Assembly: GCA_947492375.1 (NCBI GenBank)
Contig: CANLMI010000002.1
Span: 683,529-747,528, forward strand
Source: an uncultured Kordiimonas sp.
Lineage (GTDB): Bacteria; Pseudomonadota; Alphaproteobacteria; Sphingomonadales; Kordiimonadaceae
Direction: 5' to 3'
Length of the DNA: 64,000 bases
A program made the translations under genes and the position numbers. Shown here piece after piece: positions 1 through 64,000 of the stretch. The first letter of the stretch is position 1, and each line of letters starts with the position of its first letter. Below the pieces are notes generated by a model that was given only the letters and a program-made list of their open reading frames with translations, searched no databases and was not told the origin of the DNA.

Positions 1-328
1 CCACAAACACTGAACTAATATAGGTGCCTGTTTAACAAAATTCGATTAATCCAATATGAATATTTTAATTAAAAATTGAAGTAATGACAAATTTTCGGCG
101 AATTTAAGCTCCGTGCGCACAAATCCATATATTAATTGCCATAAAACTGTTTCAAATCGAGCCATTAATTGAGAGAAGTCTCAAAACGGGACAAAACAGC
201 TAGTAGGATATGATGTATAAAGCTTGATATTTTCACGATTCTTGATTAGGCAGACCCAAGTAAAAAGGCCGCTCAACAGGTCAGCAACCACTCTAAACAC
301 GCTGCAAAGCATAATAAGGAACTCAACA
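1..328. other. AT-rich intergenic region upstream of the transaldolase gene
   Basis: No coding sequence is supported here. An open frame extends upstream from the transaldolase gene to position 224, but its extra 35 residues resemble nothing in the family and the ribosome site lies downstream of them. A short palindrome (GAGAAGTCTC, 173-182) is visible. The stretch probably holds the transaldolase promoter, but I could not choose -35/-10 boxes with confidence. Confidence 0.5.
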
Positions 329-982
329 ATGAAATTTTTCCTTGATACTGCAAATATTGATGAAATTCGCGAGGCGAACGCAACTGGCCTACTGGATGGT
401 GTTACAACAAATCCATCCCTAATTAAAAAGGCTGGCCGTGAATTTTTTGAAGTTATCGGCGAAATTGCAAAAGAAGTCGATGGCCCTGTTTCAGCGGAAA
501 CGGTAGCCCACGATCACGAAACAATGCTTAAGGAAGGCCTTAAGTGCGCAAAAATTGCTGACAATATCGCCGTTAAAGTACCACTTACAATGGAGGGCTT
601 AAAAACATGCAAGGCGCTTCGCGCTGAAGGTATCATGGTGAACGTGACTTTATGTTTCACTGCGAACCAAGCCCTTTTGGCCGCAAAAGCCGGCGCTTCT
701 TTCATATCCCCGTTTGTTGGGCGTCATGACGATAATGGCTTCAACGGCATGGAACTTATCGAGGATATTCGCAACATCTATGACAACTACGGTTTCGATA
801 CTGAAATTCTGGTCGCTTCTGTTCGTCATCCTGCCCATATTTTAGAGAGCGCGCGTATTGGTGCTGATGTTGCCACTTTCCCAATCGATGTGCTAAAAAA
901 ACTATTCAAACACCCGCTCACCGATAATGGCCTCGCGGCCTTTGACAAAGATTGGGCAGCAACAGGGTTTTCTATTCTCTAA
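329..982 (+). CDS. Transaldolase, TalC/fructose-6-phosphate aldolase subfamily
   Basis: A 217-aa class I Schiff-base aldolase, cytosolic. Transaldolases move a dihydroxyacetone unit between sugar phosphates in the non-oxidative pentose phosphate pathway; the short TalC/FSA group includes both transaldolases and fructose-6-phosphate aldolases, and the sequence alone does not separate them. The family marks are clear: [10 protein letters not shown] at the N-terminus, DGVTTNPSL at residues 23-31, the Schiff-base lysine in AVKVPLT (Lys83) and SPFVGR further on. The length is that of the short subfamily, not of the ~320-aa TalB type. The ATG at 329 is preferred over the upstream in-frame start at 224 because AAGGA lies 8 nt before it and the protein then begins exactly where family members do. 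The next gene follows after 12 nt, so the two are probably co-transcribed. Confidence 0.93.
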
Positions 983-994
983 AGGCAAATTCTT

Positions 995-1672
995 GTGTCG
1001 ATAGCTGATAAGCAAGAAACAAACGCGCTCAATACGCTGCGCGGTCAACACCCTTGGCCAGATGTGTCAGGGGTGCGCCCATGGGATTACACCCTTGGCG
1101 GGGGCGGGCGTGAACTTGTTGATGCTTTGATACAAAAACATAATCCAAAGGTCTTTCTGGAAATCGGATGTTTTCTCTGCTCATCATCCAAACGGTGGCT
1201 GAAACAATCCAGCACAATGACCGTACTCGGGGTTGACCCTTGGGATGATAGTCTCATTGAGCAGTGCAACCGATATGTAGGCCGGCCCAAATTAACACGC
1301 GAATACCCTGACCTTGAGGTTCAAAAGCAGTTCGCACGCGATATTAAAGAACAAAGCCCTTTTAGAACAGCACTCGCAAACATCGCTGAATACAAAAATC
1401 GCTTCATTCCAGTACGCGGCACATCACCGGATATGTTGTACAAAATCCACGATGCAGGTGTAGTACCTGATATTGTCTATATCGACGCTGATAAAAAAAT
1501 CGATGACCTGGAAATTGCCCACCAACTCTGGCCCAATGCCCTGATAACAGGCGATGACTGGCATTGGTCACGTACCAAAGGCTATCCCATGCGTCAGGTT
1601 GTTTATGCCTTTGCTGAAAAATACGGTTTCGAAGTAGAAGCATCATGGGCAACATGGATTTTAAAACGCTAA
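995..1672 (+). CDS. Class I SAM-dependent methyltransferase-like protein
   Basis: A 225-aa soluble protein starting with GTG, 12 nt after the transaldolase stop, with AAAGG about 9 nt upstream of the start. VFLEIGCFLCSSS fits the glycine-rich SAM-binding loop of class I methyltransferases and VLGVDPWDD fits the acidic end of strand 2. DIVYIDADKKIDD resembles the strand-4 motif of the Methyltransf_24 group, in which a class member is often found beside sugar- or glycan-modifying genes. The substrate cannot be told. The link to the transaldolase is only positional; a role in sugar metabolism would be speculation. Confidence 0.7.
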   Translation: MSIADKQETNALNTLRGQHPWPDVSGVRPWDYTLGGGGRELVDALIQKHNPKVFLEIGCFLCSSSKRWLKQSSTMTVLGVDPWDDSLIEQCNRYVGRPKLTREYPDLEVQKQFARDIKEQSPFRTALANIAEYKNRFIPVRGTSPDMLYKIHDAGVVPDIVYIDADKKIDDLEIAHQLWPNALITGDDWHWSRTKGYPMRQVVYAFAEKYGFEVEASWATWILKR

Positions 1673-1891
1673 ACCTGTATCCATATTCCAACCCTAACTA
1701 GACAATTTCGGAGCTTTCAGGTATAAGTCTTCTTATTAAATGGAGCTTTGATGTTTAACTTGCCCGAGATTCGGTAACTCCTGCCCCTGAGCTAAAATCA
1801 TAAAATTGTTCGGCTAGGCAGCACACACCCTAAACGCTCTCTTCCAATGAAGAGCGGCGATATTTACCTATTGTTCTCGGAGCAATCCAAA

Positions 1892-2149
1892 GTGAATATT
1901 TCCAAAATGGAACAACGCGCCTTGCATACTCTTGCGCAAGGCGGCGCAATATTGATCGAACGTGACAAAAAGCGAAAAATAATAAAAGCAAGCTGCGTAA
2001 ACCGTGATGGTTGGCATCTTTCTGGTTTTTCTGTAAGTCTGTTCAAGAAACTGAAAAAAAGACGTTTTATTCAAAGCAGAAACAGCATGCCGTATCGCAT
2101 AACAATGCACGGATTATCGTCTGTACGGTCACAGCTTGATAACCGCTAG
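1892..2149 (+). CDS. yjhX: YjhX-family (UPF0386) protein, possible toxin
   Basis: An 85-aa basic protein from the family of E. coli YjhX, reported as the toxin of the YjhX-YjhQ pair. The match is strong across the length: MEQRALHTLAQGG near the start, FKKLKKRRFIQS in the middle and PYRI followed by RSQLDNR at the end. I choose the GTG at 1892 and not the ATG at 1847. It gives exactly 85 residues, the length of E. coli YjhX, the N-terminus VNISKMEQ lines up with MNLSRQEQ, and GGAG lies 9 nt upstream. No YjhQ-like acetyltransferase gene is adjacent: the gene stands alone between the methyltransferase-like gene and the convergent purK. Related solitary copies are common in alphaproteobacteria, so a toxin role here is not established. 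Confidence 0.85.
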   Translation: MNISKMEQRALHTLAQGGAILIERDKKRKIIKASCVNRDGWHLSGFSVSLFKKLKKRRFIQSRNSMPYRITMHGLSSVRSQLDNR

Positions 2150-2171
2150 TGATAAAACCGAAACATATAAC

Positions 2172-2204
2172 AGCCCCGAGTCTTAAAAGCTTGGGGCTTT
2201 ATTC
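2172..2204. terminator. Probable bidirectional terminator between yjhX and purK
   Basis: The hairpin arms are AGCCCCGAG (2172-2180) and CTTGGGGCT (2190-2198) with a 9-nt loop and one G-U pair. On the plus strand they are followed by TTATT. The hairpin abuts the purK stop codon, so it could serve both convergent genes. Confidence 0.65.
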
Positions 2205-3275
2205 ATTTGCATCAACCCAGGTAACATGGCCCATCTTACGACCATCACGTGGGTCACGCTTACCATAATGATGATAATGAGCGCTTTCATCCTCAAGGTA
2301 TTTATTTACTTCCAAAATATCTTTGCCCAATAAATTCTTCATACGCACATTGCCAATTGCCTCCGGACTACCAAGTGGTAAATCACAAATTGCACGAATA
2401 TGCTGCTCGAACTGGCTGGTTTTCGCCCCCTCAATTGTCCAGTGGCCTGAATTATGGACGCGCGGTGCTATCTCATTCACCACCACGTCGCCCGTTTCGT
2501 CTTTTACAAACATTTCAACGGCGAGCACACCAACATATTCAAGTGCGTTCGCGACCTGTGTCGCAATCACCTTGGCTTTCGCTTCCACGATAGGGCGAAT
2601 ATCAGCAGGTACTGTCGTCATATAAAGAATATGATTTGTGTGGATGTTTTCCCCAACAGGGAAAGCCGCAACATCCCCGGAAGCACTACGTGCAACCACT
2701 ACGCTGATTTCCCGGTCAAAATTAACAAACCCCTCCAAAATTGCAGGCGTATTTTTGGTCACTTCTAAAACACGGTCTTTGTCAGCACGGGCTTTGATCA
2801 TCAACTGGCCTTTACCATCATAGCCAAAACGCCGTGTTTTTGCGACTGATGGGCGGCCAATCTCTTTAAAAGCGCCCTCTAAATCTTCCTCGCTTTGAAA
2901 AGCCATGTAAGGTGCTGTTTCAACGCCGCTATCATTCAGAAAGTTTTTCTCGCTCAAACGGTCCTGAGTAATTTCGAGCGCCTTTACACCCGGCCTCAAT
3001 AATGTTTCGTCCGCTATATATTTTGCCGTCTGCGCAGGGATGTTTTCAAACTCATAGGTTACAACATCAACCTGTTTTGCAAATGCCGCCAATGCCACTT
3101 CATCGTCATATTCAGCAATCGTCGCAGCAGCCGACACTTGCTGAGCCGGGCTATTTTCTTCCGGGCAGAAAATATGACACTTATAACCCAACCGGGCAGC
3201 AGCCAAAGCCAACATACGGCCCAGTTGCCCGCCACCCATTATTCCGATCGTGCTTCCTGGTTCTATTCGTGTCAT
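2199..3275 (-). CDS. purK: N5-carboxyaminoimidazole ribonucleotide synthase
   Basis: A 358-aa cytosolic ATP-grasp enzyme. It carboxylates 5-aminoimidazole ribonucleotide to N5-CAIR with ATP and bicarbonate, in de novo purine synthesis. The N-terminus carries the family's GIMGGGQLGRMLALAA nucleotide-binding start, followed by RLGYKCHIFCPEENSP. The ATP-grasp core shows RRFGYDGKGQ and the metal-binding stretch VEMFVKDETGDVVVNEIAPRVHNSGH, and the C-terminus has MGHVTW. The length is typical. It lies 33 nt downstream of purE on the same strand, the common purEK order, and its product is the substrate of PurE. Confidence 0.96.
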   Translation of the reverse strand: MTRIEPGSTIGIMGGGQLGRMLALAAARLGYKCHIFCPEENSPAQQVSAAATIAEYDDEVALAAFAKQVDVVTYEFENIPAQTAKYIADETLLRPGVKALEITQDRLSEKNFLNDSGVETAPYMAFQSEEDLEGAFKEIGRPSVAKTRRFGYDGKGQLMIKARADKDRVLEVTKNTPAILEGFVNFDREISVVVARSASGDVAAFPVGENIHTNHILYMTTVPADIRPIVEAKAKVIATQVANALEYVGVLAVEMFVKDETGDVVVNEIAPRVHNSGHWTIEGAKTSQFEQHIRAICDLPLGSPEAIGNVRMKNLLGKDILEVNKYLEDESAHYHHYGKRDPRDGRKMGHVTWVDANE

Positions 3276-3308
3276 TTGCTTCTTATCTCAGCTATTTATC
3301 GATATTGG

Positions 3309-3803
3309 TCAAACGTCATCGACCGGAATATCGGCGATACTGTCGGTTTGGGCTTTACGCCAGCTATCAAGGCGTTCAGCTAGATCGTTATCCATAAGAG
3401 CGAGCACACTCGCCGCAATTAAGCCAGCGTTTGTTGCGCCAGCTTTGCCAATCGCCAATGTACCAACTGGTATACCACCTGGCATCTGAACGATTGAGAG
3501 CAAGCTATCTTTGCCAGATAACATACTACTTTGAACAGGTACGCCGAAAACTGGCAGCGGTGTTAATGCAGCAACCATTCCTGGCAAATGCGCTGCACCA
3601 CCAGCACCCGCGATAATAGTTTTAAGGCCCCGACCTCTCGCAGACTTTGCATAGTCATATAAACGGTCAGGTGTTCTGTGCGCAGAGACAATACGTTTTT
3701 CAAAAGGAACTTTTAGAGCATCCAGAATATCGGCGGCATGTTTCATGGTTTTCCAATCAGATTGGCTACCCATAATAATACCAACAAGCGGTTGTGAATC
3801 CAT
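3309..3803 (-). CDS. purE: N5-carboxyaminoimidazole ribonucleotide mutase (class I)
   Basis: A 164-aa enzyme that rearranges N5-CAIR to CAIR in purine synthesis; class I PurE forms octamers. [13 protein letters not shown] is the phosphate-binding N-terminal signature, SAHRTPD carries the catalytic histidine, and [12 protein letters not shown] is the conserved central loop. GTG and ATG codons stand side by side (3806 and 3803); I take the ATG, and the ribosome site is weak in either case. It is the first gene of purEK. A long inverted repeat upstream (3832-3907) would be transcribed in its leader and may be regulatory. Confidence 0.96.
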
Positions 3804-3831
3804 CACTTGCTACTCACTTCAATACAGAGGC

Positions 3832-3907
3832 GATTTCTATAATTCACCTCGATGAGCCTTTACTGATATAATTATATTCATCAGCGTGAGGCCGCATTAT
3901 AGAAATC
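3832..3907 (-). promoter_or_regulatory. Structured leader or inverted repeat upstream of purE
   Basis: A perfect 12-bp inverted repeat (GATTTCTATAAT at 3832-3843, ATTATAGAAATC at 3896-3907) encloses 52 nt. Inside it, CCTC (3847-3850) can pair with GAGG (3888-3891) and CTGAT (3863-3867) with ATCAG (3880-3884), so a long nested stem-loop is possible in the purE leader RNA. It begins about 29 nt upstream of the purE start. I do not recognise it as a purine or PRPP riboswitch. It could also be a protein-binding dyad between the divergent purE and diguanylate cyclase genes. Confidence 0.45.
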
Positions 3908-4052
3908 AAATGCAACATTGCAAGCTATTGCCGTTTAAGACATAAAAAATATCGCTATCAGACCAAACGTGAAGAAATCAAGGGATTCACAAATCATAAA
4001 ATTTAGGCTATCAAGTATATATATAGTTTTTGTGAGATAACAGGGACAGTTA

Positions 4053-4793
4053 ATGAAAGTTACTGGCAATTCAAATATCAACAGAGTTCGATCTACGACA
4101 TCAGTTCGGCGGACATCTGCAAGCAGCTCTGCTTCTGAAGCCGATAGCGTTCGTGATATTCAAGACACTGTCCAAATTGCCGCCATTCCACCCGAAGAGA
4201 TGACCCCGCGCGTTCAGCAAGCGATAATGTCTTTAATGCATGAAGTGGAGAAATTGCGCGGCGAGCTGGAAGCAACAAATCGCCGCCTCCGCGAAATGGA
4301 AGATGTAGCCGATACAGATGCCATGTTGCCCATACCGAATCGCAGAGCTTTCATTAGAGAATTAAATAGGATGATTTCTTTTGCCCAGCGGTATGGCACA
4401 CCGTCCACACTGATGTTCATTGATCTCAATGATATGAAACACATCAATGATACATATGGTCACGCGGCCGGTGATAAAGCGCTTTTTCATGTCGCGCGTA
4501 CTGTGAGCGAGAATGTTCGAGACACGGATGTTGTAGGCAGATTAGGGGGAGATGAATTCGGTGTAATTCTGGCACAAGCCGATGAAACAGTTGGCGCACA
4601 AAAGGCAGAAACACTGGCGAAGATGATATCCGAGACTCCCTTACTTATTGACGATCAGAGTATCGGTTTAAAACTAGCATACGGCGTTTATACCTTCAGG
4701 TCGGGTGACGAACCCCAAGATGCAATTGAACGCGCCGATCAGGCAATGTATGAAAACAAAAGATCGCTGAAGGGCGAAGACAACATTAGATAA
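4053..4793 (+). CDS. Diguanylate cyclase (GGDEF protein) with N-terminal coil
   Basis: A 246-aa cytosolic protein making cyclic di-GMP from two GTP. The first ~85 residues are a Ser/Thr-rich tail followed by a helical segment (about 50-84) that should dimerise. The GGDEF domain follows, opening with DAMLPIPNRRAF. The active-site motif is intact (GGDEF at 165-169) and the inhibitory RxxD site, RDTD at 156-159, sits five residues before it. The enzyme is therefore predicted to be active and subject to product inhibition. There is no membrane segment or sensory domain, so the input signal is unknown. AGGGACA precedes the ATG. It is divergent from purE and stands alone. An EAL protein at 45.2-46.8 kb could be its counterpart in c-di-GMP turnover, but no link is shown. 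Confidence 0.93.
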   Translation: MKVTGNSNINRVRSTTSVRRTSASSSASEADSVRDIQDTVQIAAIPPEEMTPRVQQAIMSLMHEVEKLRGELEATNRRLREMEDVADTDAMLPIPNRRAFIRELNRMISFAQRYGTPSTLMFIDLNDMKHINDTYGHAAGDKALFHVARTVSENVRDTDVVGRLGGDEFGVILAQADETVGAQKAETLAKMISETPLLIDDQSIGLKLAYGVYTFRSGDEPQDAIERADQAMYENKRSLKGEDNIR

Positions 4794-4838
4794 TTACGGC
4801 GCTTGGTTTGTAACAACAAACAACAATTCCACTTAAGA

Positions 4839-5036
4839 TTAGGCAATGATATCCGGAACAAGCATATTCTGGAGTTTCTCAAGTTGGTCTTTCAACATAA
4901 GTTTCTGACGCTTTAAACGTCGAACCTGTAATTGATCAAACGTACCTGCGCGCTCTAATGCAGTGATAGAGTCGTCCAGATCACGGTGTTGTTGTACAAT
5001 TTCAGTTAATTTTCCCCTGATGGCTTCATTACTCAT
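4839..5036 (-). CDS. YdcH-like DUF465 small protein
   Basis: A 65-aa helical protein of the DUF465/YdcH family: DDSITALE followed by DQLQVRRLKRQKLMLKDQLE is typical. The family is small, charged and predicted coiled-coil, with no firmly known function. The open frame begins with TTG at 5039, but the ATG at 5036 with GGAA 8 nt upstream is the better start. It is convergent with the diguanylate cyclase gene and divergent from the TIGR02444-like gene. A second, shorter family member lies at 6348-6518. Confidence 0.85.
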   Translation of the reverse strand: MSNEAIRGKLTEIVQQHRDLDDSITALERAGTFDQLQVRRLKRQKLMLKDQLEKLQNMLVPDIIA

Positions 5037-5127
5037 CAAGAATATTCCAATACCCTGTTACTTTATTCATGTATGATACCATGATTGCCATAAACATTAC
5101 CAGCTTAAACAGGCCAGAAACTACCAA

Positions 5128-5610
5128 ATGCCTAAAATAACTAACTCAGTTTTGCCATTAAAGCCCGATGACTTCTGGTCCTTCAGCCTGAATCTATATG
5201 CAGAGCAAACAGCTAAACAGGCCCTCCTAAGTGCCCAAAATTTGTTTGGTGCTGATGTGAACATCCTCCTTCTTTTAGCGTGGCTTTATCAACTATCAGT
5301 AAAAATCACCCCCAAAGGCATAGACATTCTAATTAAAACCTCTAATCGCTGGCAAACCAATCAACTTCACCCCATACGCGCTAAACGCTTGCAGGCGAAA
5401 GGAACGGATCAATATGAAGAATTAAAGAAAAAGGAGCTAGGCCTAGAACAAAAAGCACAACAGGCTTTAATAACTTCAATCACAAGGCAAACTTATCACT
5501 CACCTACAAAAACAGAAGCTGATATTAATCAATATCTTAAGAGCATACGCCTTGAAGGAACACCCTTGGGCACTACAATTAAATCACTTCTGGCCAGCAA
5601 AAGCCTCTAG
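5128..5610 (+). CDS. TIGR02444/DUF2390 family protein
   Basis: A 160-aa predicted cytosolic protein of unknown function. The start LKPDDFWSFSLNLYA, followed by the LLLAWLY block and then NRWQTNQLHPIRAKR, matches the TIGR02444 family as I remember it. The protein is mainly helical, with a Lys/Glu-rich central region. Its stop overlaps the convergent ubiX stop by 4 nt. The start has only a weak ribosome site (AGG well upstream), so the N-terminus is moderately certain. Confidence 0.75.
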   Translation: MPKITNSVLPLKPDDFWSFSLNLYAEQTAKQALLSAQNLFGADVNILLLLAWLYQLSVKITPKGIDILIKTSNRWQTNQLHPIRAKRLQAKGTDQYEELKKKELGLEQKAQQALITSITRQTYHSPTKTEADINQYLKSIRLEGTPLGTTIKSLLASKSL

Positions 5611-6194
5611 CCTTTCCAGCGCTTTAAATCTGGTAAATTAATATCAAACAGATCCAAGACCCGCCCAACATTATGGAAGACCAAATCATCTAACGATTCT
5701 GGTTTAGAATAAAAAGCAGGCATGGGCGGCGCTATAATAGCCCCCATTTCACTTAGCGCTGTCATCGTTCGCAAATGCCCCGTGTGAAGCGGTGTTTCCC
5801 TAACCATCAGAACAAGACGCCTGCGTTCTTTAAGAATAACGTCCGCCGCACGGCTTACAAGGCTGGATGTAATACCAGTTGCAACCTCACTCATCGTTTT
5901 AATCGAACAAGGCGCTATAATCATCCCCATAGTCTGATAGGAACCACTAGCGATTGCAGCACCAATATCTTTCGAGGGATACACCCTATCAGCAAGAGCG
6001 TGTACGCCTTTAATAGAATAGTTCGTTTCTTCCAAAAGAGTACGCTCTCCCGCTTTCGAGAGCACGAGATGCGTTTCTACGTCTTGCTCTTTCAGGTATT
6101 CAAGTGTTTTTATGCCAAAAATGGCACCGCTTGCGCCAGTAATGGCAACAATTAGGCGCCTCTTATTTTCACTTCTTACCTGAGTCTCTATCAT
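5607..6194 (-). CDS. ubiX: UbiX family flavin prenyltransferase
   Basis: A 195-aa enzyme that prenylates reduced FMN with dimethylallyl phosphate to give prenyl-FMN, the cofactor of UbiD-type decarboxylases (ubiquinone synthesis and related reactions). The N-terminus has the flavin-binding VAITGASGAIFG. The central APCSIKTMSEVATGI and the stretch RRRLVLMVRETPLH are family hallmarks, with ALSEMGAIIAPPMPAFY near the end. No ubiD is in the window. The length is normal. The gene overlaps the convergent TIGR02444-like gene by 4 nt, so they must rely on termination inside each other or on antisense tolerance. Confidence 0.93.
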   Translation of the reverse strand: MIETQVRSENKRRLIVAITGASGAIFGIKTLEYLKEQDVETHLVLSKAGERTLLEETNYSIKGVHALADRVYPSKDIGAAIASGSYQTMGMIIAPCSIKTMSEVATGITSSLVSRAADVILKERRRLVLMVRETPLHTGHLRTMTALSEMGAIIAPPMPAFYSKPESLDDLVFHNVGRVLDLFDINLPDLKRWKG

Positions 6195-6347
6195 AATTGA
6201 TTTGCCCTGATTTTCTTAACAAAGTATTTACCATGCTAAGTCCCTAAAAATAAAGCTTTAGTCTTGTTACGAATCTTTTTAATGACAAGACCACTCTTTT
6301 AATGGTCAAATAAATCATCACCAAAATAGAAGAAGGAGTGACGGATT

Positions 6348-6518
6348 ATGAGCATTCAAACGCATGTTGATTCACTAACAGCAAAGCATGCCGAGATAGA
6401 TAAGGTCATAGCAAAAGAGCAGCACCGTCCCAATCCCGATACTATTCGAATAATGCACTTAAAACGACAGAAACTCCGATTAAAGGAAGAGATGTCGAAA
6501 CTTGAGACACGACATTGA
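6348..6518 (+). CDS. Small DUF465/YdcH-like protein
   Basis: A 56-aa open frame beginning with ATG after a strong ribosome site (AGAAGGAG, about 10 nt upstream). It reads MSIQTHVDSLTAKHAEIDK, then HRPNPDTIRIMHLKRQKL, ending KEEMSKLETRH. The pattern 'D-x-I-R-x-x-x-L-K-R-Q-K-L-x-L-K-x-E' is the DUF465 core and aligns with the protein at 4839-5036. A perfect hairpin terminator follows 24 nt after the stop. The function is unknown; a coiled-coil is likely. It is easily missed because it is under 60 residues. Confidence 0.82.
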   Translation: MSIQTHVDSLTAKHAEIDKVIAKEQHRPNPDTIRIMHLKRQKLRLKEEMSKLETRH

Positions 6519-6540
6519 GAAACTACTGAATATTCAAAAG

Positions 6541-6573
6541 AAAAAGCGCATTCAAACAGAATGCGCTTTTTTA
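6541..6573. terminator. Bidirectional intrinsic terminator
   Basis: A perfect 11-bp stem AAAGCGCATTC (6543-6553) / GAATGCGCTTT (6559-6569) with a 5-nt loop. There is a T-run on the plus strand and an A-run before it, so it should terminate the DUF465 gene on the plus strand and trcR on the minus strand. Confidence 0.88.
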
Positions 6574-6598
6574 TTATATTTGATTACTTTGAAACCTA

Positions 6599-7243
6599 TT
6601 ATTCAGCAATCTCTGGGCTATCATCAATAGTTTCCCCAGATACTCCAGCCTCAACAATCTCAACTGTTTCATCAACGACAGATGCAGGTGTTGCAGTTTC
6701 TTCACCGCGGGCGCGTTTCTTTTCTTCACGAGCAGCCGCTAACTGAACAGCTTCATCAAGCTCTATCTGCTTACACAAGCCAAGTCCAACAGGATCTTGT
6801 GGGCGGATATTTTGTGCATTCCAATGAGTTTTATCGCGGATTGCCATAATTGTTGGCTTTGTTGTACCCACCAACCGACTAATTTGTAAGTCGCTTAACT
6901 CAGGATGATTACGCACCAACCACGCGATTGCATCAGGCTTATCCTGACGTTTGGAAACTGGTGTATAGCGCGGCCCTTTGGTCCGCGGAAGCGCTTCAAC
7001 AGCATCCTTCAGCAACGTCAACCGAGCTTTCGGATCATCCTGACATTTATTGATGTCATCCCATGTTAACTGCTCGTTAGATGTAGGATCTTGCCCAACA
7101 ATATTCATCCCGATCATACCATCGGCAATGCCTTGAATCTCAAGTTCATGCAGCCCACAAAATTCTGCGATCTGAGTGAATGTAAGTGCTGTATTATCAA
7201 CAAGCCATACTGCTGTAGCCATTGGCATCAAAGGTTGGTTCAT
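6599..7243 (-). CDS. trcR: Cell-cycle transcriptional regulator TrcR (DUF1013)
   Basis: A 214-aa protein of the DUF1013 family, found almost only in alphaproteobacteria. The start MPMATAVWLVDNTALTF, then QIAEFCGLHELEIQGIADG, the middle LPRTKGPRYTPVSKRQDKPD and DLQISRLVGTTKPTIMAIRD are all diagnostic. Two helix-turn-helix-like segments (about residues 20-45 and 118-140) fit a nucleic-acid-binding role; the family has been linked to cell-cycle transcription. The last ~45 residues are acidic and low-complexity (Glu, Thr, Val), probably disordered. It is monocistronic, with the terminator at 6541-6573. The start matches the family, with GGGA about 9 nt upstream. Confidence 0.9.
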   Translation of the reverse strand: MNQPLMPMATAVWLVDNTALTFTQIAEFCGLHELEIQGIADGMIGMNIVGQDPTSNEQLTWDDINKCQDDPKARLTLLKDAVEALPRTKGPRYTPVSKRQDKPDAIAWLVRNHPELSDLQISRLVGTTKPTIMAIRDKTHWNAQNIRPQDPVGLGLCKQIELDEAVQLAAAREEKKRARGEETATPASVVDETVEIVEAGVSGETIDDSPEIAE

Positions 7244-7463
7244 ACCTTTATATCCCTATATTTATTTCTCGATTCCCCGTGCAAACAGCAAAATACCATA
7301 TGCTCTCAGACAAACATGATTATCACGCCTGTCTGGCCCTAATTCCATTTAATTTTCGAAAGAAGGGCGAGAGGAATCCTCCCATATGATTAATCTGTAT
7401 CAGGTCAAACCATGAATGTCACCGCGAATATGCAGAATTTCATCAAAAGTGAATATTTCACCA

Positions 7464-8441
7464 TTACACTGATAAAATAATTTTACCCATATGGTTACTC
7501 GTTTCCATCAGAGCATGAGCTTTGTTCGCTTCAGCAAGCGGAAATACGCTATGAATTATCGGTTGCGATTTCCCCTCTTTCATCATTGGCAAAACATGCT
7601 TTTGCAACTTGTCAGCAATAGCGCCTTTAAATGTATTATCGCGCGCGCGTAGTGTGCTTCCGGTTAGCGTCAAACGCTTCAGCATGACTGGCAACATGTT
7701 AAACTCTACCTGCGGACCACTTAAAAAGGCAATCGATACATGCCTGCCATCAGGTGCGAGCAAATCAATATTTTTGGGAATATACGCGCAGCCAACCATA
7801 TCAAGCACAACATTCACACTTGCTTCGCCCTCTACCGCCTTGATTTCTTCAACAAAATCCTGAATACGATAATTGATCACAATATCCGCGCCTAGTTCTT
7901 CACAAAACCGTCGTTTTTCTTCATTGCCAACTGTTGTGATAACTTTAGCACCAATAGCCTTAGCAAGTTGAATTGCCGTTGCACCAATACCAGATGAACC
8001 GCCATGCACCAAAAGTGTTTCGCCATTTTCAAGCCCCGCACGATCAAACAGGTTTGACCAAACTGTAAAATATGTTTCAGGAATGCCAGCCGCCATTTCC
8101 ATCGACATACCACCCGGTACAGGCAACACGCATTTCTCATTGGCAGTGCAATACTCAGCGTACCCCCCCCCTGGGACCAAAGCACATACAGAATCACCAA
8201 TTTTAATGCCAGAGACATCTGATCCAATTTCTGCAACAATACCAGCTACTTCCAACCCTGGGATATCCGAGGCACCAGGTGGCGGCGGATACAGCCCTTT
8301 ACGCTGCACAACATCAGGGCGGTTAACGCCTGCCGCTTTCACTTCAATCAAAATTTCATCGCCTTTGGGAACAGGCTTACCGCGCTCACACAAGCGTAAA
8401 ACATCTGGCCCACCCGGCTCAATAATTTCAATGGCTTTCAC
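7464..8441 (-). CDS. NAD(P)H:quinone oxidoreductase, zinc-independent MDR family (PIG3-like)
   Basis: A 325-aa medium-chain reductase, probably NADPH-dependent and acting on quinones or enones. The N-terminal GroES-like domain has VNRPDVVQRKGLYPPPPG, the PIG3/TIGR02824 hallmark, and GLEVAGIV. The Rossmann domain carries LLVHGGSSGIGATAIQLAKAIGAKV. The zinc ligands of alcohol dehydrogenases are missing, as expected for this branch. The start is GTG with GGGAGG 8 nt upstream, a strong site. A run of nine C on the plus strand (8163-8171) encodes PGGG inside the gene and is a possible slippage or assembly-error point; the frame is intact as given. It is divergent from the DUF1192 gene. Confidence 0.92.
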   Translation of the reverse strand: MKAIEIIEPGGPDVLRLCERGKPVPKGDEILIEVKAAGVNRPDVVQRKGLYPPPPGASDIPGLEVAGIVAEIGSDVSGIKIGDSVCALVPGGGYAEYCTANEKCVLPVPGGMSMEMAAGIPETYFTVWSNLFDRAGLENGETLLVHGGSSGIGATAIQLAKAIGAKVITTVGNEEKRRFCEELGADIVINYRIQDFVEEIKAVEGEASVNVVLDMVGCAYIPKNIDLLAPDGRHVSIAFLSGPQVEFNMLPVMLKRLTLTGSTLRARDNTFKGAIADKLQKHVLPMMKEGKSQPIIHSVFPLAEANKAHALMETSNHMGKIILSV

Positions 8442-8567
8442 GGCACCAACCTCCCTTGATCAAAATAATATTTAGTATTCTGTTTACCTGCTTCTTAAAT
8501 TTCACTTTGTCTGGAACAAATCAGAAGGTCAATGTATGAATACAGAAGGTTTCAAGGGAGAATAAAA

Positions 8568-8762
8568 ATGGACGATGATGATCTTCCGATCAAAAAGGAT
8601 AGCCCACTAGCAGCTGTTTCAAAAGAAGACTTAAGCGAATGGAGCGCTTTCGAACTGGAAGCTCGTGTAACAATCTTAAAACAAGAGATCACACGTACGG
8701 AAGCTGAAATTAAATCCAAAGGCGCAAGCCGCGCAGCCGCCGAAGCCTTTTTCAAAAGCTAG
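8568..8762 (+). CDS. DUF1192 family small protein
   Basis: A 64-aa acidic protein: MDDDDLPIKKDSPLAAVSKE at the start, then LEARVTILKQEITRTEAEI and a KGASRAAAEAFFK tail. This is the DUF1192 pattern found in alphaproteobacteria, where the gene often lies beside a quinone oxidoreductase, as here. The function is unknown; the central half is a predicted coiled coil. The ATG at 8568 is preferred over the open frame's upstream start because AGGGAG lies 7 nt before it and the family begins with a run of Asp after Met. Confidence 0.88.
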   Translation: MDDDDLPIKKDSPLAAVSKEDLSEWSAFELEARVTILKQEITRTEAEIKSKGASRAAAEAFFKS

Positions 8763-8780
8763 TTCAATATATGTAGCAGA

Positions 8781-8816
8781 GCCCGACCTGCAGGATCTAA
8801 AATCCGCACATCGGGC
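8781..8816. other. Nested hairpin downstream of the DUF1192 gene
   Basis: Outer arms GCCCGA (8781-8786) and TCGGGC (8811-8816) enclose an inner stem GGAT/ATCC (8793-8796, 8802-8805). No T-run follows on either strand, so it is not a classical terminator. It may be a structured 3' end shared by the DUF1192 gene and the convergent hsp20. Confidence 0.4.
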
Positions 8817-8866
8817 CTGCCTTCCAGCGAGGAAAGGGAGGGAAGAAAAATAAAGCTATTCAAAAA

Positions 8867-9343
8867 TTACGCTGCTTCGATCTCAAGCTTTGTAGTATCC
8901 TGATCAATCGTTTTTGCGGATGCAGCCTTTGTAATCTTGATATTACGTGGCTTTTTATGATCTGGAATAATGCGCTTAAGCTCAATTTCGAGCAATCCAT
9001 TTACAAGGCTGGCATCACCGACATGGATTGTATCCGCTAACTCAAACCGGCGTTCAAATGCGCGCTTTGCAATACCTTGATGCAAGAATTTCCTCTCAAC
9101 GCCATTATCTTTGGCCTTGGCGGAGATATAAAGCGTGCCTTCCTGAACCGTGATCGTCACTTCATCTTCAGCAAATCCGGCAACAGCCATAGTGATTCGG
9201 TAATCATCATCGTCTAGCTTTTCGATATTATACGGCGGATATGCAGACGGCGTATCAGCATTCAAGGCAGAATCAACTAAACGATTAAGGTGGTCAAAAC
9301 CAACAGTGCTGCGAAGTAGTGGGGAAAGGTCAAAAGTTCTCAT
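8867..9343 (-). CDS. Small heat-shock protein, Hsp20/alpha-crystallin family
   Basis: A 158-aa IbpA-like holdase chaperone that keeps unfolding proteins soluble during heat stress. The N-terminal MRTFDLSPLLRSTVGFDHLN is that of class A bacterial Hsp20s. YPPYNIEKLDDDDYRITMAVAGF opens the crystallin domain, and GIAKRAFERRFELADTIHV and LVNGLLEIEL close it (IxI/V-like C-terminal contact region: RNIKI). The ATG at 9343 is chosen because GGAGGA is 6 nt upstream and the family begins MRTFDL; the open frame extends 13 residues further without support. The ribosome site sits in a hairpin of a ROSE-like leader (next entry), which predicts heat-induced translation. Confidence 0.94.
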   Translation of the reverse strand: MRTFDLSPLLRSTVGFDHLNRLVDSALNADTPSAYPPYNIEKLDDDDYRITMAVAGFAEDEVTITVQEGTLYISAKAKDNGVERKFLHQGIAKRAFERRFELADTIHVGDASLVNGLLEIELKRIIPDHKKPRNIKITKAASAKTIDQDTTKLEIEAA

Positions 9344-9347
9344 AATG

Positions 9348-9455
9348 CGTCCTCCTTCAGAAGCGACAATTTGGGCCTGCAATCAATGCCAGGCTGTTAA
9401 ATCAATAGTCTAATCAGTCGGCCCCGCTTAGCGGCAACCGATACTATTGATTTAA
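9348..9455 (-). promoter_or_regulatory. ROSE-like RNA thermometer in the hsp20 leader
   Basis: Reading the minus strand, three stem-loops precede the start codon. The first has 13-bp perfect arms (9443-9455 with 9397-9409) enclosing a small GC hairpin. The second is GCCTG/CAGGC (9375-9394). The third, at 9368-9348, pairs TGTC-(G)-CTTC with GGAGGACG: eight pairs with a single bulged G around a TGAA loop, burying the ribosome site. The anti-Shine-Dalgarno strand contains TCGCT, which fits the UYGCU signature of ROSE thermometers of alphaproteobacterial small heat-shock genes. Pairing was checked by eye; folding energy was not computed. Confidence 0.75.
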
Positions 9456-9480
9456 GAAGCAGGAATAACTTTTCAAGAGA

Positions 9481-9514
9481 TAAAAATAAAAAAGCACTCC
9501 AGAATAGAGTGCTT
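9481..9514 (-). terminator. Intrinsic terminator of rpmE
   Basis: An 8-bp stem AAGCACTC/GAGTGCTT (9492-9499 and 9507-9514). On the minus strand it is followed by a T-rich run (TTTATTTTTA), directly downstream of rpmE. Confidence 0.8.
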
Positions 9515-9556
9515 CTTAATACTTAGATACAGAAAACAATTGTTTTCTCAATATCA

Positions 9557-9784
9557 TTATTTCTTAAGTGAAAGGCCACCACTGAAACGTTTCTTAAAGC
9601 GAGCAACTTGACCGCCTTCTAGAACAGCACGTGCACCACCTGTCCAAGCAGGGTGTGACTTAGGATCAATTTCAAGTGTCATTGTGTCACCTTCCGAGCC
9701 CCAAGTTGACTTAGTCTCAAAAGTTGTCCCGTCAGTCATAACCACTTTAATAGTGTGGTAATCGGGATGAATATCTTGCTTCAT
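9557..9784 (-). CDS. rpmE: 50S ribosomal protein L31
   Basis: A 75-aa ribosomal protein of the large subunit. [19 protein letters not shown] and the later [12 protein letters not shown] are family signatures. No cysteines are present, so this is the zinc-free (C-minus) form usual in alphaproteobacteria. The ATG at 9784 is chosen: GGAG lies about 8 nt upstream and the protein then begins like other L31s, whereas the longer frame adds 15 unrelated residues. The hairpin terminator at 9481-9514 follows. The gene is divergent from the ABC exporter. Confidence 0.96.
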
Positions 9785-10012
9785 GGTCTTATCTCCAAAA
9801 ACGAGCCGCTCGTATAGGGTAAAATCCAAAGCAATGCAAGCAAGATTCTAAAGTTTTTCACAAACTGATCACGTTTAACGTGTCAAATATACCCGAAGCA
9901 GGCTTATTCGAAAATTTTATTCAGACTATTCGGTTCATTTCATTGGAAAGATAAACCGTGGGCGCTATATGTATGACAGAATCACTATCCAACATGAAAG
10001 AGGCCAATTCTT

Positions 10013-11791
10013 ATGTCAGATTCTGCAACCAAAAGCGAATTTGATCCCCCAAAGGGCAAACTGAAGAACCTGAGAACGCTCTGGTCTTTCATGCTACTTT
10101 ATAAAACCCAGATTATTCTGGCCTCTTTTTTCCTCGTAATAGCTGCGGGTACCGTCTTAGCTATTCCTTCTGCACTCGAAGGAATTGTCGATAGTTTTAC
10201 AGATAGTACCTCCAAGTCGATCAAAGACTATTTAGGTCTGCTTGTCGGAACAGTAATCGTCATGGCGCTGGCAACTGCCTTTCGGTTTTATTTTATAACA
10301 TGGCTAGGCGAAAGGGTCGTCGCCGATATTCGAAAAGCAGTTTACGAGCGTTTGATTACGCTTTCACCAGAATTTTTCGAGGTAAACCGACCCGGAGAGA
10401 TTGTATCCAGATTAACGGCAGATACAACTCTTGTTCAAAGCATCGTCGGTTCAAGCGTTTCTATTTGGGCGCGCAACATGTTGATAGCAATTGCTGGTAC
10501 AATTTGGCTGTTCATCATGTCACCTAAACTGATGGGGCTTATTTCAATTGTAATACCTCTTATAATTGGCATCATTGTCATTGTTGGCAGGCGTGTACGA
10601 GCCCTTTCGCGCACCAGCCAAGATAAAGTAGCCGATGTTGGTGCACAAGCTGCCGAGTCGCTTTCCGCTCTCAACATTGTACAAGCCTTCACACAAGAAG
10701 ACACCGAAGCCCAAAGATTTGGTGATAGAGTTGATGATGCATTTTTCGCTGCCCGACTTCGTATTCGTGTTCGTGCTTTTTTAACAGCAACAATCATCTT
10801 CCTTGTTTTCGGCGCAATTGCTCTCGTCATCTATCAGGGTTTTCAAGATGTAAGTGCAGGTGTGATGACAAGTGGTGAAATGACCGCCTTTATCTTCCGC
10901 GCTGTTCTTGTTGCCGGCGCTTTTGGCGCCCTTTCAGAAGTCTATAGCGAGCTACAGCGTGCAGCCGGTGCAGCAGGTAGGCTTGCAGAACTCCTGAATG
11001 CCGAATCAGCCATTGAAACACCGACAAACCCTGTATCGATCTCAAATAACATTAAAGGCCACATCATATTTGATAATGTGAATTTCGCCTATCCATCAAA
11101 ACAGAACGAACAAGCGCTTAAGGGTTTTTCATTAGATATCAAGCCTGGTGAAACAGTTGCACTCGTAGGCCCCAGCGGTGCTGGCAAATCAACAGTGCTC
11201 CAACTTTTGCTTCGCTTTTACGATCCTCAGTCCGGTCATGTTTCCATTGATGGCACCGACATCGCAGAAACCGATCCTACCGATTTTCGCGAACACTTGG
11301 CCTTAGTCCCTCAAGAAACAATTGTGTTTGCAGACACTGTGGCCAACAACATTCGCTATGGACGACAATCAGCGAGCGATGATGAAGTTCTAAAAGCAGC
11401 AGAAGCAGCAGCAGCGCGCGAATTTATTGAACGCACTGACGATGGTTTCGATACATTCCTCGGCGAACGTGGCACACGCCTCTCTGGCGGACAGCGTCAG
11501 CGCATAGCGATCGCACGGGCTATCCTGCGCAACTCTCCTATACTTCTTCTTGATGAAGCGACCAGCGCACTTGACGCCGAATCTGAATTGAAGGTTCAAA
11601 CCGCGCTTGATAATTTAATGGAAGGAAAAACAACACTGGTAATCGCACATCGCCTTGCCACTGTCAAAAAGGCCGATAGAATTATTGTCATGGATGAAGG
11701 TAAAATCGTGGCCGAAGGTACTCATGACGAGCTTGCGTCCAAGGACGGTCTTTATAAACGCCTAGCCGATCTTCAATTTGGCAGTAACTAG
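10013..11791 (+). CDS. MsbA-like ABC exporter (fused membrane and ATPase domains)
   Basis: A 592-aa half-transporter that should work as a homodimer in the inner membrane. Residues ~25-330 hold six membrane helices of the type 1 exporter fold; the rest is the ATPase. Walker A GPSGAGKS is at 386-393, the signature LSGGQRQRIAIARA and Walker B ILLLDEATSALD follow, and the switch histidine lies in LVIAHRLATV. Such proteins export lipids, drugs or peptides; the substrate cannot be read from sequence. No adaptor or outer-membrane partner is adjacent, and the gene appears monocistronic, so a lipid-flippase role (as for MsbA) is possible but unproven. Confidence 0.9.
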   Translation: MSDSATKSEFDPPKGKLKNLRTLWSFMLLYKTQIILASFFLVIAAGTVLAIPSALEGIVDSFTDSTSKSIKDYLGLLVGTVIVMALATAFRFYFITWLGERVVADIRKAVYERLITLSPEFFEVNRPGEIVSRLTADTTLVQSIVGSSVSIWARNMLIAIAGTIWLFIMSPKLMGLISIVIPLIIGIIVIVGRRVRALSRTSQDKVADVGAQAAESLSALNIVQAFTQEDTEAQRFGDRVDDAFFAARLRIRVRAFLTATIIFLVFGAIALVIYQGFQDVSAGVMTSGEMTAFIFRAVLVAGAFGALSEVYSELQRAAGAAGRLAELLNAESAIETPTNPVSISNNIKGHIIFDNVNFAYPSKQNEQALKGFSLDIKPGETVALVGPSGAGKSTVLQLLLRFYDPQSGHVSIDGTDIAETDPTDFREHLALVPQETIVFADTVANNIRYGRQSASDDEVLKAAEAAAAREFIERTDDGFDTFLGERGTRLSGGQRQRIAIARAILRNSPILLLDEATSALDAESELKVQTALDNLMEGKTTLVIAHRLATVKKADRIIVMDEGKIVAEGTHDELASKDGLYKRLADLQFGSN

Positions 11792-12039
11792 AAGCATTTT
11801 TTAGCTTTAGACTTAACAACAGCAGGCAAAATCTTTGAAACTTTAACATTGACGCTTTTGAATTTATCTTCCGGTATTAGCTTTCTAACCAACAAAGATA
11901 TAATAGGTTTGGGCGCCCAACGAATATCTGGTAAGGCCTTTATATTTTCCAGTGTTAATCGCCTTTGAAGATCAACAAGGCCATCAGCATGGACTTTATG
12001 ATTTAACAGAAGATAAATACAGTTATTGGCAGAGCTAGG
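11788..12039 (-). pseudogene. Start-less open frame downstream of the OmpA-like gene, possible gene remnant
   Basis: On the minus strand 83 codons are open between a TAG (12042-12040) and a TAG at 11790-11788, reading NNCIYLLLNHKVHADGLV, then LENIKALPDIRWAPKP and ending VVKSKAKKCF. The composition looks like real protein (LQRRLTLENIKALPDIRW), but there is no ATG, GTG or well-placed TTG near the upstream end. It could be the 3' remnant of a larger gene or a coincidental frame. I do not recognise a family. Its stop overlaps the end of the ABC exporter on the other strand. Confidence 0.3.
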
Positions 12040-12073
12040 CTAACGACTTCATAATTATCTATCCCAATCATTA

Positions 12074-13168
12074 TCAACGCTGTGTTAAACGCATTTCAAT
12101 GCGGCGATTACGCGAGTACGCAAAGATATTATCCCCAGGATCGATGGGCTGAAATTCACCAAAACCCGTTGCTGCAAGACGCTCAGCCGGCACACCAACA
12201 GAAACGAGAAACTCTACAACAGAAATGGCACGCGCAGACGACAATTCCCAATTGTTTTGAAACCTTGACGTTGCAATTGGGCGCTTATCAGTATGCCCAT
12301 CTATACGCAAAATCCAATCTAGCTCTGCGGGTATTTCTGATGATATAGCAATCAATGTTTCTGCAAATTTCCTTAGCTCAGCTCGCCCTTCTGGGCCAAG
12401 GTCAGCGCTTGCACTAGAAAATAATAATTCTGACGCAAAAACAAATCGATCACCCTCAATTCTAATTTCTGACCGCTTAGATAATACCTCTTTCAATCGG
12501 CCAAAAAACTCAGAGCGATACCCCACCAATTCCTCGACCTTGCTTGCTAAAGCTCTATTGAGGCGCCTGCCCAGATCAACAATAACTGCCTGATTTCGCT
12601 TATCGCGTTCATCGCTGGCATCAAGGGCTGCTTCAAGACGTGCCAATTGCTCTTGTAATGCCGTAATATTCTGCTGAAGACGTGACACTTCCGCCTGTGC
12701 ACGCTCAGAAATTGTACGCTCGCTAGCCAGTGCCTCTTCAGATATTTTATATTTTTCCGCTAAACCCTTAGCTTGTGCTTCAAAACCACTGCTAGCTGTA
12801 CTTAACTCCTGTAACCTAGCATCAGAAACTTGCAGTGCAGCACGTAACTCGCCCAACTCTTTACTCAACGCATCCCTGTCACTGTTCGCAGCCGTCAGTG
12901 ACGTAGAAAGCTGTGTCACACTATCACGCAGCGATTTATTTGCCTGTTTTTCAAGTTGTAGAAGGCTGCCCAGTTCCGCAACCTGCCCTCGTAATTCTGC
13001 CAAGGCCTGTTCACGCCCAGAAAGCGCTTGCCCTAAAAAAAACTGAGCCAACACAAACATGGAAAGTAAAAAGATGATAACCAGCAAAAGACTTGAAAGC
13101 GCATCAACAAAACCAGGCCAACTATTGTCCGAGCCACTACTGCCAATTCGCCTACGTGCACCAATCAT
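12074..13168 (-). CDS. OmpA/MotB-like envelope protein with long coiled coil
   Basis: A 364-aa inner-membrane-anchored protein. A short cytoplasmic tail precedes one membrane helix (about residues 23-48, FVDALSSLLLVIIFLLSMFV). A periplasmic coiled coil of roughly 160 residues follows, rich in Glu, Gln and Leu, and then a C-terminal OmpA/MotB peptidoglycan-binding domain with LRIDGHTDKRPI, WELSSARAISVVEFL and ATGFGEFQPI. The start overlaps the stop of the MotA-like gene by 4 nt (ATGA), so the products almost surely form one complex. The Asp in the membrane segment (FVDALSS) is where MotB carries its proton-binding residue, which suggests an ion-driven stator-like unit. No flagellar genes are near. 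Confidence 0.85.
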   Translation of the reverse strand: MIGARRRIGSSGSDNSWPGFVDALSSLLLVIIFLLSMFVLAQFFLGQALSGREQALAELRGQVAELGSLLQLEKQANKSLRDSVTQLSTSLTAANSDRDALSKELGELRAALQVSDARLQELSTASSGFEAQAKGLAEKYKISEEALASERTISERAQAEVSRLQQNITALQEQLARLEAALDASDERDKRNQAVIVDLGRRLNRALASKVEELVGYRSEFFGRLKEVLSKRSEIRIEGDRFVFASELLFSSASADLGPEGRAELRKFAETLIAISSEIPAELDWILRIDGHTDKRPIATSRFQNNWELSSARAISVVEFLVSVGVPAERLAATGFGEFQPIDPGDNIFAYSRNRRIEMRLTQR

Positions 13169-14394
13169 TCGTTAAATTCCCGGTTAATATCATCCTTAAC
13201 GACTGATATATCCGGTTTATTGGGGGACCCTGCGGGGCCAGACTGACTATCAAGTCCAGCAGCTATTGTACGCGCCAATAACTTAATTTCTGCCCGCAAT
13301 TCTTCCGCCAACATGTCAGATTGCCTACCCTGTTCCTCAATCAAGCGTTTAATGCCAACATCAAGGTTTCGGATATGATTTTTACTGGCATCATCCAGCA
13401 CAGGTGTTTGCGAAACCTGATCACGGCTACTTCCCTCTGCGAGCTTTTCAATCGCACCTGCCAGTGCACGCGTACCAGCATCAGCCCGCTGGATATTTTC
13501 CGTTATAGCAATTTCTTGACCACCCAGTTTATCAGATAACCCTGCGAGCGACTCCGCAATTGAAGTCATTGTTTCCTGCAATTGATATCGTTCACCTTCG
13601 CCTTGTTTGAGGGTTCGTTGCAAACGATCAATACCATCAGCCGTTTGCTCCATTAACGCAGTCATATAAGCACTTGGGCTTGACATACCATCTGCTTCCC
13701 CTCGCGACAGCTTGGTTACAGACGCTAACCAATCCTCAACTTCATTATAAAAACGCGTCTGAGCCTGACTCGCCTGCAAATCCAGGAATCCAAGTATCAA
13801 ACTACCTGCAAGGCCAAAAAGCGAGCTAGAAAACGCCGTCCCCATACCAGCGAGAGGCGCCTCCAAACCAGCTTTCAATTCATCAAACATTAAAGCAGCA
13901 TCAGAGCCATCCACTGTAAGGCCGTCGATAGTGCTACCAATAGCACCGATCGTCCCAAGAAGACCCCAGAAAGTCCCAAGAAGCCCCATAAAGATAAGAA
14001 GCCCAGTAAAGTACCTGCTGATTTCCCGACTTTCTTCCAGCCTCGAGACGATACCATCCAGAACCGAGCGCATCGAAAGTGCGCTAAGGCGCATACCGCC
14101 TTCTTCCTGTTCAGAAAGCAACGCAGCAGCAGGGGCCATCAATTTGGGATTAGTGGAGCGCGTACCAATTTCATGGCGTTTAAAAGCTTTGATCCATTCA
14201 ATTTCTGGGCTCAGGTCAAAAACTCGACGATACGCAAAACCAATGCCGATTAAGAGCACTAATGCTATAGCGCCGTTCAATGCTATATTCGCAAGGAAAG
14301 CCGTCGCCAACATATCCTTCAAAGCCACACCAATTGCGATAACAGCCAATAGGAACAGGCTCATCCGAATGATAAACTTTCGTGGTTTTTGCAT
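13165..14394 (-). CDS. MotA/TolQ/ExbB-like proton-channel family protein
   Basis: A 409-aa inner-membrane protein. The N-terminus has two hydrophobic segments (about 10-55), and the conserved MotA_ExbB region carries GLLIFMGLLGTFWGLLGTIGAIGS and PLAGMGTAFSSSLFGLAGSLILGFLDLQ. The last ~150 residues are hydrophilic and helical. The ATG at 14394 is preferred to the GTG at 14400: AGAGG is 7 nt before the ATG but only 1 nt before the GTG. Together with the overlapping OmpA-like gene it probably makes a proton-driven complex spanning the periplasm. TolQ-R or ExbB-D pairs have a short second subunit; here the second is a 364-aa peptidoglycan binder, so the pair is closer to MotAB in design. It is not the Zorya defence system, since the zorC/D/E genes are absent. 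Confidence 0.85.
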   Translation of the reverse strand: MQKPRKFIIRMSLFLLAVIAIGVALKDMLATAFLANIALNGAIALVLLIGIGFAYRRVFDLSPEIEWIKAFKRHEIGTRSTNPKLMAPAAALLSEQEEGGMRLSALSMRSVLDGIVSRLEESREISRYFTGLLIFMGLLGTFWGLLGTIGAIGSTIDGLTVDGSDAALMFDELKAGLEAPLAGMGTAFSSSLFGLAGSLILGFLDLQASQAQTRFYNEVEDWLASVTKLSRGEADGMSSPSAYMTALMEQTADGIDRLQRTLKQGEGERYQLQETMTSIAESLAGLSDKLGGQEIAITENIQRADAGTRALAGAIEKLAEGSSRDQVSQTPVLDDASKNHIRNLDVGIKRLIEEQGRQSDMLAEELRAEIKLLARTIAAGLDSQSGPAGSPNKPDISVVKDDINREFNE

Positions 14395-14610
14395 CAGCAC
14401 ACCTCTCTTTGACGCTTTAGCGTAGAGACTATTCTATAGTATTCAGGATCAATGTTTCAGCAGTTTAAAGGCAAAATTATGACTAAAAAAATCGCATAGA
14501 GCGTTAGTTAGACTTCACTTCGCCTGCTAAAAGCAATATCGAACACATTGCTTTAAAAACACAAGCAAGGCCAACAATTATACTTATCAGCCTTGCCATT
14601 TTTTCTGTGT

Positions 14611-15918
14611 TTATTGGTTTTTATGGACTGTTCCAGCTTTCATAACAAAATCGACATCCAAAAGCTCTGCGATATTATCAAGCGGATTACCATTAACAGC
14701 AATAATATCCGCATGCTTACCTGATTCGATTGTTCCCAAACTATCACTCATATCAGCAAGCTCAGCAGCAACAACGGTTGCTGCCTTAATAATATCCATT
14801 TCACTCATACCAGCCTGTTTCATCAAAACAGCTTCTTGTGCATTAGTTCCGTGCTGCGAAACGCCGCTATCAGTACCATAGGCGATCTTTACGCCGCCTT
14901 TATAAGCGCGGCCAAAATTTTCAACCAGATCTGCACCAACTCTCAATGCTTTGTCCCGGATCGCAGGTGAGCTTATTGTTCCAGCCTTAGCCATTTGAAC
15001 AACCGTGTCACCCGCCAATAATGTCGGCACCAAAAAGGCATCATTTTGTTTAAACAGTTTTATAGATTCTTTATCTGCATACGTACCATGCTCAATACTA
15101 TCAACCCCCGCACGTAAAGCGGCGTTAATACCACCTGCCGAATGGGCGTGTGCCGCAACACGGCGGCCAAGGCCATGCGCTGTATCCATAATTGCCTTCA
15201 TCTCGCTATCGGTCATTTGCTGGTCGGTTCCCGTGGTTGTGTCCGACAGCACACCACCCGTTGCGGTAATTTTGATCACATCTGCGCCGTACTTAACCGC
15301 TTCACGAACCGCGCGAAGGCAATTATCAGCGCCGTCGCAAATAGTACTTGATGTATATTTCTCCAAGAGGTCATGGCGCATACCATCAATGTCGCCGTGC
15401 CCGCCTGTTGCTGCAACCATTCGCCCTGCAATAACTCTGGGGCCAGCAATCCATCCCTTTTCCACACCGTCACGCAGAGCGTTTATATGGGTGTATTCAT
15501 TTCCCATATCACGGACTGTCGTAAAACCAGCCATCAAAGTTTTGTTCGCAAAATATACACTCTGCATACCAATATCAGCAGCAGATAAGCGTAATTTTTC
15601 GCTATCGTTTCCAGGGCCAAGTTCCATCTGAATGTGAACATGCATATCCATCAAACCAGGCATAACAAAGCTATTTTTCAGATCGACAAATTTAATGTCA
15701 TTACCGAATTCGCTTGGTGCGATATAACCGTCTCTGACTTCCTTAATACGTCCATCGACAATAATAACGGTCTGCTGTTTTTTTGCTGCCTCACCCGGTA
15801 CAGCTAATAATTTACCAGCATGAATAACCTTTGTATCTGCATTGGCTACACCCTGTAATCCTGCAATAGATGTTGCCGCAAGCAACGCACCCATTAATGA
15901 TTGTTTCAACTTACCCAT
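14611..15918 (-). CDS. Secreted amidohydrolase (imidazolonepropionase-like/Xaa-Pro dipeptidase subgroup)
   Basis: A 435-aa metal-dependent hydrolase with an N-terminal Sec signal peptide (cleavage likely after ANA, residue 27), so periplasmic or outer-surface. The metal-site motifs are in order: MDMHVHIQ (first His-x-His), a central VIKITATGG carrying the probable carboxylated lysine, AAHAHS, SIEHGTY and the acid YGTDSG. This organisation is seen in secreted dipeptidases and cyclic-amide hydrolases; exact substrate unknown. It is monocistronic. GGGGAAG precedes the ATG closely. Confidence 0.85.
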   Translation of the reverse strand: MGKLKQSLMGALLAATSIAGLQGVANADTKVIHAGKLLAVPGEAAKKQQTVIIVDGRIKEVRDGYIAPSEFGNDIKFVDLKNSFVMPGLMDMHVHIQMELGPGNDSEKLRLSAADIGMQSVYFANKTLMAGFTTVRDMGNEYTHINALRDGVEKGWIAGPRVIAGRMVAATGGHGDIDGMRHDLLEKYTSSTICDGADNCLRAVREAVKYGADVIKITATGGVLSDTTTGTDQQMTDSEMKAIMDTAHGLGRRVAAHAHSAGGINAALRAGVDSIEHGTYADKESIKLFKQNDAFLVPTLLAGDTVVQMAKAGTISSPAIRDKALRVGADLVENFGRAYKGGVKIAYGTDSGVSQHGTNAQEAVLMKQAGMSEMDIIKAATVVAAELADMSDSLGTIESGKHADIIAVNGNPLDNIAELLDVDFVMKAGTVHKNQ

Positions 15919-16069
15919 AACTTCCCCTATTTCTTAGAATGACATATTCAGAGTGTGCAACGAAATCACGAAAGCCGTCAACAAAAGACAGAGCTTGCCA
16001 ATCCAGCACAGGTAGCCTTATCGTGTAATGACATTGATTAATTTATATGACTACCGAAAGATGAACACA

Positions 16070-16522
16070 ATGTTTAAAGTATTTTATGAAGACCTCAGTA
16101 TTGGAGACACTGATACATTTGGATCTTATGTTGTTACTAAAGAAGAAGTGCTGGATTTCGCAGAAAAATATGACCCTCAGCCTTTTCACCTCAACGAAAA
16201 AATAGCCAAGCAATCTGTTTTTGGGGGGCTATGCGCCAGCGGATGGCACACATGTGCAATGACTATGCGTATGATGGTCGATCATTTAATGAAGCAAGGC
16301 CTGGCCAGTATGGGATCACCCGGCATTGATGAATTGAAGTGGCGCAAACCCGTATTCCCGGGAGATACACTAACAGTTACAACGACCATTACAGAAATGC
16401 GCTTATCCGAAAAAAGGCCAAATATCGGCTTTTTAAAATCCGATTATATAGTGACTAATCAGAACAAAGAGATCGTCATGACGATGATAGGAAATTATAT
16501 GGTTGCCACACGGCCAGCTTAA
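16070..16522 (+). CDS. MaoC family dehydratase
   Basis: A 150-aa hot-dog-fold enzyme, probably an (R)-specific enoyl-CoA hydratase. KYDPQPFHLNEKIAKQSVFG contains the catalytic Asp and His of the hydratase motif, and GGLCASGWHT the conserved loop. It should act on enoyl-CoA in fatty-acid or polyhydroxyalkanoate metabolism. In-frame ATGs at 16028, 16061 and 16070 are possible starts; 16070 gives FKVFYEDLSIGD at the N-terminus, as in relatives, with a modest GAAAGA upstream. The gene is monocistronic and divergent from the amidohydrolase. Confidence 0.85.
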   Translation: MFKVFYEDLSIGDTDTFGSYVVTKEEVLDFAEKYDPQPFHLNEKIAKQSVFGGLCASGWHTCAMTMRMMVDHLMKQGLASMGSPGIDELKWRKPVFPGDTLTVTTTITEMRLSEKRPNIGFLKSDYIVTNQNKEIVMTMIGNYMVATRPA

Positions 16523-16606
16523 CTGCCCTTGAAAATATTCGATAAGCAACTATGTGAAAAACATAATAACAATATAATAACAGCATTTTGATACAGTGAG
16601 GAAAGA

Positions 16607-17026
16607 ATGAGAACCTTCAGAAAATTGACCACCATCCATTTTTTATCCATTGCAATGACGCTTGGAGTAACTAGTTATGCGGCGGCTGATGATAAAACAT
16701 ACACCCCTGAAGAAGCAGAAGCAAAACTTATGCAAGGGTGTTTGAACGACGAGAAAAATGATCCAGCACAATGCGAATGTGTTTTAGGTGGCTTGAAGCG
16801 TGACACCTCCCCCAAGGATTATAAAACTATGATGGGTTTTCTCGGACTTACATTCAGCGGTAACTTTTCTGGCATGTGGGATTTTGTAGTCGAAAATGAC
16901 ATGACACTTGGCGAACTTGAGAAACTGGGCGCCCGACTAGAGGCAACCACTGATAAACTTGAGCAAGAATGTGACGGTGTAGAAATGAACCTGAAACTCG
17001 ACTTTGGAAAATCCAGTAAAATTTAA
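16607..17026 (+). CDS. Small secreted protein of unknown function with paired cysteines
   Basis: A 139-aa protein with a Sec signal peptide (cleavage likely after AAA at residue 27). The mature part has four cysteines, three of them clustered (GCLNDEKNDPAQCECVLGG) and one near the C-terminus (EQECDGV), so two disulfides in the periplasm are likely. AGGAAAG precedes the ATG. The gene ends 4 nt inside the convergent msrQ. I do not recognise a family; the CxxxxxxxxxCxC pattern followed by a helical domain occurs in several uncharacterised alphaproteobacterial proteins. Confidence 0.75.
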   Translation: MRTFRKLTTIHFLSIAMTLGVTSYAAADDKTYTPEEAEAKLMQGCLNDEKNDPAQCECVLGGLKRDTSPKDYKTMMGFLGLTFSGNFSGMWDFVVENDMTLGELEKLGARLEATTDKLEQECDGVEMNLKLDFGKSSKI

Positions 17027-17646
17027 CGACGAAGTTTGTTCATTACGGCTTTACTTCGTAATAAAAAAAGAAAGCCTAGTATCCCTGCATAAACAAGGGG
17101 TTCCAACTGGAATCCCTTACGCATCATAATGAAGTGTGCTGAGGTCAAAATACCAATCACATAAACAGACTTATGCAAACGCTGCCAATTTCTCGCGCCC
17201 AATCTCTTAATCCAACTGTTTGTACTCGTAAGAGCAAGTGGGATGAAGAGCAAAAGCGCGGTAACGCCCACTGTAATATATTTACGCTTAACTACATCCT
17301 GCCAGATATCAGGCCAAATAAAGGCTTTATCAAGCCAGATATAACCACCTAAATGCAAGAATACATAGAAGAAAGCAAATAACCCAATCATTCGCCTAAA
17401 TACTATGGGCTTGGGCGATTTCATTATTTTTGCAAGCGGGGATACAGCAAGTGATAGCAAGAGTATTCGTATTGCCCAATCACCTGTTATTCTATGAAAG
17501 GCTTCAACCGGATTCCATCCAAGACTACTTTCCAAGCCTTGATACGCATAATACCACTCATGCCCAAGCCATAAGGCCGGAAAACTAAGCATTAAAAATA
17601 AAACAGGTTTCCCATAACGCCGAAGGTTTTGAATAGAAATCGCCAT
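17023..17646 (-). CDS. msrQ: Protein-methionine-sulfoxide reductase heme-binding subunit MsrQ
   Basis: A 207-aa six-helix heme b membrane protein that passes quinone-derived electrons to periplasmic MsrP. The sequence ALWLGHEWYYAYQG, then NPVEAFHRITGDWAIRILLLSLAVSPL, RRMIGLFAFFYVFLHLGGYI, and WQRLHKSVYVIGILTSAHFIMMRKG places the heme-ligating histidines on the expected helices. The start lies 2 nt after the msrP stop, so they are translationally coupled. The 3' end overlaps the convergent secreted-cysteine gene by 4 nt. Confidence 0.93.
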   Translation of the reverse strand: MAISIQNLRRYGKPVLFLMLSFPALWLGHEWYYAYQGLESSLGWNPVEAFHRITGDWAIRILLLSLAVSPLAKIMKSPKPIVFRRMIGLFAFFYVFLHLGGYIWLDKAFIWPDIWQDVVKRKYITVGVTALLLFIPLALTSTNSWIKRLGARNWQRLHKSVYVIGILTSAHFIMMRKGFQLEPLVYAGILGFLFLLRSKAVMNKLRR

Positions 17647-17648
17647 AC

Positions 17649-18605
17649 TTAGTGATTAACACGCAAATCCATGCCGGCATACATATCAGCAACCATTTCA
17701 CCGTAACCATTAAATTTCTGCGTTGGCATACGGCCAAAATTACCTATTTTACGCTCACTTGCCTGACTCCACCGCGGATGGCTAACCTCAGGGTTTACAT
17801 TCGAGTAAAACCCATATTCATTGGGTGCTGACTTTGTCCAACTAGAAACCGGTTGCTCTTCAGTAAATGTAATTCGTGCGATCGACTTGATAGATTTGTA
17901 CCCGTATTTCCAAGGGGTAATTAAACGCATCGGCGCGCCATTTTGATTAGGAATTTCTTTGCCGTATAACCCAACGACCATCAAAGTCAGAGGATTCATC
18001 GCTTCATCCATACGCAACCCCTCAACATAGGGCCAGTCGAGTACAGGCCAGCGAATACCGGGCATTTGGTCACTATCAGCTAATGTCTCGAACCGAACAT
18101 ATTTAGCGCTGCCAAGCGGATTTAATTTTTTGATAATACTGGCTAATGGAATACCAATCCATGGAACAACCATCGACCATGCTTCCACACAGCGAAAACG
18201 ATATATCCGTTCCTCAAGTGCATTCATATCAATTAGATCTTCAAAAGAATAATCGCGGGTTTTTTCAACCAATCCATCAACCTTGACATTCCAAGGTGTC
18301 GTCTTCAAACGCCAGGCATTCTTAGCTGGTTCGCTTTTTGAAGTCCCAAATTCATAATAATTATTATAATTAGTAATTGCCGCTTCAGCAGTGAGTTTTT
18401 CATCTTGTCCAAAGTCAGTTTTCTTAAAAGCTAACTCTTTAAGTGCTCGTTCACTTTGCGCATTGCTAACTGCGGAAAGGCCTACGGCTGCTGACCCAAT
18501 TGACAAACCTGCTGCACTAAGAAACTTCCGGCGATTCAAATATACATTTTCGCTCGTGACTGCGTTTTCACTTTCATCCCAGCTATTTCGTTTCTTGATC
18601 AGCAC
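17649..18605 (-). CDS. msrP: Protein-methionine-sulfoxide reductase catalytic subunit MsrP
   Basis: A 318-aa periplasmic molybdoenzyme that repairs oxidised methionine in envelope proteins. The twin-arginine signal LNRRKFLSAAGLSIGSAAVG exports it folded with its cofactor. RFRCVEAWSMVVPWIGIPL holds the cysteine that ligates molybdenum, and the sulfite-oxidase fold continues with GLYGKEIPNQNGAPMRLITPWKYGYK. The start is GTG (18605), with GGAG 8 nt upstream. It heads the msrP-msrQ pair. The order and spacing are those of the conserved MsrPQ system. Confidence 0.95.
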   Translation of the reverse strand: MLIKKRNSWDESENAVTSENVYLNRRKFLSAAGLSIGSAAVGLSAVSNAQSERALKELAFKKTDFGQDEKLTAEAAITNYNNYYEFGTSKSEPAKNAWRLKTTPWNVKVDGLVEKTRDYSFEDLIDMNALEERIYRFRCVEAWSMVVPWIGIPLASIIKKLNPLGSAKYVRFETLADSDQMPGIRWPVLDWPYVEGLRMDEAMNPLTLMVVGLYGKEIPNQNGAPMRLITPWKYGYKSIKSIARITFTEEQPVSSWTKSAPNEYGFYSNVNPEVSHPRWSQASERKIGNFGRMPTQKFNGYGEMVADMYAGMDLRVNH

Positions 18606-18745
18606 ATTAAAACTCCATCAAACCCGTAATCCATGCATTCAGTGCATAGATAAGGATGACGATCAACGCGATCCAATAACATCGTATCAAATTTTACGTG
18701 ATACAAAATCAGACCTAAAACATGAAGAAGCTTATAGGCACTATT

Positions 18746-20083
18746 TTACCGCTGAAAATCATAAACACTGCCAAGCTCAAGTATCTGGGTTAATTCATCA
18801 AGCGCAGTGAAACATTCTTCCATCAAAGCAACATCACCAAGGTCTTCCGGCATCAAACGGTCTCGGTAATGTTTATTGATCCAGCTCGTCAATTCAGTAA
18901 CACGTTCATCAGTAATAATAACTTTTGCGGTTAAGGCTTCGAGATCATCATCCGAAAGTACAACACGTTGGCGAAGGCATGCTGGACCACCACCGTTTCG
19001 CATACTTTGGCGCACTTCCATATAGTCCGCATTATTAATCGGTCCATTTGATGCCAGCATTTTATCAACAAAGGCTTTTGTGCTTGCTGTTTCTTCTACT
19101 TCTTTGGGTAAAATAAGTGTCATACCGCCCCGGTTCGATGGCGAGATAAGCTGGCTATTGAAAAGGTAGGATTTAATAGCATCCTCAAGCGGCACTTCAC
19201 TTGATGGCACCTCGATAAATGTTAATTCCACATCCCCCATCGCGGCCTGAAGCTCTTTTTGTAAGGATACTGGATCAACAAATGCTTCTTCGTGATAGAA
19301 AAAGACATTTTTGTTAGATACGGCAACCACGTCATTATGGAATGCACCCGCATTAATCGCCTTTGGGTTTTGGCGGACAAAAACAGCTTTTCCATCCCGC
19401 ACACCATGCTGACGAACAATTGCCCTACTGGCTTCATATGTTTGCCGCCCCGGAAACGTAAGATCTGTATTCGCTTCAAAAGCACGGCGACCATAAACAT
19501 AAAGTGCCATACCCTCTTCGCCGTAATCAGCGCAGAACCGGTTATGGTTTGCCGCCCCCTCATCCCCCATATGGATACCACCTGAAAGCGGTTTGTGATG
19601 AGCAAAACGATCCCCTTTTGGGAAGATTGCTGCTAAAATACGTGCTGTTGTATCGGCCTCGATCGAACGATGATACATGGCCGCCAGATTAGCTGCGGTA
19701 AAATGTGTACGCCCATCCGTTGTATCTGGTGCAGGTGAAACCGTGGCTGCATTGGCTGTCCACATAGTACTCGCAGAAGATAGATTGGCAACAAGAGCTG
19801 GATTTTCACGCCACGCACTCGCCAAAATCTCGGCATCACTACCCGAAAACCCCAAACTTCGCAGCGTAGATAAATGAGGACGATCTTGAGGGGGAAGAAC
19901 ACCTTGCATCATGCCAAGACTACGCAGATGTTGCATTTTTTCCAAGCCTTGAAGCGCGCCTTCTTTGGGGTTTGCCACACCGCCTTTGTTACTCGCTGAT
20001 GCCACATTGCCATAGCTAAGCCCGGCATAGTTATGTGTTAGACCAACCAGCCCATCAAAATTTACTTCCTGCCACTTAGTCAT
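18746..20083 (-). CDS. astB: N-succinylarginine dihydrolase
   Basis: A 445-aa enzyme of the guanidine-modifying superfamily. It hydrolyses N2-succinylarginine to N2-succinylornithine, CO2 and two ammonia, the second step of arginine catabolism by the succinyltransferase route. The N-terminal EVNFDGLVGLTHNYAGLSYG and HLRSLGMMQGVLPPQDRPH are characteristic, and MRNGGGPACLRQRVVL near the C-terminus holds the catalytic cysteine. GGGGA lies 9 nt upstream of the ATG. It is the last gene of a four-gene minus-strand cluster (M20 hydrolase, astA, astD, astB), with gaps of 22-44 nt. Confidence 0.96.
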   Translation of the reverse strand: MTKWQEVNFDGLVGLTHNYAGLSYGNVASASNKGGVANPKEGALQGLEKMQHLRSLGMMQGVLPPQDRPHLSTLRSLGFSGSDAEILASAWRENPALVANLSSASTMWTANAATVSPAPDTTDGRTHFTAANLAAMYHRSIEADTTARILAAIFPKGDRFAHHKPLSGGIHMGDEGAANHNRFCADYGEEGMALYVYGRRAFEANTDLTFPGRQTYEASRAIVRQHGVRDGKAVFVRQNPKAINAGAFHNDVVAVSNKNVFFYHEEAFVDPVSLQKELQAAMGDVELTFIEVPSSEVPLEDAIKSYLFNSQLISPSNRGGMTLILPKEVEETASTKAFVDKMLASNGPINNADYMEVRQSMRNGGGPACLRQRVVLSDDDLEALTAKVIITDERVTELTSWINKHYRDRLMPEDLGDVALMEECFTALDELTQILELGSVYDFQR

Positions 20084-20113
20084 GGTTTCAATCCCCGTAT
20101 GATTTATTTTTGA

Positions 20114-21577
20114 TTATATCTTCAGTCCAGTTGGCAGCGCTGCAACCGTTACCTTGCCATCAGCCTGCTCCATAGACGCCACAGCATATGAGCAATAGTC
20201 CGCGGCATAATAAGCACTTGGCCTATGATTACCCGAGAGGCCAATACCACCAAACGGCGCTGTTGACGCTGCGCCTGTTGTTTGTTGATTCCAATTCACA
20301 ATACCTGCACGCGAACGTGGGAAAAAATACTCATATAAATCAGCATTATCACTAATCAACCCAGCAGCAAGGCCAAACCGCGTATTATTAGCTTCCTGTA
20401 TTGCAGCATCAAAATCATCAACCCTAATCAGTTGGAGCATAGGGCCAAAAACTTCTTCATCTGGCAGGTCTTTCACATTTGTTACATCCAGCAGCCCTGG
20501 CGATAAAAAGGCATCGCCGAGTGGTAGCTTCTTGACTTCACGTAAGACATTTGCCCCCTGATCAATCAAGTTTTTCTGTGCAGCTAATACCATGTCAGCG
20601 GCATGAGCGCTTACAATTGGCCCCATATAAGCCTGATCTTTATCACTCCAACTACCAACAGAGATACCATCAATACCCTTTAAAAGTTCATCAACAAATT
20701 CGTCACCCTCTTGGCCTTTGGGTACAATTAACCGCCGGGCACACGTACAACGTTGACCCGAGCTGATGAACGCCGACTGGATTGTCATCACTGCTGCTGC
20801 GCGGTTATCATTTACATCAGAAACGATAAGTGGATTATTGCCACCAAGCTCAAGAGCCTGAATAACCTCTGGCCGATCAGCAAGCTGACGGGCGATCAAC
20901 TGCCCTGTACGAGCACTGCCTGTAAAGAGTAAGCCGTTTATACCCTTTGCACCTACAAGCGCGACACCAACATCACGGCCGCCTTGCACCAAGTTTAAGG
21001 CACCTTTGGGCAATCCTGCTTCTTCCCAGGTTTTTACCATCAATTCTGCAACAGCAGGGGTAATCTCACTTGGTTTAAATACAATGGTATTACCTGCGAT
21101 AAGAGCTGGCACAATATGCCCATTAGGCAAATGTCCCGGAAAATTATAAGGGCCAAACACGGCCATTACACCGTGTGGACGGTGGGAAAGTTTCGCCTTA
21201 AGGGCTCCATTGAGGCTTTCTTTAAAGCCTGTGCGTTCTTCATAAGCCTTAATCGAAATCTCTATTTTATTAACCATTGCACCTGCTTCGCCGAGCGCAT
21301 CCCACAAAACTTTACCAGCGTCCTGCGCAATTAACTCAGCCAAGTGCTCTTTCTTGTCTGCTAATAATTCAGAATATTTACGGGCAACTGTAATACGTTC
21401 TTCAAACGACGTGAGCGACCACGTCTTAAAAGCACGATTAGCGCTATGAACGGCTTCCTCTACTTGTTCAGCGCTAGCCTCTTTGCCTTGCCAAATTACT
21501 GCACCAGATGACGGGTCTACCGACTCAAAATTCGCACCAGCTCCTTCAAGCCATTGACCGCCAATATATAAACTCAC
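20114..21577 (-). CDS. astD: N-succinylglutamate 5-semialdehyde dehydrogenase
   Basis: A 487-aa NAD-dependent aldehyde dehydrogenase that oxidises succinylglutamate semialdehyde to succinylglutamate in arginine degradation. VIWQGKEASAEQVEEAV near the start, ELGGNNPLIV with the general base, SAFISSGQRCTCARRL with the catalytic cysteine, and NWNQQTTGAASTAPFGGIGLSGNHRP are AstD-type. The start is GTG with AAGGA 8 nt upstream. The gene sits between astA and astB, which supports the assignment over other aldehyde dehydrogenases. Confidence 0.95.
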   Translation of the reverse strand: MSLYIGGQWLEGAGANFESVDPSSGAVIWQGKEASAEQVEEAVHSANRAFKTWSLTSFEERITVARKYSELLADKKEHLAELIAQDAGKVLWDALGEAGAMVNKIEISIKAYEERTGFKESLNGALKAKLSHRPHGVMAVFGPYNFPGHLPNGHIVPALIAGNTIVFKPSEITPAVAELMVKTWEEAGLPKGALNLVQGGRDVGVALVGAKGINGLLFTGSARTGQLIARQLADRPEVIQALELGGNNPLIVSDVNDNRAAAVMTIQSAFISSGQRCTCARRLIVPKGQEGDEFVDELLKGIDGISVGSWSDKDQAYMGPIVSAHAADMVLAAQKNLIDQGANVLREVKKLPLGDAFLSPGLLDVTNVKDLPDEEVFGPMLQLIRVDDFDAAIQEANNTRFGLAAGLISDNADLYEYFFPRSRAGIVNWNQQTTGAASTAPFGGIGLSGNHRPSAYYAADYCSYAVASMEQADGKVTVAALPTGLKI

Positions 21578-21621
21578 GATTAAATTCCTTTAATTATAAA
21601 CCCTATACTTTTGATAAAGCA

Positions 21622-22668
21622 CTATTGATTAGCTGATTTTTCGCGCTCAATAGGTACATAGCGCATATCGTCACCGTTCTGGACCTGAAGAATTTCAGCG
21701 ACATCACTCGGCACCCAAAACCCACTTGAAGTTTCAACAACATTAGTCATTGCGACACGGAAATCATTGATATCGGTTTTAGCGGCCAAATGTTTCGGGT
21801 CATGACTACTCCCCTCAACAGTGCCGCCCAGTTGGTCATGAACACTTCTGCGTACACTCCAGATACTCCACTTGTGTGCTTCCATTGTGGGGCCCCCATC
21901 AAAAATATCAACCGCACCAGAGAAATGAAATCCTTCTTTCTCAAGCAATCTTTTAGCAGGAGCCGCATTATCATGTGCTTTGCCGATAACATCTCGCGCA
22001 GCAGCAGGCAGAAGTGCGGTGTAAATAGGAAACTTTGGCATCAAATCAGCAATAAACTGACTATTACCAACACCATTAATACGATCAGCTTCATCAAAAT
22101 CCATGCAGAAAAACTGGCGCCCAATTGCCTCCCAGAAAGGTGATATTTCCCTATCGTTAACCCACCCACGGATTTCAGCAATCATCTTGTCAGCAAAACG
22201 GTCGGGATGTGATGCAATTAAAAGATACCGCGACTTAGCAAGTAATTTACCAAGTTGGCCAACTCTATAATCCGGGTGCAAGAACAAGGTTGCAATTTCG
22301 CTTGCCCCAACAAAATCATTTGAAAGGTTAAGTAATTCGGTATCAACCCGCATTTCAGGCTCTTGGCTTACCTGCGTCTGATGTAGTAATCGATAACTAT
22401 AGAAGGGTTTATCAAGCCCTATCCCGGTAATAATTGCACTGGTACCAACCAATTTATTTTTCTCAAGGTCCTCTAATACCAATAAATATCCGGTTTTAAT
22501 ATTTTTCAAATCAGCTGGGTCCGCAGCAAACGCTGTTACCGAATCTTCAATCTTCTTTGAAAGAACGGCTTCATCAGCAGGAAAGGTTGTCATTCCCGTG
22601 CCAGTTTGGGCCGCCAATCCCATCAACGCATCTAAATCTTCAGCGCGTGCTTGCCGAACAACAAACAT
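21622..22668 (-). CDS. astA: Arginine N-succinyltransferase
   Basis: A 348-aa GNAT-fold enzyme that succinylates arginine with succinyl-CoA, the committed step of the pathway. FVVRQARAEDLDALMGLAAQTGTGMTTFPADEAVL is the family start, GASEIATLFLHPDYRVGQLGKLLAKSRYL is the acetyl-CoA-binding region, and EIRGWVNDREISPFWEAIGRQFF and YTALLPAAARDVIGKAH are AstA hallmarks. The length fits the single-subunit type. GAGGGAA precedes the ATG. Upstream is the M20 hydrolase gene. Confidence 0.96.
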   Translation of the reverse strand: MFVVRQARAEDLDALMGLAAQTGTGMTTFPADEAVLSKKIEDSVTAFAADPADLKNIKTGYLLVLEDLEKNKLVGTSAIITGIGLDKPFYSYRLLHQTQVSQEPEMRVDTELLNLSNDFVGASEIATLFLHPDYRVGQLGKLLAKSRYLLIASHPDRFADKMIAEIRGWVNDREISPFWEAIGRQFFCMDFDEADRINGVGNSQFIADLMPKFPIYTALLPAAARDVIGKAHDNAAPAKRLLEKEGFHFSGAVDIFDGGPTMEAHKWSIWSVRRSVHDQLGGTVEGSSHDPKHLAAKTDINDFRVAMTNVVETSSGFWVPSDVAEILQVQNGDDMRYVPIEREKSANQ

Positions 22669-22691
22669 AATCTTTCCCTCTATTATTAGTA

Positions 22692-23954
22692 TTATTGTTT
22701 TTTCAAATTCATCACATCGTCCAGTTTTCCTGAAGCAAATGCATTTAATATCAAAGCTGATAATTTCGCTCTCTCAACAAAACTATCAACGAGGACAAAC
22801 TCATCTGAACTATGGATCGAACCACCGCGAACACCCAAAGTATCAACGTTTGGCAGGCCAGCCGCTGCTAAATTATTACCTTCACAACAACCACCTGTAG
22901 CAACATAATTAATATTAATACCAAGGTCATTTCCGCATACCTTGATAAGGTCCATCAATTTCAGATTTGCATCACTTAACACCTTCGGCGGGCGGTTAAT
23001 GCCGCCATGCAAACTGATCGAATAACCATCACGCGAATTCCAGTCATCAATAATAGCGTCAAGTTTACCCTGAAACCAATCACCATCTTCTGCGGCTTTA
23101 AGGCGTACATTAAACCGGCACCAAGCCATATCCGGCACAATATTAGGAGCAACACCACCGCTGATAACGGCTGGATTCACTGTCAACTCCGGCCGTCCGT
23201 CGGTTAGTTCAGATAAATCAGCAATTATTCGAGATAAAGCAACAACAGCATTACGGCCTTCATGAAACTCACGCCCAGCATGCGTTGCCTTACCTCTTAC
23301 AACAATAGTGTAATTGCCACTTCCTTTGCGCGCTCCCGCAAGCGTACCATCTGCAAGCGCAGGTTCATAAGTAAGCCCTATATCAGCGGCTTTAGCCCTT
23401 TCCATTAAAATCGGACCGGACTTTAAAGAGCCAGTTTCTTCGTCAGGAGACAAGATTACTTCCCACCCAATACTACCTGCGAATGGACCACTTTCAAATG
23501 TTAAAAGTGCATGTAGCATAACAATAATGCCACCCTTCATATCAGCAACACCCGGGCCATTTAACGTATTATCATCGAGCCACTGGCTAGTTTGAAAGTC
23601 ACTATCAACCGGGAATACTGTATCAGTATGACCAGTTAATAAAACACGGCGATTTGCCGCCGGATTTTTGTATATACGAAGTGAGCGACCATTTTTAACT
23701 GTCTCAACATCGCCTTGTTGATTGACGCTTTCACCATCACCAAGCGCAATAAATTCCACCTCTGCACCAAGAGGCTCAAACGCTTCTACAATTTCCGCTT
23801 CCATTACTTGCAGGCCATCAAGGTTCCGGCTGCCGCTATTGATTGCAGACCATTTTTGAACAAGCGCAATCATATCATCACGCTTGTTATCCAGAGACTG
23901 CAACGATACGTTTAGAGCTTCCCGGTCGGAAATTGAGTCAACAATTGAATTCAT
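22692..23954 (-). CDS. M20-family metallohydrolase, probable succinylglutamate desuccinylase substitute
   Basis: A 420-aa zinc hydrolase of the M20 (carboxypeptidase G2-like) family, first gene of the arginine succinyltransferase cluster. Metal-binding motifs are VLLTGHTDTVFPVD, GPGVADMKGGIIVML, SPDEETGS and, near the C-terminus, SIHSSDEF; the dimerisation domain starts at VRGKATHAGREFHEG. The window has no AstE-type (M14-like) desuccinylase. The location makes it the likely hydrolase of N-succinylglutamate or succinylornithine: a functional substitution inferred from context, not seen in the sequence. No signal peptide is present. An alternative is an unrelated acyl-amino-acid hydrolase that was recruited here. 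Confidence 0.85.
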   Translation of the reverse strand: MNSIVDSISDREALNVSLQSLDNKRDDMIALVQKWSAINSGSRNLDGLQVMEAEIVEAFEPLGAEVEFIALGDGESVNQQGDVETVKNGRSLRIYKNPAANRRVLLTGHTDTVFPVDSDFQTSQWLDDNTLNGPGVADMKGGIIVMLHALLTFESGPFAGSIGWEVILSPDEETGSLKSGPILMERAKAADIGLTYEPALADGTLAGARKGSGNYTIVVRGKATHAGREFHEGRNAVVALSRIIADLSELTDGRPELTVNPAVISGGVAPNIVPDMAWCRFNVRLKAAEDGDWFQGKLDAIIDDWNSRDGYSISLHGGINRPPKVLSDANLKLMDLIKVCGNDLGININYVATGGCCEGNNLAAAGLPNVDTLGVRGGSIHSSDEFVLVDSFVERAKLSALILNAFASGKLDDVMNLKKQ

Positions 23955-24397
23955 TCAAAATCACCAATAAAGATATAATTGTTATAGATGGTCATATATT
24001 CTAACTACGCTCGCGCGCCTTAGAGGTCAAGTTTAGTGATCATTCAGATATCGGCAAATATGTATAGCCAAATCGAATCAAACGTTATACATTAACATTA
24101 TACAGATAACGCATACACATGATATAAACTTAGGTATATTCTGGAACTATCCCTGCAAGTCGTCGCGTTAAACTAACCGTTTACCGCAAGTAACAAAACC
24201 AAGGACGAAAAGCACCTATAATCGGGAGCACAATTAATAATATAAAATATTCAATATTGAAATTTAGTATCAAAATACCAAGTACATCAGATACATTTTC
24301 ATATAATGAATAAAAATCATAGAACTCTCGGGTTCATAAGAGCCACAAGGCCAACACACACGACAACACCAATTTGGTATTTTAAAGCGAGGAAACA
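23955..24397. other. 443-nt AT-rich regulatory region between the AST operon and the LuxR-type gene
   Basis: No coding sequence is supported. It must hold the divergent promoters of the arginine cluster (minus) and the LuxR-type regulator (plus). A direct repeat TTATACA occurs at 24085-24091 and 24098-24104, spaced one and a bit helical turns apart, and may be an operator. No terminator-like hairpin was seen. Confidence 0.4.
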
Positions 24398-25132
24398 ATG
24401 AAAGCATTAATAGTAGACGGTGAAGAAATATATAGACTTTCAATGAAAGAAGTTATTTCTACTGCCGCAAATTTCAGTGAAATTCTTGAAGCCGGTAGCG
24501 AACACGACTTTCTTTCCATGACAGCACGGCACGATGTATTTGACTTAATTGTATTGCAACCAGCAAGCCTGCAAGACGATGGTCAAAATTGTCTGAAACT
24601 GGTAAATAGACTTTACCCCAACACCAAAGTTGTCAGCATTGGTACAAACTCTAATTACAGTGCAAGTTCAAAAGATTCGAACATAACATTTATGCCAAGA
24701 ACAGCCTCAATCCATGATATGGTGTCCGCTATCCAACACGCCCTCAAACTACCTATTGATAGCTATCGCGGGCAAGCAAACCAGCAACATGTTAAACAAA
24801 CAAATGTTTCCGGCTTGCTTAAAACCGAGTTTAATAAGTTTAAAACCCAAATTGTTCAAAATGGCGAAGCCAAAAATTCAGTCGACTTGAAACGATTATC
24901 CTACCGCCAGCGACAAATTCTGGCTATGGCAGCCGATGGCCTGCCAAATAAAGAAATAGCAGCACGCTTGAATATTGCTGAAGGCACTGTAAAAGCGCAT
25001 ATGCATTCAATATTTAAAGTACTGGGCGTGTCAAATCGCACTCAGGCGGTAATCCGATACGGGGCGTCTGGAGGCTCTTCAAGTCTCTCACAGCAGAAGT
25101 CGCCAAGCTGGCAACAAATGACCGTTGCATAA
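24398..25132 (+). CDS. LuxR/FixJ-type regulator with a degenerate receiver domain
   Basis: A 244-aa DNA-binding protein. Residues 1-115 look like a response-regulator receiver, but the phospho-accepting aspartate is replaced by Gln54 (DLIVLQPASL) and the conserved lysine by Arg101 (FMPRTAS), so it should not be activated by phosphorylation. A linker with many Gln and Asn follows, then a LuxR-type helix-turn-helix (about 167-222): LSYRQRQILAMAADGLPNKEIAARLNIAEGTVKAHM is intact. AGGAAAC lies upstream of the ATG. No histidine kinase is adjacent. It is divergent from the arginine cluster and could control it, but this is only positional. Confidence 0.85.
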   Translation: MKALIVDGEEIYRLSMKEVISTAANFSEILEAGSEHDFLSMTARHDVFDLIVLQPASLQDDGQNCLKLVNRLYPNTKVVSIGTNSNYSASSKDSNITFMPRTASIHDMVSAIQHALKLPIDSYRGQANQQHVKQTNVSGLLKTEFNKFKTQIVQNGEAKNSVDLKRLSYRQRQILAMAADGLPNKEIAARLNIAEGTVKAHMHSIFKVLGVSNRTQAVIRYGASGGSSSLSQQKSPSWQQMTVA

Positions 25133-25154
25133 GCTTTAACTACCCTAAAATATC

Positions 25155-25188
25155 AAAGGACGTCTAATCATTTTAGACGTCCTTTCTT
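25155..25188. terminator. Intrinsic terminator between the LuxR-type gene and mmsB
   Basis: A perfect 13-bp stem AAAGGACGTCTAA (25155-25167) / TTAGACGTCCTTT (25173-25185) with a 5-nt loop. The T-rich tail (CTTTCTTT) is on the plus strand, and the stem lies just beyond the mmsB stop on the other, so it may act in both directions. Confidence 0.85.
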
Positions 25189-25210
25189 TCTCGTGTCCTT
25201 TACTCAATAA

Positions 25211-26104
25211 CTAAAGTTGACCAGATAACTTTTTAATCACAGCGGAGAAGTCCATTCCACCATGACCTTCGCTATCCATGGTGCTGTATATTTCCGCCGA
25301 TACGCGCCCGAGCGGAGTATTTGCATTCACACTTTCAACAGCCTCCATCGCAAGCTTGAGGTCCTTAAGCATAAGGTTTGCGGCAAAACCTGGCGCATAA
25401 TCATTGTTTGCTGGTGATGTTGGCACTGGCCCCGGTACAGGACAATAACTGGTCAAAGACCAACATTGACCCGAGGCATTTGACGCTACATCAAACAAAA
25501 CCTGGTCATCAAGGCCAAGTGCACGACCGAGGTTAAATGCCTCAGATGTTCCAATCATTGAAATCGCAAGCAGCATATTATTACAGATTTTGGCAGCCTG
25601 ACCATTACCGCTGCCCCCTGTATGGACAATCTTGGCGCCCATCGGATCCAATATCGGTTTCGCTCGCTCAAAGGTAGCGACATCGCCGCCCACCATAAAC
25701 GCAAGCGTACCCGCCGCTGCACCACCAACGCCGCCAGACACTGGGGCGTCTATCATTTCAAAACCATTTGCTTTCGCACTTTCAGCAACAGACCGTGCGC
25801 TCGCAACATCAATTGTAGAACTATCGATCATCAAAACGCCTGGCTTTGCAGACGCGAAAACACCGCCATCACCTTCATACACAGTTTTAACAATTGCCCC
25901 AGAAGGCAGCATAGTCACAACAACATCAACGTCATTAACTGCCGCTAAAATCGTGTCAAAGGCTTCACCGCCAGCATCCACTATGGCCGAGCGTGCATCT
26001 TCGCTCAAATCAAAGCCCTTCACTTTAAAACCCGCTTTGATCAGGTTTTTCGCCATAGGAAGGCCCATATTTCCAAGGCCGATGAAAGCTATTGTCTGTG
26101 TCAT
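25211..26104 (-). CDS. mmsB: 3-hydroxyisobutyrate dehydrogenase
   Basis: A 297-aa NAD-dependent enzyme of the beta-hydroxyacid dehydrogenase family. It oxidises 3-hydroxyisobutyrate to methylmalonate semialdehyde in valine degradation. The nucleotide-binding FIGLGNMGLPMAKNLIKAG is at the N-terminus, MIDAPVSGGVGGAAAGTLAFMVGG in the middle, and the catalytic lysine in GNGQAAKICNNMLLA. The ATG at 26104 is chosen: AAGGA lies about 8 nt upstream, and the longer frame adds seven unsupported residues. It is the last gene of the valine cluster. Confidence 0.94.
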   Translation of the reverse strand: MTQTIAFIGLGNMGLPMAKNLIKAGFKVKGFDLSEDARSAIVDAGGEAFDTILAAVNDVDVVVTMLPSGAIVKTVYEGDGGVFASAKPGVLMIDSSTIDVASARSVAESAKANGFEMIDAPVSGGVGGAAAGTLAFMVGGDVATFERAKPILDPMGAKIVHTGGSGNGQAAKICNNMLLAISMIGTSEAFNLGRALGLDDQVLFDVASNASGQCWSLTSYCPVPGPVPTSPANNDYAPGFAANLMLKDLKLAMEAVESVNANTPLGRVSAEIYSTMDSEGHGGMDFSAVIKKLSGQL

Positions 26105-26128
26105 ACCCAATTCCTTAATTTCCAACTC

Positions 26129-27190
26129 TTAACTTAAATTTAGCTCTTCACCAGCAATAGCAAATGCTTTGAAATGCCTTTCCACATCACCACCACTAAT
26201 TTCAGACAAAGATGATGGTACCCAGTTTGGTGTATGGTCTTTATCGATCAAAATAGCTCTGACACCTTCGTGGAAATCATTACCTTCCATCGCACGGCAA
26301 ACAACTCGGAACTCCATCTGCATATTATCCCGGAACCGCTCTGCGGTCGCACCACGTTTAAGTTGTTCAAATGTGATCAAAAGCGACATCGGTGATTTTG
26401 ATTGTAGAATAGAGAGCTGCTTCTGCGCCCATTCACTTTCATCATTTGTAAGACTTAATAGAATATCGTCCAATTTTATCGCATCAAAATGATCATCGAT
26501 CATATCCATTACAGGTACAATCGGTGCTGGCTCAGGGTCAGTATGGAATTCTTTTAAGATAGCATCGACATCATCATTATTTGTAATTTCAGAAGTTGCT
26601 AGCCGATCAATGATTGCCTCTACTTTGTCAGAACCAGTGACATGGCTTGCAATACCAAGTGCATAAAGGTCAGCAGCTTTGGCGCGTGCACCTGTTAGCG
26701 CCAGATACATGCCGCTCTCACCCGGTAAGCGCGGCAAGAACCAACCACCACCAACGTCGGGGAACAAACCAAGGCCAGTTTCCGGCATCGCAAAAAGTGT
26801 TTTTTCAGTTGCAACCCAAAAATCACCCGGGATTGAGACACCAACACCGCCGCCCATCGTAATACCGTCAACTAAACTGATATAGGGTTTCGGGAACTCA
26901 TCTATAAGTACATTCATGACATATTCGTCATGGAAAAAGTCGCGCCATTCTTTCGAGCCATCTTTGAATGACAGAGATACTTTCACCACATCACCGCCGG
27001 CGCAAAATGCTTTTTCACCTGTGCCGATCACAACAACTGCCTGCACAGAAGGCGAAATTGCCCACTCACGTAGTTGCTTCGTGATCAACACACACATATT
27101 ATGGGTGAGGCTGTTGAGCGCCTTTGGCCGATTCAAGGTAATCAGGCCAATATTACCGCGATTTTCAAATAATACTTCTGCGTCATTCAT
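26129..27190 (-). CDS. 3-hydroxyisobutyryl-CoA hydrolase (enoyl-CoA hydratase family)
   Basis: A 353-aa crotonase-fold enzyme that releases CoA from 3-hydroxyisobutyryl-CoA in valine catabolism. GLITLNRPKALNSLTHNM, then GTGEKAFCAGGDV and PYISLVDGITMGGGVGVSIPGDF are the conserved active-site loops, and the long C-terminal half with EFRVVCRAMEGNDFHEGVRAILIDKD is typical of HIBCH. Two ATGs stand in tandem at 27193 and 27190; the second has AAGGA 7 nt upstream. It follows the acyl-CoA dehydrogenase with no gap. It lies between the dehydrogenase and mmsB, consistent with the pathway order. Confidence 0.92.
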   Translation of the reverse strand: MNDAEVLFENRGNIGLITLNRPKALNSLTHNMCVLITKQLREWAISPSVQAVVVIGTGEKAFCAGGDVVKVSLSFKDGSKEWRDFFHDEYVMNVLIDEFPKPYISLVDGITMGGGVGVSIPGDFWVATEKTLFAMPETGLGLFPDVGGGWFLPRLPGESGMYLALTGARAKAADLYALGIASHVTGSDKVEAIIDRLATSEITNNDDVDAILKEFHTDPEPAPIVPVMDMIDDHFDAIKLDDILLSLTNDESEWAQKQLSILQSKSPMSLLITFEQLKRGATAERFRDNMQMEFRVVCRAMEGNDFHEGVRAILIDKDHTPNWVPSSLSEISGGDVERHFKAFAIAGEELNLS

Positions 27191-27193
27191 CAT

Positions 27194-28333
27194 TTAATCC
27201 TTCAAAAGCTCACGGCTGATTACAACGCGCATGATCTCATTGGTTCCTTCCAAAATTTGGTGAACCCTAAGGTCGCGTAAAATCCGCTCTATCGGGTAAT
27301 CCATCAGGTACCCATATCCGCCATGAAGCTGAAGCGAATGATTTACCACATCAAAGCACGTGTCGGTTACAAACCGTTTCGCCATCGCAGCAGCCGAGCC
27401 CGCATCCGGTGCTTTTTCACTAACCTTCTGCGCCGCACCATATAAAAGCAGGCGCGCTGCTTCTAATTCTGTTGCCATATCTGCAAGCTTGAATTGGCTC
27501 GCCTGAAAATCAGCAATTGCTTTGCCGAATTGTTTCCGCTCTTTGGTATAGGTAACCGCTTCATCGAGTGCACGCTGGGCACCACCAAGCGAGCACGCGG
27601 CAATATTCAGCCGCCCGCCATCTAAGCCCTGCATAGCAATCTTAAATCCCTGCCCTTCAGAACCAATAAGATTTTCTGTAGGTATCCGGCAATCATCAAA
27701 CATTACTGCTGACGTTGGCTGACTGTGCCAGCCAAGCTTCTTTTCCTGCGCACCAAACGACAGACCAGGCGTGCCCTTCTCAACCACAAAGCAGCTAATA
27801 CCGCGTGCCCCATCATCGCTCGTCCGCGCCATCACTATATAAAGGTCCGATGTACCACCACCGGAGATAAAAGCCTTGGCACCATTCAGAATATACTCGT
27901 CACCCTCACGCTTTGCTGTGGTTTTCAGGGACGCAGCATCTGAACCAGCCGCAGGTTCAGTGAGGCAATAGCTTGCCATTTTATTGAGCGTTACAAGATC
28001 ACCTAACCATTTATCACGGTGTGTTTCATTTCCGAAACAATCGATCATCCAGGTAGCCATATTATGGATCGAGATCATCGCCGCTGTTGAAGGACACCCC
28101 CTTGAGAGCTGCTCAAAGATTAACACACTATCAACCCGAGTTAAGCCACAACCACCAGCTTCTTCACTCGTGTAAATACTGCCAAAACCTAGCTCACCTG
28201 CTGCTAGTGCAACGTCACGCGGCCATATTTTTTCTTCATCCCACTTATGAGCCTCAGGCACAATAAGGTCATTCGTAAAATTACGCGCCATATCCTGAAT
28301 AGCACGTTGATCTTCATTTAATTTAAAGTCCAA
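27194..28333 (-). CDS. Acyl-CoA dehydrogenase, probable isobutyryl-CoA dehydrogenase
   Basis: A 379-aa FAD enzyme that introduces the alpha-beta double bond in short branched acyl-CoAs. LTEPAAGSDAASLKTTAKREGDEYILNGAKAFISGG is the substrate/FAD loop, LQLHGGYGYLMDYPIERILRDLR is the FAD/CoA contact, and the catalytic base lies in QILEGTNEIMRVV. Neighbours of the valine pathway suggest isobutyryl-CoA as substrate. The start is TTG with AAGGGGG 6-7 nt upstream: a strong site on an unusual start codon. It overlaps nothing and abuts the downstream hydrolase. Length and layout are normal. Confidence 0.92.
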   Translation of the reverse strand: MDFKLNEDQRAIQDMARNFTNDLIVPEAHKWDEEKIWPRDVALAAGELGFGSIYTSEEAGGCGLTRVDSVLIFEQLSRGCPSTAAMISIHNMATWMIDCFGNETHRDKWLGDLVTLNKMASYCLTEPAAGSDAASLKTTAKREGDEYILNGAKAFISGGGTSDLYIVMARTSDDGARGISCFVVEKGTPGLSFGAQEKKLGWHSQPTSAVMFDDCRIPTENLIGSEGQGFKIAMQGLDGGRLNIAACSLGGAQRALDEAVTYTKERKQFGKAIADFQASQFKLADMATELEAARLLLYGAAQKVSEKAPDAGSAAAMAKRFVTDTCFDVVNHSLQLHGGYGYLMDYPIERILRDLRVHQILEGTNEIMRVVISRELLKD

Positions 28334-28392
28334 GATTACCCCCTTGGTTCTTTCTATAATTTTGCCGTACTCAATACGGATACAATATGGAC

Positions 28393-28416
28393 AAAGGGCG
28401 AGAAAACCCGCCCTTT
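28393..28416 (-). terminator. Hairpin after the M16 peptidase gene
   Basis: An 8-bp stem AAAGGGCG/CGCCCTTT (28393-28400, 28409-28416) with an 8-nt loop. It lies between the M16 gene and the acyl-CoA dehydrogenase. The T-run on the minus strand is short (TTT), so it may only attenuate read-through or protect the 3' end. Confidence 0.6.
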
Positions 28417-28424
28417 ATTTTCAG

Positions 28425-31202
28425 TTATTTGTCGATACGGTTACCGTTCGCATCCCAGACTTCGATATTATCAAAGCCTATTGCACGAATACCCGCTTCG
28501 ATTTTACTGCGGTCACCAACGATCAACCATGTCATTTGATCAGGATGCATATAATCCTGTGCAGCTTTATGTACTGTTGGAAGATCAAGCGCATCATAAC
28601 GATCTTTCAATTTCACAACATAATCATTGCTGCGGCCAAACCGTTGGTTAGATAGCAAATTGCCCAGAACCGCATTGGATGTTTCAAACTGGCCAGGAAG
28701 GCTGTTTGTATTATTGTTACGCGAGTTATCAAGCTCGTCCTGACGCGCAGGTGCGTCACTAAGGTAACCTGCAAATTCCTTCTGAAGCTCCAGGATAGAC
28801 TCTTTGGTTTTATCTGTCTGCACTGGCGCAAAGGCAAGCCACATAGCCTGACCACGTGCATCTAGTTTAATTGTACTGGCGCCATAAGACCAACCCTTGT
28901 CTTCACGCAGATTCATATTAACGCGTGCCGTAAACGCACCACCAATAATATCATTTGCTGCCGTAAGTGCGAGATCATCAGCATTACCAGTTGATGGGAA
29001 CAAGTGACCCGCCAAAATAAAGGATTGCGGAGAACCCGGTTTGTCCATAATCACAATGCGTGCAGTATCCGGGATTGAAACAGTGTCAATGTTTTTAACC
29101 GGAATTGTTGAAGTTGGTGCCTTCCAGCTACCAAATGCCTTCTCTAATGCAGGCACTGCTTCCTCTAATGTTACATCACCGACAATAAAGAGGGTTGCAT
29201 TATCAGGGCGTAACCAATCCTTATGAAACTTGATAAGATCACTAGTGGTCATTGAATTAACAGCATCCACGGTACCTGTGCCAGTGAAAGGCGCGCCATA
29301 TGCATGGTCTGCACCATAGATCAACGGCGGTAAGTTACGGAGTGCAAGGCCAATTGGTTGCGCTTTTTCCTGCTGAATACGTGCAAGACGAAGCTGCTTT
29401 TGGCGCGCAAACTCACCCTCATCAAACGCTGGGTTACGAACGACATCAGCAAACAGATCAAGCGATTCTTTTAAGTTGGTCTTCAAAGCAGACATCCGAA
29501 CCTGGCTCATATCCAGATTTGATTGGGTATTAATTGTTGCGCCCAATCCTTCAGATTCCGCTGCAATCTCCAGTGCGCTCCGCTTTTTAGTGCCCTCATC
29601 TAGCATATCAAGCGTCAGGCTTGCAGTGCCAGGCGCCCTACCAAAGTCGGCTGCATAACCAGCGTCAAACTGAAGCGCCATGTTAACAACCGGCACTGTT
29701 GTCCGGTTTGCAAGCACAACTTTCATACCATTCTTGAGCGTTGCCTCACGAATTTCAGGGAAGGTCAATCCCGGTAAATTACCAACCTCAGGTAACTTAG
29801 TCCGATCAACCGTACTTTCAGCAACTTGATATTGACCATAAGGCTTAACCGTAAGCTGGTAATATCCTTTACCCAACCATTCTTTAAAGACAGCTTTAAT
29901 ATCATCTGTGGTCGCAGCATTCATCGAATTCAATGATTTTTCAGCAAAACCCGGGTCACCAGTATAAAGCTCACCCTGAGCAAGCGCAGTTGCTTTACCA
30001 TTAAAGCCGCCAATTTGCTCCAACCCACGAATGATTCTAGCTGAAATCTTAGTCTTAGAGCGTTTAATTTCATCTACTGTTGGGCCGTCTGCAAGAAACT
30101 TCTCTAATTCAGCATTGATCAACCGCTCAGCCTCAACAGGGTCGCTACCATCCTTAAGCGTTACTTGAACTTCAAACATGCTCGCAAGCTCAAACTGCTG
30201 AACAGACACATTCACATTAGATGCAAGCTGATTATTAAATACAAGTGCTTGATAAAGGCGGGAGTTTTTACCGCCACCAAGTATATCAGCCGCAAGGCGC
30301 AACTGCTGTACATCAGAGGAAGCCCTTGGTGCGACAGCCCAATTACGATAAATTCGAACTTGCGGCGCAGATTGGTCGACCATCTCTTCAATGGTGTTCT
30401 CGGTGCGGGTTGGGACCCATGCTTTGTGGTGGCGAAGTGCTGGACCTGCTGGAATATCGCCAAAATATTTCTGCGCCAGCTCCTTAGCCTTCTCAACCGT
30501 TACATCACCTGCAAGAACAAGAACCGTGTTTGCAGACCCATAATATTCCTTGAACCAACTCTGCACGTCCTCAAGCGACGCTGCATCCAAATCTTCCATG
30601 GAACCAATAGTTGAATGACGATAAGGATGGCCTGGTGGGAACAACCCCTCTAACTGACGATATTCAACCGTTCCGTATGGCTGATTATCACCTTGTCGCT
30701 TTTCATTTTGCACAACACCGCGCTGCTCATCGAGGCGCTCCTGTGTTACTGCACCGAGCAAATGCCCCATCCGGTCTGATTCCATCCAAAGCGCCATTTC
30801 AAGCGCAGGTGTCGGGACATTTTCAAAATAATTTGTGCGGTCAAACCATGTTGTACCGTTCATACCTGTGGCACCAACCGCTTCAAATGGTTTGAAATAT
30901 TCATCATTATAATTTTCTGACCCGTTAAACATTAAATGCTCAAACAAGTGTGCGAACCCGCTACGCCCTTCCGGCTCATCTTTTGAACCAACATGATACC
31001 AAACCCCAACAGCAACGATTGGCGCCTTGTGGTCTTCATGCACGATCACGCGCAGGCCATTATCAAGCGTGAATTTCTCATAAGGTATTTTGGCTTCAAT
31101 GCCGGGAGATGTATTTTTTTCTGCACTCGCAGGCAATGTGAGCGCGCCCGCCGTTAGTGCTGTAGCTGTCATAAGTGATACAAGTATTTTTCTGATTTGC
31201 AC
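28425..31202 (-). CDS. M16-family zinc peptidase, exported, two-domain
   Basis: A 925-aa protein with two M16 halves in one chain. The N-terminal part starts with a Sec signal peptide (cleaves after ASA, residue 27) and carries the inverted zinc motif HLFEHLMFNG with an acid further on, so this half is catalytic. The second half (about 490 on) has EGLGATINTQ and similar repeats of the fold but no HxxEH, a typical inactive partner. The start is GTG at 31202: GGAGGA lies 8 nt upstream, and the ORF's upstream extension lacks support. It should act in the periplasm on peptides; the placement inside the valine cluster is unexplained. A hairpin separates it from mmsA. Confidence 0.92.
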   Translation of the reverse strand: MQIRKILVSLMTATALTAGALTLPASAEKNTSPGIEAKIPYEKFTLDNGLRVIVHEDHKAPIVAVGVWYHVGSKDEPEGRSGFAHLFEHLMFNGSENYNDEYFKPFEAVGATGMNGTTWFDRTNYFENVPTPALEMALWMESDRMGHLLGAVTQERLDEQRGVVQNEKRQGDNQPYGTVEYRQLEGLFPPGHPYRHSTIGSMEDLDAASLEDVQSWFKEYYGSANTVLVLAGDVTVEKAKELAQKYFGDIPAGPALRHHKAWVPTRTENTIEEMVDQSAPQVRIYRNWAVAPRASSDVQQLRLAADILGGGKNSRLYQALVFNNQLASNVNVSVQQFELASMFEVQVTLKDGSDPVEAERLINAELEKFLADGPTVDEIKRSKTKISARIIRGLEQIGGFNGKATALAQGELYTGDPGFAEKSLNSMNAATTDDIKAVFKEWLGKGYYQLTVKPYGQYQVAESTVDRTKLPEVGNLPGLTFPEIREATLKNGMKVVLANRTTVPVVNMALQFDAGYAADFGRAPGTASLTLDMLDEGTKKRSALEIAAESEGLGATINTQSNLDMSQVRMSALKTNLKESLDLFADVVRNPAFDEGEFARQKQLRLARIQQEKAQPIGLALRNLPPLIYGADHAYGAPFTGTGTVDAVNSMTTSDLIKFHKDWLRPDNATLFIVGDVTLEEAVPALEKAFGSWKAPTSTIPVKNIDTVSIPDTARIVIMDKPGSPQSFILAGHLFPSTGNADDLALTAANDIIGGAFTARVNMNLREDKGWSYGASTIKLDARGQAMWLAFAPVQTDKTKESILELQKEFAGYLSDAPARQDELDNSRNNNTNSLPGQFETSNAVLGNLLSNQRFGRSNDYVVKLKDRYDALDLPTVHKAAQDYMHPDQMTWLIVGDRSKIEAGIRAIGFDNIEVWDANGNRIDK

Positions 31203-31271
31203 CCTATCTATCCTCCACAAGATTATTGACAAAAGTAATTATTATTTTTTTTAATCGAAACTCAAACATTC

Positions 31272-31295
31272 AAGGTCGGGAATAACCCCGACCTT
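31272..31295 (-). terminator. Hairpin downstream of mmsA
   Basis: A 9-bp perfect stem AAGGTCGGG/CCCGACCTT (31272-31280, 31287-31295) with a 6-nt loop. There is no clear T-run on the minus strand, so it could be a weak terminator or a 3'-end stabiliser between mmsA and the M16 peptidase gene. Confidence 0.55.
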
Positions 31296-31313
31296 GATAT
31301 ACTGGACTATAAC

Positions 31314-32819
31314 TTAGCTATTCAATGTTGGAATTACAAACTCTGCACCAGACCTGATGCCCGTTGGCCAGCGTGATGTAACTGTCTTGGTTTTTGTGAA
31401 GAAACGGACACCTTCCGTACCATGCTGGTTAATGTCACCAAAGGCTGAGCTTTTCCAGCCGCCAAATGTATGGAAAGCAAGCGGCACAGGTATAGGAACA
31501 TTAACACCAACCATTCCCACTTCAACACGATTCACATATTCACGCGCCGTATCACCGTCACGAGTATAGATTGTTGTACCATTACCGAACTCATGATTTG
31601 TCGGCAAAGCAATCGCTTCATCAAAGCTTTCTGCCCGCATAATCTGAAGTGTTGGGCCAAAGATTTCTTCTTTATATGAACGCATTTCGGGTTTCACATT
31701 ATCAAAGAGTGACCCGCCCATATAATAACCTTTTTCAAAGCCTTGCATGTTGTATTCAAACTTACGTCCATCGACTACAATGCTTGTCCCTTCCTGTTCC
31801 GCCAGATCAAGATAGCCACGAACCTTTGCAAGGTGATCAGCGGTTACAAGTGGCCCCATCTCGGCCTGCGGGTCCATAGCATGGCCGATCCTAAGTGCCT
31901 CTACACGTGGTTTCAGCATTTCGACCATCTTATCGGCAACAGCCTTGCCTACAGGTACAGCAACAGAGATCGCCATACAGCGCTCGCCCGCAGAACCGTA
32001 AGCTGCTCCTACAAGGGCATCCGTTACTTGGTCAAGATCAGCGTCTGGCATGACAACCATGTGGTTTTTAGCACCGCCCATTGCCTGGCAACGTTTGCCA
32101 TGTGCAGTTGATGTTGCATATACATATTGAGCAATTGGCGTAGACCCAACAAAAGAAACAGCTTTCACGCGCGGGTCTGTACAAACCGTGTCAACAGCTT
32201 CCTTATCACCGTTCACCACATTAAATACACCGTCTGGTAAACCAGCTTCTTTCCAAAGGTCTGCAAACATTAATGTAACACTTGGATCTTTTTCCGATGG
32301 TTTAAGAATGAATGTGTTACCGCAAGCAATCGCCATACAGCTCATCCAAAGCGGAATCATTGCCGGGAAATTAAAAGGCGTAATTCCAGCAACAACACCA
32401 AGCGGTTTACGCATGGAATACATATCAATGCCTGTTGAAACATTATCGCTATATTCCCCCTTAATCAGATGTGGAATACCTGTTGCAAATTCTGCAACTT
32501 CCAAGCCGCGCTGCACATCGCCTTGTGCATCGGAAAATACCTTACCGTGCTCACTTGACAGAACCTCGGCAAGCTTATCTTTCTCGCGGTAAAGAATATG
32601 AACAAGATTTTGAAGTACACGAGCACGTTTAACGACAGACGTTGCAGCCCATTCTGGAAAAGCCGCCTCAGCATTTGCAATTGCCGCTTCAACCTCTTCT
32701 TTGCTAGCCAGAGCTACTTTACCTTGTTGTTCACCAGTTGACGGATTAAAAATTGGCCCGAAACGACCGGATGTACCCTCAACAGATTTTCCACCGATAT
32801 AATGATGACGATTATACAT
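31314..32819 (-). CDS. mmsA: Methylmalonate-semialdehyde dehydrogenase (CoA-acylating)
   Basis: A 501-aa enzyme that converts methylmalonate semialdehyde to propionyl-CoA, the last step of the valine branch. PLGVVAGITPFNFPAMIPLWM is the family's substrate/coenzyme start, QAMGGAKNHMVVMPDADL the central motif, YGSAGERCMAISVAVPVG carries the catalytic cysteine, and GVNVPIPVPLAFHTFGGWKSS and ADHLAKVRGYLDLAEQEG are diagnostic of the MmsA branch of aldehyde dehydrogenases. GGAG is 7 nt upstream of the ATG. It is divergent from a LysR-type regulator that may control it, and starts the chain mmsA, M16, acyl-CoA dehydrogenase, hydrolase, mmsB. Confidence 0.96.
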   Translation of the reverse strand: MYNRHHYIGGKSVEGTSGRFGPIFNPSTGEQQGKVALASKEEVEAAIANAEAAFPEWAATSVVKRARVLQNLVHILYREKDKLAEVLSSEHGKVFSDAQGDVQRGLEVAEFATGIPHLIKGEYSDNVSTGIDMYSMRKPLGVVAGITPFNFPAMIPLWMSCMAIACGNTFILKPSEKDPSVTLMFADLWKEAGLPDGVFNVVNGDKEAVDTVCTDPRVKAVSFVGSTPIAQYVYATSTAHGKRCQAMGGAKNHMVVMPDADLDQVTDALVGAAYGSAGERCMAISVAVPVGKAVADKMVEMLKPRVEALRIGHAMDPQAEMGPLVTADHLAKVRGYLDLAEQEGTSIVVDGRKFEYNMQGFEKGYYMGGSLFDNVKPEMRSYKEEIFGPTLQIMRAESFDEAIALPTNHEFGNGTTIYTRDGDTAREYVNRVEVGMVGVNVPIPVPLAFHTFGGWKSSAFGDINQHGTEGVRFFTKTKTVTSRWPTGIRSGAEFVIPTLNS

Positions 32820-32972
32820 AACTTTCTCCAGACTTTGAACACCCGGCGATAGATACCCGGATGCGTGCTATACCCCATATTTTAAAATTGATGGGACTAT
32901 ATACTATGCATACTTGCACGTCACTCAGAAGTTATGCATATTTAAATGTGCAAAAATACACAGGTGACTTAA

Positions 32973-33866
32973 ATGTTCAATTGGGATGATCTGCGGTTTT
33001 TTCTGGAACTTGCGCGCAGAAACAAACTTTCAAAAGCTGCACTGAGATTAGGCGTTGAGCATACAACTGTTGCACGGCGCATTGCGGCGCTGGAAACGAA
33101 ATTAAACCTTACGCTTTTTAAACGTATAAACCGCAGCTATCAACTAACTGACGAAGGCAGAAAACTACTTCTTCATGCAGAAGCAATGGAGAAAAACTCG
33201 TTGTCGCTTTTAAGCGAACTTGAACAAACAGAAACAAACCTTGAAGGCAAAATACGCGTTGCAACCCCAGAAGCCTTTGGAAGTCAGTTCCTGGCGAAAC
33301 ACTGCCATGCATTTCAAAAATATTACCCTGGCATATTGTTCGAGCTTGTCGCGGAAACAACAAATATGACAATAAACAGACGTGACGCAGATATTGCCAT
33401 CACACTCGCCAAACCTGAAAGAGGGCGGTTAAAAACTATCAAAGCCGGCAGCTACCGCCTAAGGTTATACGCCGCCCCAAGTTACTTGCAAGGGCACCCA
33501 CCAATAGTAAGGTTGACAGATCTTAATCAACATAATTTCATATGGTACGTCGATGACCTTTTACCCATACCGGAACTCCATATTCTCGATAAGGCAATTC
33601 AAAATCCAAACATTGTTTTCAGTTCAACAAATCTAACCGCACAGGCAAACGCCGCAGATAAAGGCCTTGGAATTGCACTCCTTCCCTGCTTTGTCGGCGA
33701 TCAAATACAGGGCCTAACCACCGTTTTACCTGGAGAACTCTCTATTATGAGAGATTTATGGTTATCTGTGCATGAAGACCAATCTAATCAACCTGTTGTG
33801 GATAAGGCGAGGTTATTTTTATCAAATTTGATCGCAAGTGAACGCCGAACATTAATTGGTACATAG
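32973..33866 (+). CDS. LysR-family transcriptional regulator
   Basis: A 297-aa regulator. The winged helix at the N-terminus (FNWDDLRFFLELARRNKLSKAALRLGVEHTTVARRIAALE) is followed by a substrate-binding domain. The variant start NWDDLRFFLELAR is that of the subgroup resembling GcvA/RbcR-like one-gene regulators. It is divergent from mmsA with 153 nt between, the usual layout for a LysR gene and its target. AGGTGAC lies 5 nt upstream of the ATG. The inducer is unknown; a valine intermediate is a guess from context. The intergenic sequence contains an A+T-rich dyad-like region but I could not fix a T-N11-A box. Confidence 0.9.
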   Translation: MFNWDDLRFFLELARRNKLSKAALRLGVEHTTVARRIAALETKLNLTLFKRINRSYQLTDEGRKLLLHAEAMEKNSLSLLSELEQTETNLEGKIRVATPEAFGSQFLAKHCHAFQKYYPGILFELVAETTNMTINRRDADIAITLAKPERGRLKTIKAGSYRLRLYAAPSYLQGHPPIVRLTDLNQHNFIWYVDDLLPIPELHILDKAIQNPNIVFSSTNLTAQANAADKGLGIALLPCFVGDQIQGLTTVLPGELSIMRDLWLSVHEDQSNQPVVDKARLFLSNLIASERRTLIGT

Positions 33867-33934
33867 CCATAAAGCATACTATGGATTTTATCTGCCCCTG
33901 ACATTTACAAGGGCATAAACAGGCACCTATTTCT

Positions 33935-35581
33935 TTATGCCTGTATGGTTGAAGCTTGCTCTTTCAATTCAGCGATAGTTTGCTGCATGCTTAATCGCTT
34001 ACCTTCATAACGATGGCCAAAGCGCTGCTCTGTACTTTGAGCAAACCCACCTTTTGGCATAAAACCGACTGTCACTTTCTCATCTGCAACAAACTTCTGA
34101 AGAAGCAAAAACAAAGCAGCCTGATCAGCATAGACAATTGACCAATTTTGCGGAATGTTCCGCTGATATATCTTGATGAGATAACTACTTAAAGCGCACG
34201 CATACCTTTTGCCTGCATCAGTTGCCTTAATAGACAGATACCCGCCAGCTAAATTCCCCCACGGCAAACGCCAAAAGCCAGTATTTTTACGCCACACCCA
34301 ACTACTGATCATCACATCATTATCCGTAAAATCACTAATAGTATCAATTGTTGCGGTTAACCAACCATCAACATCTGTGATGGTCACACCCGAATACATT
34401 TCAAAATACTCAGGTAAATATATATACCGGGAGCAAATAGTGATCCCACTTCGGTTATGTGCAGCAGGGTTTTTACGCAGACTATTATTCTCTTCCAACG
34501 AATAATTTATACGAACATTATAGCGAACTTCCCACTCATGAAACAGTGCTGACAATTCATCAGTATTGGTTTCTATATTGACGAGATGGAAGTGTATCAA
34601 TGCGTCGGCATTAACGATTCCAATAATCTCACAATATAGTTCTGCATAATGGGTGAAATAACTTTGCTCACACGATACTAATAATGCGTGTTCATGTTTT
34701 TTTGGATGAACATAAATATGTTCAATACTGGAAACCTCTTTATATGCATGAAACTTACCGTCATATTCCCTTGTAAGGTCATCGGACAACAACAGTAAAA
34801 TTTTCGCCTGCTCAAAGACCGGTGTGAAAAATTCACTATGATCAACTATATCTGTATATAAAGGAAGCGCCTCACCCCACGCACCTTTCAAAGCATATTG
34901 ATGAGCTGACAAAAGAGTTTCAGATGATCTGGACAGCTTTAGAAATTCACTGAATACGGATGAAGTAGAGATTTTCTCCAACCGTTCATTAAGGACTTCT
35001 GGCTTGTTAACATAAGAAGGCATTGCTTGCATATAAATGGCACGCACATGAAACTCAAAAATCAATTGCTGCGCACGAAACTGTTGCACTTCCTCTTCTA
35101 TAACGATGGATGATTGGGAAAAAACATCAAACGACCATTCTTCTAAAAGTTTCCAGCGTTTATCAACGTACGCAAACTGAAGTAGTTCTAATTGGTAGAG
35201 AAATTCAAGCGAGGAAAAAGAAAATTCAAACTGTTGTATAGCATCAAAAAGATCGGAAAGCGTTGCAATACCATTTGATTGCGTTCGCACTTTAACTGCA
35301 TATGTTTCTATTAATTTTAGAATAGGGTCTTTCGACACTTCAGCCCTTTTCAAACTAGATAATTTATCCGAAAATTCACGTTGATGCCAAAGATCCCAGG
35401 GCCAAACATAATCACGATAAGACAGTATCTCCCAACTTTGAAGAAACATCAGAATATCCTTAACATGACCAAGCTTTGATATCGTATCCAATGATGCGGT
35501 ATGTGATATCCCTTTATTCTTTTCATTAGGACCTGACATCCCAGCTTGTATTTTTTTTATAAGTTTCTTCACTGTCTGCAA
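33935..35581 (-). CDS. 548-aa orphan protein, possibly GT-A-fold glycosyltransferase-like
   Basis: No family is recognised with certainty. It is mostly soluble: a helical first half (about 60-260, with aromatic-rich segments) and a second half that reads like a nucleotide-sugar transferase core. ALLVSCEQSYFTHYAELYCEI, then ALIHFHLVNIETNTDELSALFHEW, are strand-turn-helix-like, and VTITDVDGWL contains a DxD-type motif that binds metal in GT-A enzymes; RYIYLPEYF and VVYADQAALFLLLQKF-like residues follow. The start is TTG at the open frame's end or GTG at 35572; both have only a weak AAGAAG. It is monocistronic and flanked by unrelated genes. Confidence 0.6.
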   Translation of the reverse strand: MQTVKKLIKKIQAGMSGPNEKNKGISHTASLDTISKLGHVKDILMFLQSWEILSYRDYVWPWDLWHQREFSDKLSSLKRAEVSKDPILKLIETYAVKVRTQSNGIATLSDLFDAIQQFEFSFSSLEFLYQLELLQFAYVDKRWKLLEEWSFDVFSQSSIVIEEEVQQFRAQQLIFEFHVRAIYMQAMPSYVNKPEVLNERLEKISTSSVFSEFLKLSRSSETLLSAHQYALKGAWGEALPLYTDIVDHSEFFTPVFEQAKILLLLSDDLTREYDGKFHAYKEVSSIEHIYVHPKKHEHALLVSCEQSYFTHYAELYCEIIGIVNADALIHFHLVNIETNTDELSALFHEWEVRYNVRINYSLEENNSLRKNPAAHNRSGITICSRYIYLPEYFEMYSGVTITDVDGWLTATIDTISDFTDNDVMISSWVWRKNTGFWRLPWGNLAGGYLSIKATDAGKRYACALSSYLIKIYQRNIPQNWSIVYADQAALFLLLQKFVADEKVTVGFMPKGGFAQSTEQRFGHRYEGKRLSMQQTIAELKEQASTIQA

Positions 35582-35701
35582 TCTTCTTAAAAATAGCTCG
35601 AAGCCATAACGTATATAACAATTAAATACAGCTTTAATTCAACGGGGAATCGCAGTTACACAAGGCCTGTATAAACCTCGTAACTATATTCCCAATTAAA
35701 A

Positions 35702-37132
35702 TTATTGCGTTTTATATTTACCTTCAAAAATTTGAAAATCATGCTCCAGCGTATTTAGAATTTCTTGCTTCCTGTTCTTTGGCAAGAATGCGTAAATGAT
35801 GCTGTTCCGCGATAATTGTTTCATCTCACTATATGAAATATCATGCTCTGTTACCGCACGCATATATTCATATGTTAGATCAATCCGTGAAACGCCTTCA
35901 TCATCTGTAGAAAGCGCCGTTGGAACACCGGCTTTCCGATATAAAGACCAAGGGTGCGCACTGCCTTTAACACCTAATATGACATCATTACTGGTTAGGT
36001 TTATTTCTACCATCACCCCCTTTTTACGCATATCAGCAAGCAAGCCAGCACTATCGTGCTCATAAGCGATGGCAATACCATGCCCAATACGCTTAGCATG
36101 CCCAATTTCTATCGCCTCACGAATATGGAATTTGAGTTGCTTTGGCCTGACAAGGCCTAAAATAAGTTCTCCTGCATGAAGCGTAATATTGCGTTCCCCT
36201 TTGGCCTGATAAAGATAATCAATCATGCGCATATGATATGTATAATCACGCAGCGCGAGATACCCATCTTCCGGTGCGACTAAATTAAGCCCTACGTAAC
36301 CACCCTCATCGGCCATCAATTCCCAACCAAGGATAATCTGTGCAAATACAACTGCCGGTGAAAACTCGCGAACAACCTGATGGATAAACTTAATCTCAAC
36401 CGAACACCCTGATGAGGCTGCTTCCGTATCGCACTTTTGCAACCTTAACCTATTAGTGAATGCTTCATTTCTTGCTGCCCGCGCATTGGCAAGGAGTGAC
36501 GGCATAGCCTGCCCAAATGGCCCTTGCATTAAAATTTCATAATCCTTAGCAGGGTCACCCGTCAATTCAATCGCGGACAACATCCCAATTAACTCACCCA
36601 GTACGGGTGTTTGCATCAATTCCAGATACTTGATATTTTGTGAGGCCGCCCGGTCGCTAAGTGCAACCAGCATATCAGCCAATCGCGAAGGCTTAACCAT
36701 CATTCTCTGGAAAGTTACAAAAAACTGGTCATGCCCTGACCATCCAAGTTCAGGATAATAACTTCTAACACTTAGGGCATTGATAATACGGCGACGTTCA
36801 TTGGCATCCAGTAAAACATCCTGCGCACTCGACCATCCATCACTAGAACAGTCCCCTTTATCGTCTAGTCCAATTGAGGGTGTTTCAAGAAAAACGCACA
36901 GCCCATCTTCTACCGCCCAGTCAAGCATAGTTTCAGCATAGACAGCACCTGACAAGTGATTGTGCAAATCACCGCCTTTTGGGAACTCTTGCATAAATTG
37001 CCGGAGTTTTGCTCGCTCATTTTTGATACTTTGCAGATAGCTTGCAGCAGACTCTTCATCAGCATAAGAATAGCCAACACTCAATGAGTGAAATATTAGC
37101 AAGGTAATCGCTATTATATATGTATTTCGCAT
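35702..37132 (-). CDS. Exported adenosine deaminase-like protein
   Basis: A 476-aa metal-dependent deaminase with a Sec signal peptide (residues ~1-25, cleavage after SYA). KGGDLHNHLSGAVYAETMLDWAV carries the first metal ligands, TLHAGELILG the central His-x-Glu, RIGHGIAIAYEHD the histidine, and STDDEGVSR the aspartates. These place it in the adenosine/AMP deaminase superfamily. Being exported and nearly 500 residues long, it is closer to secreted adenosine deaminases (growth-factor type) than to the cytosolic enzyme. It would convert external adenosine to inosine. Divergent from tdk, another salvage gene; both may feed on external nucleosides, but this is an inference. GGGG is 8 nt upstream of the ATG. 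Confidence 0.88.
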   Translation of the reverse strand: MRNTYIIAITLLIFHSLSVGYSYADEESAASYLQSIKNERAKLRQFMQEFPKGGDLHNHLSGAVYAETMLDWAVEDGLCVFLETPSIGLDDKGDCSSDGWSSAQDVLLDANERRRIINALSVRSYYPELGWSGHDQFFVTFQRMMVKPSRLADMLVALSDRAASQNIKYLELMQTPVLGELIGMLSAIELTGDPAKDYEILMQGPFGQAMPSLLANARAARNEAFTNRLRLQKCDTEAASSGCSVEIKFIHQVVREFSPAVVFAQIILGWELMADEGGYVGLNLVAPEDGYLALRDYTYHMRMIDYLYQAKGERNITLHAGELILGLVRPKQLKFHIREAIEIGHAKRIGHGIAIAYEHDSAGLLADMRKKGVMVEINLTSNDVILGVKGSAHPWSLYRKAGVPTALSTDDEGVSRIDLTYEYMRAVTEHDISYSEMKQLSRNSIIYAFLPKNRKQEILNTLEHDFQIFEGKYKTQ

Positions 37133-37267
37133 TATTTAACCCCTTTTATAGGTACAGTAAGCCAAGTTGGTGCCCCTTACAACGCTGACTATTATGAAAC
37201 AATGCTGGACTATGCACATAAAGATGATTAGTTGGTTTATTGTATAAAGGTTCAGGATATTCACAGT

Positions 37268-37861
37268 ATGGCAAAGCTATATTTTTACTATTCCGCCATG
37301 AACGCGGGGAAAACTACCACACTTTTGCAGTCAAGCTTTAACTACCGCGAACGTGGCATGAATACCATGTTATTCACGGCAAAAATTGACGATCGTTACG
37401 GCGACCCAGTTATTACCTCCAGAATTGGAATCACCGCTGAAGCTAATATTTTTAGCGAAGAAACAGACTTGTTTTCTATCGTTGCAGATTCAATTAAAAA
37501 CCGCCCGTTGCATTGCATTCTTGTTGATGAGGCTCAATTCCTGAACAAAGATCAAGTATTCCAATTGGCAGCAATCGCTGACTCGTTAAAAATTCCGGTT
37601 CTATGTTATGGCTTACGTACAGACTTTCAGGCAAATTTATTCGAGGGTAGCAAATGGCTTTTAGCTTTAGCTGACGAAATGAACGAGCTTAAAACCATTT
37701 GTACGTGTGGGAAAAAAGCCAGCATGAACCTACGAATTGACGCAAATGGTAATGCAGTCAAAGAAGGTGCATCAATCGAGATTGGCGGGAATGATCGATA
37801 TATTGCCTTGTGTAGAAAACACTTTATAGAAAAGCTATACGGCCCAGCTAACTCGAAATAG
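37268..37861 (+). CDS. tdk: Thymidine kinase (type II)
   Basis: A 197-aa enzyme that phosphorylates thymidine in nucleoside salvage. [15 protein letters not shown] is the P-loop, [14 protein letters not shown] the Walker B-like segment, [23 protein letters not shown] the lasso-region start, and [14 protein letters not shown] with the CRKHF near the end gives the zinc cysteines. The ATG at 37268 is chosen, with AGGA about 9 nt upstream; the longer frame adds 12 unsupported residues. It is convergent with the aldehyde dehydrogenase gene downstream, and an imperfect inverted repeat (TATACGG/CCGTATA) spans its stop. Confidence 0.95.
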
Positions 37862-37883
37862 CCAGACCGTATACAACTACATT

Positions 37884-39305
37884 TTAGCCCATAACTGACT
37901 TCAGTTCGAGGAAGTCTGCAAATGCATGAGGCCCCCATTCGCGGCCATTACCCGATTGTTTGTAGCCACCAAACGGGGCCATTAAATCATTACGCGCGCC
38001 ATTAATTAAAACCATACCTGTCCGCAGTTTCGCTGCAACACGGCGTGCGCGCTCAGGATCACCGGACTGCACAGCACCTGACAAACCGAAAGGACTATCA
38101 TTCGCAATCCGAATGGCATCCTCTTCATCCTCATACCCCATGATTGAAAGGACAGGGCCAAACACTTCTTCCTTCGCAATCGTCATGTCTGGGGTAACAC
38201 CAGAGAAGACCGTTGGCTTCACATAAAACCCTTCAATCGGTGCAGTTTCTGGGCGGTCAGGGCCACCTGCGACCAACGTTGCTCCTTCATCAATAGCTTC
38301 CTGGATCATGTGTCCAACTTTTTTATACTGAATTTCATGAGCAATCGGCCCCATTGTGGTTGCGGCATCTTGCGGATCACCGGACACTACTGACTCAATT
38401 GCCTTAGCCGCAACCTGCGATGCCAATTCTACTTTGTCATGAGGCACCAACATCCGACTAAGCGCGGTGCAAGTTTGCCCTGTATTGGTCATAACACCAA
38501 CGACACTGCGCGCGACCACCTTTTCAAAGTCAGCATCATCAAGCACGATATTTGCCGATTTTCCGCCCAATTCCTGCGTAACACGCTTAATCGTTTTCGC
38601 AGCATTCGCCTGAACCGCAGCACCCGCACGACCAGACCCAGTAATTGAAATCATATCAATATCAGGATGCAGCGACATCGCTTCACCAACTGTTGGCCCT
38701 TCACCGTAAACGACATTGTAAACACCCGCAGGCACACCAGCCTTATGCATAATTTCCGTAAACAACTGCGCACTGTAGGGTGTAACTTCACTTGGCTTCA
38801 ATACCATCGTACAACCCGTTGCAATTGCCGGAGCCACTTTGCAAGTAATCTGATTAATCGGCCAATTCCAAGGGGTGATCATACCAACAACACCAATCGG
38901 CTCTTTCCTAACTGTTGCCTGACCGAGCTTTTCATCAAAACTATATGTTTTAAGAACTTCAATAGCTGTCATCAAATGGCCAAGGCCAGAGGGTGCATGC
39001 GCACCTTCTGCCCATGCTTTCGGCGCTCCCATTTCAAGCGTGATAACTTCTGCCATTTCACCCATACGAACCTGATATTCAGCAACAATATTTTGTAAAA
39101 GTTCGAGGCGGTCACTAACACTGGAAAAACCAAATACCTCAAAGGCTTTCCGGGCAGCAGCAACTGCTGCATCAACGTCGCCGTCATTACCCAGCGCCAT
39201 CTCACCTGACTTCTGCGCATTTGCCGGATTAATGATGTCACGTCGCTCAACACCCAAGGGGTCAACCCAGTCACCACCAATATAATGTTTATCCAAAATA
39301 CGCAT
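37884..39305 (-). CDS. Aldehyde dehydrogenase (NAD-dependent)
   Basis: A 473-aa enzyme of the aldehyde dehydrogenase superfamily. GVVGMITPWNWPINQITCKVAPAIATGCTMVLKPSE binds the coenzyme, VTQELGGKSANIVLDDAD carries the general-base Glu, and MTNTGQTCTALSRMLVP the catalytic cysteine. LINGARNDLMAPFGGYKQSGNGREWG is the C-terminal signature. The substrate is unknown. The ATG at 39305 is supported by AAGGAA upstream. It lies downstream of the SDR and hydrolase genes on the same strand, a plausible small catabolic operon for an acyl ester or alcohol. Confidence 0.93.
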   Translation of the reverse strand: MRILDKHYIGGDWVDPLGVERRDIINPANAQKSGEMALGNDGDVDAAVAAARKAFEVFGFSSVSDRLELLQNIVAEYQVRMGEMAEVITLEMGAPKAWAEGAHAPSGLGHLMTAIEVLKTYSFDEKLGQATVRKEPIGVVGMITPWNWPINQITCKVAPAIATGCTMVLKPSEVTPYSAQLFTEIMHKAGVPAGVYNVVYGEGPTVGEAMSLHPDIDMISITGSGRAGAAVQANAAKTIKRVTQELGGKSANIVLDDADFEKVVARSVVGVMTNTGQTCTALSRMLVPHDKVELASQVAAKAIESVVSGDPQDAATTMGPIAHEIQYKKVGHMIQEAIDEGATLVAGGPDRPETAPIEGFYVKPTVFSGVTPDMTIAKEEVFGPVLSIMGYEDEEDAIRIANDSPFGLSGAVQSGDPERARRVAAKLRTGMVLINGARNDLMAPFGGYKQSGNGREWGPHAFADFLELKSVMG

Positions 39306-39331
39306 ACTCTTATTCCTTATGATTAATCGCA

Positions 39332-40153
39332 CTAAAACGCGGTTTCACTGCCCGTATTCTTTAACATACGTTTTCGCCATAAATTAGGGAAAAATCGCTG
39401 GAAACGATCAACAAATTTTGCATCCTTTCCAACCAAAATTCGGTATTTTGATGACCTGACACCGTCAAGAATAATTTCTGCGGCACGTTTGGGCGTCGTA
39501 ATGGCCATTGTCTCAAATCTTTTTTGCATATCTGCAGGGTCAATCGTGCCGTTTTTGTTATTTAGCTGACGACCATTTTTGACGATACCAGTATCCACAC
39601 CGCCCGGATGTACCGAATGAATTTGAACACCCGAGTCTTTAAGGTCATAGTGCATGGATTCGTTAAACCCCTTCACTGCATGCTTGGCAGCGCAGTAAGC
39701 CGATTGGCCCGGCACCCCAATATGACCAAAAATACTTGATACATTGATGATATGGCCACTTCCGCGCTCAAGCATTTTCGGCAAAACTGCTTTGGTGCCA
39801 TGAACCACCCCCCAGAAATTGATATCCATCAACCATTCAAAATCATCATAAGTCATTGTATCGATATTGTCAGTCAGTGAAACACCAGCATTATTGAATA
39901 TCGCATCAATATCACCAATCTTCTGCTCTGCATCAGCAACAGTGTCAAAGACTTGACTTTTGCTTGCTACATCCAATTTTTGGTAATGAACGTTGACCTG
40001 TTTTGACTTTAACTCTTTTGCGACACCTTCAAGAGCTTCTTCATTAATATCCGTGAGATAAAGGGATACACCTTCACTGGCAAGCTGTTCAGCAAGCGCT
40101 TTACCAATCCCAGATGCAGCACCTGTAATAAAGGCAGTTTTAATACCAGCCAA
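39332..40153 (-). CDS. Short-chain dehydrogenase/reductase (SDR)
   Basis: A 273-aa NAD(P)-dependent oxidoreductase of the classical type. TGAASGIGKALAEQLA is the coenzyme site, NNAGVSL the structural motif, and YCAAKHAVKGFNESM the Tyr-x-x-x-Lys catalytic pair (SSIFGHIGVPGQSAYCAAK). The start is TTG at 40153 with AGGAGG 5 nt upstream, a strong site on a rare start. It lies 26 nt upstream of the aldehyde dehydrogenase and 9 nt downstream of the hydrolase, so the three are probably one transcript. The substrate, perhaps an alcohol or keto group, cannot be inferred. Confidence 0.92.
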   Translation of the reverse strand: MAGIKTAFITGAASGIGKALAEQLASEGVSLYLTDINEEALEGVAKELKSKQVNVHYQKLDVASKSQVFDTVADAEQKIGDIDAIFNNAGVSLTDNIDTMTYDDFEWLMDINFWGVVHGTKAVLPKMLERGSGHIINVSSIFGHIGVPGQSAYCAAKHAVKGFNESMHYDLKDSGVQIHSVHPGGVDTGIVKNGRQLNNKNGTIDPADMQKRFETMAITTPKRAAEIILDGVRSSKYRILVGKDAKFVDRFQRFFPNLWRKRMLKNTGSETAF

Positions 40154-40162
40154 TTCAACCTC

Positions 40163-41077
40163 CTATGACTTCCAATATTTAGCAAAGTGATTTGCCATTT
40201 CGGTAATTGCTTTACGGCCCTCGGGCACAACAGCCGCACTCATCGGCCAGACGTGATGCATATTTTTCCAGACCTTACTTTCATTAGTGGCGTCACTTTC
40301 TTTCAACTTTTCTTGCAAACGTAACGAGTCACTCAATAAAATTTCACCTGAGCCAACCTGAATTAATACAGGCGGTAAATTTGACTGATCTGCAAATAAC
40401 GGGGACACACGCGGATCATCAATTGCCAAGTCACCTCGAAACATTTCGCCTGCAATAGCTACCCCTCTCGGGTCGAGCATAACTTCTGTTTTATTGTTAG
40501 TTGTGATGCTATCGCCGCTTCCTGTCAGGTCCAACCAAGGTGATATAAGACTGATCGCTTGTAACGAAGGTTTTGCCAAATCCCTAATTTGATGTGCCGT
40601 AGCAAGGGCCAAATGACCGCCAGCAGAATCGCCTGCAATCACAATTCCATTCGACGCATATTCATGACCGCATAAATAATCGTATGCTTTCAACGCCTCT
40701 TCTGTTTGGGTAGGGCATACCTTTTCCGGTGCTAAAGTGTAATCAATCAGGAATACACGTGCTTGATTTGCAACCGACAGTCTCCAGGCAAATTCACTAT
40801 ATTGCCGTGGTCCACCCCAAACATATCCGCCGCCATGACAGTAAAATATGACCCGGCCTTTGGGTGTTCCAGGTGCGTATACCCAGTCCCCTTTAAAACC
40901 CTCGCCTTCAATATTTTCAACAATTGTATCGCTCGGTGCTTTTGGCATCCGACTTTCACCTGCGATCAGTGTTTTCGGAAAATGAGCAGCCACTTCATCA
41001 TCTGTAGCGTGAGGACCTAATGGATCACGAAAAACCTTCCTTATGGTCCGACGAACCAACCATGCTCGTATTGACAT
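40163..41077 (-). CDS. Alpha/beta hydrolase, hormone-sensitive-lipase family
   Basis: A 304-aa esterase/lipase. The oxyanion-hole motif YCHGGGYVWGGPRQYSEFA and the nucleophile motif VIAGDSAGGHLALATA (catalytic Ser) are those of the HSL (family IV) branch; the acid and histidine lie in the last 70 residues (IQVGSGEILLSD and MHHVWPM). It probably hydrolyses short or medium acyl esters. AGGAGGG precedes the ATG. It heads a possible operon with the SDR and aldehyde dehydrogenase genes; such trios can oxidise an alcohol released from an ester. Confidence 0.92.
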   Translation of the reverse strand: MSIRAWLVRRTIRKVFRDPLGPHATDDEVAAHFPKTLIAGESRMPKAPSDTIVENIEGEGFKGDWVYAPGTPKGRVIFYCHGGGYVWGGPRQYSEFAWRLSVANQARVFLIDYTLAPEKVCPTQTEEALKAYDYLCGHEYASNGIVIAGDSAGGHLALATAHQIRDLAKPSLQAISLISPWLDLTGSGDSITTNNKTEVMLDPRGVAIAGEMFRGDLAIDDPRVSPLFADQSNLPPVLIQVGSGEILLSDSLRLQEKLKESDATNESKVWKNMHHVWPMSAAVVPEGRKAITEMANHFAKYWKS

Positions 41078-41254
41078 ACTTCCCTCCTATGACAGCGTAG
41101 GCAAATCGCTCTCAGTAAATTCAATGTGATGAACTTCTGACCAGCACACAGGCATATACGCTTGACATTCAACCCACTGAATACCCTAATGACATTCATT
41201 AGATAGTCAACAATAGTCAATACCTATCCAGCCTAAAATCAAGAAAGTAAAGCG

Positions 41255-42409
41255 ATGACAAAACAAGTTCAGTCCTACATAATGTACGGATGTCCCCCTT
41301 CTTTATATAGTGGCAAACTTCGCTGTTATCTAAGGAAAAAGGGGTTATTATTCGATGAAAGACTGCCTTGCCATCCAGAGTTTTTCACAAAAATGGTGCC
41401 CGCTGTAGGCCGAATGGTTATGCCTATTCTTGAAACATCAGAAGGTGAAATTTTTCAGGACACTACTGAAATCATAGATGCTCTGGAACAAATGCACCCT
41501 GAACGCCCTGCAATTCCATCAACACCTAAACAACAAGTAGTTGCACACCTTTTTGAACTCTTTGGCGACGAAGGACTATTGCGTTCGGCCATGCACTATC
41601 GCTGGAATTTTCCGGATGATAATGACGATTTCATCTCACTTGAATTTGGGCGCTTTATGAATCCAGTTGCAGATGACACACTCGCTAAAGAACTTGCTGC
41701 ACCATCAAAAGCCAAAATGAGCGGTTATCTACCTGCCCTTGGTATCACCGAGGCAACTATTCCAACCATTGAGACTTCCTACCTGGAGTTATTAAGTGCT
41801 TTGAACGAGCACTTTCTTAAATACCCTTATATTTTAGGTGGAAGACCAACAATCGCTGATTATGGATTAATTGGGCCATTATACGCACACCTTGCACGCG
41901 ATCCAGCGCCCAGTCATATCATGAAAACTAAAGCAAACCGGGTATGGCGCTGGGTTGAACGTATGAACGCTGTCGGCGATGACATGCCCGAGTTTCCGAA
42001 CATGAAGAATGACCTGATCCCTAATGATGAAATCCCGGACACATTAATTCCTGTCATGAAGATTATTGCCAAAGATCACCTACCGGAACTAAAAACACTA
42101 TGCAGTTTCATAGACAGCCATATAGAGAGTAACCCTGATCTTGCTTCTGGTTCACCAATCATCACAGACAGCAACGCGAGAGCACTCGGCGGTTTTAATG
42201 TGGAAATACGTGGACAAGGTTTTGACCTCATAGCTCGGCACTATTCAATCTGGATGCTTCAGCGCCTTATTGATGCAGCAAGCATGCATACGGGCCGCGA
42301 AAAAACCGAAATAGAAAACCTATTCAAGAATACAGGGCTACTGGATATTCTATCCCTCAGCACCAAACGCCGTATAAAGCGAGAAAACTATAAAGAAGTA
42401 TGGGCATAA
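41255..42409 (+). CDS. Glutathione S-transferase-like protein, long form
   Basis: A 384-aa protein. The N-terminus is a thioredoxin-like GST domain (residues ~8-85: YIMYGCPPSLYSGKLRCYLRKKG and PVAVGRMVMPILE-like) and a helical GST C-domain follows, with LGGRPTIADYGLIGPLYAHLA, the N-capping-box region. About 140 residues beyond the usual GST end have no clear match. The substrate is unknown; the length is nearly twice the family norm. It is monocistronic, divergent from the hydrolase, and ends in a strong terminator. GAAAG precedes the ATG weakly. Confidence 0.78.
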   Translation: MTKQVQSYIMYGCPPSLYSGKLRCYLRKKGLLFDERLPCHPEFFTKMVPAVGRMVMPILETSEGEIFQDTTEIIDALEQMHPERPAIPSTPKQQVVAHLFELFGDEGLLRSAMHYRWNFPDDNDDFISLEFGRFMNPVADDTLAKELAAPSKAKMSGYLPALGITEATIPTIETSYLELLSALNEHFLKYPYILGGRPTIADYGLIGPLYAHLARDPAPSHIMKTKANRVWRWVERMNAVGDDMPEFPNMKNDLIPNDEIPDTLIPVMKIIAKDHLPELKTLCSFIDSHIESNPDLASGSPIITDSNARALGGFNVEIRGQGFDLIARHYSIWMLQRLIDAASMHTGREKTEIENLFKNTGLLDILSLSTKRRIKRENYKEVWA

Positions 42410-42417
42410 TTTAACGG

Positions 42418-42446
42418 ATGGGGTCATATTTAAATGACCCCATTTT
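42418..42446 (+). terminator. Intrinsic terminator of the GST-like gene
   Basis: A 10-bp stem ATGGGGTCAT/ATGACCCCAT (42418-42427, 42434-42443) with a 6-nt loop, followed by TTTT on the plus strand. Confidence 0.85.
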
Positions 42447-42456
42447 ACCTGGTTAC

Positions 42457-43659
42457 CTAACCAAAGAACACACGTTCTGCAAACCAATATAAACCCAACA
42501 GTATTACACCATATGACACCAAAAGGCGCACTAAACCACTCGTAGTCTTAGAAAGAAACAGACTTACAGAAGCCAATAGAAGCATAGCACTGACAAACAC
42601 AAGCTGCCCTAATTCAACACCAATATTGAACCCTAATAACGCTGTAAATTTACCATCAACCGGAAGACCAATATCAGCAAGAACACCAGCGAACCCGAAA
42701 CCATGAATAAGGCCAAACCCAATTGTAACAACTGGCAATATCCGTTTTGATTTTTCTTCGCCCTGAAGTGCAAACATCCAGACACCACCGCTTAACATCA
42801 ATACTCCAATCCAGGCAATTAATGGAATTTGACTGTTGATATTCCTATCAATTACAAAAAGAACAAGTGCCGAAATAATACCAACAAACAACGGTTTATG
42901 CGGTTGATTGGATTTGGAAATAATTGCATCCCACGCGGTAAAAGCGATAGAAAAAGCAATTAAAGGTTCGATGATTTCAGGCGTCGCTGCCAAAATATTT
43001 AAAGACCCCAAAATCAGGGTTATACTATGCCCAAGCGTGAAACCTGACACCACCCAGAACAGGGATTTTAGCTCACGTACGACCAGTAACAATGCAATCA
43101 AGAAAGCAAGGTGATCAAAACCTTCAAGGATATGGAGAAAACCAAGCTTGATATAATCAGTAGCATTCGACAAAAAGTCTGACTTTTCAGTGCCCGCGGT
43201 AACATTGAATGTATCCCTGTCGCTTGTAACCAGAACATCAAACGCCTGATCCTTTGTGCCCATGATATGAGCAAGATGTACATGACGGAGGTTTTCAGTA
43301 AACAAGCCATTTAAAGAAACAGATGCTGGCACACACTCAAGCCTGAATTCGATAGAAACATCACCGCCTGACAAAGGTTGAGTTTTCGGATTTATAATGT
43401 CACACCCTCGATCAACTGGGTTTACTATAATCATTTTATCGAGAAAGCTTGCCAAATCAGCTTCTTGCATAGAAGCGTAATCATCGTTATTGGAAAGCCC
43501 TTCAAACTCACGCTCTGATAAGACCCATCGCACCTCTGTTGTCCCTGCATCAACGGCCCAATATGAAGACGAACGGCCGATAGAATGCGCTTCAACAATA
43601 TTTCCATTGAAAAATATATGAATAAAAGACAATAAAAACAGGAAAATATAATTTCTCAT
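42457..43659 (-). CDS. HupE/UreJ-family membrane protein with exported N-terminal domain
   Basis: A 400-aa protein. An N-terminal signal-like segment (about 1-24) leads into a ~180-residue extracytoplasmic domain. The second half has about seven membrane helices with His motifs at FLHILEGFDHLAFLIALLL and SGFTLGHSITLILG, and GLIHGFGFAGVLADIG, typical of the HupE/UreJ_2 family. HupE and UreJ are nickel permeases, but this longer type with a large extracytoplasmic domain is uncharacterised. The ATG at 43659 is preferred: it is 4 nt after the stop of the PpiC-like gene, and the longer frame would read through that gene's end. It may transport a metal, but the substrate is not shown. Confidence 0.82.
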   Translation of the reverse strand: MRNYIFLFLLSFIHIFFNGNIVEAHSIGRSSSYWAVDAGTTEVRWVLSEREFEGLSNNDDYASMQEADLASFLDKMIIVNPVDRGCDIINPKTQPLSGGDVSIEFRLECVPASVSLNGLFTENLRHVHLAHIMGTKDQAFDVLVTSDRDTFNVTAGTEKSDFLSNATDYIKLGFLHILEGFDHLAFLIALLLVVRELKSLFWVVSGFTLGHSITLILGSLNILAATPEIIEPLIAFSIAFTAWDAIISKSNQPHKPLFVGIISALVLFVIDRNINSQIPLIAWIGVLMLSGGVWMFALQGEEKSKRILPVVTIGFGLIHGFGFAGVLADIGLPVDGKFTALLGFNIGVELGQLVFVSAMLLLASVSLFLSKTTSGLVRLLVSYGVILLGLYWFAERVFFG

Positions 43660-43663
43660 AGAT

Positions 43664-44434
43664 TTACTCTGGAACATATTTAATATCAACACTTGCAAGC
43701 AAAGACGATAAATACTCATCAAAGGCCTTATCTTCCGCGTGCACGTACCATGCCTCCTCAACACGCCGCCTCACCACTTCAAAGTCAGGCGCACTGTTCG
43801 CTCTCACACCGTCTAATTTTACGAATATTGCTTGAGCGCCATCATCCAAAACCACTTCCTCGTCAATATCCATAGTGGTTAAACGGTCCACAACCTTCTG
43901 CCCCAATGTTCTTCTTAATATTCCAAGTGGTAAAAAGCGAGCGGTTGTCTCATCAGCAAACAAAACCTCTGGGGGCTCTTCGCCTTTAGCAACAGAAACT
44001 GTCCTTACCTGATACCTGGGCGGCGGCGTATACTCTCTAATTGTTTCCAGATAAAACGCCCTAAGTTCAGCTTCCGAAGGAGCTGCAATCAGTTTTTCTG
44101 AAACAACAAACTCACGCATCGTATCCAAAACAATCCTACGTAATCTTGGATCTCTAAAAATAACCCCTTGCTTTAACGCTCCTTTTATCAAGATTTGCTC
44201 GCCGATAAAACGATCAATTTGTGATTGCTCAAGGGCACTTACACCACCACCGTTTGTGCTTAAATACAGGCTTTTCGAAACTGGCTGACCATCAACAAAT
44301 GCAAGAGGTTCAGTGCCTACAAGGTCTAAAACCTTGCCTAATGGCTGCGTTTGAGCCATACTTCCAATCAGGATAAGCACAATCCCACTCGCTATACTTA
44401 GCCAAAGTAAACCATTGCGAAACATTTCATTCAT
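43664..44434 (-). CDS. Membrane-anchored PpiC-like (SurA-type) protein
   Basis: A 256-aa protein. An N-terminal membrane anchor (about residues 8-27) leads to a periplasmic part that looks like the helical and parvulin-like regions of peptidyl-prolyl isomerases: RFIGEQILIKGALKQGV, RRIVLDTMREFVVSEK and FEVVRRRVEEAW. The classical parvulin active-site residues are not evident, so chaperone-like activity is more likely than isomerisation. It directly precedes the HupE/UreJ-like gene (4 nt apart), so it probably helps fold or assemble that membrane protein. Confidence 0.75.
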   Translation of the reverse strand: MNEMFRNGLLWLSIASGIVLILIGSMAQTQPLGKVLDLVGTEPLAFVDGQPVSKSLYLSTNGGGVSALEQSQIDRFIGEQILIKGALKQGVIFRDPRLRRIVLDTMREFVVSEKLIAAPSEAELRAFYLETIREYTPPPRYQVRTVSVAKGEEPPEVLFADETTARFLPLGILRRTLGQKVVDRLTTMDIDEEVVLDDGAQAIFVKLDGVRANSAPDFEVVRRRVEEAWYVHAEDKAFDEYLSSLLASVDIKYVPE

Positions 44435-44590
44435 TCACGTTCTCAATTAAAATTCTTTATTGCATTAATTAATGACAATCATTAATGTAATTTTGGGGTA
44501 TTAATATTATGGAGGAGAACGGTGTAAAAAGCCAGATGTCTATTGCCATAATCCGCGGCATTATTCAGGGGGGCATACACCAATATAATC

Positions 44591-45205
44591 ATGGAAGAAA
44601 AACCAAAACGCGCAGATGTAACTCGCGCCGCATTAATTCGTGCCGCAGAAAAATTGATAGCGACTAAGGGGCTCGCTGATGTTTCGACACGTGAAATATT
44701 AAGAACTGCCGGGCAACGAAACCAATCAGCCCTTCAATATCATTTTGGTTCCAAGAATGGATTGATACGAGCTGCCATCAATGAACGTACATTACTAATA
44801 GACGCACGACGAATTGAAATGCTTGACGCTCTTGAAGACAAGCCAGAGCTTACTGATTTACTAGATGTCTTCACCAGGCCCCTTGCAGAATTAGCCGAAA
44901 AAGATGACGCCGGCGTTGATTATGTGATTTTCTTATCACAAGCAATTACACGCCCGGACTTTAGCCTGGAACGCGCTATTGAAGAAATAGGCATCACTGG
45001 TCTGAAACGGGCATACGATATGCTGGATAAATTGCTTAACCATTTGTCCGAAGCAGAAATCAAGATGCGACGTACGATCCTTTTTGATCTATCAGTTATC
45101 ACGCTTAAGCACTGGTGCCTTCAGGAAAGCCCAAAGAAAAGCATAGACGATATATTGGGTATTTTAAATGTAACATCAAAAGAATTATTTTTGACAGAAA
45201 GTTAA
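44591..45205 (+). CDS. TetR-family transcriptional regulator
   Basis: A 204-aa repressor-type protein. The N-terminal TetR helix-turn-helix is clear (RADVTRAALIRAAEKLIATKGLADVSTREILRTAGQRNQSALQYHFGSKNGLIRAAINER). The C-terminal part is the ligand/dimer domain. It is divergent from the PpiC-like and HupE-like genes (157 nt apart) and so may control them. The ligand is unknown. The ribosome site is weak (no clear AGGA before the ATG). Convergent with the EAL gene (4 nt between the ends). Confidence 0.9.
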   Translation: MEEKPKRADVTRAALIRAAEKLIATKGLADVSTREILRTAGQRNQSALQYHFGSKNGLIRAAINERTLLIDARRIEMLDALEDKPELTDLLDVFTRPLAELAEKDDAGVDYVIFLSQAITRPDFSLERAIEEIGITGLKRAYDMLDKLLNHLSEAEIKMRRTILFDLSVITLKHWCLQESPKKSIDDILGILNVTSKELFLTES

Positions 45206-45209
45206 AAAC

Positions 45210-46820
45210 TCAAGACGCCTTATGAATTCGGCCTGCCCCTATCATGGAAGCTTGGGGCATGCCGAAAAAATATCCTTGCCCATAATCAAACCCCATCTGG
45301 GTTACCAGTTTTGAATGCTGTTCGGTTTCCACCCATTCCGCAACCGTTATGATGCCAAGCTCTTTACACAAAGAAACCATTGCATTCAGGAAAGCCCGAT
45401 CTTCCTTAGAATGGATAGCATCTTTTATATAATCTCCATCAACTTTTAGAGCATCAACCTTTAGTTTCTTAAGATAATGAAACCCCGAAGCACCCGCACC
45501 AAAATCATCAAGATAAACCTTAAATCCTAGTTTTCGTATTTTTTGAATAGCTTTCGCAGGTGCTTGGATATCATTCATAATGGACGATTCTGTAAGCTCA
45601 ATGGAAAGAATTTCTGAAAAACGTTGGATAGTTACCAAACGGCCCATCAATTTGTTCACGAAACTTGTTCGTGAGATTGATTTTCCAGATATGTTAATAG
45701 CAATTTTCTTCAAGTTATTACGCTTTTCCATATCAATCAATTTAGCAAGCGCTTTATCAAAAACTGCCAGATCAAATTCATCAATAAGACCAGCTTGCTC
45801 AGCAAAAATAATCGTATCGAAAGGCGATTTGGAAACGCCCAAGTGCTGAAACCGAGCTAAAGCCTCAAAATGATGTGTGTCCCCGGTTTTAAGATCAACA
45901 ATTGGCTGATAAACTAGACTAAATCCATCATCTTTGATAATTGAGCGAAATTCTTGAACTTTCTTGGAAGCATCTTCCAAAAGTTGAATACCGTTTTGCT
46001 CAAAGGCTTGAGCGTTAAAAACTTCAACATTATCAGCAAATTGTTGCAGGCCGAAAATCATTGCCCGCATACCATCTTCGCTATTGATTTCCATTTCTGA
46101 AGCATCAAGCGTTGCTGAATTTAGCTGTATTCCTGTGGCCTTTTCTATCTCCTTGGATATTACATCCTTGGAAATTGCCGGTTGCCCCTTTTCCCTGACA
46201 ACAGCATATTTACCATCTGCCAAAACAGCTGCATGATTACCGCCTAAAGAAAAACTGGATAAACAATCCTGAATTTCACGTTGTTCACGAGCGCTGTGAC
46301 CACTTCCATCATCATCAAATACCGTTACCAATACACTGTCGGTCGCAGCTTCGTCCCCAAATACAGTTTCCAATTGTTCAAAGAAATTCGACCTTTGGTC
46401 AAAATCATCCGAGTCAACTATGTTTGTTGATGTATTATTTATACCGTATTTAGAAGGACGCGTTAGTGCAAGGTAGAGACGATCTTTCTTTAAAGGAATG
46501 TGTGAAAAAAAGCCGACAAAATTACGCTGTACATTTGCCACACCGCCAACACCATCTGAAATGTCAAAGCACAATTCAATTTCTATCGGGCCTACACGGT
46601 TATGGCCAGTTAGAGACTTGGTCGACACCAACACCTTTTCACGGCATGCCTCAGAGAGAAAATCAGTAAAGCTTGTTCCTGCCACCAATACCTTATCGGA
46701 ACCCAGCATGGATTTTACCGCACCGTCAATATTAACAATCTGATACGCCATATCCAGTTCAATTAACAGGTCGCCCATACAATAAGCATATCCCATAAAT
46801 CTGAACGGTATTTGTGTCAT
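45210..46820 (-). CDS. EAL-domain cyclic di-GMP phosphodiesterase, N-terminal PAS-like
   Basis: A 536-aa cytosolic protein. The first ~110 residues are PAS-like (MAYQIVNIDGAVKSMLG and FTDFLSEACR), the next ~150 have no GGDEF motif but could be a degenerate cyclase domain, and the last ~250 form an EAL domain. The active site is intact: FEALARF, the Asn in INISGKS, IELTESSI, DDFGAGASG, KVDGDYI and EWVETEQ, so phosphodiesterase activity is likely. In-frame ATGs at 46820, 46796 and 46778 give alternative starts; none has a good ribosome site. It is convergent with the TetR gene. It may oppose the cyclase at 4053-4793. Confidence 0.9.
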   Translation of the reverse strand: MTQIPFRFMGYAYCMGDLLIELDMAYQIVNIDGAVKSMLGSDKVLVAGTSFTDFLSEACREKVLVSTKSLTGHNRVGPIEIELCFDISDGVGGVANVQRNFVGFFSHIPLKKDRLYLALTRPSKYGINNTSTNIVDSDDFDQRSNFFEQLETVFGDEAATDSVLVTVFDDDGSGHSAREQREIQDCLSSFSLGGNHAAVLADGKYAVVREKGQPAISKDVISKEIEKATGIQLNSATLDASEMEINSEDGMRAMIFGLQQFADNVEVFNAQAFEQNGIQLLEDASKKVQEFRSIIKDDGFSLVYQPIVDLKTGDTHHFEALARFQHLGVSKSPFDTIIFAEQAGLIDEFDLAVFDKALAKLIDMEKRNNLKKIAINISGKSISRTSFVNKLMGRLVTIQRFSEILSIELTESSIMNDIQAPAKAIQKIRKLGFKVYLDDFGAGASGFHYLKKLKVDALKVDGDYIKDAIHSKEDRAFLNAMVSLCKELGIITVAEWVETEQHSKLVTQMGFDYGQGYFFGMPQASMIGAGRIHKAS

Positions 46821-47040
46821 ATTAAACGCTGAATATTATCTATTGGTCATTAAATTAGTTAGTGATTGAGAAAATATTACATAAAGACCTTAATACATCC
46901 TTTACACGACTAATTACCTTCATAGCCCTAAAGCTTTGATGATATTTCTATTACTCATAAGCGTTATCATTGACACAATAAAAGCAGAACGGCAGTCTGT
47001 TCGATGATTAGATATTAAAATCAATAAGGACACAGCAATC

Positions 47041-48882
47041 ATGACGGTTAAACAGTTTTCACCCAGCAGGCGTTCAGTGTTAGCCGGGCTTAGTGCCACC
47101 TTTGGTACTGTTGCATTACGTGGCCACGAAATCATAACGCAAGCAGCAGCACACTTTACGCACGGCATAGCCAGCGGCGATCCATTACATGACAGGGTAA
47201 TTTTATGGACACGGGTAATACCGGGCAGTGGCAAGAACACCGATATATCTGGGCTATGGGAAATCGCCACCACTAAGAGCTTTGATACCATTGTTTCAAG
47301 CGGCAATTTCACCACTAATTCAGAAAAGGATTATACCGTTAAGGTAGACGCCTCTGGACTACAAGCTGACACCCATTATTATTACCGATTTACTGCACAA
47401 AATATTATAAGCCCGACAGGCCGTACTAAAACTCTGCCAATAGGGAAAACCAGTAATATCAAATTTGCAGTTGTGTCTTGCTCTAACTATCCTCAAGGTT
47501 ATTTCAATGTATACGGTGAAATCGCCAAGCGTGACTTTGACGCTGTCCTGCATTTAGGCGATTATATATACGAATATGCTGACGGTATTTATTCAAACTC
47601 AAAAGCTGTTGAAAAAGGCCGCAGAGTTAAACCCACTCATGAAATCACCAGCCTTGAGGATTACCGTATGCGATACGGCCTGTACCGAACCGATCAAGAC
47701 CTGCAAGCAGTCCATCAAATGCACCCCTTCATCAATGTTTGGGATGATCACGAAATCAGTAATGACACATGGAGAGAAGGGGCCGAAAACCACAATGAAG
47801 ACGAAGGCCCCTTTGATGCGCGCCGACGCGCCGCCATCCAAGCATTTTATGAATGGATTCCCATCAGAGAAAATGACAAGGAATTAACCGGGGAAATATA
47901 TAGAACATTTAACTTTGGTGATCTGGTCTCCCTAATTATGCTTGATACACGACTGATTGGGCGCGACGAACAACTATCTTATCAAAAAGATTTACCCTTT
48001 AGAAAAATACCGTTCGACTTTAGTGACCCTGAAAACCCAAAAGCGTTATTAACTGCTGATGCTCTCAAAATCGCAAATGAAGAAAATACGAAGGAAATTC
48101 AGGTTCCCTTTGACCTTACTAACGGGCAACCCACCCCTATTACAGACTGGTCAGTAATCAAATCACTAGATCCAAAAAAACTACCACAAGGCTTGGCCTA
48201 CATCCCTGACGCAAAAAAATTCAAACGCGACATTCTTGGAAATAAAGATCGAAGTATTTTAGGGGCAAAGCAGGAAAAGTGGCTTGCAGATGAGCTTAGA
48301 GCTACTCAAAAGCGTCCGTGGCAGGTTTTAGGACAACAATTATTAATGGGTAAAGTTAATGTCCCTCAAATTGACCAGAAAGACATCGATCTTGAAAAGT
48401 CAAAATATCTCACCGAACAACAAATTGCTTTTTTCAACATTCTGGAGCAATTAAGCCTGCCTCTTAATCTGGACGCTTGGGATGGTTATCATGCATGCCG
48501 GGAACGTGTTTTTGATACGATAAAAATCAATGGCAATAATTGTATCTCTATCGCTGGCGATACGCATAATGCCTGGGCTTTTGATCTTAGAAATGATGCC
48601 GGAGAAGCAATTGCAGTCGAGTTTGCAACCCCGGGCATATCATCACCAGGCCTTGAAGCCTATCTACCTGTCAAAAGCGATGTTTTGACGAAAGCCATGC
48701 TCGATAAAAACCCTGAACTCAAGTATCTTAACGCTAAAGATAGAGGCTGGATGGAACTTTCCTTCACGCCAACTGAGACCACTTCCAACTGGTATTATGT
48801 CTCGACAGTACTGGACACATCATACGAAGTTATTGAAGGCCCGATGAAAAAAGTAAAAACTGGAGACCATAAATTATCATAA
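47041..48882 (+). CDS. phoD: PhoD-type alkaline phosphatase/phosphodiesterase, Tat-exported
   Basis: A 613-aa periplasmic or secreted metalloenzyme. The twin-arginine signal is SRRSVLAGLSATFGTVALRG (Arg10-Arg11). An N-terminal domain with HGIASGDPLHDRVILWTRVIP is the PhoD start, and the metal sites include VSCSNYPQGYFNVYGEIAKRD, HLGDYIYEYADG, VWDDHEISNDTW and ISIAGDTHNAW. PhoD enzymes liberate phosphate from phosphodi- and monoesters with Fe and Ca. AAGGACA lies about 10 nt upstream of the ATG. No PhoB box was clear in the 220-nt upstream region. The middle insert with KFKRDILGNKDRSILGAKQEKWL is normal. Confidence 0.92.
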   Translation: MTVKQFSPSRRSVLAGLSATFGTVALRGHEIITQAAAHFTHGIASGDPLHDRVILWTRVIPGSGKNTDISGLWEIATTKSFDTIVSSGNFTTNSEKDYTVKVDASGLQADTHYYYRFTAQNIISPTGRTKTLPIGKTSNIKFAVVSCSNYPQGYFNVYGEIAKRDFDAVLHLGDYIYEYADGIYSNSKAVEKGRRVKPTHEITSLEDYRMRYGLYRTDQDLQAVHQMHPFINVWDDHEISNDTWREGAENHNEDEGPFDARRRAAIQAFYEWIPIRENDKELTGEIYRTFNFGDLVSLIMLDTRLIGRDEQLSYQKDLPFRKIPFDFSDPENPKALLTADALKIANEENTKEIQVPFDLTNGQPTPITDWSVIKSLDPKKLPQGLAYIPDAKKFKRDILGNKDRSILGAKQEKWLADELRATQKRPWQVLGQQLLMGKVNVPQIDQKDIDLEKSKYLTEQQIAFFNILEQLSLPLNLDAWDGYHACRERVFDTIKINGNNCISIAGDTHNAWAFDLRNDAGEAIAVEFATPGISSPGLEAYLPVKSDVLTKAMLDKNPELKYLNAKDRGWMELSFTPTETTSNWYYVSTVLDTSYEVIEGPMKKVKTGDHKLS

Positions 48883-49052
48883 CCCATAGCCAATAAAGCG
48901 CTTCAATTCCAACGCGTTTTTGAGTGGTTAAAATTATAGCATGTAAAGGGACAAAGAATTAAGCTAGTCTGTCTGTAAGGTTTTTTACGTATTGAGTACT
49001 AAAAGAATATCGACACAGTTTTCCTGTGAAGAATAAAGGGGCACTCATTACA

Positions 49053-50111
49053 ATGTCGGAAAAGAAAGAGCTTTTATCACAACTTAAAATCGACCGTGAA
49101 GAAGAAACAAACGGTGGGGTGAAATGGCCGATTATTATTCTTATGATTCTGATCATAGGAATAGGAACTACTGCAAGTGTATTTTTCTTTGAAACTGACA
49201 ACAAAAAAGATCCAGAAATACTTATTGCTTCCAAAACACCGGAGCCATCAACGCCGAACCAGAAAACTGTATCAAATGATATTACTGCTCCAGAGCCAAT
49301 TCCAAGAGCCTCTGTAATACAATCAGATAATTCGGCCACCGTCCTTGACGGATCAGGCTATATAACGGCTCGCCGTATGGCCACTGTATCAGCTGAACTG
49401 ACAGGTCGTGTAATTGACGTATTGGTTGAAGAAGGAATGCAGGTTGAAAAAGGACAGGTCTTAGCGCGCCTTGACGATGCACTAGCTGTTGTAAATCTCA
49501 AACTTGCCCAAGCACAAGCTAATGCATCCAAAGCCAGAATATTAAGTGCTGAAGCCAATTTCAGAGAGGCCGAGCGCGTACTTAACCGTGTTTCAAAGCT
49601 TCAATCTAACAATTTCTCCAGTGAGGCTAGATTAACCAATAGTATTTTGAATGTCGAAACCTCAAAAGCAGAGTTAGCAAGAGCAAAAGCAGATTATGAA
49701 GTTGCCAACCTTGAAGTTTCTCGCCAGCAAGAACGATTAAACGATCACACAATCCGCGCCCCCTTCAGCGGCGTAGTAACCATTAAAAATGCTCAACCGG
49801 GTGAAATTATTGCTCCCGGATCAGCTGGCGGCGGTTTTACCCGTACCGGTATTTGCACTATTGTTGATATGACATCACTGGAAATAGAAGTGGATGTTAA
49901 CGAGGCTTTCATCGGCAGAGTATCCACCGATCAAAAAGTAGTAGCAAATCTTGATGCTTATCCCGACTGGGATATCCCAGCCAGTGTAATTGCTATTATC
50001 CCGACAGCAAACAGAGATAAAGCAACTGTGCGCGTTCGCATTAGAATAGAAGTGAATGATCAACGAATATTACCGGATATGGGTGTGAAGGTCGCTTTCT
50101 ATAAAACTTAA
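49053..50111 (+). CDS. HlyD/MacA-like periplasmic adaptor of an ABC export system
   Basis: A 352-aa membrane-fusion protein. One N-terminal membrane helix (about 20-40; PIIILMILIIGIGTTASVFF) leads to a periplasmic segment and the biotinyl-lipoyl-like half-motifs GSGYITARRMATVSAELTGRVIDVLVEEGMQVEKGQVLARL. A long helical hairpin (about 140-225) follows, then DHTIRAPFSGVVTIKNAQPGE and a beta barrel. The start at 49053 (ATG) is preferred to the GTG at 49026; AAAGGGG is about 11 nt upstream. It begins the four-gene operon with the ATPase and two permeases. It links the inner-membrane pump to an outer-membrane channel, which is not in the window. Confidence 0.9.
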   Translation: MSEKKELLSQLKIDREEETNGGVKWPIIILMILIIGIGTTASVFFFETDNKKDPEILIASKTPEPSTPNQKTVSNDITAPEPIPRASVIQSDNSATVLDGSGYITARRMATVSAELTGRVIDVLVEEGMQVEKGQVLARLDDALAVVNLKLAQAQANASKARILSAEANFREAERVLNRVSKLQSNNFSSEARLTNSILNVETSKAELARAKADYEVANLEVSRQQERLNDHTIRAPFSGVVTIKNAQPGEIIAPGSAGGGFTRTGICTIVDMTSLEIEVDVNEAFIGRVSTDQKVVANLDAYPDWDIPASVIAIIPTANRDKATVRVRIRIEVNDQRILPDMGVKVAFYKT

Positions 50112-50147
50112 TAACTATACGGAATCTGAGGTAGAGGGGAAATTACA

Positions 50148-50861
50148 ATGACTGAAGGAACAACCAACACAACTGATGAAAATTTATTCCAGTTAACTAA
50201 TGTCAACAAACGTTTCACCAAAGGCCGTGAAAGCATAACAATCTTTGATGACTTAAACATGTCTATTAAAAAGGGTGAATTCCTTGCAATTATGGGCCCT
50301 TCAGGCTCTGGAAAAACTACCCTGTTGAACATGCTCGGCGGTGTTGATCAGCCAACAAACGGCGAGGTTTGGTTCGATGGTGCGCGTATCGACAAACTCT
50401 CAGAAAATGGCCTGGCGAAATGGCGCGCTGCAAACATAGGCTTCATTTTTCAGTTTTATAATTTAATGCCTATGTTATCTGCTGCGCGAAATGTTGAACT
50501 GCCACTGTTGCTAACAAACCTCGGCAAAAAACGCCGCAAACAAAGCATAGATGCTGCGCTAGAACTGGTTGGCCTTAAAGACCGAGCAGGACATAAGCCA
50601 AAGGAAATGTCAGGTGGTCAACAACAACGCGTTGCCGTTGCAAGAGCGATTGTTTCAGACCCCAAAATGCTGCTCTGCGATGAACCAACAGGGGATCTGG
50701 ACCGCGCAACAGCCGATGAAATCCTGACCATGCTACAAGAACTCAACCGGGAATACGGCAAAACCATCGTTATGGTAACTCATGATCCTGAAGCCGCAAA
50801 ATATGCGACTAAAACTGTTCATCTGGATAAAGGAGAATTTGTCGAGAAAGGGTCAGTATAA
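50148..50861 (+). CDS. ABC transporter ATPase, MacB/LolD-like
   Basis: A 237-aa nucleotide-binding subunit. Walker [10 protein letters not shown] is at 50-58, [24 protein letters not shown] holds the Q-loop, [15 protein letters not shown] the signature, [11 protein letters not shown] Walker B, and MVTHDPEAA the switch histidine. The pattern with EPTGDLD is that of the LolD/MacB/FtsE group, which works with FtsX-type permeases. GAGGGG precedes the ATG. Its stop overlaps the next start (TAATG), and it follows the adaptor by 36 nt. Confidence 0.95.
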
Positions 50862-52012
50862 TGGGAGACCTGTATTTAATATTCAAGAATATCACTCGCA
50901 AAAAACTGCGCCTGACCCTAACACTATTCGCCACATTCATTGCCTTTATGATTTACGGCGTCATGACATCGTTTCAAAGCGCGCTAGACGCTGGTGTTGA
51001 ATTGTCTGCGGATGACAGATTGGTCGTAGTTAACAAGATTAACTTTACCCAACCACTACCAATTGCCTATGTAAACAGGATTAAACCTATCGAAGGCGTA
51101 GCTGGTACATCTCACTTAAGCTGGTTTGGCGGATACTATCAAGAACCGCAAAATTTCATGCCCATGTTTGCTGTGGAACAAGACACCCTCTTAGAAGTTT
51201 ATAATGAAATAGTCATTCCAGAAGAGCAAAAACAAGCATGGCTTCAAAACCGGCAAGGTTTGTTAGTAGGGGAAAAAGCTGCCCAAAATTTTGGTTGGAA
51301 AGTCGGCGACCGCGTTCCAGTTTCTTCCAACATATATTCACGAAAATCAGGCGGGCAAACCTGGGATTTTGATATTGAAGCAATTTATAAAGGATCAGAC
51401 CCCAAATTCGATACAAGCGGTGTTTATTTTCATTTTAAGTATTTTGATGAGGCACGCACCTTTGGCCAAAATACAATTGGCTTTATCGCTGTCAGGACAA
51501 CCGATTCAAAACTGAATGAACAAGTAATTGCCGCGATTGATGACCAGTTTGCAAATTCGCCGTTTGAGACAGAAACAGTACCTGAAAAAGCCTTTAACAA
51601 AGCATTTATAGAGCAAATTGGAAATATTGGTCTAATCATCACCTTTGTCGTATTGGCTGCCTTTTTTATCATTCTGGTAATCGTTGGAAACTCGATGGCA
51701 CTTGCTATTAGAGAACGCACCAATGAAATTGCGGTTATGAAAACACTCGGTTTCAAATCAGGCCGTATCTTTATAATGGTCCTTGGAGAGTCGCTCCTTA
51801 TATCATTCATGGGAGGCGGGTTAGGACTGCTCATTGCATCTGGGCTAACCGCAGGAATCTCAGAAAATATACCACAGTTACCACCATTGATCATTGATCA
51901 ACCTATCGTCTTGGAATCAATAGGCTTCATGCTTTTGCTTGGCTTAGTGACAGGTATAATCCCTGCGATATCCGCCCTTAGGTTAAACATTGTAACCGCA
52001 CTTTCACGGTAA
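50861..52012 (+). CDS. FtsX/MacB-type ABC transporter permease 1
   Basis: A 383-aa inner-membrane permease. An N-terminal membrane helix (about 20-38) is followed by a large periplasmic MacB-like domain (residues ~45-255) and three C-terminal helices (about 260-375) with the FtsX motifs MALAIRERTNEIAVMKTLGFKSGRIFIMVLGESLLISFMGG. The gene overlaps the ATPase by 1 nt and is followed by permease 2 after 11 nt. The two permeases probably form a heterodimer. Confidence 0.93.
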   Translation: MGDLYLIFKNITRKKLRLTLTLFATFIAFMIYGVMTSFQSALDAGVELSADDRLVVVNKINFTQPLPIAYVNRIKPIEGVAGTSHLSWFGGYYQEPQNFMPMFAVEQDTLLEVYNEIVIPEEQKQAWLQNRQGLLVGEKAAQNFGWKVGDRVPVSSNIYSRKSGGQTWDFDIEAIYKGSDPKFDTSGVYFHFKYFDEARTFGQNTIGFIAVRTTDSKLNEQVIAAIDDQFANSPFETETVPEKAFNKAFIEQIGNIGLIITFVVLAAFFIILVIVGNSMALAIRERTNEIAVMKTLGFKSGRIFIMVLGESLLISFMGGGLGLLIASGLTAGISENIPQLPPLIIDQPIVLESIGFMLLLGLVTGIIPAISALRLNIVTALSR

Positions 52013-52023
52013 GGAGGACATCA

Positions 52024-53202
52024 ATGAAATTATTAGAGCAAATCTGGATTGTCATTATCATGAATCTGCGGAGTATCCCGCAACGTTTTGGCATGTCAGT
52101 GGCCACAATTTTTGCCGTGGCGGCCGTTGTTGGCGTGCTTCTGTTCTTTCTCGCTATGGGCAATGGATTTAAAGATACATTAGAGGGTGCTGGTTCTGAA
52201 AATGTAGCTGTTGTAACGCGGGTAGGTTCCCAGTCTGAACTAAATAGCTCGCTGTCGAGAGAACAGGTTAATTTGTTATCAACGGCGCCAGGTATCGCAA
52301 AAGACCTTGAGGGCAATCCTATATATTCCGGTGAATTATATGTCATCGTGGATGGCTATAAAAAAACCACCAATTCAAAAGTCAATATTCCTATGAGGGG
52401 CTTATCGACCGAGGGCTTCGCACTGCGTGAAAATGTAGATATCATTGAGGGCCGAGTTTTCACGCCCGGCAGAAATGAAATTATCGTCGGAGAAAGTGTT
52501 CTACGCGAATTTTCAGGCTTTGAACTTGGAACAAAAGTAACATTCGCAAAAACCACATGGGAAGTCGTAGGGATTTTCTCGACCGGCGGCTCAGCATTTG
52601 ACAGCGAATTGTGGGCTGATACACGAACAGTACAAGATCAATTCAGGCGCGGCAGTAGTTTCCAGACTATGCGAATTCGTTTGGAAACCCCAGGTGATAT
52701 TCAACCCTTGATCAATTATGCTGAAGCAGACCCACGGTTAAATGTAAAAATTGAAACCGAGGCAGAGTATTTTTCAACACAAAGTAACGCACTCAACAAT
52801 ATCGTTGTTTTTGGCTGGATAATCAGCGTCGTTATGGGAATGGGGGCTCTTGCAGGTGCGCTCAACACAATGTACACATCTGTGGCAGCCCGCGCTGGCG
52901 AAATAGCAACCCTGCGTGCAATAGGGTTTTCCAATATTTCAGCTTTTTTTGGCACTGTCGCTGAAGCAATTATTTTATCACTCATTGGCGGTGCGACAGG
53001 TATTATAATCGTCTATTTTTTCGTCGACGGAGCAAGCGCAGCAACGATCGGTGCCAGTTTTACTCAAGTGGTCTTCAGCTTTACCCTTTCGGCTGACCTT
53101 CTCCAACAGGGTATGCTACTAGCATTTGGAATTGGTATCGTTGGTGGCTTTTTTCCGGCATTTCGCGCAGCACGTATGCCTGTGGTCACTGCATTTGAAT
53201 AA
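52024..53202 (+). CDS. FtsX/MacB-type ABC transporter permease 2
   Basis: A 392-aa permease homologous in layout to permease 1: an N-terminal membrane helix (about 20-45), a periplasmic domain, and three C-terminal helices with SVAARAGEIATLRAIGFSNISAFFGTVAEAIILSLIGGATG, the FtsX core. AAGGAGG precedes the ATG, the best ribosome site of the operon. The two distinct permeases, one ATPase and one adaptor form a complete MacAB-like export complex except for the outer-membrane protein. A hairpin terminator follows (53242-53301). Confidence 0.93.
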   Translation: MKLLEQIWIVIIMNLRSIPQRFGMSVATIFAVAAVVGVLLFFLAMGNGFKDTLEGAGSENVAVVTRVGSQSELNSSLSREQVNLLSTAPGIAKDLEGNPIYSGELYVIVDGYKKTTNSKVNIPMRGLSTEGFALRENVDIIEGRVFTPGRNEIIVGESVLREFSGFELGTKVTFAKTTWEVVGIFSTGGSAFDSELWADTRTVQDQFRRGSSFQTMRIRLETPGDIQPLINYAEADPRLNVKIETEAEYFSTQSNALNNIVVFGWIISVVMGMGALAGALNTMYTSVAARAGEIATLRAIGFSNISAFFGTVAEAIILSLIGGATGIIIVYFFVDGASAATIGASFTQVVFSFTLSADLLQQGMLLAFGIGIVGGFFPAFRAARMPVVTAFE

Positions 53203-53738
53203 AGATCATATCTGAAACTAAAAATTTCTGCGAAAAATAATAAAGCGGGCTTATTTTCAAGTACTAATAAATTCTTGATTTTAGCTAATTAGCCCGCTTT
53301 TACTACAATACTTTAATCTACTGTTATCCACACATAATATCATATGCGATATAAGAAATGGGCAATATACTTTTATACCTCACTCAACTAAATTGATGAA
53401 AACACATAATTCCGATCAACCACTGAGAAAGTATAAATACAGACAAAGGCACATTATTGTAAAAATGCTATAAAATTCTTAACAATACAACCTATCGAGA
53501 AAATCATAAAAACATTATATACTAATTTAATCGAGCTATTATCATATATGGAAGCCCATGTGGTGGGAAAGTATAATACTTTCAAACGATTAAAAAATTC
53601 AACTCATGTAAATTCACAAAATAACAATTAAATACAACAATAATTGATATTCTTAAAAGTGTAATATTATTGACGCAACAAACCTATAGTGGTTTATGTA
53701 TCCTTTAGGGTTATTTTAAAAACTTTTAGGAGTATAAA
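53203..53738. other. 536-nt AT-rich region between the export operon and the 52-aa gene
   Basis: Very AT-rich, with many short poly-A/T runs. It includes the operon terminator (53242-53301) and the upstream region of the 52-aa gene. A 25-codon frame at 53396-53473 has no ribosome site and is not called. A 16-bp dyad AAACC-TATAGT-GGTTT lies at 53680-53695; TATAGT (53685-53690) would be a good -10 box and TTGACG at 53670 a -35-like hexamer, but they are too close together to be one standard promoter. The promoter of the 52-aa gene is therefore only approximate. Confidence 0.4.
53242..53301 (+). terminator. Terminator-like inverted repeat after the export operon
   Basis: A perfect 10-bp stem AAAGCGGGCT/AGCCCGCTTT (53242-53251, 53291-53300) with a 39-nt loop, then TTAC. 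The loop is long for an intrinsic terminator. Confidence 0.5.
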
Positions 53739-53897
53739 ATGAATAAAATTAGCGAACTAAATGAACTTGAAATTAATGCTGTATTTGGTAGTGGGAATGG
53801 CTTGTTTGCTACACAGGAAGATGCAGAGAATTGTGATAACCCAGCCACTGGGATAGCCCAATTACCGCCACAAACAGCGCTACCGTTTCCTCTATAG
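53739..53897 (+). CDS. 52-aa peptide with a double-glycine-type leader, possible secreted peptide precursor
   Basis: A short gene with a strong ribosome site (AGGAG, 6 nt before ATG). Residues 1-18 read MNKISELNELEINAVFGS. Numbering backward from Ser18 as -1, Leu is at -12, Glu at -8, Ile at -7, Val at -4, and Gly-Ser at -2/-1. This is the consensus of double-glycine leaders cleaved by C39-type peptidases (Gly-Gly, Gly-Ala or Gly-Ser). The 34-residue remainder starts GNGLFATQEDAENCDNPATG, has one cysteine (residue 32) and a Pro/Gln-rich end. No C39-containing ABC protein or modification enzyme is in the window, but a MacAB-like export operon is upstream. The product family is not recognised. 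Confidence 0.7.
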   Translation: MNKISELNELEINAVFGSGNGLFATQEDAENCDNPATGIAQLPPQTALPFPL

Positions 53898-53930
53898 AAA
53901 TCGATTTTAGATTTTCATATAATATTAAAA

Positions 53931-53971
53931 GTAAAAGGGCAGAGAAATAGTTCTTTACCCTTTTATTTTTT
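53931..53971 (+). terminator. Terminator after the 52-aa gene
   Basis: A stem AAAAGGG/CCCTTTT (53933-53939, 53958-53964), extended inward by GAGAA/TTCTT across a small internal loop, is followed by a T-rich run (TATTTTTT). It lies between the 52-aa gene and the convergent korB. Confidence 0.78.
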
Positions 53972-53975
53972 GGCC

Positions 53976-54989
53976 TTATTTAACAACCCAGGTTTCACCA
54001 GAATACATCATATCTTTTAAGGTACGCTTACCCTTATAAGCATTAACCTGCTCGATAACCGCTTCAGTGTATGACTGTTCTGCCTGCTCGGCATAGAGAA
54101 CACCCATTGCCATTGGCTCACCCGCGTTGCCGCCAAGTTCAGCAAGCATTCGTGCCATTTGAAGGTTGCGTTCATCATGTACAAGCACATCGGCTTCAGT
54201 CATTCCATTTTCACCAATAGTAATGACCTCAAGAGCAAATTTTTCAAGGTTAAAGCGAATGCCTTTATTGCGCTCTTTTCCGAAAACCATCGGCTCACCG
54301 TTCTCAAGCAAAAGCTGCGCATCGGCAGCCACTGCCTTATCGGTAACGTTCGCCCATGTTGCATCATTATAAACGATACAGTTTTGCAAAATCTCAACGA
54401 AACTAGCGCCCTTGAAACCATGCGCACGTGTGAAAACACCCGGCATATGCTTCTGAGCCGTGTCAACCGTGCGCGCTACAAAGCGTGCACCAGAACCAAG
54501 TGCAAAGTTAATCGGGTTCAATGCTGGGTCAATAGAGCCTTGCGGCGTCGAAGGAGACTTTGTTCCAACATCAGATGTAGGGGAAAACTGCCCTTTCGTA
54601 AGGCCGTAAATCTTGTTGTTAAACAAGAGAATATTGATATCAACATCGCGGCGAAGCGAATGCATCAAATGATTACCACCAATCGACAAACCATCACCGT
54701 CACCAGTAATCAACCATACATCAAGATCAGGGTTTGAAAGCTTCAATCCTGTTGCAACAGATGGCGCACGGCCATGAATTGTATGAAAACCATATGTATC
54801 CATATAATAAGGGAAACGGCTTGAACATCCAATACCAGATACAAACACCGTGTTTTCACGTGTCGCACCAAGCTCTGGCAAGGTACGTTGCATACATTTC
54901 AGAATAGCATAATCACCACAACCAGGGCACCAGCGAACTTCTTGATCACTTGTAAAGTCTTTGGCCGTTAATTTAACCATATCGTCCAT
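53976..54989 (-). CDS. korB: 2-oxoacid:ferredoxin oxidoreductase, beta subunit
   Basis: A 337-aa thiamine-diphosphate subunit. VRWCPGCGDYAILKCM holds iron-sulfur cysteines, and ITGDGDGLSIGGNHLMHSLRRDVDINILLFNNKIYGLTKGQ is the GDG-to-N thiamine-diphosphate motif. It should oxidise 2-oxoglutarate (or pyruvate) to the acyl-CoA, reducing ferredoxin. The start overlaps the korA stop by 1 nt. KorAB type enzymes from alphaproteobacteria are usually assigned to 2-oxoglutarate, but substrate choice here is inferred. Confidence 0.93.
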   Translation of the reverse strand: MDDMVKLTAKDFTSDQEVRWCPGCGDYAILKCMQRTLPELGATRENTVFVSGIGCSSRFPYYMDTYGFHTIHGRAPSVATGLKLSNPDLDVWLITGDGDGLSIGGNHLMHSLRRDVDINILLFNNKIYGLTKGQFSPTSDVGTKSPSTPQGSIDPALNPINFALGSGARFVARTVDTAQKHMPGVFTRAHGFKGASFVEILQNCIVYNDATWANVTDKAVAADAQLLLENGEPMVFGKERNKGIRFNLEKFALEVITIGENGMTEADVLVHDERNLQMARMLAELGGNAGEPMAMGVLYAEQAEQSYTEAVIEQVNAYKGKRTLKDMMYSGETWVVK

Positions 54990-56878
54990 TATGCTGCTCC
55001 TTGTTCTTGAGCGCTGTCTTGTTGAGTATTGACACCAAATTCTGCGCGAATGGCATCAAGAATTTCCTGAATTTTAAACGGCTGACCAGAAACCTTGTTA
55101 AACGGTTTTGCATCCAACAAATATTTGTCACGCAGCACAGTCTTCAACTGGCCGTTATTCATTTCAGGAACCATAACATTATCGTACCCCGCTAAAAGCT
55201 CACCAAGGTTTGCAGGGAACGGATGGATATATCTGATGTGTACATGACTGACATCAAGACCTTCAGCACGCGCCGCCTTTACAGCCTGAGAAATTGGACC
55301 GTAAGTTGACCCCCAGCCAACAAGAACAAGGTTTCCATTTTCATTGCCTTGATCAACTGTTTGTGCTGGTACATCATTGGCAATGCCATTGATTTTTGCT
55401 TCGCGTGTATCGGTCATTTTCTGGTGATTGTCAGGGTCGTAGGAAATATGACCTGTATCATAACTTTTCTCAATACCACCAATCCTGTGCTCACAACCTG
55501 GTGTACCGGGTTTTGCCCAGTTTCGTGCAAGTGTCGCTTCCTCACGTTTGTAAGGGTTAAACTCTTCGCCTTCAGCAGGCGTGCCTGCGAATTTAACTTC
55601 AAACGGCTCTAAGGCGTCAAGGTCAGGTAATTGCCATGGCTCTGCTGCGTTTGCAATAAATCCATCCGTTAAAAGCATAACTGGTGTCATGTATTTCACA
55701 GCCAAACGGCAAGCTTCAATCGCAACTTCGAAACAATCGCCCGGGCTGCGCGTTGCAATAACAGGCATAGGCGCGTCACCGTTTCGTCCATAAACTGCTT
55801 GATATAAATCTGACTGTTCGGTTTTTGTCGGCAACCCTGTTGAAGGGCCACCGCGCTGGCTATTGATAATAACAAGCGGTAATTCTGTTGAAATCGCAAG
55901 CCCCATCGCTTCACCTTTGAGCGCGATACCCGGGCCAGATGATGATGTAACACCAAGTGCACCACCGTAGGATGCACCAATTGCTGCACAAATCGCTGCA
56001 ATCTCATCCTCAGCCTGAAATGTAACAACGCCCATTTCTTTCATGCCTGAAAGCGCATGCAAAATAGGAGAGGCCGGAGTAATCGGGTAAGACCCCAAAA
56101 CAATTTGAAGACCAGCAAGCTCAGCACCCTGCGCCATGCCCCATGAAAGCGCCTGTGAACCCGTTACAGTACGGTAAAGGCCAGCGTCTGTTTTCTTGGC
56201 GCCGATTTGGTATCGCTTAATTGCCGCCGATAATTCAGCAGTTTCAGCAAATGCATGACCAGCATTAAGGGCCGCAATATTCGAATTAGCGATCTCAGGC
56301 TTCTTCGAGAACTTTTTCTCTAACCATACCTGAACTGGCGCACGGTCACGCGAGAACATCCAAAGCATCATGCCCAGCGTCCACATGTTTTTACAGCGAA
56401 GCGCTTCTTTATTACCGAGTCCAAACTCTTTCACGGCCTCAAGGGTCATCTTGGAAACATCGATCTCGATTGTTTGAAAGTCTTTAAGCGAGCCATCTTC
56501 CAACGGGTTTTCAGTGTAACCGGCCTTTTGCAGATTGCGCTTTGTGAAACTTCCAGTATCCACGACCAGCAAACCACCGTTGCGAAGATTATCGATATTC
56601 ACCTTTAAAGCAGCTGGGTTCATTGCAACCAAAACATCTGGTGCATCGCCAACCGTTTTAATTTCACGTGCACCAAAGTTAATCTGGAACGCTGATACGC
56701 CAAATGTTGTGCCAACAGGCGCCCGAATTTCCGCAGGAAAATCAGGGAAAGTTGCAAGATCACTTCCTGAAAGCGCCGTTGATGTTGTGAATTGACTACC
56801 TGTGAGCTGCATACCATCACCGCTATCACCGGCAAAACGTACAACTGCTGATTCAAGAACCTGTATGTCCGAACCCAT
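54989..56878 (-). CDS. korA: 2-oxoacid:ferredoxin oxidoreductase, fused gamma-alpha subunit
   Basis: A 629-aa fused chain. The first ~200 residues are the gamma-type domain (VVRFAGDSGDGMQLTG and GTTFGVSAFQINFG), which binds CoA. The alpha part follows, with GSYPITPASPILHALSGMKEMGVVTFQAEDEIAAICAAIGASYGGALGVTSSSGPG and the C-terminal domain from about 500. It pairs with korB. This arrangement gives oxygen-tolerant enzymes in several aerobes. The window also encodes sdhA/B, so the two together could shape the TCA cycle. Confidence 0.94.
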   Translation of the reverse strand: MGSDIQVLESAVVRFAGDSGDGMQLTGSQFTTSTALSGSDLATFPDFPAEIRAPVGTTFGVSAFQINFGAREIKTVGDAPDVLVAMNPAALKVNIDNLRNGGLLVVDTGSFTKRNLQKAGYTENPLEDGSLKDFQTIEIDVSKMTLEAVKEFGLGNKEALRCKNMWTLGMMLWMFSRDRAPVQVWLEKKFSKKPEIANSNIAALNAGHAFAETAELSAAIKRYQIGAKKTDAGLYRTVTGSQALSWGMAQGAELAGLQIVLGSYPITPASPILHALSGMKEMGVVTFQAEDEIAAICAAIGASYGGALGVTSSSGPGIALKGEAMGLAISTELPLVIINSQRGGPSTGLPTKTEQSDLYQAVYGRNGDAPMPVIATRSPGDCFEVAIEACRLAVKYMTPVMLLTDGFIANAAEPWQLPDLDALEPFEVKFAGTPAEGEEFNPYKREEATLARNWAKPGTPGCEHRIGGIEKSYDTGHISYDPDNHQKMTDTREAKINGIANDVPAQTVDQGNENGNLVLVGWGSTYGPISQAVKAARAEGLDVSHVHIRYIHPFPANLGELLAGYDNVMVPEMNNGQLKTVLRDKYLLDAKPFNKVSGQPFKIQEILDAIRAEFGVNTQQDSAQEQGAA

Positions 56879-57022
56879 ATTAATATCCCTTAAGACCCAA
56901 TATTTAGATCATTTAGTATATGTGAATGATTTGGTCGCTTACTTACATCCAATATACCAAAAAGACGAAGCAGAATTTCTTTTGGTCTTATGAAACCCTG
57001 CTTGTCTATTTACACGTTTACG

Positions 57023-58378
57023 TTAGCTATTGCGCGGTGTCCGCATTAAAACAAACTCTTCTGCGCTAGATGGATGCACGGCGACCGTCGCATCAAACTG
57101 TGCTTTCGTTAGCTCCGCCTTAACCGCGATACCTATGCCCTGAATAATTTCAGCAGAATCAAGACCAATCATATGAGCACCAACAACCTTATCGGTTGCC
57201 TTATCAACAATCAGCTTGGTATATGCGCGCTCACCTGACCCACCGAGCGTATGCTTCATTGGTCTGAAATCAGATTCGAAAACATCAATATCGCCGTATT
57301 TTGCCTTGGCATCAGCCTCTGACAAACCAACTGTTCCGATAGGCGGCTGCGAAAATACAGCAGTTGGAATAGCATCATGCTCTGGCGATGTTGGCATATT
57401 ACCAAATTCTGTTAGAGCGAAGGCATGACCTTCTTTAATTGCAACAGGCGTTAGTTGAACACGGTCAGTTACGTCACCAACAGCAAAAATGCTCTCAATA
57501 TTTGTCCGACCATACGCATCAACTTTTACTGCGCCATTGGGGGCCAATTCAACACCAGCGCTTTCGAGACCAAGATCATCAGTCTTCGGAGCCCTGCCCG
57601 TTGCATACATAACCTGATCAACATCAAGCGTGCTACCATCCGTTAAAGTAAGGCGAACACCATCTGCTGTTTTCTCAATCGCAGTAATGTTAGTATTGAG
57701 GCGAATATCAATCCCTTTACCAACCATTTCTTTTGCCAAACGCACACGAATATCATCGTCAAACCCGCGAAGGATTTGCTCACCGCGATATAGCTGGATC
57801 ACTTCACTGCCCATACCACTGAAAATTCCTGCAAACTCAACGGCAATGTAGCCACCGCCTACAACGACAATGCGTTTTGGTTGCTCGTCCAAATGCAGCG
57901 CCTCATTCGATGTGATTGCATGCTCGATACCAGGAACATCCGGCATCGTTGGCCATCCACCAACCGCAACAAGGATTTTACCAGCAGTATATGTTTTCTC
58001 GCCGACACGTACAGTGTTGGGGCCTTCAACTGTTGCACGGCCGTCGATCATTTCAACACCGGCATTACCAAGCGTTTGGATGTATAATCCATTCAGGCGA
58101 TCAATTTCTTTATCTTTTGTTGCAATCAGCTTTTTCCAATCGAAACTGGTTTCGCCGACACTCCAACCGTATCCTTCAGCATTCTCAAAATCTTCTGAGA
58201 AATGAGAAGCATAAACGAGAAGTTTTTTAGGTACACAGCCACGGATAACACACGTACCACCGATGCGGTATTCTTCAGCAACAGCAACACGAGCCCCAAA
58301 ACTGGATGCAATACGACTTGCCCGTACACCACCTGAACCGGCGCCTATTACAAAAAGGTCAAAATCAAAATCACTCAT
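57023..58378 (-). CDS. gor: Glutathione-disulfide reductase
   Basis: A 451-aa FAD/NADPH disulfide oxidoreductase. The N-terminal FAD motif is LFVIGAGSGGVRASRIA, the redox-active disulfide is Cys43 and Cys48 (GGTCVIRGCVPKK), and the NADPH motif is IVVVGGGYIAVEFAGIFSGMG. The C-terminal VAVHPSSAEEFVLMR carries the His-Glu pair at the glutathione site. The ATG at 58378 is chosen: GGAA is upstream and the frame's earlier start adds 5 unsupported residues. It is monocistronic, and is divergent from the CaiB-type gene. Confidence 0.95.
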   Translation of the reverse strand: MSDFDFDLFVIGAGSGGVRASRIASSFGARVAVAEEYRIGGTCVIRGCVPKKLLVYASHFSEDFENAEGYGWSVGETSFDWKKLIATKDKEIDRLNGLYIQTLGNAGVEMIDGRATVEGPNTVRVGEKTYTAGKILVAVGGWPTMPDVPGIEHAITSNEALHLDEQPKRIVVVGGGYIAVEFAGIFSGMGSEVIQLYRGEQILRGFDDDIRVRLAKEMVGKGIDIRLNTNITAIEKTADGVRLTLTDGSTLDVDQVMYATGRAPKTDDLGLESAGVELAPNGAVKVDAYGRTNIESIFAVGDVTDRVQLTPVAIKEGHAFALTEFGNMPTSPEHDAIPTAVFSQPPIGTVGLSEADAKAKYGDIDVFESDFRPMKHTLGGSGERAYTKLIVDKATDKVVGAHMIGLDSAEIIQGIGIAVKAELTKAQFDATVAVHPSSAEEFVLMRTPRNS

Positions 58379-58678
58379 AGAAATTCCATTCATCGTGGGA
58401 TTTTTGCATTATATTTAAACTGTACTCTATCCACACTCATTATAGCCCATTATGAGCTTATATGGGATGCATGACATAGCTTCCAAAGTCTCTATAGTAT
58501 AGATTACATCACAATAATATGATGAATAACACCTCATTAAATTTTAGATACCAACGCCTGCATTACAAATCGCCTATACTATAGTAGCGGTCACCGTTTA
58601 CAAAAAACTGAAAAGCAGTTTAATGTAATCCATCAATTTATACTGATTATATAGCTTTTCAATAGCGAAGGAAAATAT

Positions 58679-59812
58679 ATGGGGCCGCTAAAGGGCGTTC
58701 AAATCATTGAAATTGTTGGCATTGGCCCAGGGCCATTTGCCGGCATGATGTTGGCTGATATGGGGGCTGATGTTATCGCCGTTGACCGTATAGGGCCAAC
58801 AGGGCCAGCTGAATTAAAAGTTGATATCAATCGAAGAGGAAAGAAATCTATTCAATTGGATTTAAAATCAACCGAAGGAAAAGACATTCTTCACAAATTA
58901 TGCAGCAGCGCAGATGCATTGTTCGAAGGGTTTCGACCTGGTGTAATGGAACGCCTTGGCCTTGGGCCAGATGATATTCTTAAAACCAATGAAAAACTTG
59001 TATACGGCAGAATGACCGGGTGGGGCCAAACAGGCCCACTTGCCGACACAGCAGGACATGACATTAATTATATTTCCCTGTCCGGAGCACTTCACTCTAT
59101 TGGCCCCAAGAACAGTCCTCCAGAGGCCCCGCTTAATCTTGTCGGCGACTATGGCGGCGGCGGTATGATGCTCGCCTTTGGCCTCGTTTGTGCCATCCTT
59201 GAAGCAAAAAATTCAGGAAAGGGGCAAGTCGTTGATGTCAGCATGGTTGAAGGTTCAAGCGCGTTAATGTCAATTTTTTACTCTTTAATGGCAAGCGGCC
59301 AGTGGGCACCAACCCGCGGTGTCAATTTACTCGATGGCGGCGCGCATTTTTACGGAACCTTTGAAACCGCTGACGGTGAATATGTTTCACTAGGCGCCAT
59401 TGAACCGCAATTCATGCAGGTCTTCACCGAAAAAACCAATCTAGATTCAAGCTGGATGCAAAATCACTTTAATCCTGCTGAATGGCCCAAGCTGAAACAA
59501 GAATTGACTGTCATTTTCAAAGGAAAAACGCAGCAAGAATGGTGCGACCTATTAGAAGGAAGTGATGCATGCTTTGCTCCAATATTGCCTTTTTGGAAAG
59601 CACATAAACACCCACATAATTCCGCAAGGAATAGTTTTGTGGAAATTGATGGCATTACCCAACCCGCTCCAACACCCAAGTTTTCAGCGACTCCTTCAGC
59701 TATACCTACCCCACCTATCCCAAAAGGGGCCAACTCCCATAACATAATGAAAAATCTTGGATATTCTGATAATGATATAGAACAGCTGAAACTTCAAAAG
59801 ATAGTTGGATAG
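58679..59812 (+). CDS. CaiB/BaiF-family CoA transferase, alpha-methylacyl-CoA racemase-like
   Basis: A 377-aa protein of the type III CoA-transferase fold. MGPLKGVQIIEIVGIGPGPFAGMMLADMGADVIAVDR is the N-terminal family signature, and GHDINYISLSGALHSIG is the active-site stretch of AMACR-type racemases. Racemase (inverting the methyl-branched centre of acyl-CoA) is favoured over transferase, but only assay would tell. AAGGA is upstream of the ATG. The following methyltransferase starts 3 nt after the stop, so they are co-transcribed. Confidence 0.9.
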   Translation: MGPLKGVQIIEIVGIGPGPFAGMMLADMGADVIAVDRIGPTGPAELKVDINRRGKKSIQLDLKSTEGKDILHKLCSSADALFEGFRPGVMERLGLGPDDILKTNEKLVYGRMTGWGQTGPLADTAGHDINYISLSGALHSIGPKNSPPEAPLNLVGDYGGGGMMLAFGLVCAILEAKNSGKGQVVDVSMVEGSSALMSIFYSLMASGQWAPTRGVNLLDGGAHFYGTFETADGEYVSLGAIEPQFMQVFTEKTNLDSSWMQNHFNPAEWPKLKQELTVIFKGKTQQEWCDLLEGSDACFAPILPFWKAHKHPHNSARNSFVEIDGITQPAPTPKFSATPSAIPTPPIPKGANSHNIMKNLGYSDNDIEQLKLQKIVG

Positions 59813-59815
59813 CTC

Positions 59816-60622
59816 ATGTCAGAAGAAAAATGGCTAACAATCAACAAAGCAAGATGGGAAGAACGCGTTTCTATTCATCTGGGTTCCAAACTTTATGATG
59901 TTGAAAGCTTTCTTGATGGCAAGCTTTCTCTCGGTGATCAGGAAATCCACGATATGGGATCTGTATCAGGCAAGTCGCTGCTTCATCTTCAATGTCATTT
60001 TGGGCTGGATACGCTCTCGTGGGCACGACTGGGCGCGAACGTAACAGGCGTGGATTTCTCGCAGGAAGCAATTAAACAAGCTAAACACCTGTCGAAGCAA
60101 ACAATGCTAACCTCTGAATTTATCTGTGCAAATATTTACGACACACTTGATGTGATTACTGACCAGTTTGATATTGTTTATACTGGCATTGGAGCTATTT
60201 GCTGGTTACCTGATATTCATAAGTGGGCTCAGATTGTAGCCAATATGTTAAAACCGGGTGGCAAGCTATTCTTGATAGAAATACACCCTGTAGAGTGGAT
60301 ATTCGGCGATGACTTTAACATTACATATGACTATTTTCACGGCCCAGAAGGGCTGAGGTTGAATGAACCGGGCACTTATACTGACGGCAGTCAAGATACA
60401 TCAAACAACGAACTAGTTAATTGGAACCATAATTTAGGTGACGTTGTCACAGCCTTGGCAAAGGCGGGCCTGTCCATCCAACGTTTACAAGAAAGTGATG
60501 AATGCCCCTTTATGCGTTGGGATTTTATGGAAAAAGTTGGAAACAGCCGTTACCGATTACCTAAAGAATATAAATCGATACCTTTGATGTATACTTTAGA
60601 AGCAACAAAACCAAAAATCTGA
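59816..60622 (+). CDS. Class I SAM-dependent methyltransferase
   Basis: A 268-aa soluble methyltransferase. The SAM-binding motif reads SLLHLQCHFGLDTLSWARLGANVTGVDFSQEAI; the later DIVYTGIGAICWLPDIHKWA and MLKPGGKLFLIE fit motifs II and III. The substrate is unknown. It lies 3 nt downstream of the CaiB-type gene and is the last in that pair. An 8-bp inverted repeat (60636-60643, 60676-60683) follows without a T-run. Confidence 0.88.
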   Translation: MSEEKWLTINKARWEERVSIHLGSKLYDVESFLDGKLSLGDQEIHDMGSVSGKSLLHLQCHFGLDTLSWARLGANVTGVDFSQEAIKQAKHLSKQTMLTSEFICANIYDTLDVITDQFDIVYTGIGAICWLPDIHKWAQIVANMLKPGGKLFLIEIHPVEWIFGDDFNITYDYFHGPEGLRLNEPGTYTDGSQDTSNNELVNWNHNLGDVVTALAKAGLSIQRLQESDECPFMRWDFMEKVGNSRYRLPKEYKSIPLMYTLEATKPKI

Positions 60623-60821
60623 ATACCTTAGAATTGGGGTGAGGATATTACTCTATACATTGCTCAAAACAGTCACTCACCCCGTGAGTATTAACGTGAC
60701 CAAACACCAAAACACCGAGGACGCCTAACACTCACAGGCATATACGCCATACACATTAAATACTATAGTATGATAAGTTTGAAAAACGACTATATACAAT
60801 ATTACTAATCGATTTAATCCA

Positions 60822-62900
60822 TTAGTTAGCTATTATATCGAATTCACATTTAGCCCGAGAGCCATCTGTGCTGGCATTAGGTGAAAGCGACTGTATCAAA
60901 AGCCTATTCTTATCAATTCCCGCATTTGAAAGAAAACTGACGATTTCTTGAGCGCGAACATCTGCTTTTAAAACAGAAGATAATGAAGTGTTTTCCAAAT
61001 GAGTCTCATCATCAACTTCTTCTTTTATAGCAGTTTCTGAACTTTCATAAGCATTACACATGATCGAAATATTAAGCCGAGGGCGCTCTTTCAGGGAAGC
61101 CGCCAAACTACTTAACTTGGCTTTCTCAGTTGCCGATAATTCAACAGTATCCATATCAAAATATACCGTCGACAAATCCACACCATTACCGCCACTCGGG
61201 ATCAGTTTGCCAAGTAACGTAAAAGGCGAACTGATTAGCCCTGTCAACAAATTGCCAGTAGCTTTTTGAATAATAGGGCCAATTTCAAACGAAGGGTCTG
61301 TTAAATCGCCAGTAATGGGGACATCAAATTTGACCCTCCCATCCCTATCTTCTAATAGGGAAAAAGCAAGTTCCAACGGCATATCAACAGCATCATTACT
61401 TTCAAAACGCTCGCCCCATTTCCAATCATTAAATAGAAAGAGATTTGCCCCAACAACCTCGGCTGAAGGGATTTGATAATTCAAATCCAGAAATAATTCA
61501 CCTTCTTCAACATCACGCCCAAGATATTGTCGTATGTAAGGGGCGATAACATTATAAGATAAACGATCTAATGTTAAACTTGCTTCAAGGCCGTAAGGCA
61601 TATCAAAACGTGATACCCCACCCACCTCCAACTGACCTTGCCCTCCAATTCGGGCATTCGCTTCAAACAGCGTTTTATTCTGCTCGTCATAGAATGGAAA
61701 CTCTATAGCCCCGGCATGAAACGACACCATATCAATAGTCACTGAATGGCTGTCTAAAGCCATTCTATCTTCAAACAAAAGGCTACCATCAGTAATATCA
61801 AGTTGTTTAATGTTCAATTTAGGGGCATTGACGACGCTATCCCCAGCACTGCTATCACCAACATTATTTTCCACCGACTTGCTTGTATATATAGCTGGAA
61901 TAAGAAAGTCACCGTCAACAAGACGTTTTAAATTCATATGTGGCTGAATAACCGCCAGATTTTCAATGCCTATTTCCGTTGCGGATAAATTCAGCGAATG
62001 TCTAACATCGATATTTTTTAATGCTATATGCGCAGAGCTTAGGAAAGTTGACTGCTCTTCGCTTTCACGCACAATTAATTTCGTCAAATCCAGATCGGCC
62101 TTTGCACTAATATTATCGTTAAATATTACGGAGCCTGCCAAACTTAGTGTCCCACTAATATGATCAACCCCAGTAACCGCTTTATCCAAAAGAACTGCAA
62201 ATTCGTTAACACGTTTCAGTTCAATATTATTCAATTTAAAATCCAGATCACCACTCAACGGTGACACTGTGACATCCCCAACTAAAGACACTTCCCTGCC
62301 TGCTACCCCAATTTGTAAATCAGATAAATTAAACGGTTGCCCTTTCAAGGTTGTAAAATCATTAACGTTTATAGATAAAGGCCCTAATATTAATGGGGTA
62401 TCACTCTCGCTACCTTGTTTACTCAGTACAAACCGACTTTCCTTCATACTGAGGTCTTTTATAAACAAAAGAATACCTGCTTCTAATGTTTCAGTAGAGC
62501 TGTCAGATGATTGGTGCGATTGAATAAATGGCTTAAATAATAAAAGGTCTCCAGCGGGCGACACATCTGAATAGATATTTGTTGTATCAACATGCAACTT
62601 TTTCAAAACAACCGTATCAGATAAAATACTCCAGATGTCTAATTGCGCGTCAACATGGTTTACTTCTGCATGCGTTTTAGCAGCAGGCGATTTCAATAAA
62701 ATATCATGTAGGTTCAGATCAAAAGTGAATGGGTTAAAATCTATATTTTCAATCTCAAGAATTTGGCCCGAAATATCAGTAACAACATCAGTTGCATAGT
62801 GCTTGACTAAATATGGCACAAAAAGAAAACCTGCCATCACATACAAGCCGAATAGAATAGCCAACAATAATAAAATCCGGCGAACAGCAAGCATATTCAA
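60822..62900 (-). CDS. DUF748/AsmA-like envelope protein
   Basis: A 692-aa protein with one N-terminal membrane helix (about residues 8-28) and a long periplasmic part. The DUF748 features appear in VTDISGQILEIENIDFNPFTFDLNLHDILL, repeated beta-rich segments through ~560, FDMPYGLEASLTLDRLSYNVIAPYIRQYLGRDVEEGELFLDLNYQ, and the end has TVYFDMDTVELSATEKAKLSSLAASLKERPRLNI, like an OmpA-type region. AsmA-like proteins are thought to carry lipids between the membranes or shape outer-membrane biogenesis; function of this member is unknown. It is monocistronic; the start is ATG without a strong ribosome site. Confidence 0.85.
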   Translation of the reverse strand: MNMLAVRRILLLLAILFGLYVMAGFLFVPYLVKHYATDVVTDISGQILEIENIDFNPFTFDLNLHDILLKSPAAKTHAEVNHVDAQLDIWSILSDTVVLKKLHVDTTNIYSDVSPAGDLLLFKPFIQSHQSSDSSTETLEAGILLFIKDLSMKESRFVLSKQGSESDTPLILGPLSINVNDFTTLKGQPFNLSDLQIGVAGREVSLVGDVTVSPLSGDLDFKLNNIELKRVNEFAVLLDKAVTGVDHISGTLSLAGSVIFNDNISAKADLDLTKLIVRESEEQSTFLSSAHIALKNIDVRHSLNLSATEIGIENLAVIQPHMNLKRLVDGDFLIPAIYTSKSVENNVGDSSAGDSVVNAPKLNIKQLDITDGSLLFEDRMALDSHSVTIDMVSFHAGAIEFPFYDEQNKTLFEANARIGGQGQLEVGGVSRFDMPYGLEASLTLDRLSYNVIAPYIRQYLGRDVEEGELFLDLNYQIPSAEVVGANLFLFNDWKWGERFESNDAVDMPLELAFSLLEDRDGRVKFDVPITGDLTDPSFEIGPIIQKATGNLLTGLISSPFTLLGKLIPSGGNGVDLSTVYFDMDTVELSATEKAKLSSLAASLKERPRLNISIMCNAYESSETAIKEEVDDETHLENTSLSSVLKADVRAQEIVSFLSNAGIDKNRLLIQSLSPNASTDGSRAKCEFDIIAN

Positions 62901-62990
62901 CTCCGTTAGAAATTCAGTATTTAATTACCCTATTCCCCAACAGATTGATACAAGAGAGAAAGAAGGCGTGATACCTTAAACAAAGGTCAC

Positions 62991-63015
62991 AAAAAAAGCC
63001 GGGCAAAAGCCCGGC
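62991..63015 (-). terminator. Terminator of the sdh operon
   Basis: A 7-bp GC-rich stem GCCGGGC/GCCCGGC (62998-63004, 63009-63015) with an AAAA loop. It is followed by TTTTTTT on the minus strand, just beyond sdhB. Confidence 0.92.
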
Positions 63016-63041
63016 CTTTAATCATAGATCAATAAAGGATA

Positions 63042-63818
63042 TTACCCTTTACGCTCAACCATCATTTTTTTGATCTCTGCGATCGCTTTCGCTGGGTTCA
63101 ATCCCTTAGGGCATGCATTCGCACAGTTCATAATAGTATGACAACGATACAAACGGAATGGATCCTCAAGGTTATCAAGACGCTCGCCTGTCGCTTCATC
63201 ACGGCTATCAATTAACCAGCGATATGCCTGCAAAAGAACCGCAGGGCCTAGATACTTATCACCGTTCCACCAATAACTTGGGCACGATGTAGAGCAACAC
63301 GCACACAAGATACATTCGTAAAGACCGTCAAGCTTTACACGGTCTTCCTTGCTCTGACGGCGTTCTTTTTCAGGCGTTGTTGACTGCGTCCGCATCCATG
63401 GTTTAATTGACGCGTATTGTGCATAGAAATTAGACAGATCAGGAACCAAATCCTTCACCACTTCCATATGCGGCAACGGCGTAATTGCCACATCACCTTT
63501 AACGTCTTCAATTGCCTTGGTGCAAGCAAGTGTGTTTGTGCCATCGATATTCATCGCGCACGAACCGCAAACACCTTCGCGGCACGAACGACGGAAAGTA
63601 ACAGTACTATCCATCTCGTTCTTGATTTTAATGAGTGCATCCAAAACCATCGGACCACATGTATCGAGGTCTACTTCATAGGTATCCATCTTTGGATTTT
63701 CACCGTCATCCGGGTTCCAGCGATAGATACTAAAGTTTTTGGTGTTTTTAGCACCGTCAGCTTTTACAGTTTTACCCTTACCGATTTTCGAATTGGCGGG
63801 TAGCGAAAATTCAGCCAT
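63042..63818 (-). CDS. sdhB: Succinate dehydrogenase iron-sulfur subunit
   Basis: A 258-aa subunit of complex II, on the cytoplasmic face of the inner membrane. It carries the [2Fe-2S] site with Cys79, 84, 87 and 99 ([13 protein letters not shown]), and the [4Fe-4S] and [3Fe-4S] sites in [12 protein letters not shown] and [17 protein letters not shown]. It passes electrons from SdhA to ubiquinone. It is 28 nt downstream of sdhA and ends in a strong terminator, so it is the last gene of the operon, whose sdhC/D genes are beyond the window edge. Confidence 0.97.
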
Positions 63819-63846
63819 TTTCTATTTCCTTTCCTACCAATCAGGC

Positions 63847-64000
63847 TTAGTAAACCCGAGCTTTCGGTTTGATATATTCAACTTCTTCAGTGAGTGTGTA
63901 ATCATGAACTGTACGCTCACCAAGCGTTACTTTCTTACCGTCAAACCATGAAACTGTATGCTTCATCCAGTTTTCATCATCACGGTCCGGGAAGTCTTCA
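63847..64000 (-). CDS. sdhA: Succinate dehydrogenase flavoprotein subunit (C-terminal fragment, cut by window edge)
   Basis: The last ~50 codons of sdhA: EDFPDRDDENWMKHTVSWF, then TVHDYTLTEEVEYIKPKARVY and a stop. This is the conserved C-terminal tail of SdhA, with the DDENWMKH signature. The rest lies beyond 64000. It is followed by sdhB after 28 nt. Confidence 0.95.
   Translation of the reverse strand, partial: EDFPDRDDENWMKHTVSWFDGKKVTLGERTVHDYTLTEEVEYIKPKARVY

Follow-up and report, generated by a model that had tools for sequence, protein, structure and literature searches.

The 64,000-nucleotide stretch of DNA analysed here (the window), from an uncultured marine Kordiimonas sp., carries a short gene for a 52-residue peptide precursor, and both the gene and its double-glycine-type leader are confirmed as real. 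The sequence family is new, while its working principle is a known one: it belongs with the double-glycine-leader peptides exported by peptidase-containing ABC transporters. Judged from its sequence and from the surroundings of its homologues, the gene product is most probably an unlinked (orphan, relocated) precursor that would be cleaved and exported in trans by a CvaAB/TolC-type system. The features of the region are listed in Table 1.

Table 1. Peptide gene, its signals and the upstream operon, in window coordinates
Feature	Position	Strand	Basis
MacAB-like operon (HlyD-type adaptor, ABC ATPase, two FtsX permeases)	49026..53202	+	Pfam; kept in relatives without the peptide
Inverted repeat 3' of the MacAB-like operon	53242..53300	+	14-nt arms, 93% complementary, 31 nt apart
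Ribosome-binding region (AGGAG), directly 5' of ATG	53721..53738	+	sequence; start of DNA similarity to Kordiimonas homologues
52-aa precursor peptide gene, MNKISELNELEINAVFGS / GNGLFATQEDAENCDNPATGIAQLPPQTALPFPL	53739..53897	+	translation; two homologues in G009, one in G011
18-residue double-glycine-type leader, predicted cleavage after Gly-Ser	53739..53792	+	motif and PSSM against controls; leader kept in homologues that adjoin C39-ABC genes
Predicted mature peptide, 34 aa	53793..53894	+	inferred from leader
Terminator-like hairpin, U-rich 3' arm	about 53927..53970	+	fold -18.2 kcal/mol, z = -3.94

The peptide gene and its leader

The reading frame translates to MNKISELNELEINAVFGSGNGLFATQEDAENCDNPATGIAQLPPQTALPFPL. 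Translation and inspection of the letters agree with the original prediction in the frame, the sequence and the leader residues, and its strong ribosome site is likewise present, as an AGGAG before the ATG, with a stable terminator-like hairpin behind the gene. The hairpin is absent from the output of a simple terminator scan, probably because its stem contains an internal mismatch and the U-run lies inside the 3' arm. The predicted mature peptide is acidic (pI about 4.05) and non-hydrophobic (GRAVY -0.28), contains one cysteine and has a calculated monoisotopic mass of 3509.68 Da, if unmodified.

The leader carries Leu at -12, Glu at -8, Ile at -7, Val at -4, Gly at -2 and Ser at -1, and thus has every element of the double-glycine pattern (L-12, E-8, hydrophobic residues at -7 and -4, G-2 and a small residue at -1). 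It ends in Gly-Ser, not Gly-Gly; the leaders of the homologues end in Gly-Ala. The strict motif L...E[LIVM]..[VM].G[GSA], required within the first 35 residues, follows a single one of the 457 ATG starts in the window, that of the peptide gene, and none in 40 first-order Markov sequences of window size. A position-specific scoring matrix (PSSM) was trained on eleven leaders from C39-linked peptides that lie outside the family of the window peptide. It ranked the peptide frame first in the window (20.2 vs 13.3 for the next best), and on 30 random 64-kb sequences the maximum was 19.7 and the mean 10.8. By itself this result is good, not overwhelming; it is the homologues that settle the reality of the gene.

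Homologues and colicin V-type clusters

The search for homologues covered 100 relatives, one genome per species, as well as sampled subsets at the order, class and phylum level. Among the 100 relatives, clear homologues are encoded in two genomes of the Kordiimonas family (two copies in G009 and one in G011), with identities of 48, 44 and 48% to the window peptide. Their alignment contains 20 invariant columns, running from the leader through Cys32 and including M1, K3, E6, L7, N8, E11, V15, G17, G19, N20, G21, F23, A24, E27, D28, A29 and C32. Similarity extends from the ribosome site across the leader and ~14 residues into the mature part (GNG[LF]FA[TS].EDA..C), a segment with one conserved cysteine, and the C-terminus is variable. 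At the DNA level, blastn matches window positions 53721-53824, which start at the ribosome site and reach roughly codon 29, with the homologous loci at 71-75%.

An order-wide search (398 genomes) returned no members beyond these homologues, and the gene is absent from G001, the sole other member of the genus that was searched. The class-wide search added one distant and weak candidate, from G495 in a different family of that class (MLFELNENEISAVNGAGDGTFFAEKAN...), located directly 3' of an adaptor-like ORF. Two phylum-wide matches (E about 0.005) looked spurious on inspection, and a match in G066 (E 0.021) was set aside, as it lies opposite a 231-aa ORF. The window peptide has no Pfam match, and its NCBIfam matches are all below the cut-off. 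A plasmid origin is without support from PLSDB, in which tblastn found no match to the peptide, and a phage origin is without support from IMG/VR, which holds no relative of it.

The original prediction had staked itself on conserved homologues with purifying selection in the leader. The homologues were found, so that on this count it is not refuted, and selection could be assessed by a weak test, in which one close pair of homologues gave pS 0.14 vs pN 0.04. For the window gene against its homologues pN is lower than pS over the first 33 codons, a comparison limited by the small number of sites and by synonymous change close to saturation. These substitution patterns support a maintained coding sequence, short of proof for the window copy.

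In both genomes the homologues lie directly between the gene of an HlyD-type (CvaA-like) adaptor and that of a protein with the Pfam domains Peptidase_C39, ABC_membrane and ABC_tran, the arrangement that colicin V-type export loci show. This placement bears out the predicted reading of the peptide as a secreted precursor. The clusters hold further double-glycine-leader peptides, including a Gly/Ala-rich one of 83 aa in the G009 locus (L006, G009:C1:112000-131500), which is followed by a hydrophobic protein of 63 aa (17699-18301); the pair is a candidate microcin and immunity protein. At 14200-14360 of the same locus, a piece of sequence like the beginning of the C39-ABC gene (IIRQNEAAECGLVSFAMVVGYYGF) lies between two of the peptide genes, which suggests that these were multiplied by duplications including part of the transporter gene.

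Proposed export in trans and the MacAB-like neighbour

Since the homologues reside inside colicin V-type export clusters, cleavage and export of the window peptide most probably fall to a transporter whose gene lies elsewhere in the genome. The genome encodes three C39-ABC loci (L011, L012 and L013), each with an adjoining adaptor gene, in accordance with the earlier expectation that processing would call for a protein encoded outside the window or for a different peptidase. All three sequences show the Cys, His and Asp triad that CvaB requires (PMC3335142), and several TolC-type (OEP) proteins are encoded as well; the bacteriocin signal model TIGR01847 has no match in this genome. Whereas the homologues are linked to C39-ABC genes in G009 and G011, the window gene is not: the locus of its proposed transporter, L012 (G000:C2:257 kb), is on the same contig at a distance of ~480 kb.

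L012 is nevertheless the most likely partner because of the identity of its ABC protein and the likeness between the window leader and that of a same-genus counterpart. Its ABC protein is 74% identical to the transporter of G009 (68% for L013). At the counterpart locus in G001, where the ABC protein is 88% identical to that of L012, the leader of the native peptide (ISELNINEIEMVNGG) shares 9 of 15 positions with the window leader (ISELNELEINAVFGS). The C39 domain of the CvaB-like transporter would recognise the leader in trans and cleave it after Gly17-Ser18, and the 34-residue acidic, single-cysteine peptide would then leave through the adaptor and a TolC-type channel. Against this reading stand the distance to the proposed transporter, the lack of an adjacent immunity or processing gene, and the Gly-Ser cleavage site, since Gly-Gly and Gly-Ala are more common there.

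The other two C39-ABC loci each encode a peptide or precursor-like protein. L011 (G000:C4:36000-54000) contains, at 6835-14171, an adaptor, the C39-ABC protein and a 65-aa Cys-rich peptide with a double-glycine leader, along with an ATP-grasp peptide maturase-like protein and a MacB/FtsX permease protein; it is probably a second RiPP cluster. L013 (G000:C5:16000-34000) contains, at 4905-10199, the C39-ABC protein, an adaptor and a PoyD-type radical SAM epimerase (TIGR04517, E 2.9e-132). Its precursor-like protein of 193 aa has a double-glycine-type site and a Val/Ala-rich core; the N-terminus is Nif11-like by eye and no Pfam model matched it. L013 is probably a cluster for an epimerised RiPP.

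While the original prediction stood as to a secreted precursor with a double-glycine leader, its suggestion of the upstream MacAB-like operon as a possible exporter did not, and the operon is judged to be outside the peptide system. Export by this operon, with a separate peptidase removing the leader, would be in keeping with the adjacent position of the peptide gene on the same strand, about 540 bp away, and with the general ability of MacB-type pumps to move peptides from the periplasm. It is made highly improbable by the comparison with relatives. The last permease of the operon has matches in 20 of 31 genomes, its own included, and in the loci examined from the 19 others, up to about 1.5 kb past the permease, neither the peptide nor a convincing leader-type small ORF occurs; within the genus, an amidohydrolase-like gene follows instead. 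Conversely, the homologues of the peptide adjoin C39-ABC genes and occur with no MacAB-like operon nearby, so conserved linkage, by which a MacAB-exported peptide would be recognised, was not found. The operon also closes with an inverted repeat of its own, probably a terminator parting it from the peptide gene. The por genes, which lie 3' of the peptide gene in the window, are located apart from the operon in the same genus, also without the peptide, and the por/MacAB join is not conserved even there. The peptide gene thus sits at the junction of two gene blocks that lie well away from each other in G001. Its neighbourhood is read as accidental. Between the operon and the gene (53203-53738) there is no notable ORF; GC content in this interval is low (26% at 53250-53749 vs about 45% around).

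Two other explanations accept the leader and differ on the fate of the peptide. That G001 lacks the gene could reflect either a recent acquisition or a relic whose expression has ceased. A decaying relic, moved as a copy from its cluster and no longer expressed or exported, might account for the isolated position, the rearranged junction with its low-GC surroundings, the absence from the other genome of the genus and the variable C-terminus. Such decay is unlikely given the intact frame, the strong ribosome site, the terminator-like hairpin, the conserved residues kept across about 50% divergence and, from few sites, the excess of pS over pN in the first 33 codons. The fact that conservation continues through residue 32 and then falls might instead indicate that the segment behind Gly-Ser is an extended recognition region, the product being the short variable C-terminal piece, recut or modified at its cysteine. 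This appears improbable, because the spacing of the leader fits cleavage after residue 18 exactly, and no modification enzyme adjoins the gene or lies between the adaptor and ABC genes of the homologues.

Possible roles outside the cell

Class II microcins involve five parts, namely a precursor, an immunity protein, a C39-ABC transporter, a membrane fusion protein and TolC (PMC9746304), of which four kinds are present in the genome, the membrane fusion protein and TolC among them. A cognate immunity gene was sought close to the peptide gene (53203-53738 and the downstream por genes) and not found, and for this reason the peptide is not filed as a class II microcin. It is possible, without being the favoured outcome, that it acts as a class II microcin-like bacteriocin whose immunity determinant is unlinked or non-dedicated: the export genes are of the microcin type, and the homologue clusters hold a Gly/Ala-rich double-glycine-leader peptide followed by a small hydrophobic, possible immunity protein. 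The acidic, non-hydrophobic make-up and the missing adjacent immunity gene speak mildly against a classical pore-forming microcin, and double-glycine-leader peptides have other roles, such as in biofilm development of Synechococcus (PMC4997328). Taken together, these points make signalling about as plausible as a microcin-like role. A more speculative proposal is that the acidic single-cysteine family, so far confined to Kordiimonadaceae, serves as an intercellular signal and not as a toxin, and that some members now lie outside their cluster and rely in trans on a shared transporter.

The resemblance to colicin V and other class II microcins (CvaA-CvaB-TolC) consists in the double-glycine-type leader, the position of the homologues between CvaA-like adaptor and C39-ABC genes, and the catalytic triad of the transporters. 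Unlike in those systems, the window gene is unlinked to its presumed transporter, its leader ends in Gly-Ser, and the acidic core falls into none of the families of Pfam or, above cut-off, of NCBIfam. EbfG1-4 of Synechococcus elongatus are also small double-glycine-leader peptides, secreted via the C39-domain transporter PteB and serving a non-killing role; the ebfG genes are transcribed together as a set, and the likeness is one of general kind, with no sequence relation claimed (PMC4997328). The Gram-negative double-glycine peptides of Dirix et al. 2004, as cited in PMC4997328 and PMC9746304, share the small ORF, the leader type and a cognate C39 ABC transporter. Going by the account in PMC9746304, that genome screen searched near C39 ABC genes, and by such a design it would miss an unlinked gene like the one in the window.

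A small-peptide gene can be detected from its own letters though it lies far from its presumed transporter, and screens for microcins or double-glycine peptides that depend on linkage would pass over it. The gene adds a sequence family that Pfam does not match at all and NCBIfam matches only below its cut-off. A literature search for Kordiimonas together with bacteriocin gave, judged by titles and counts, passing mentions of both and no relevant report, and the host belongs to an alphaproteobacterial order for which the literature searched holds no relevant bacteriocin report. Should it prove to be a signal, the peptide would make a tractable example for studying how marine Gram-negatives communicate by peptides.
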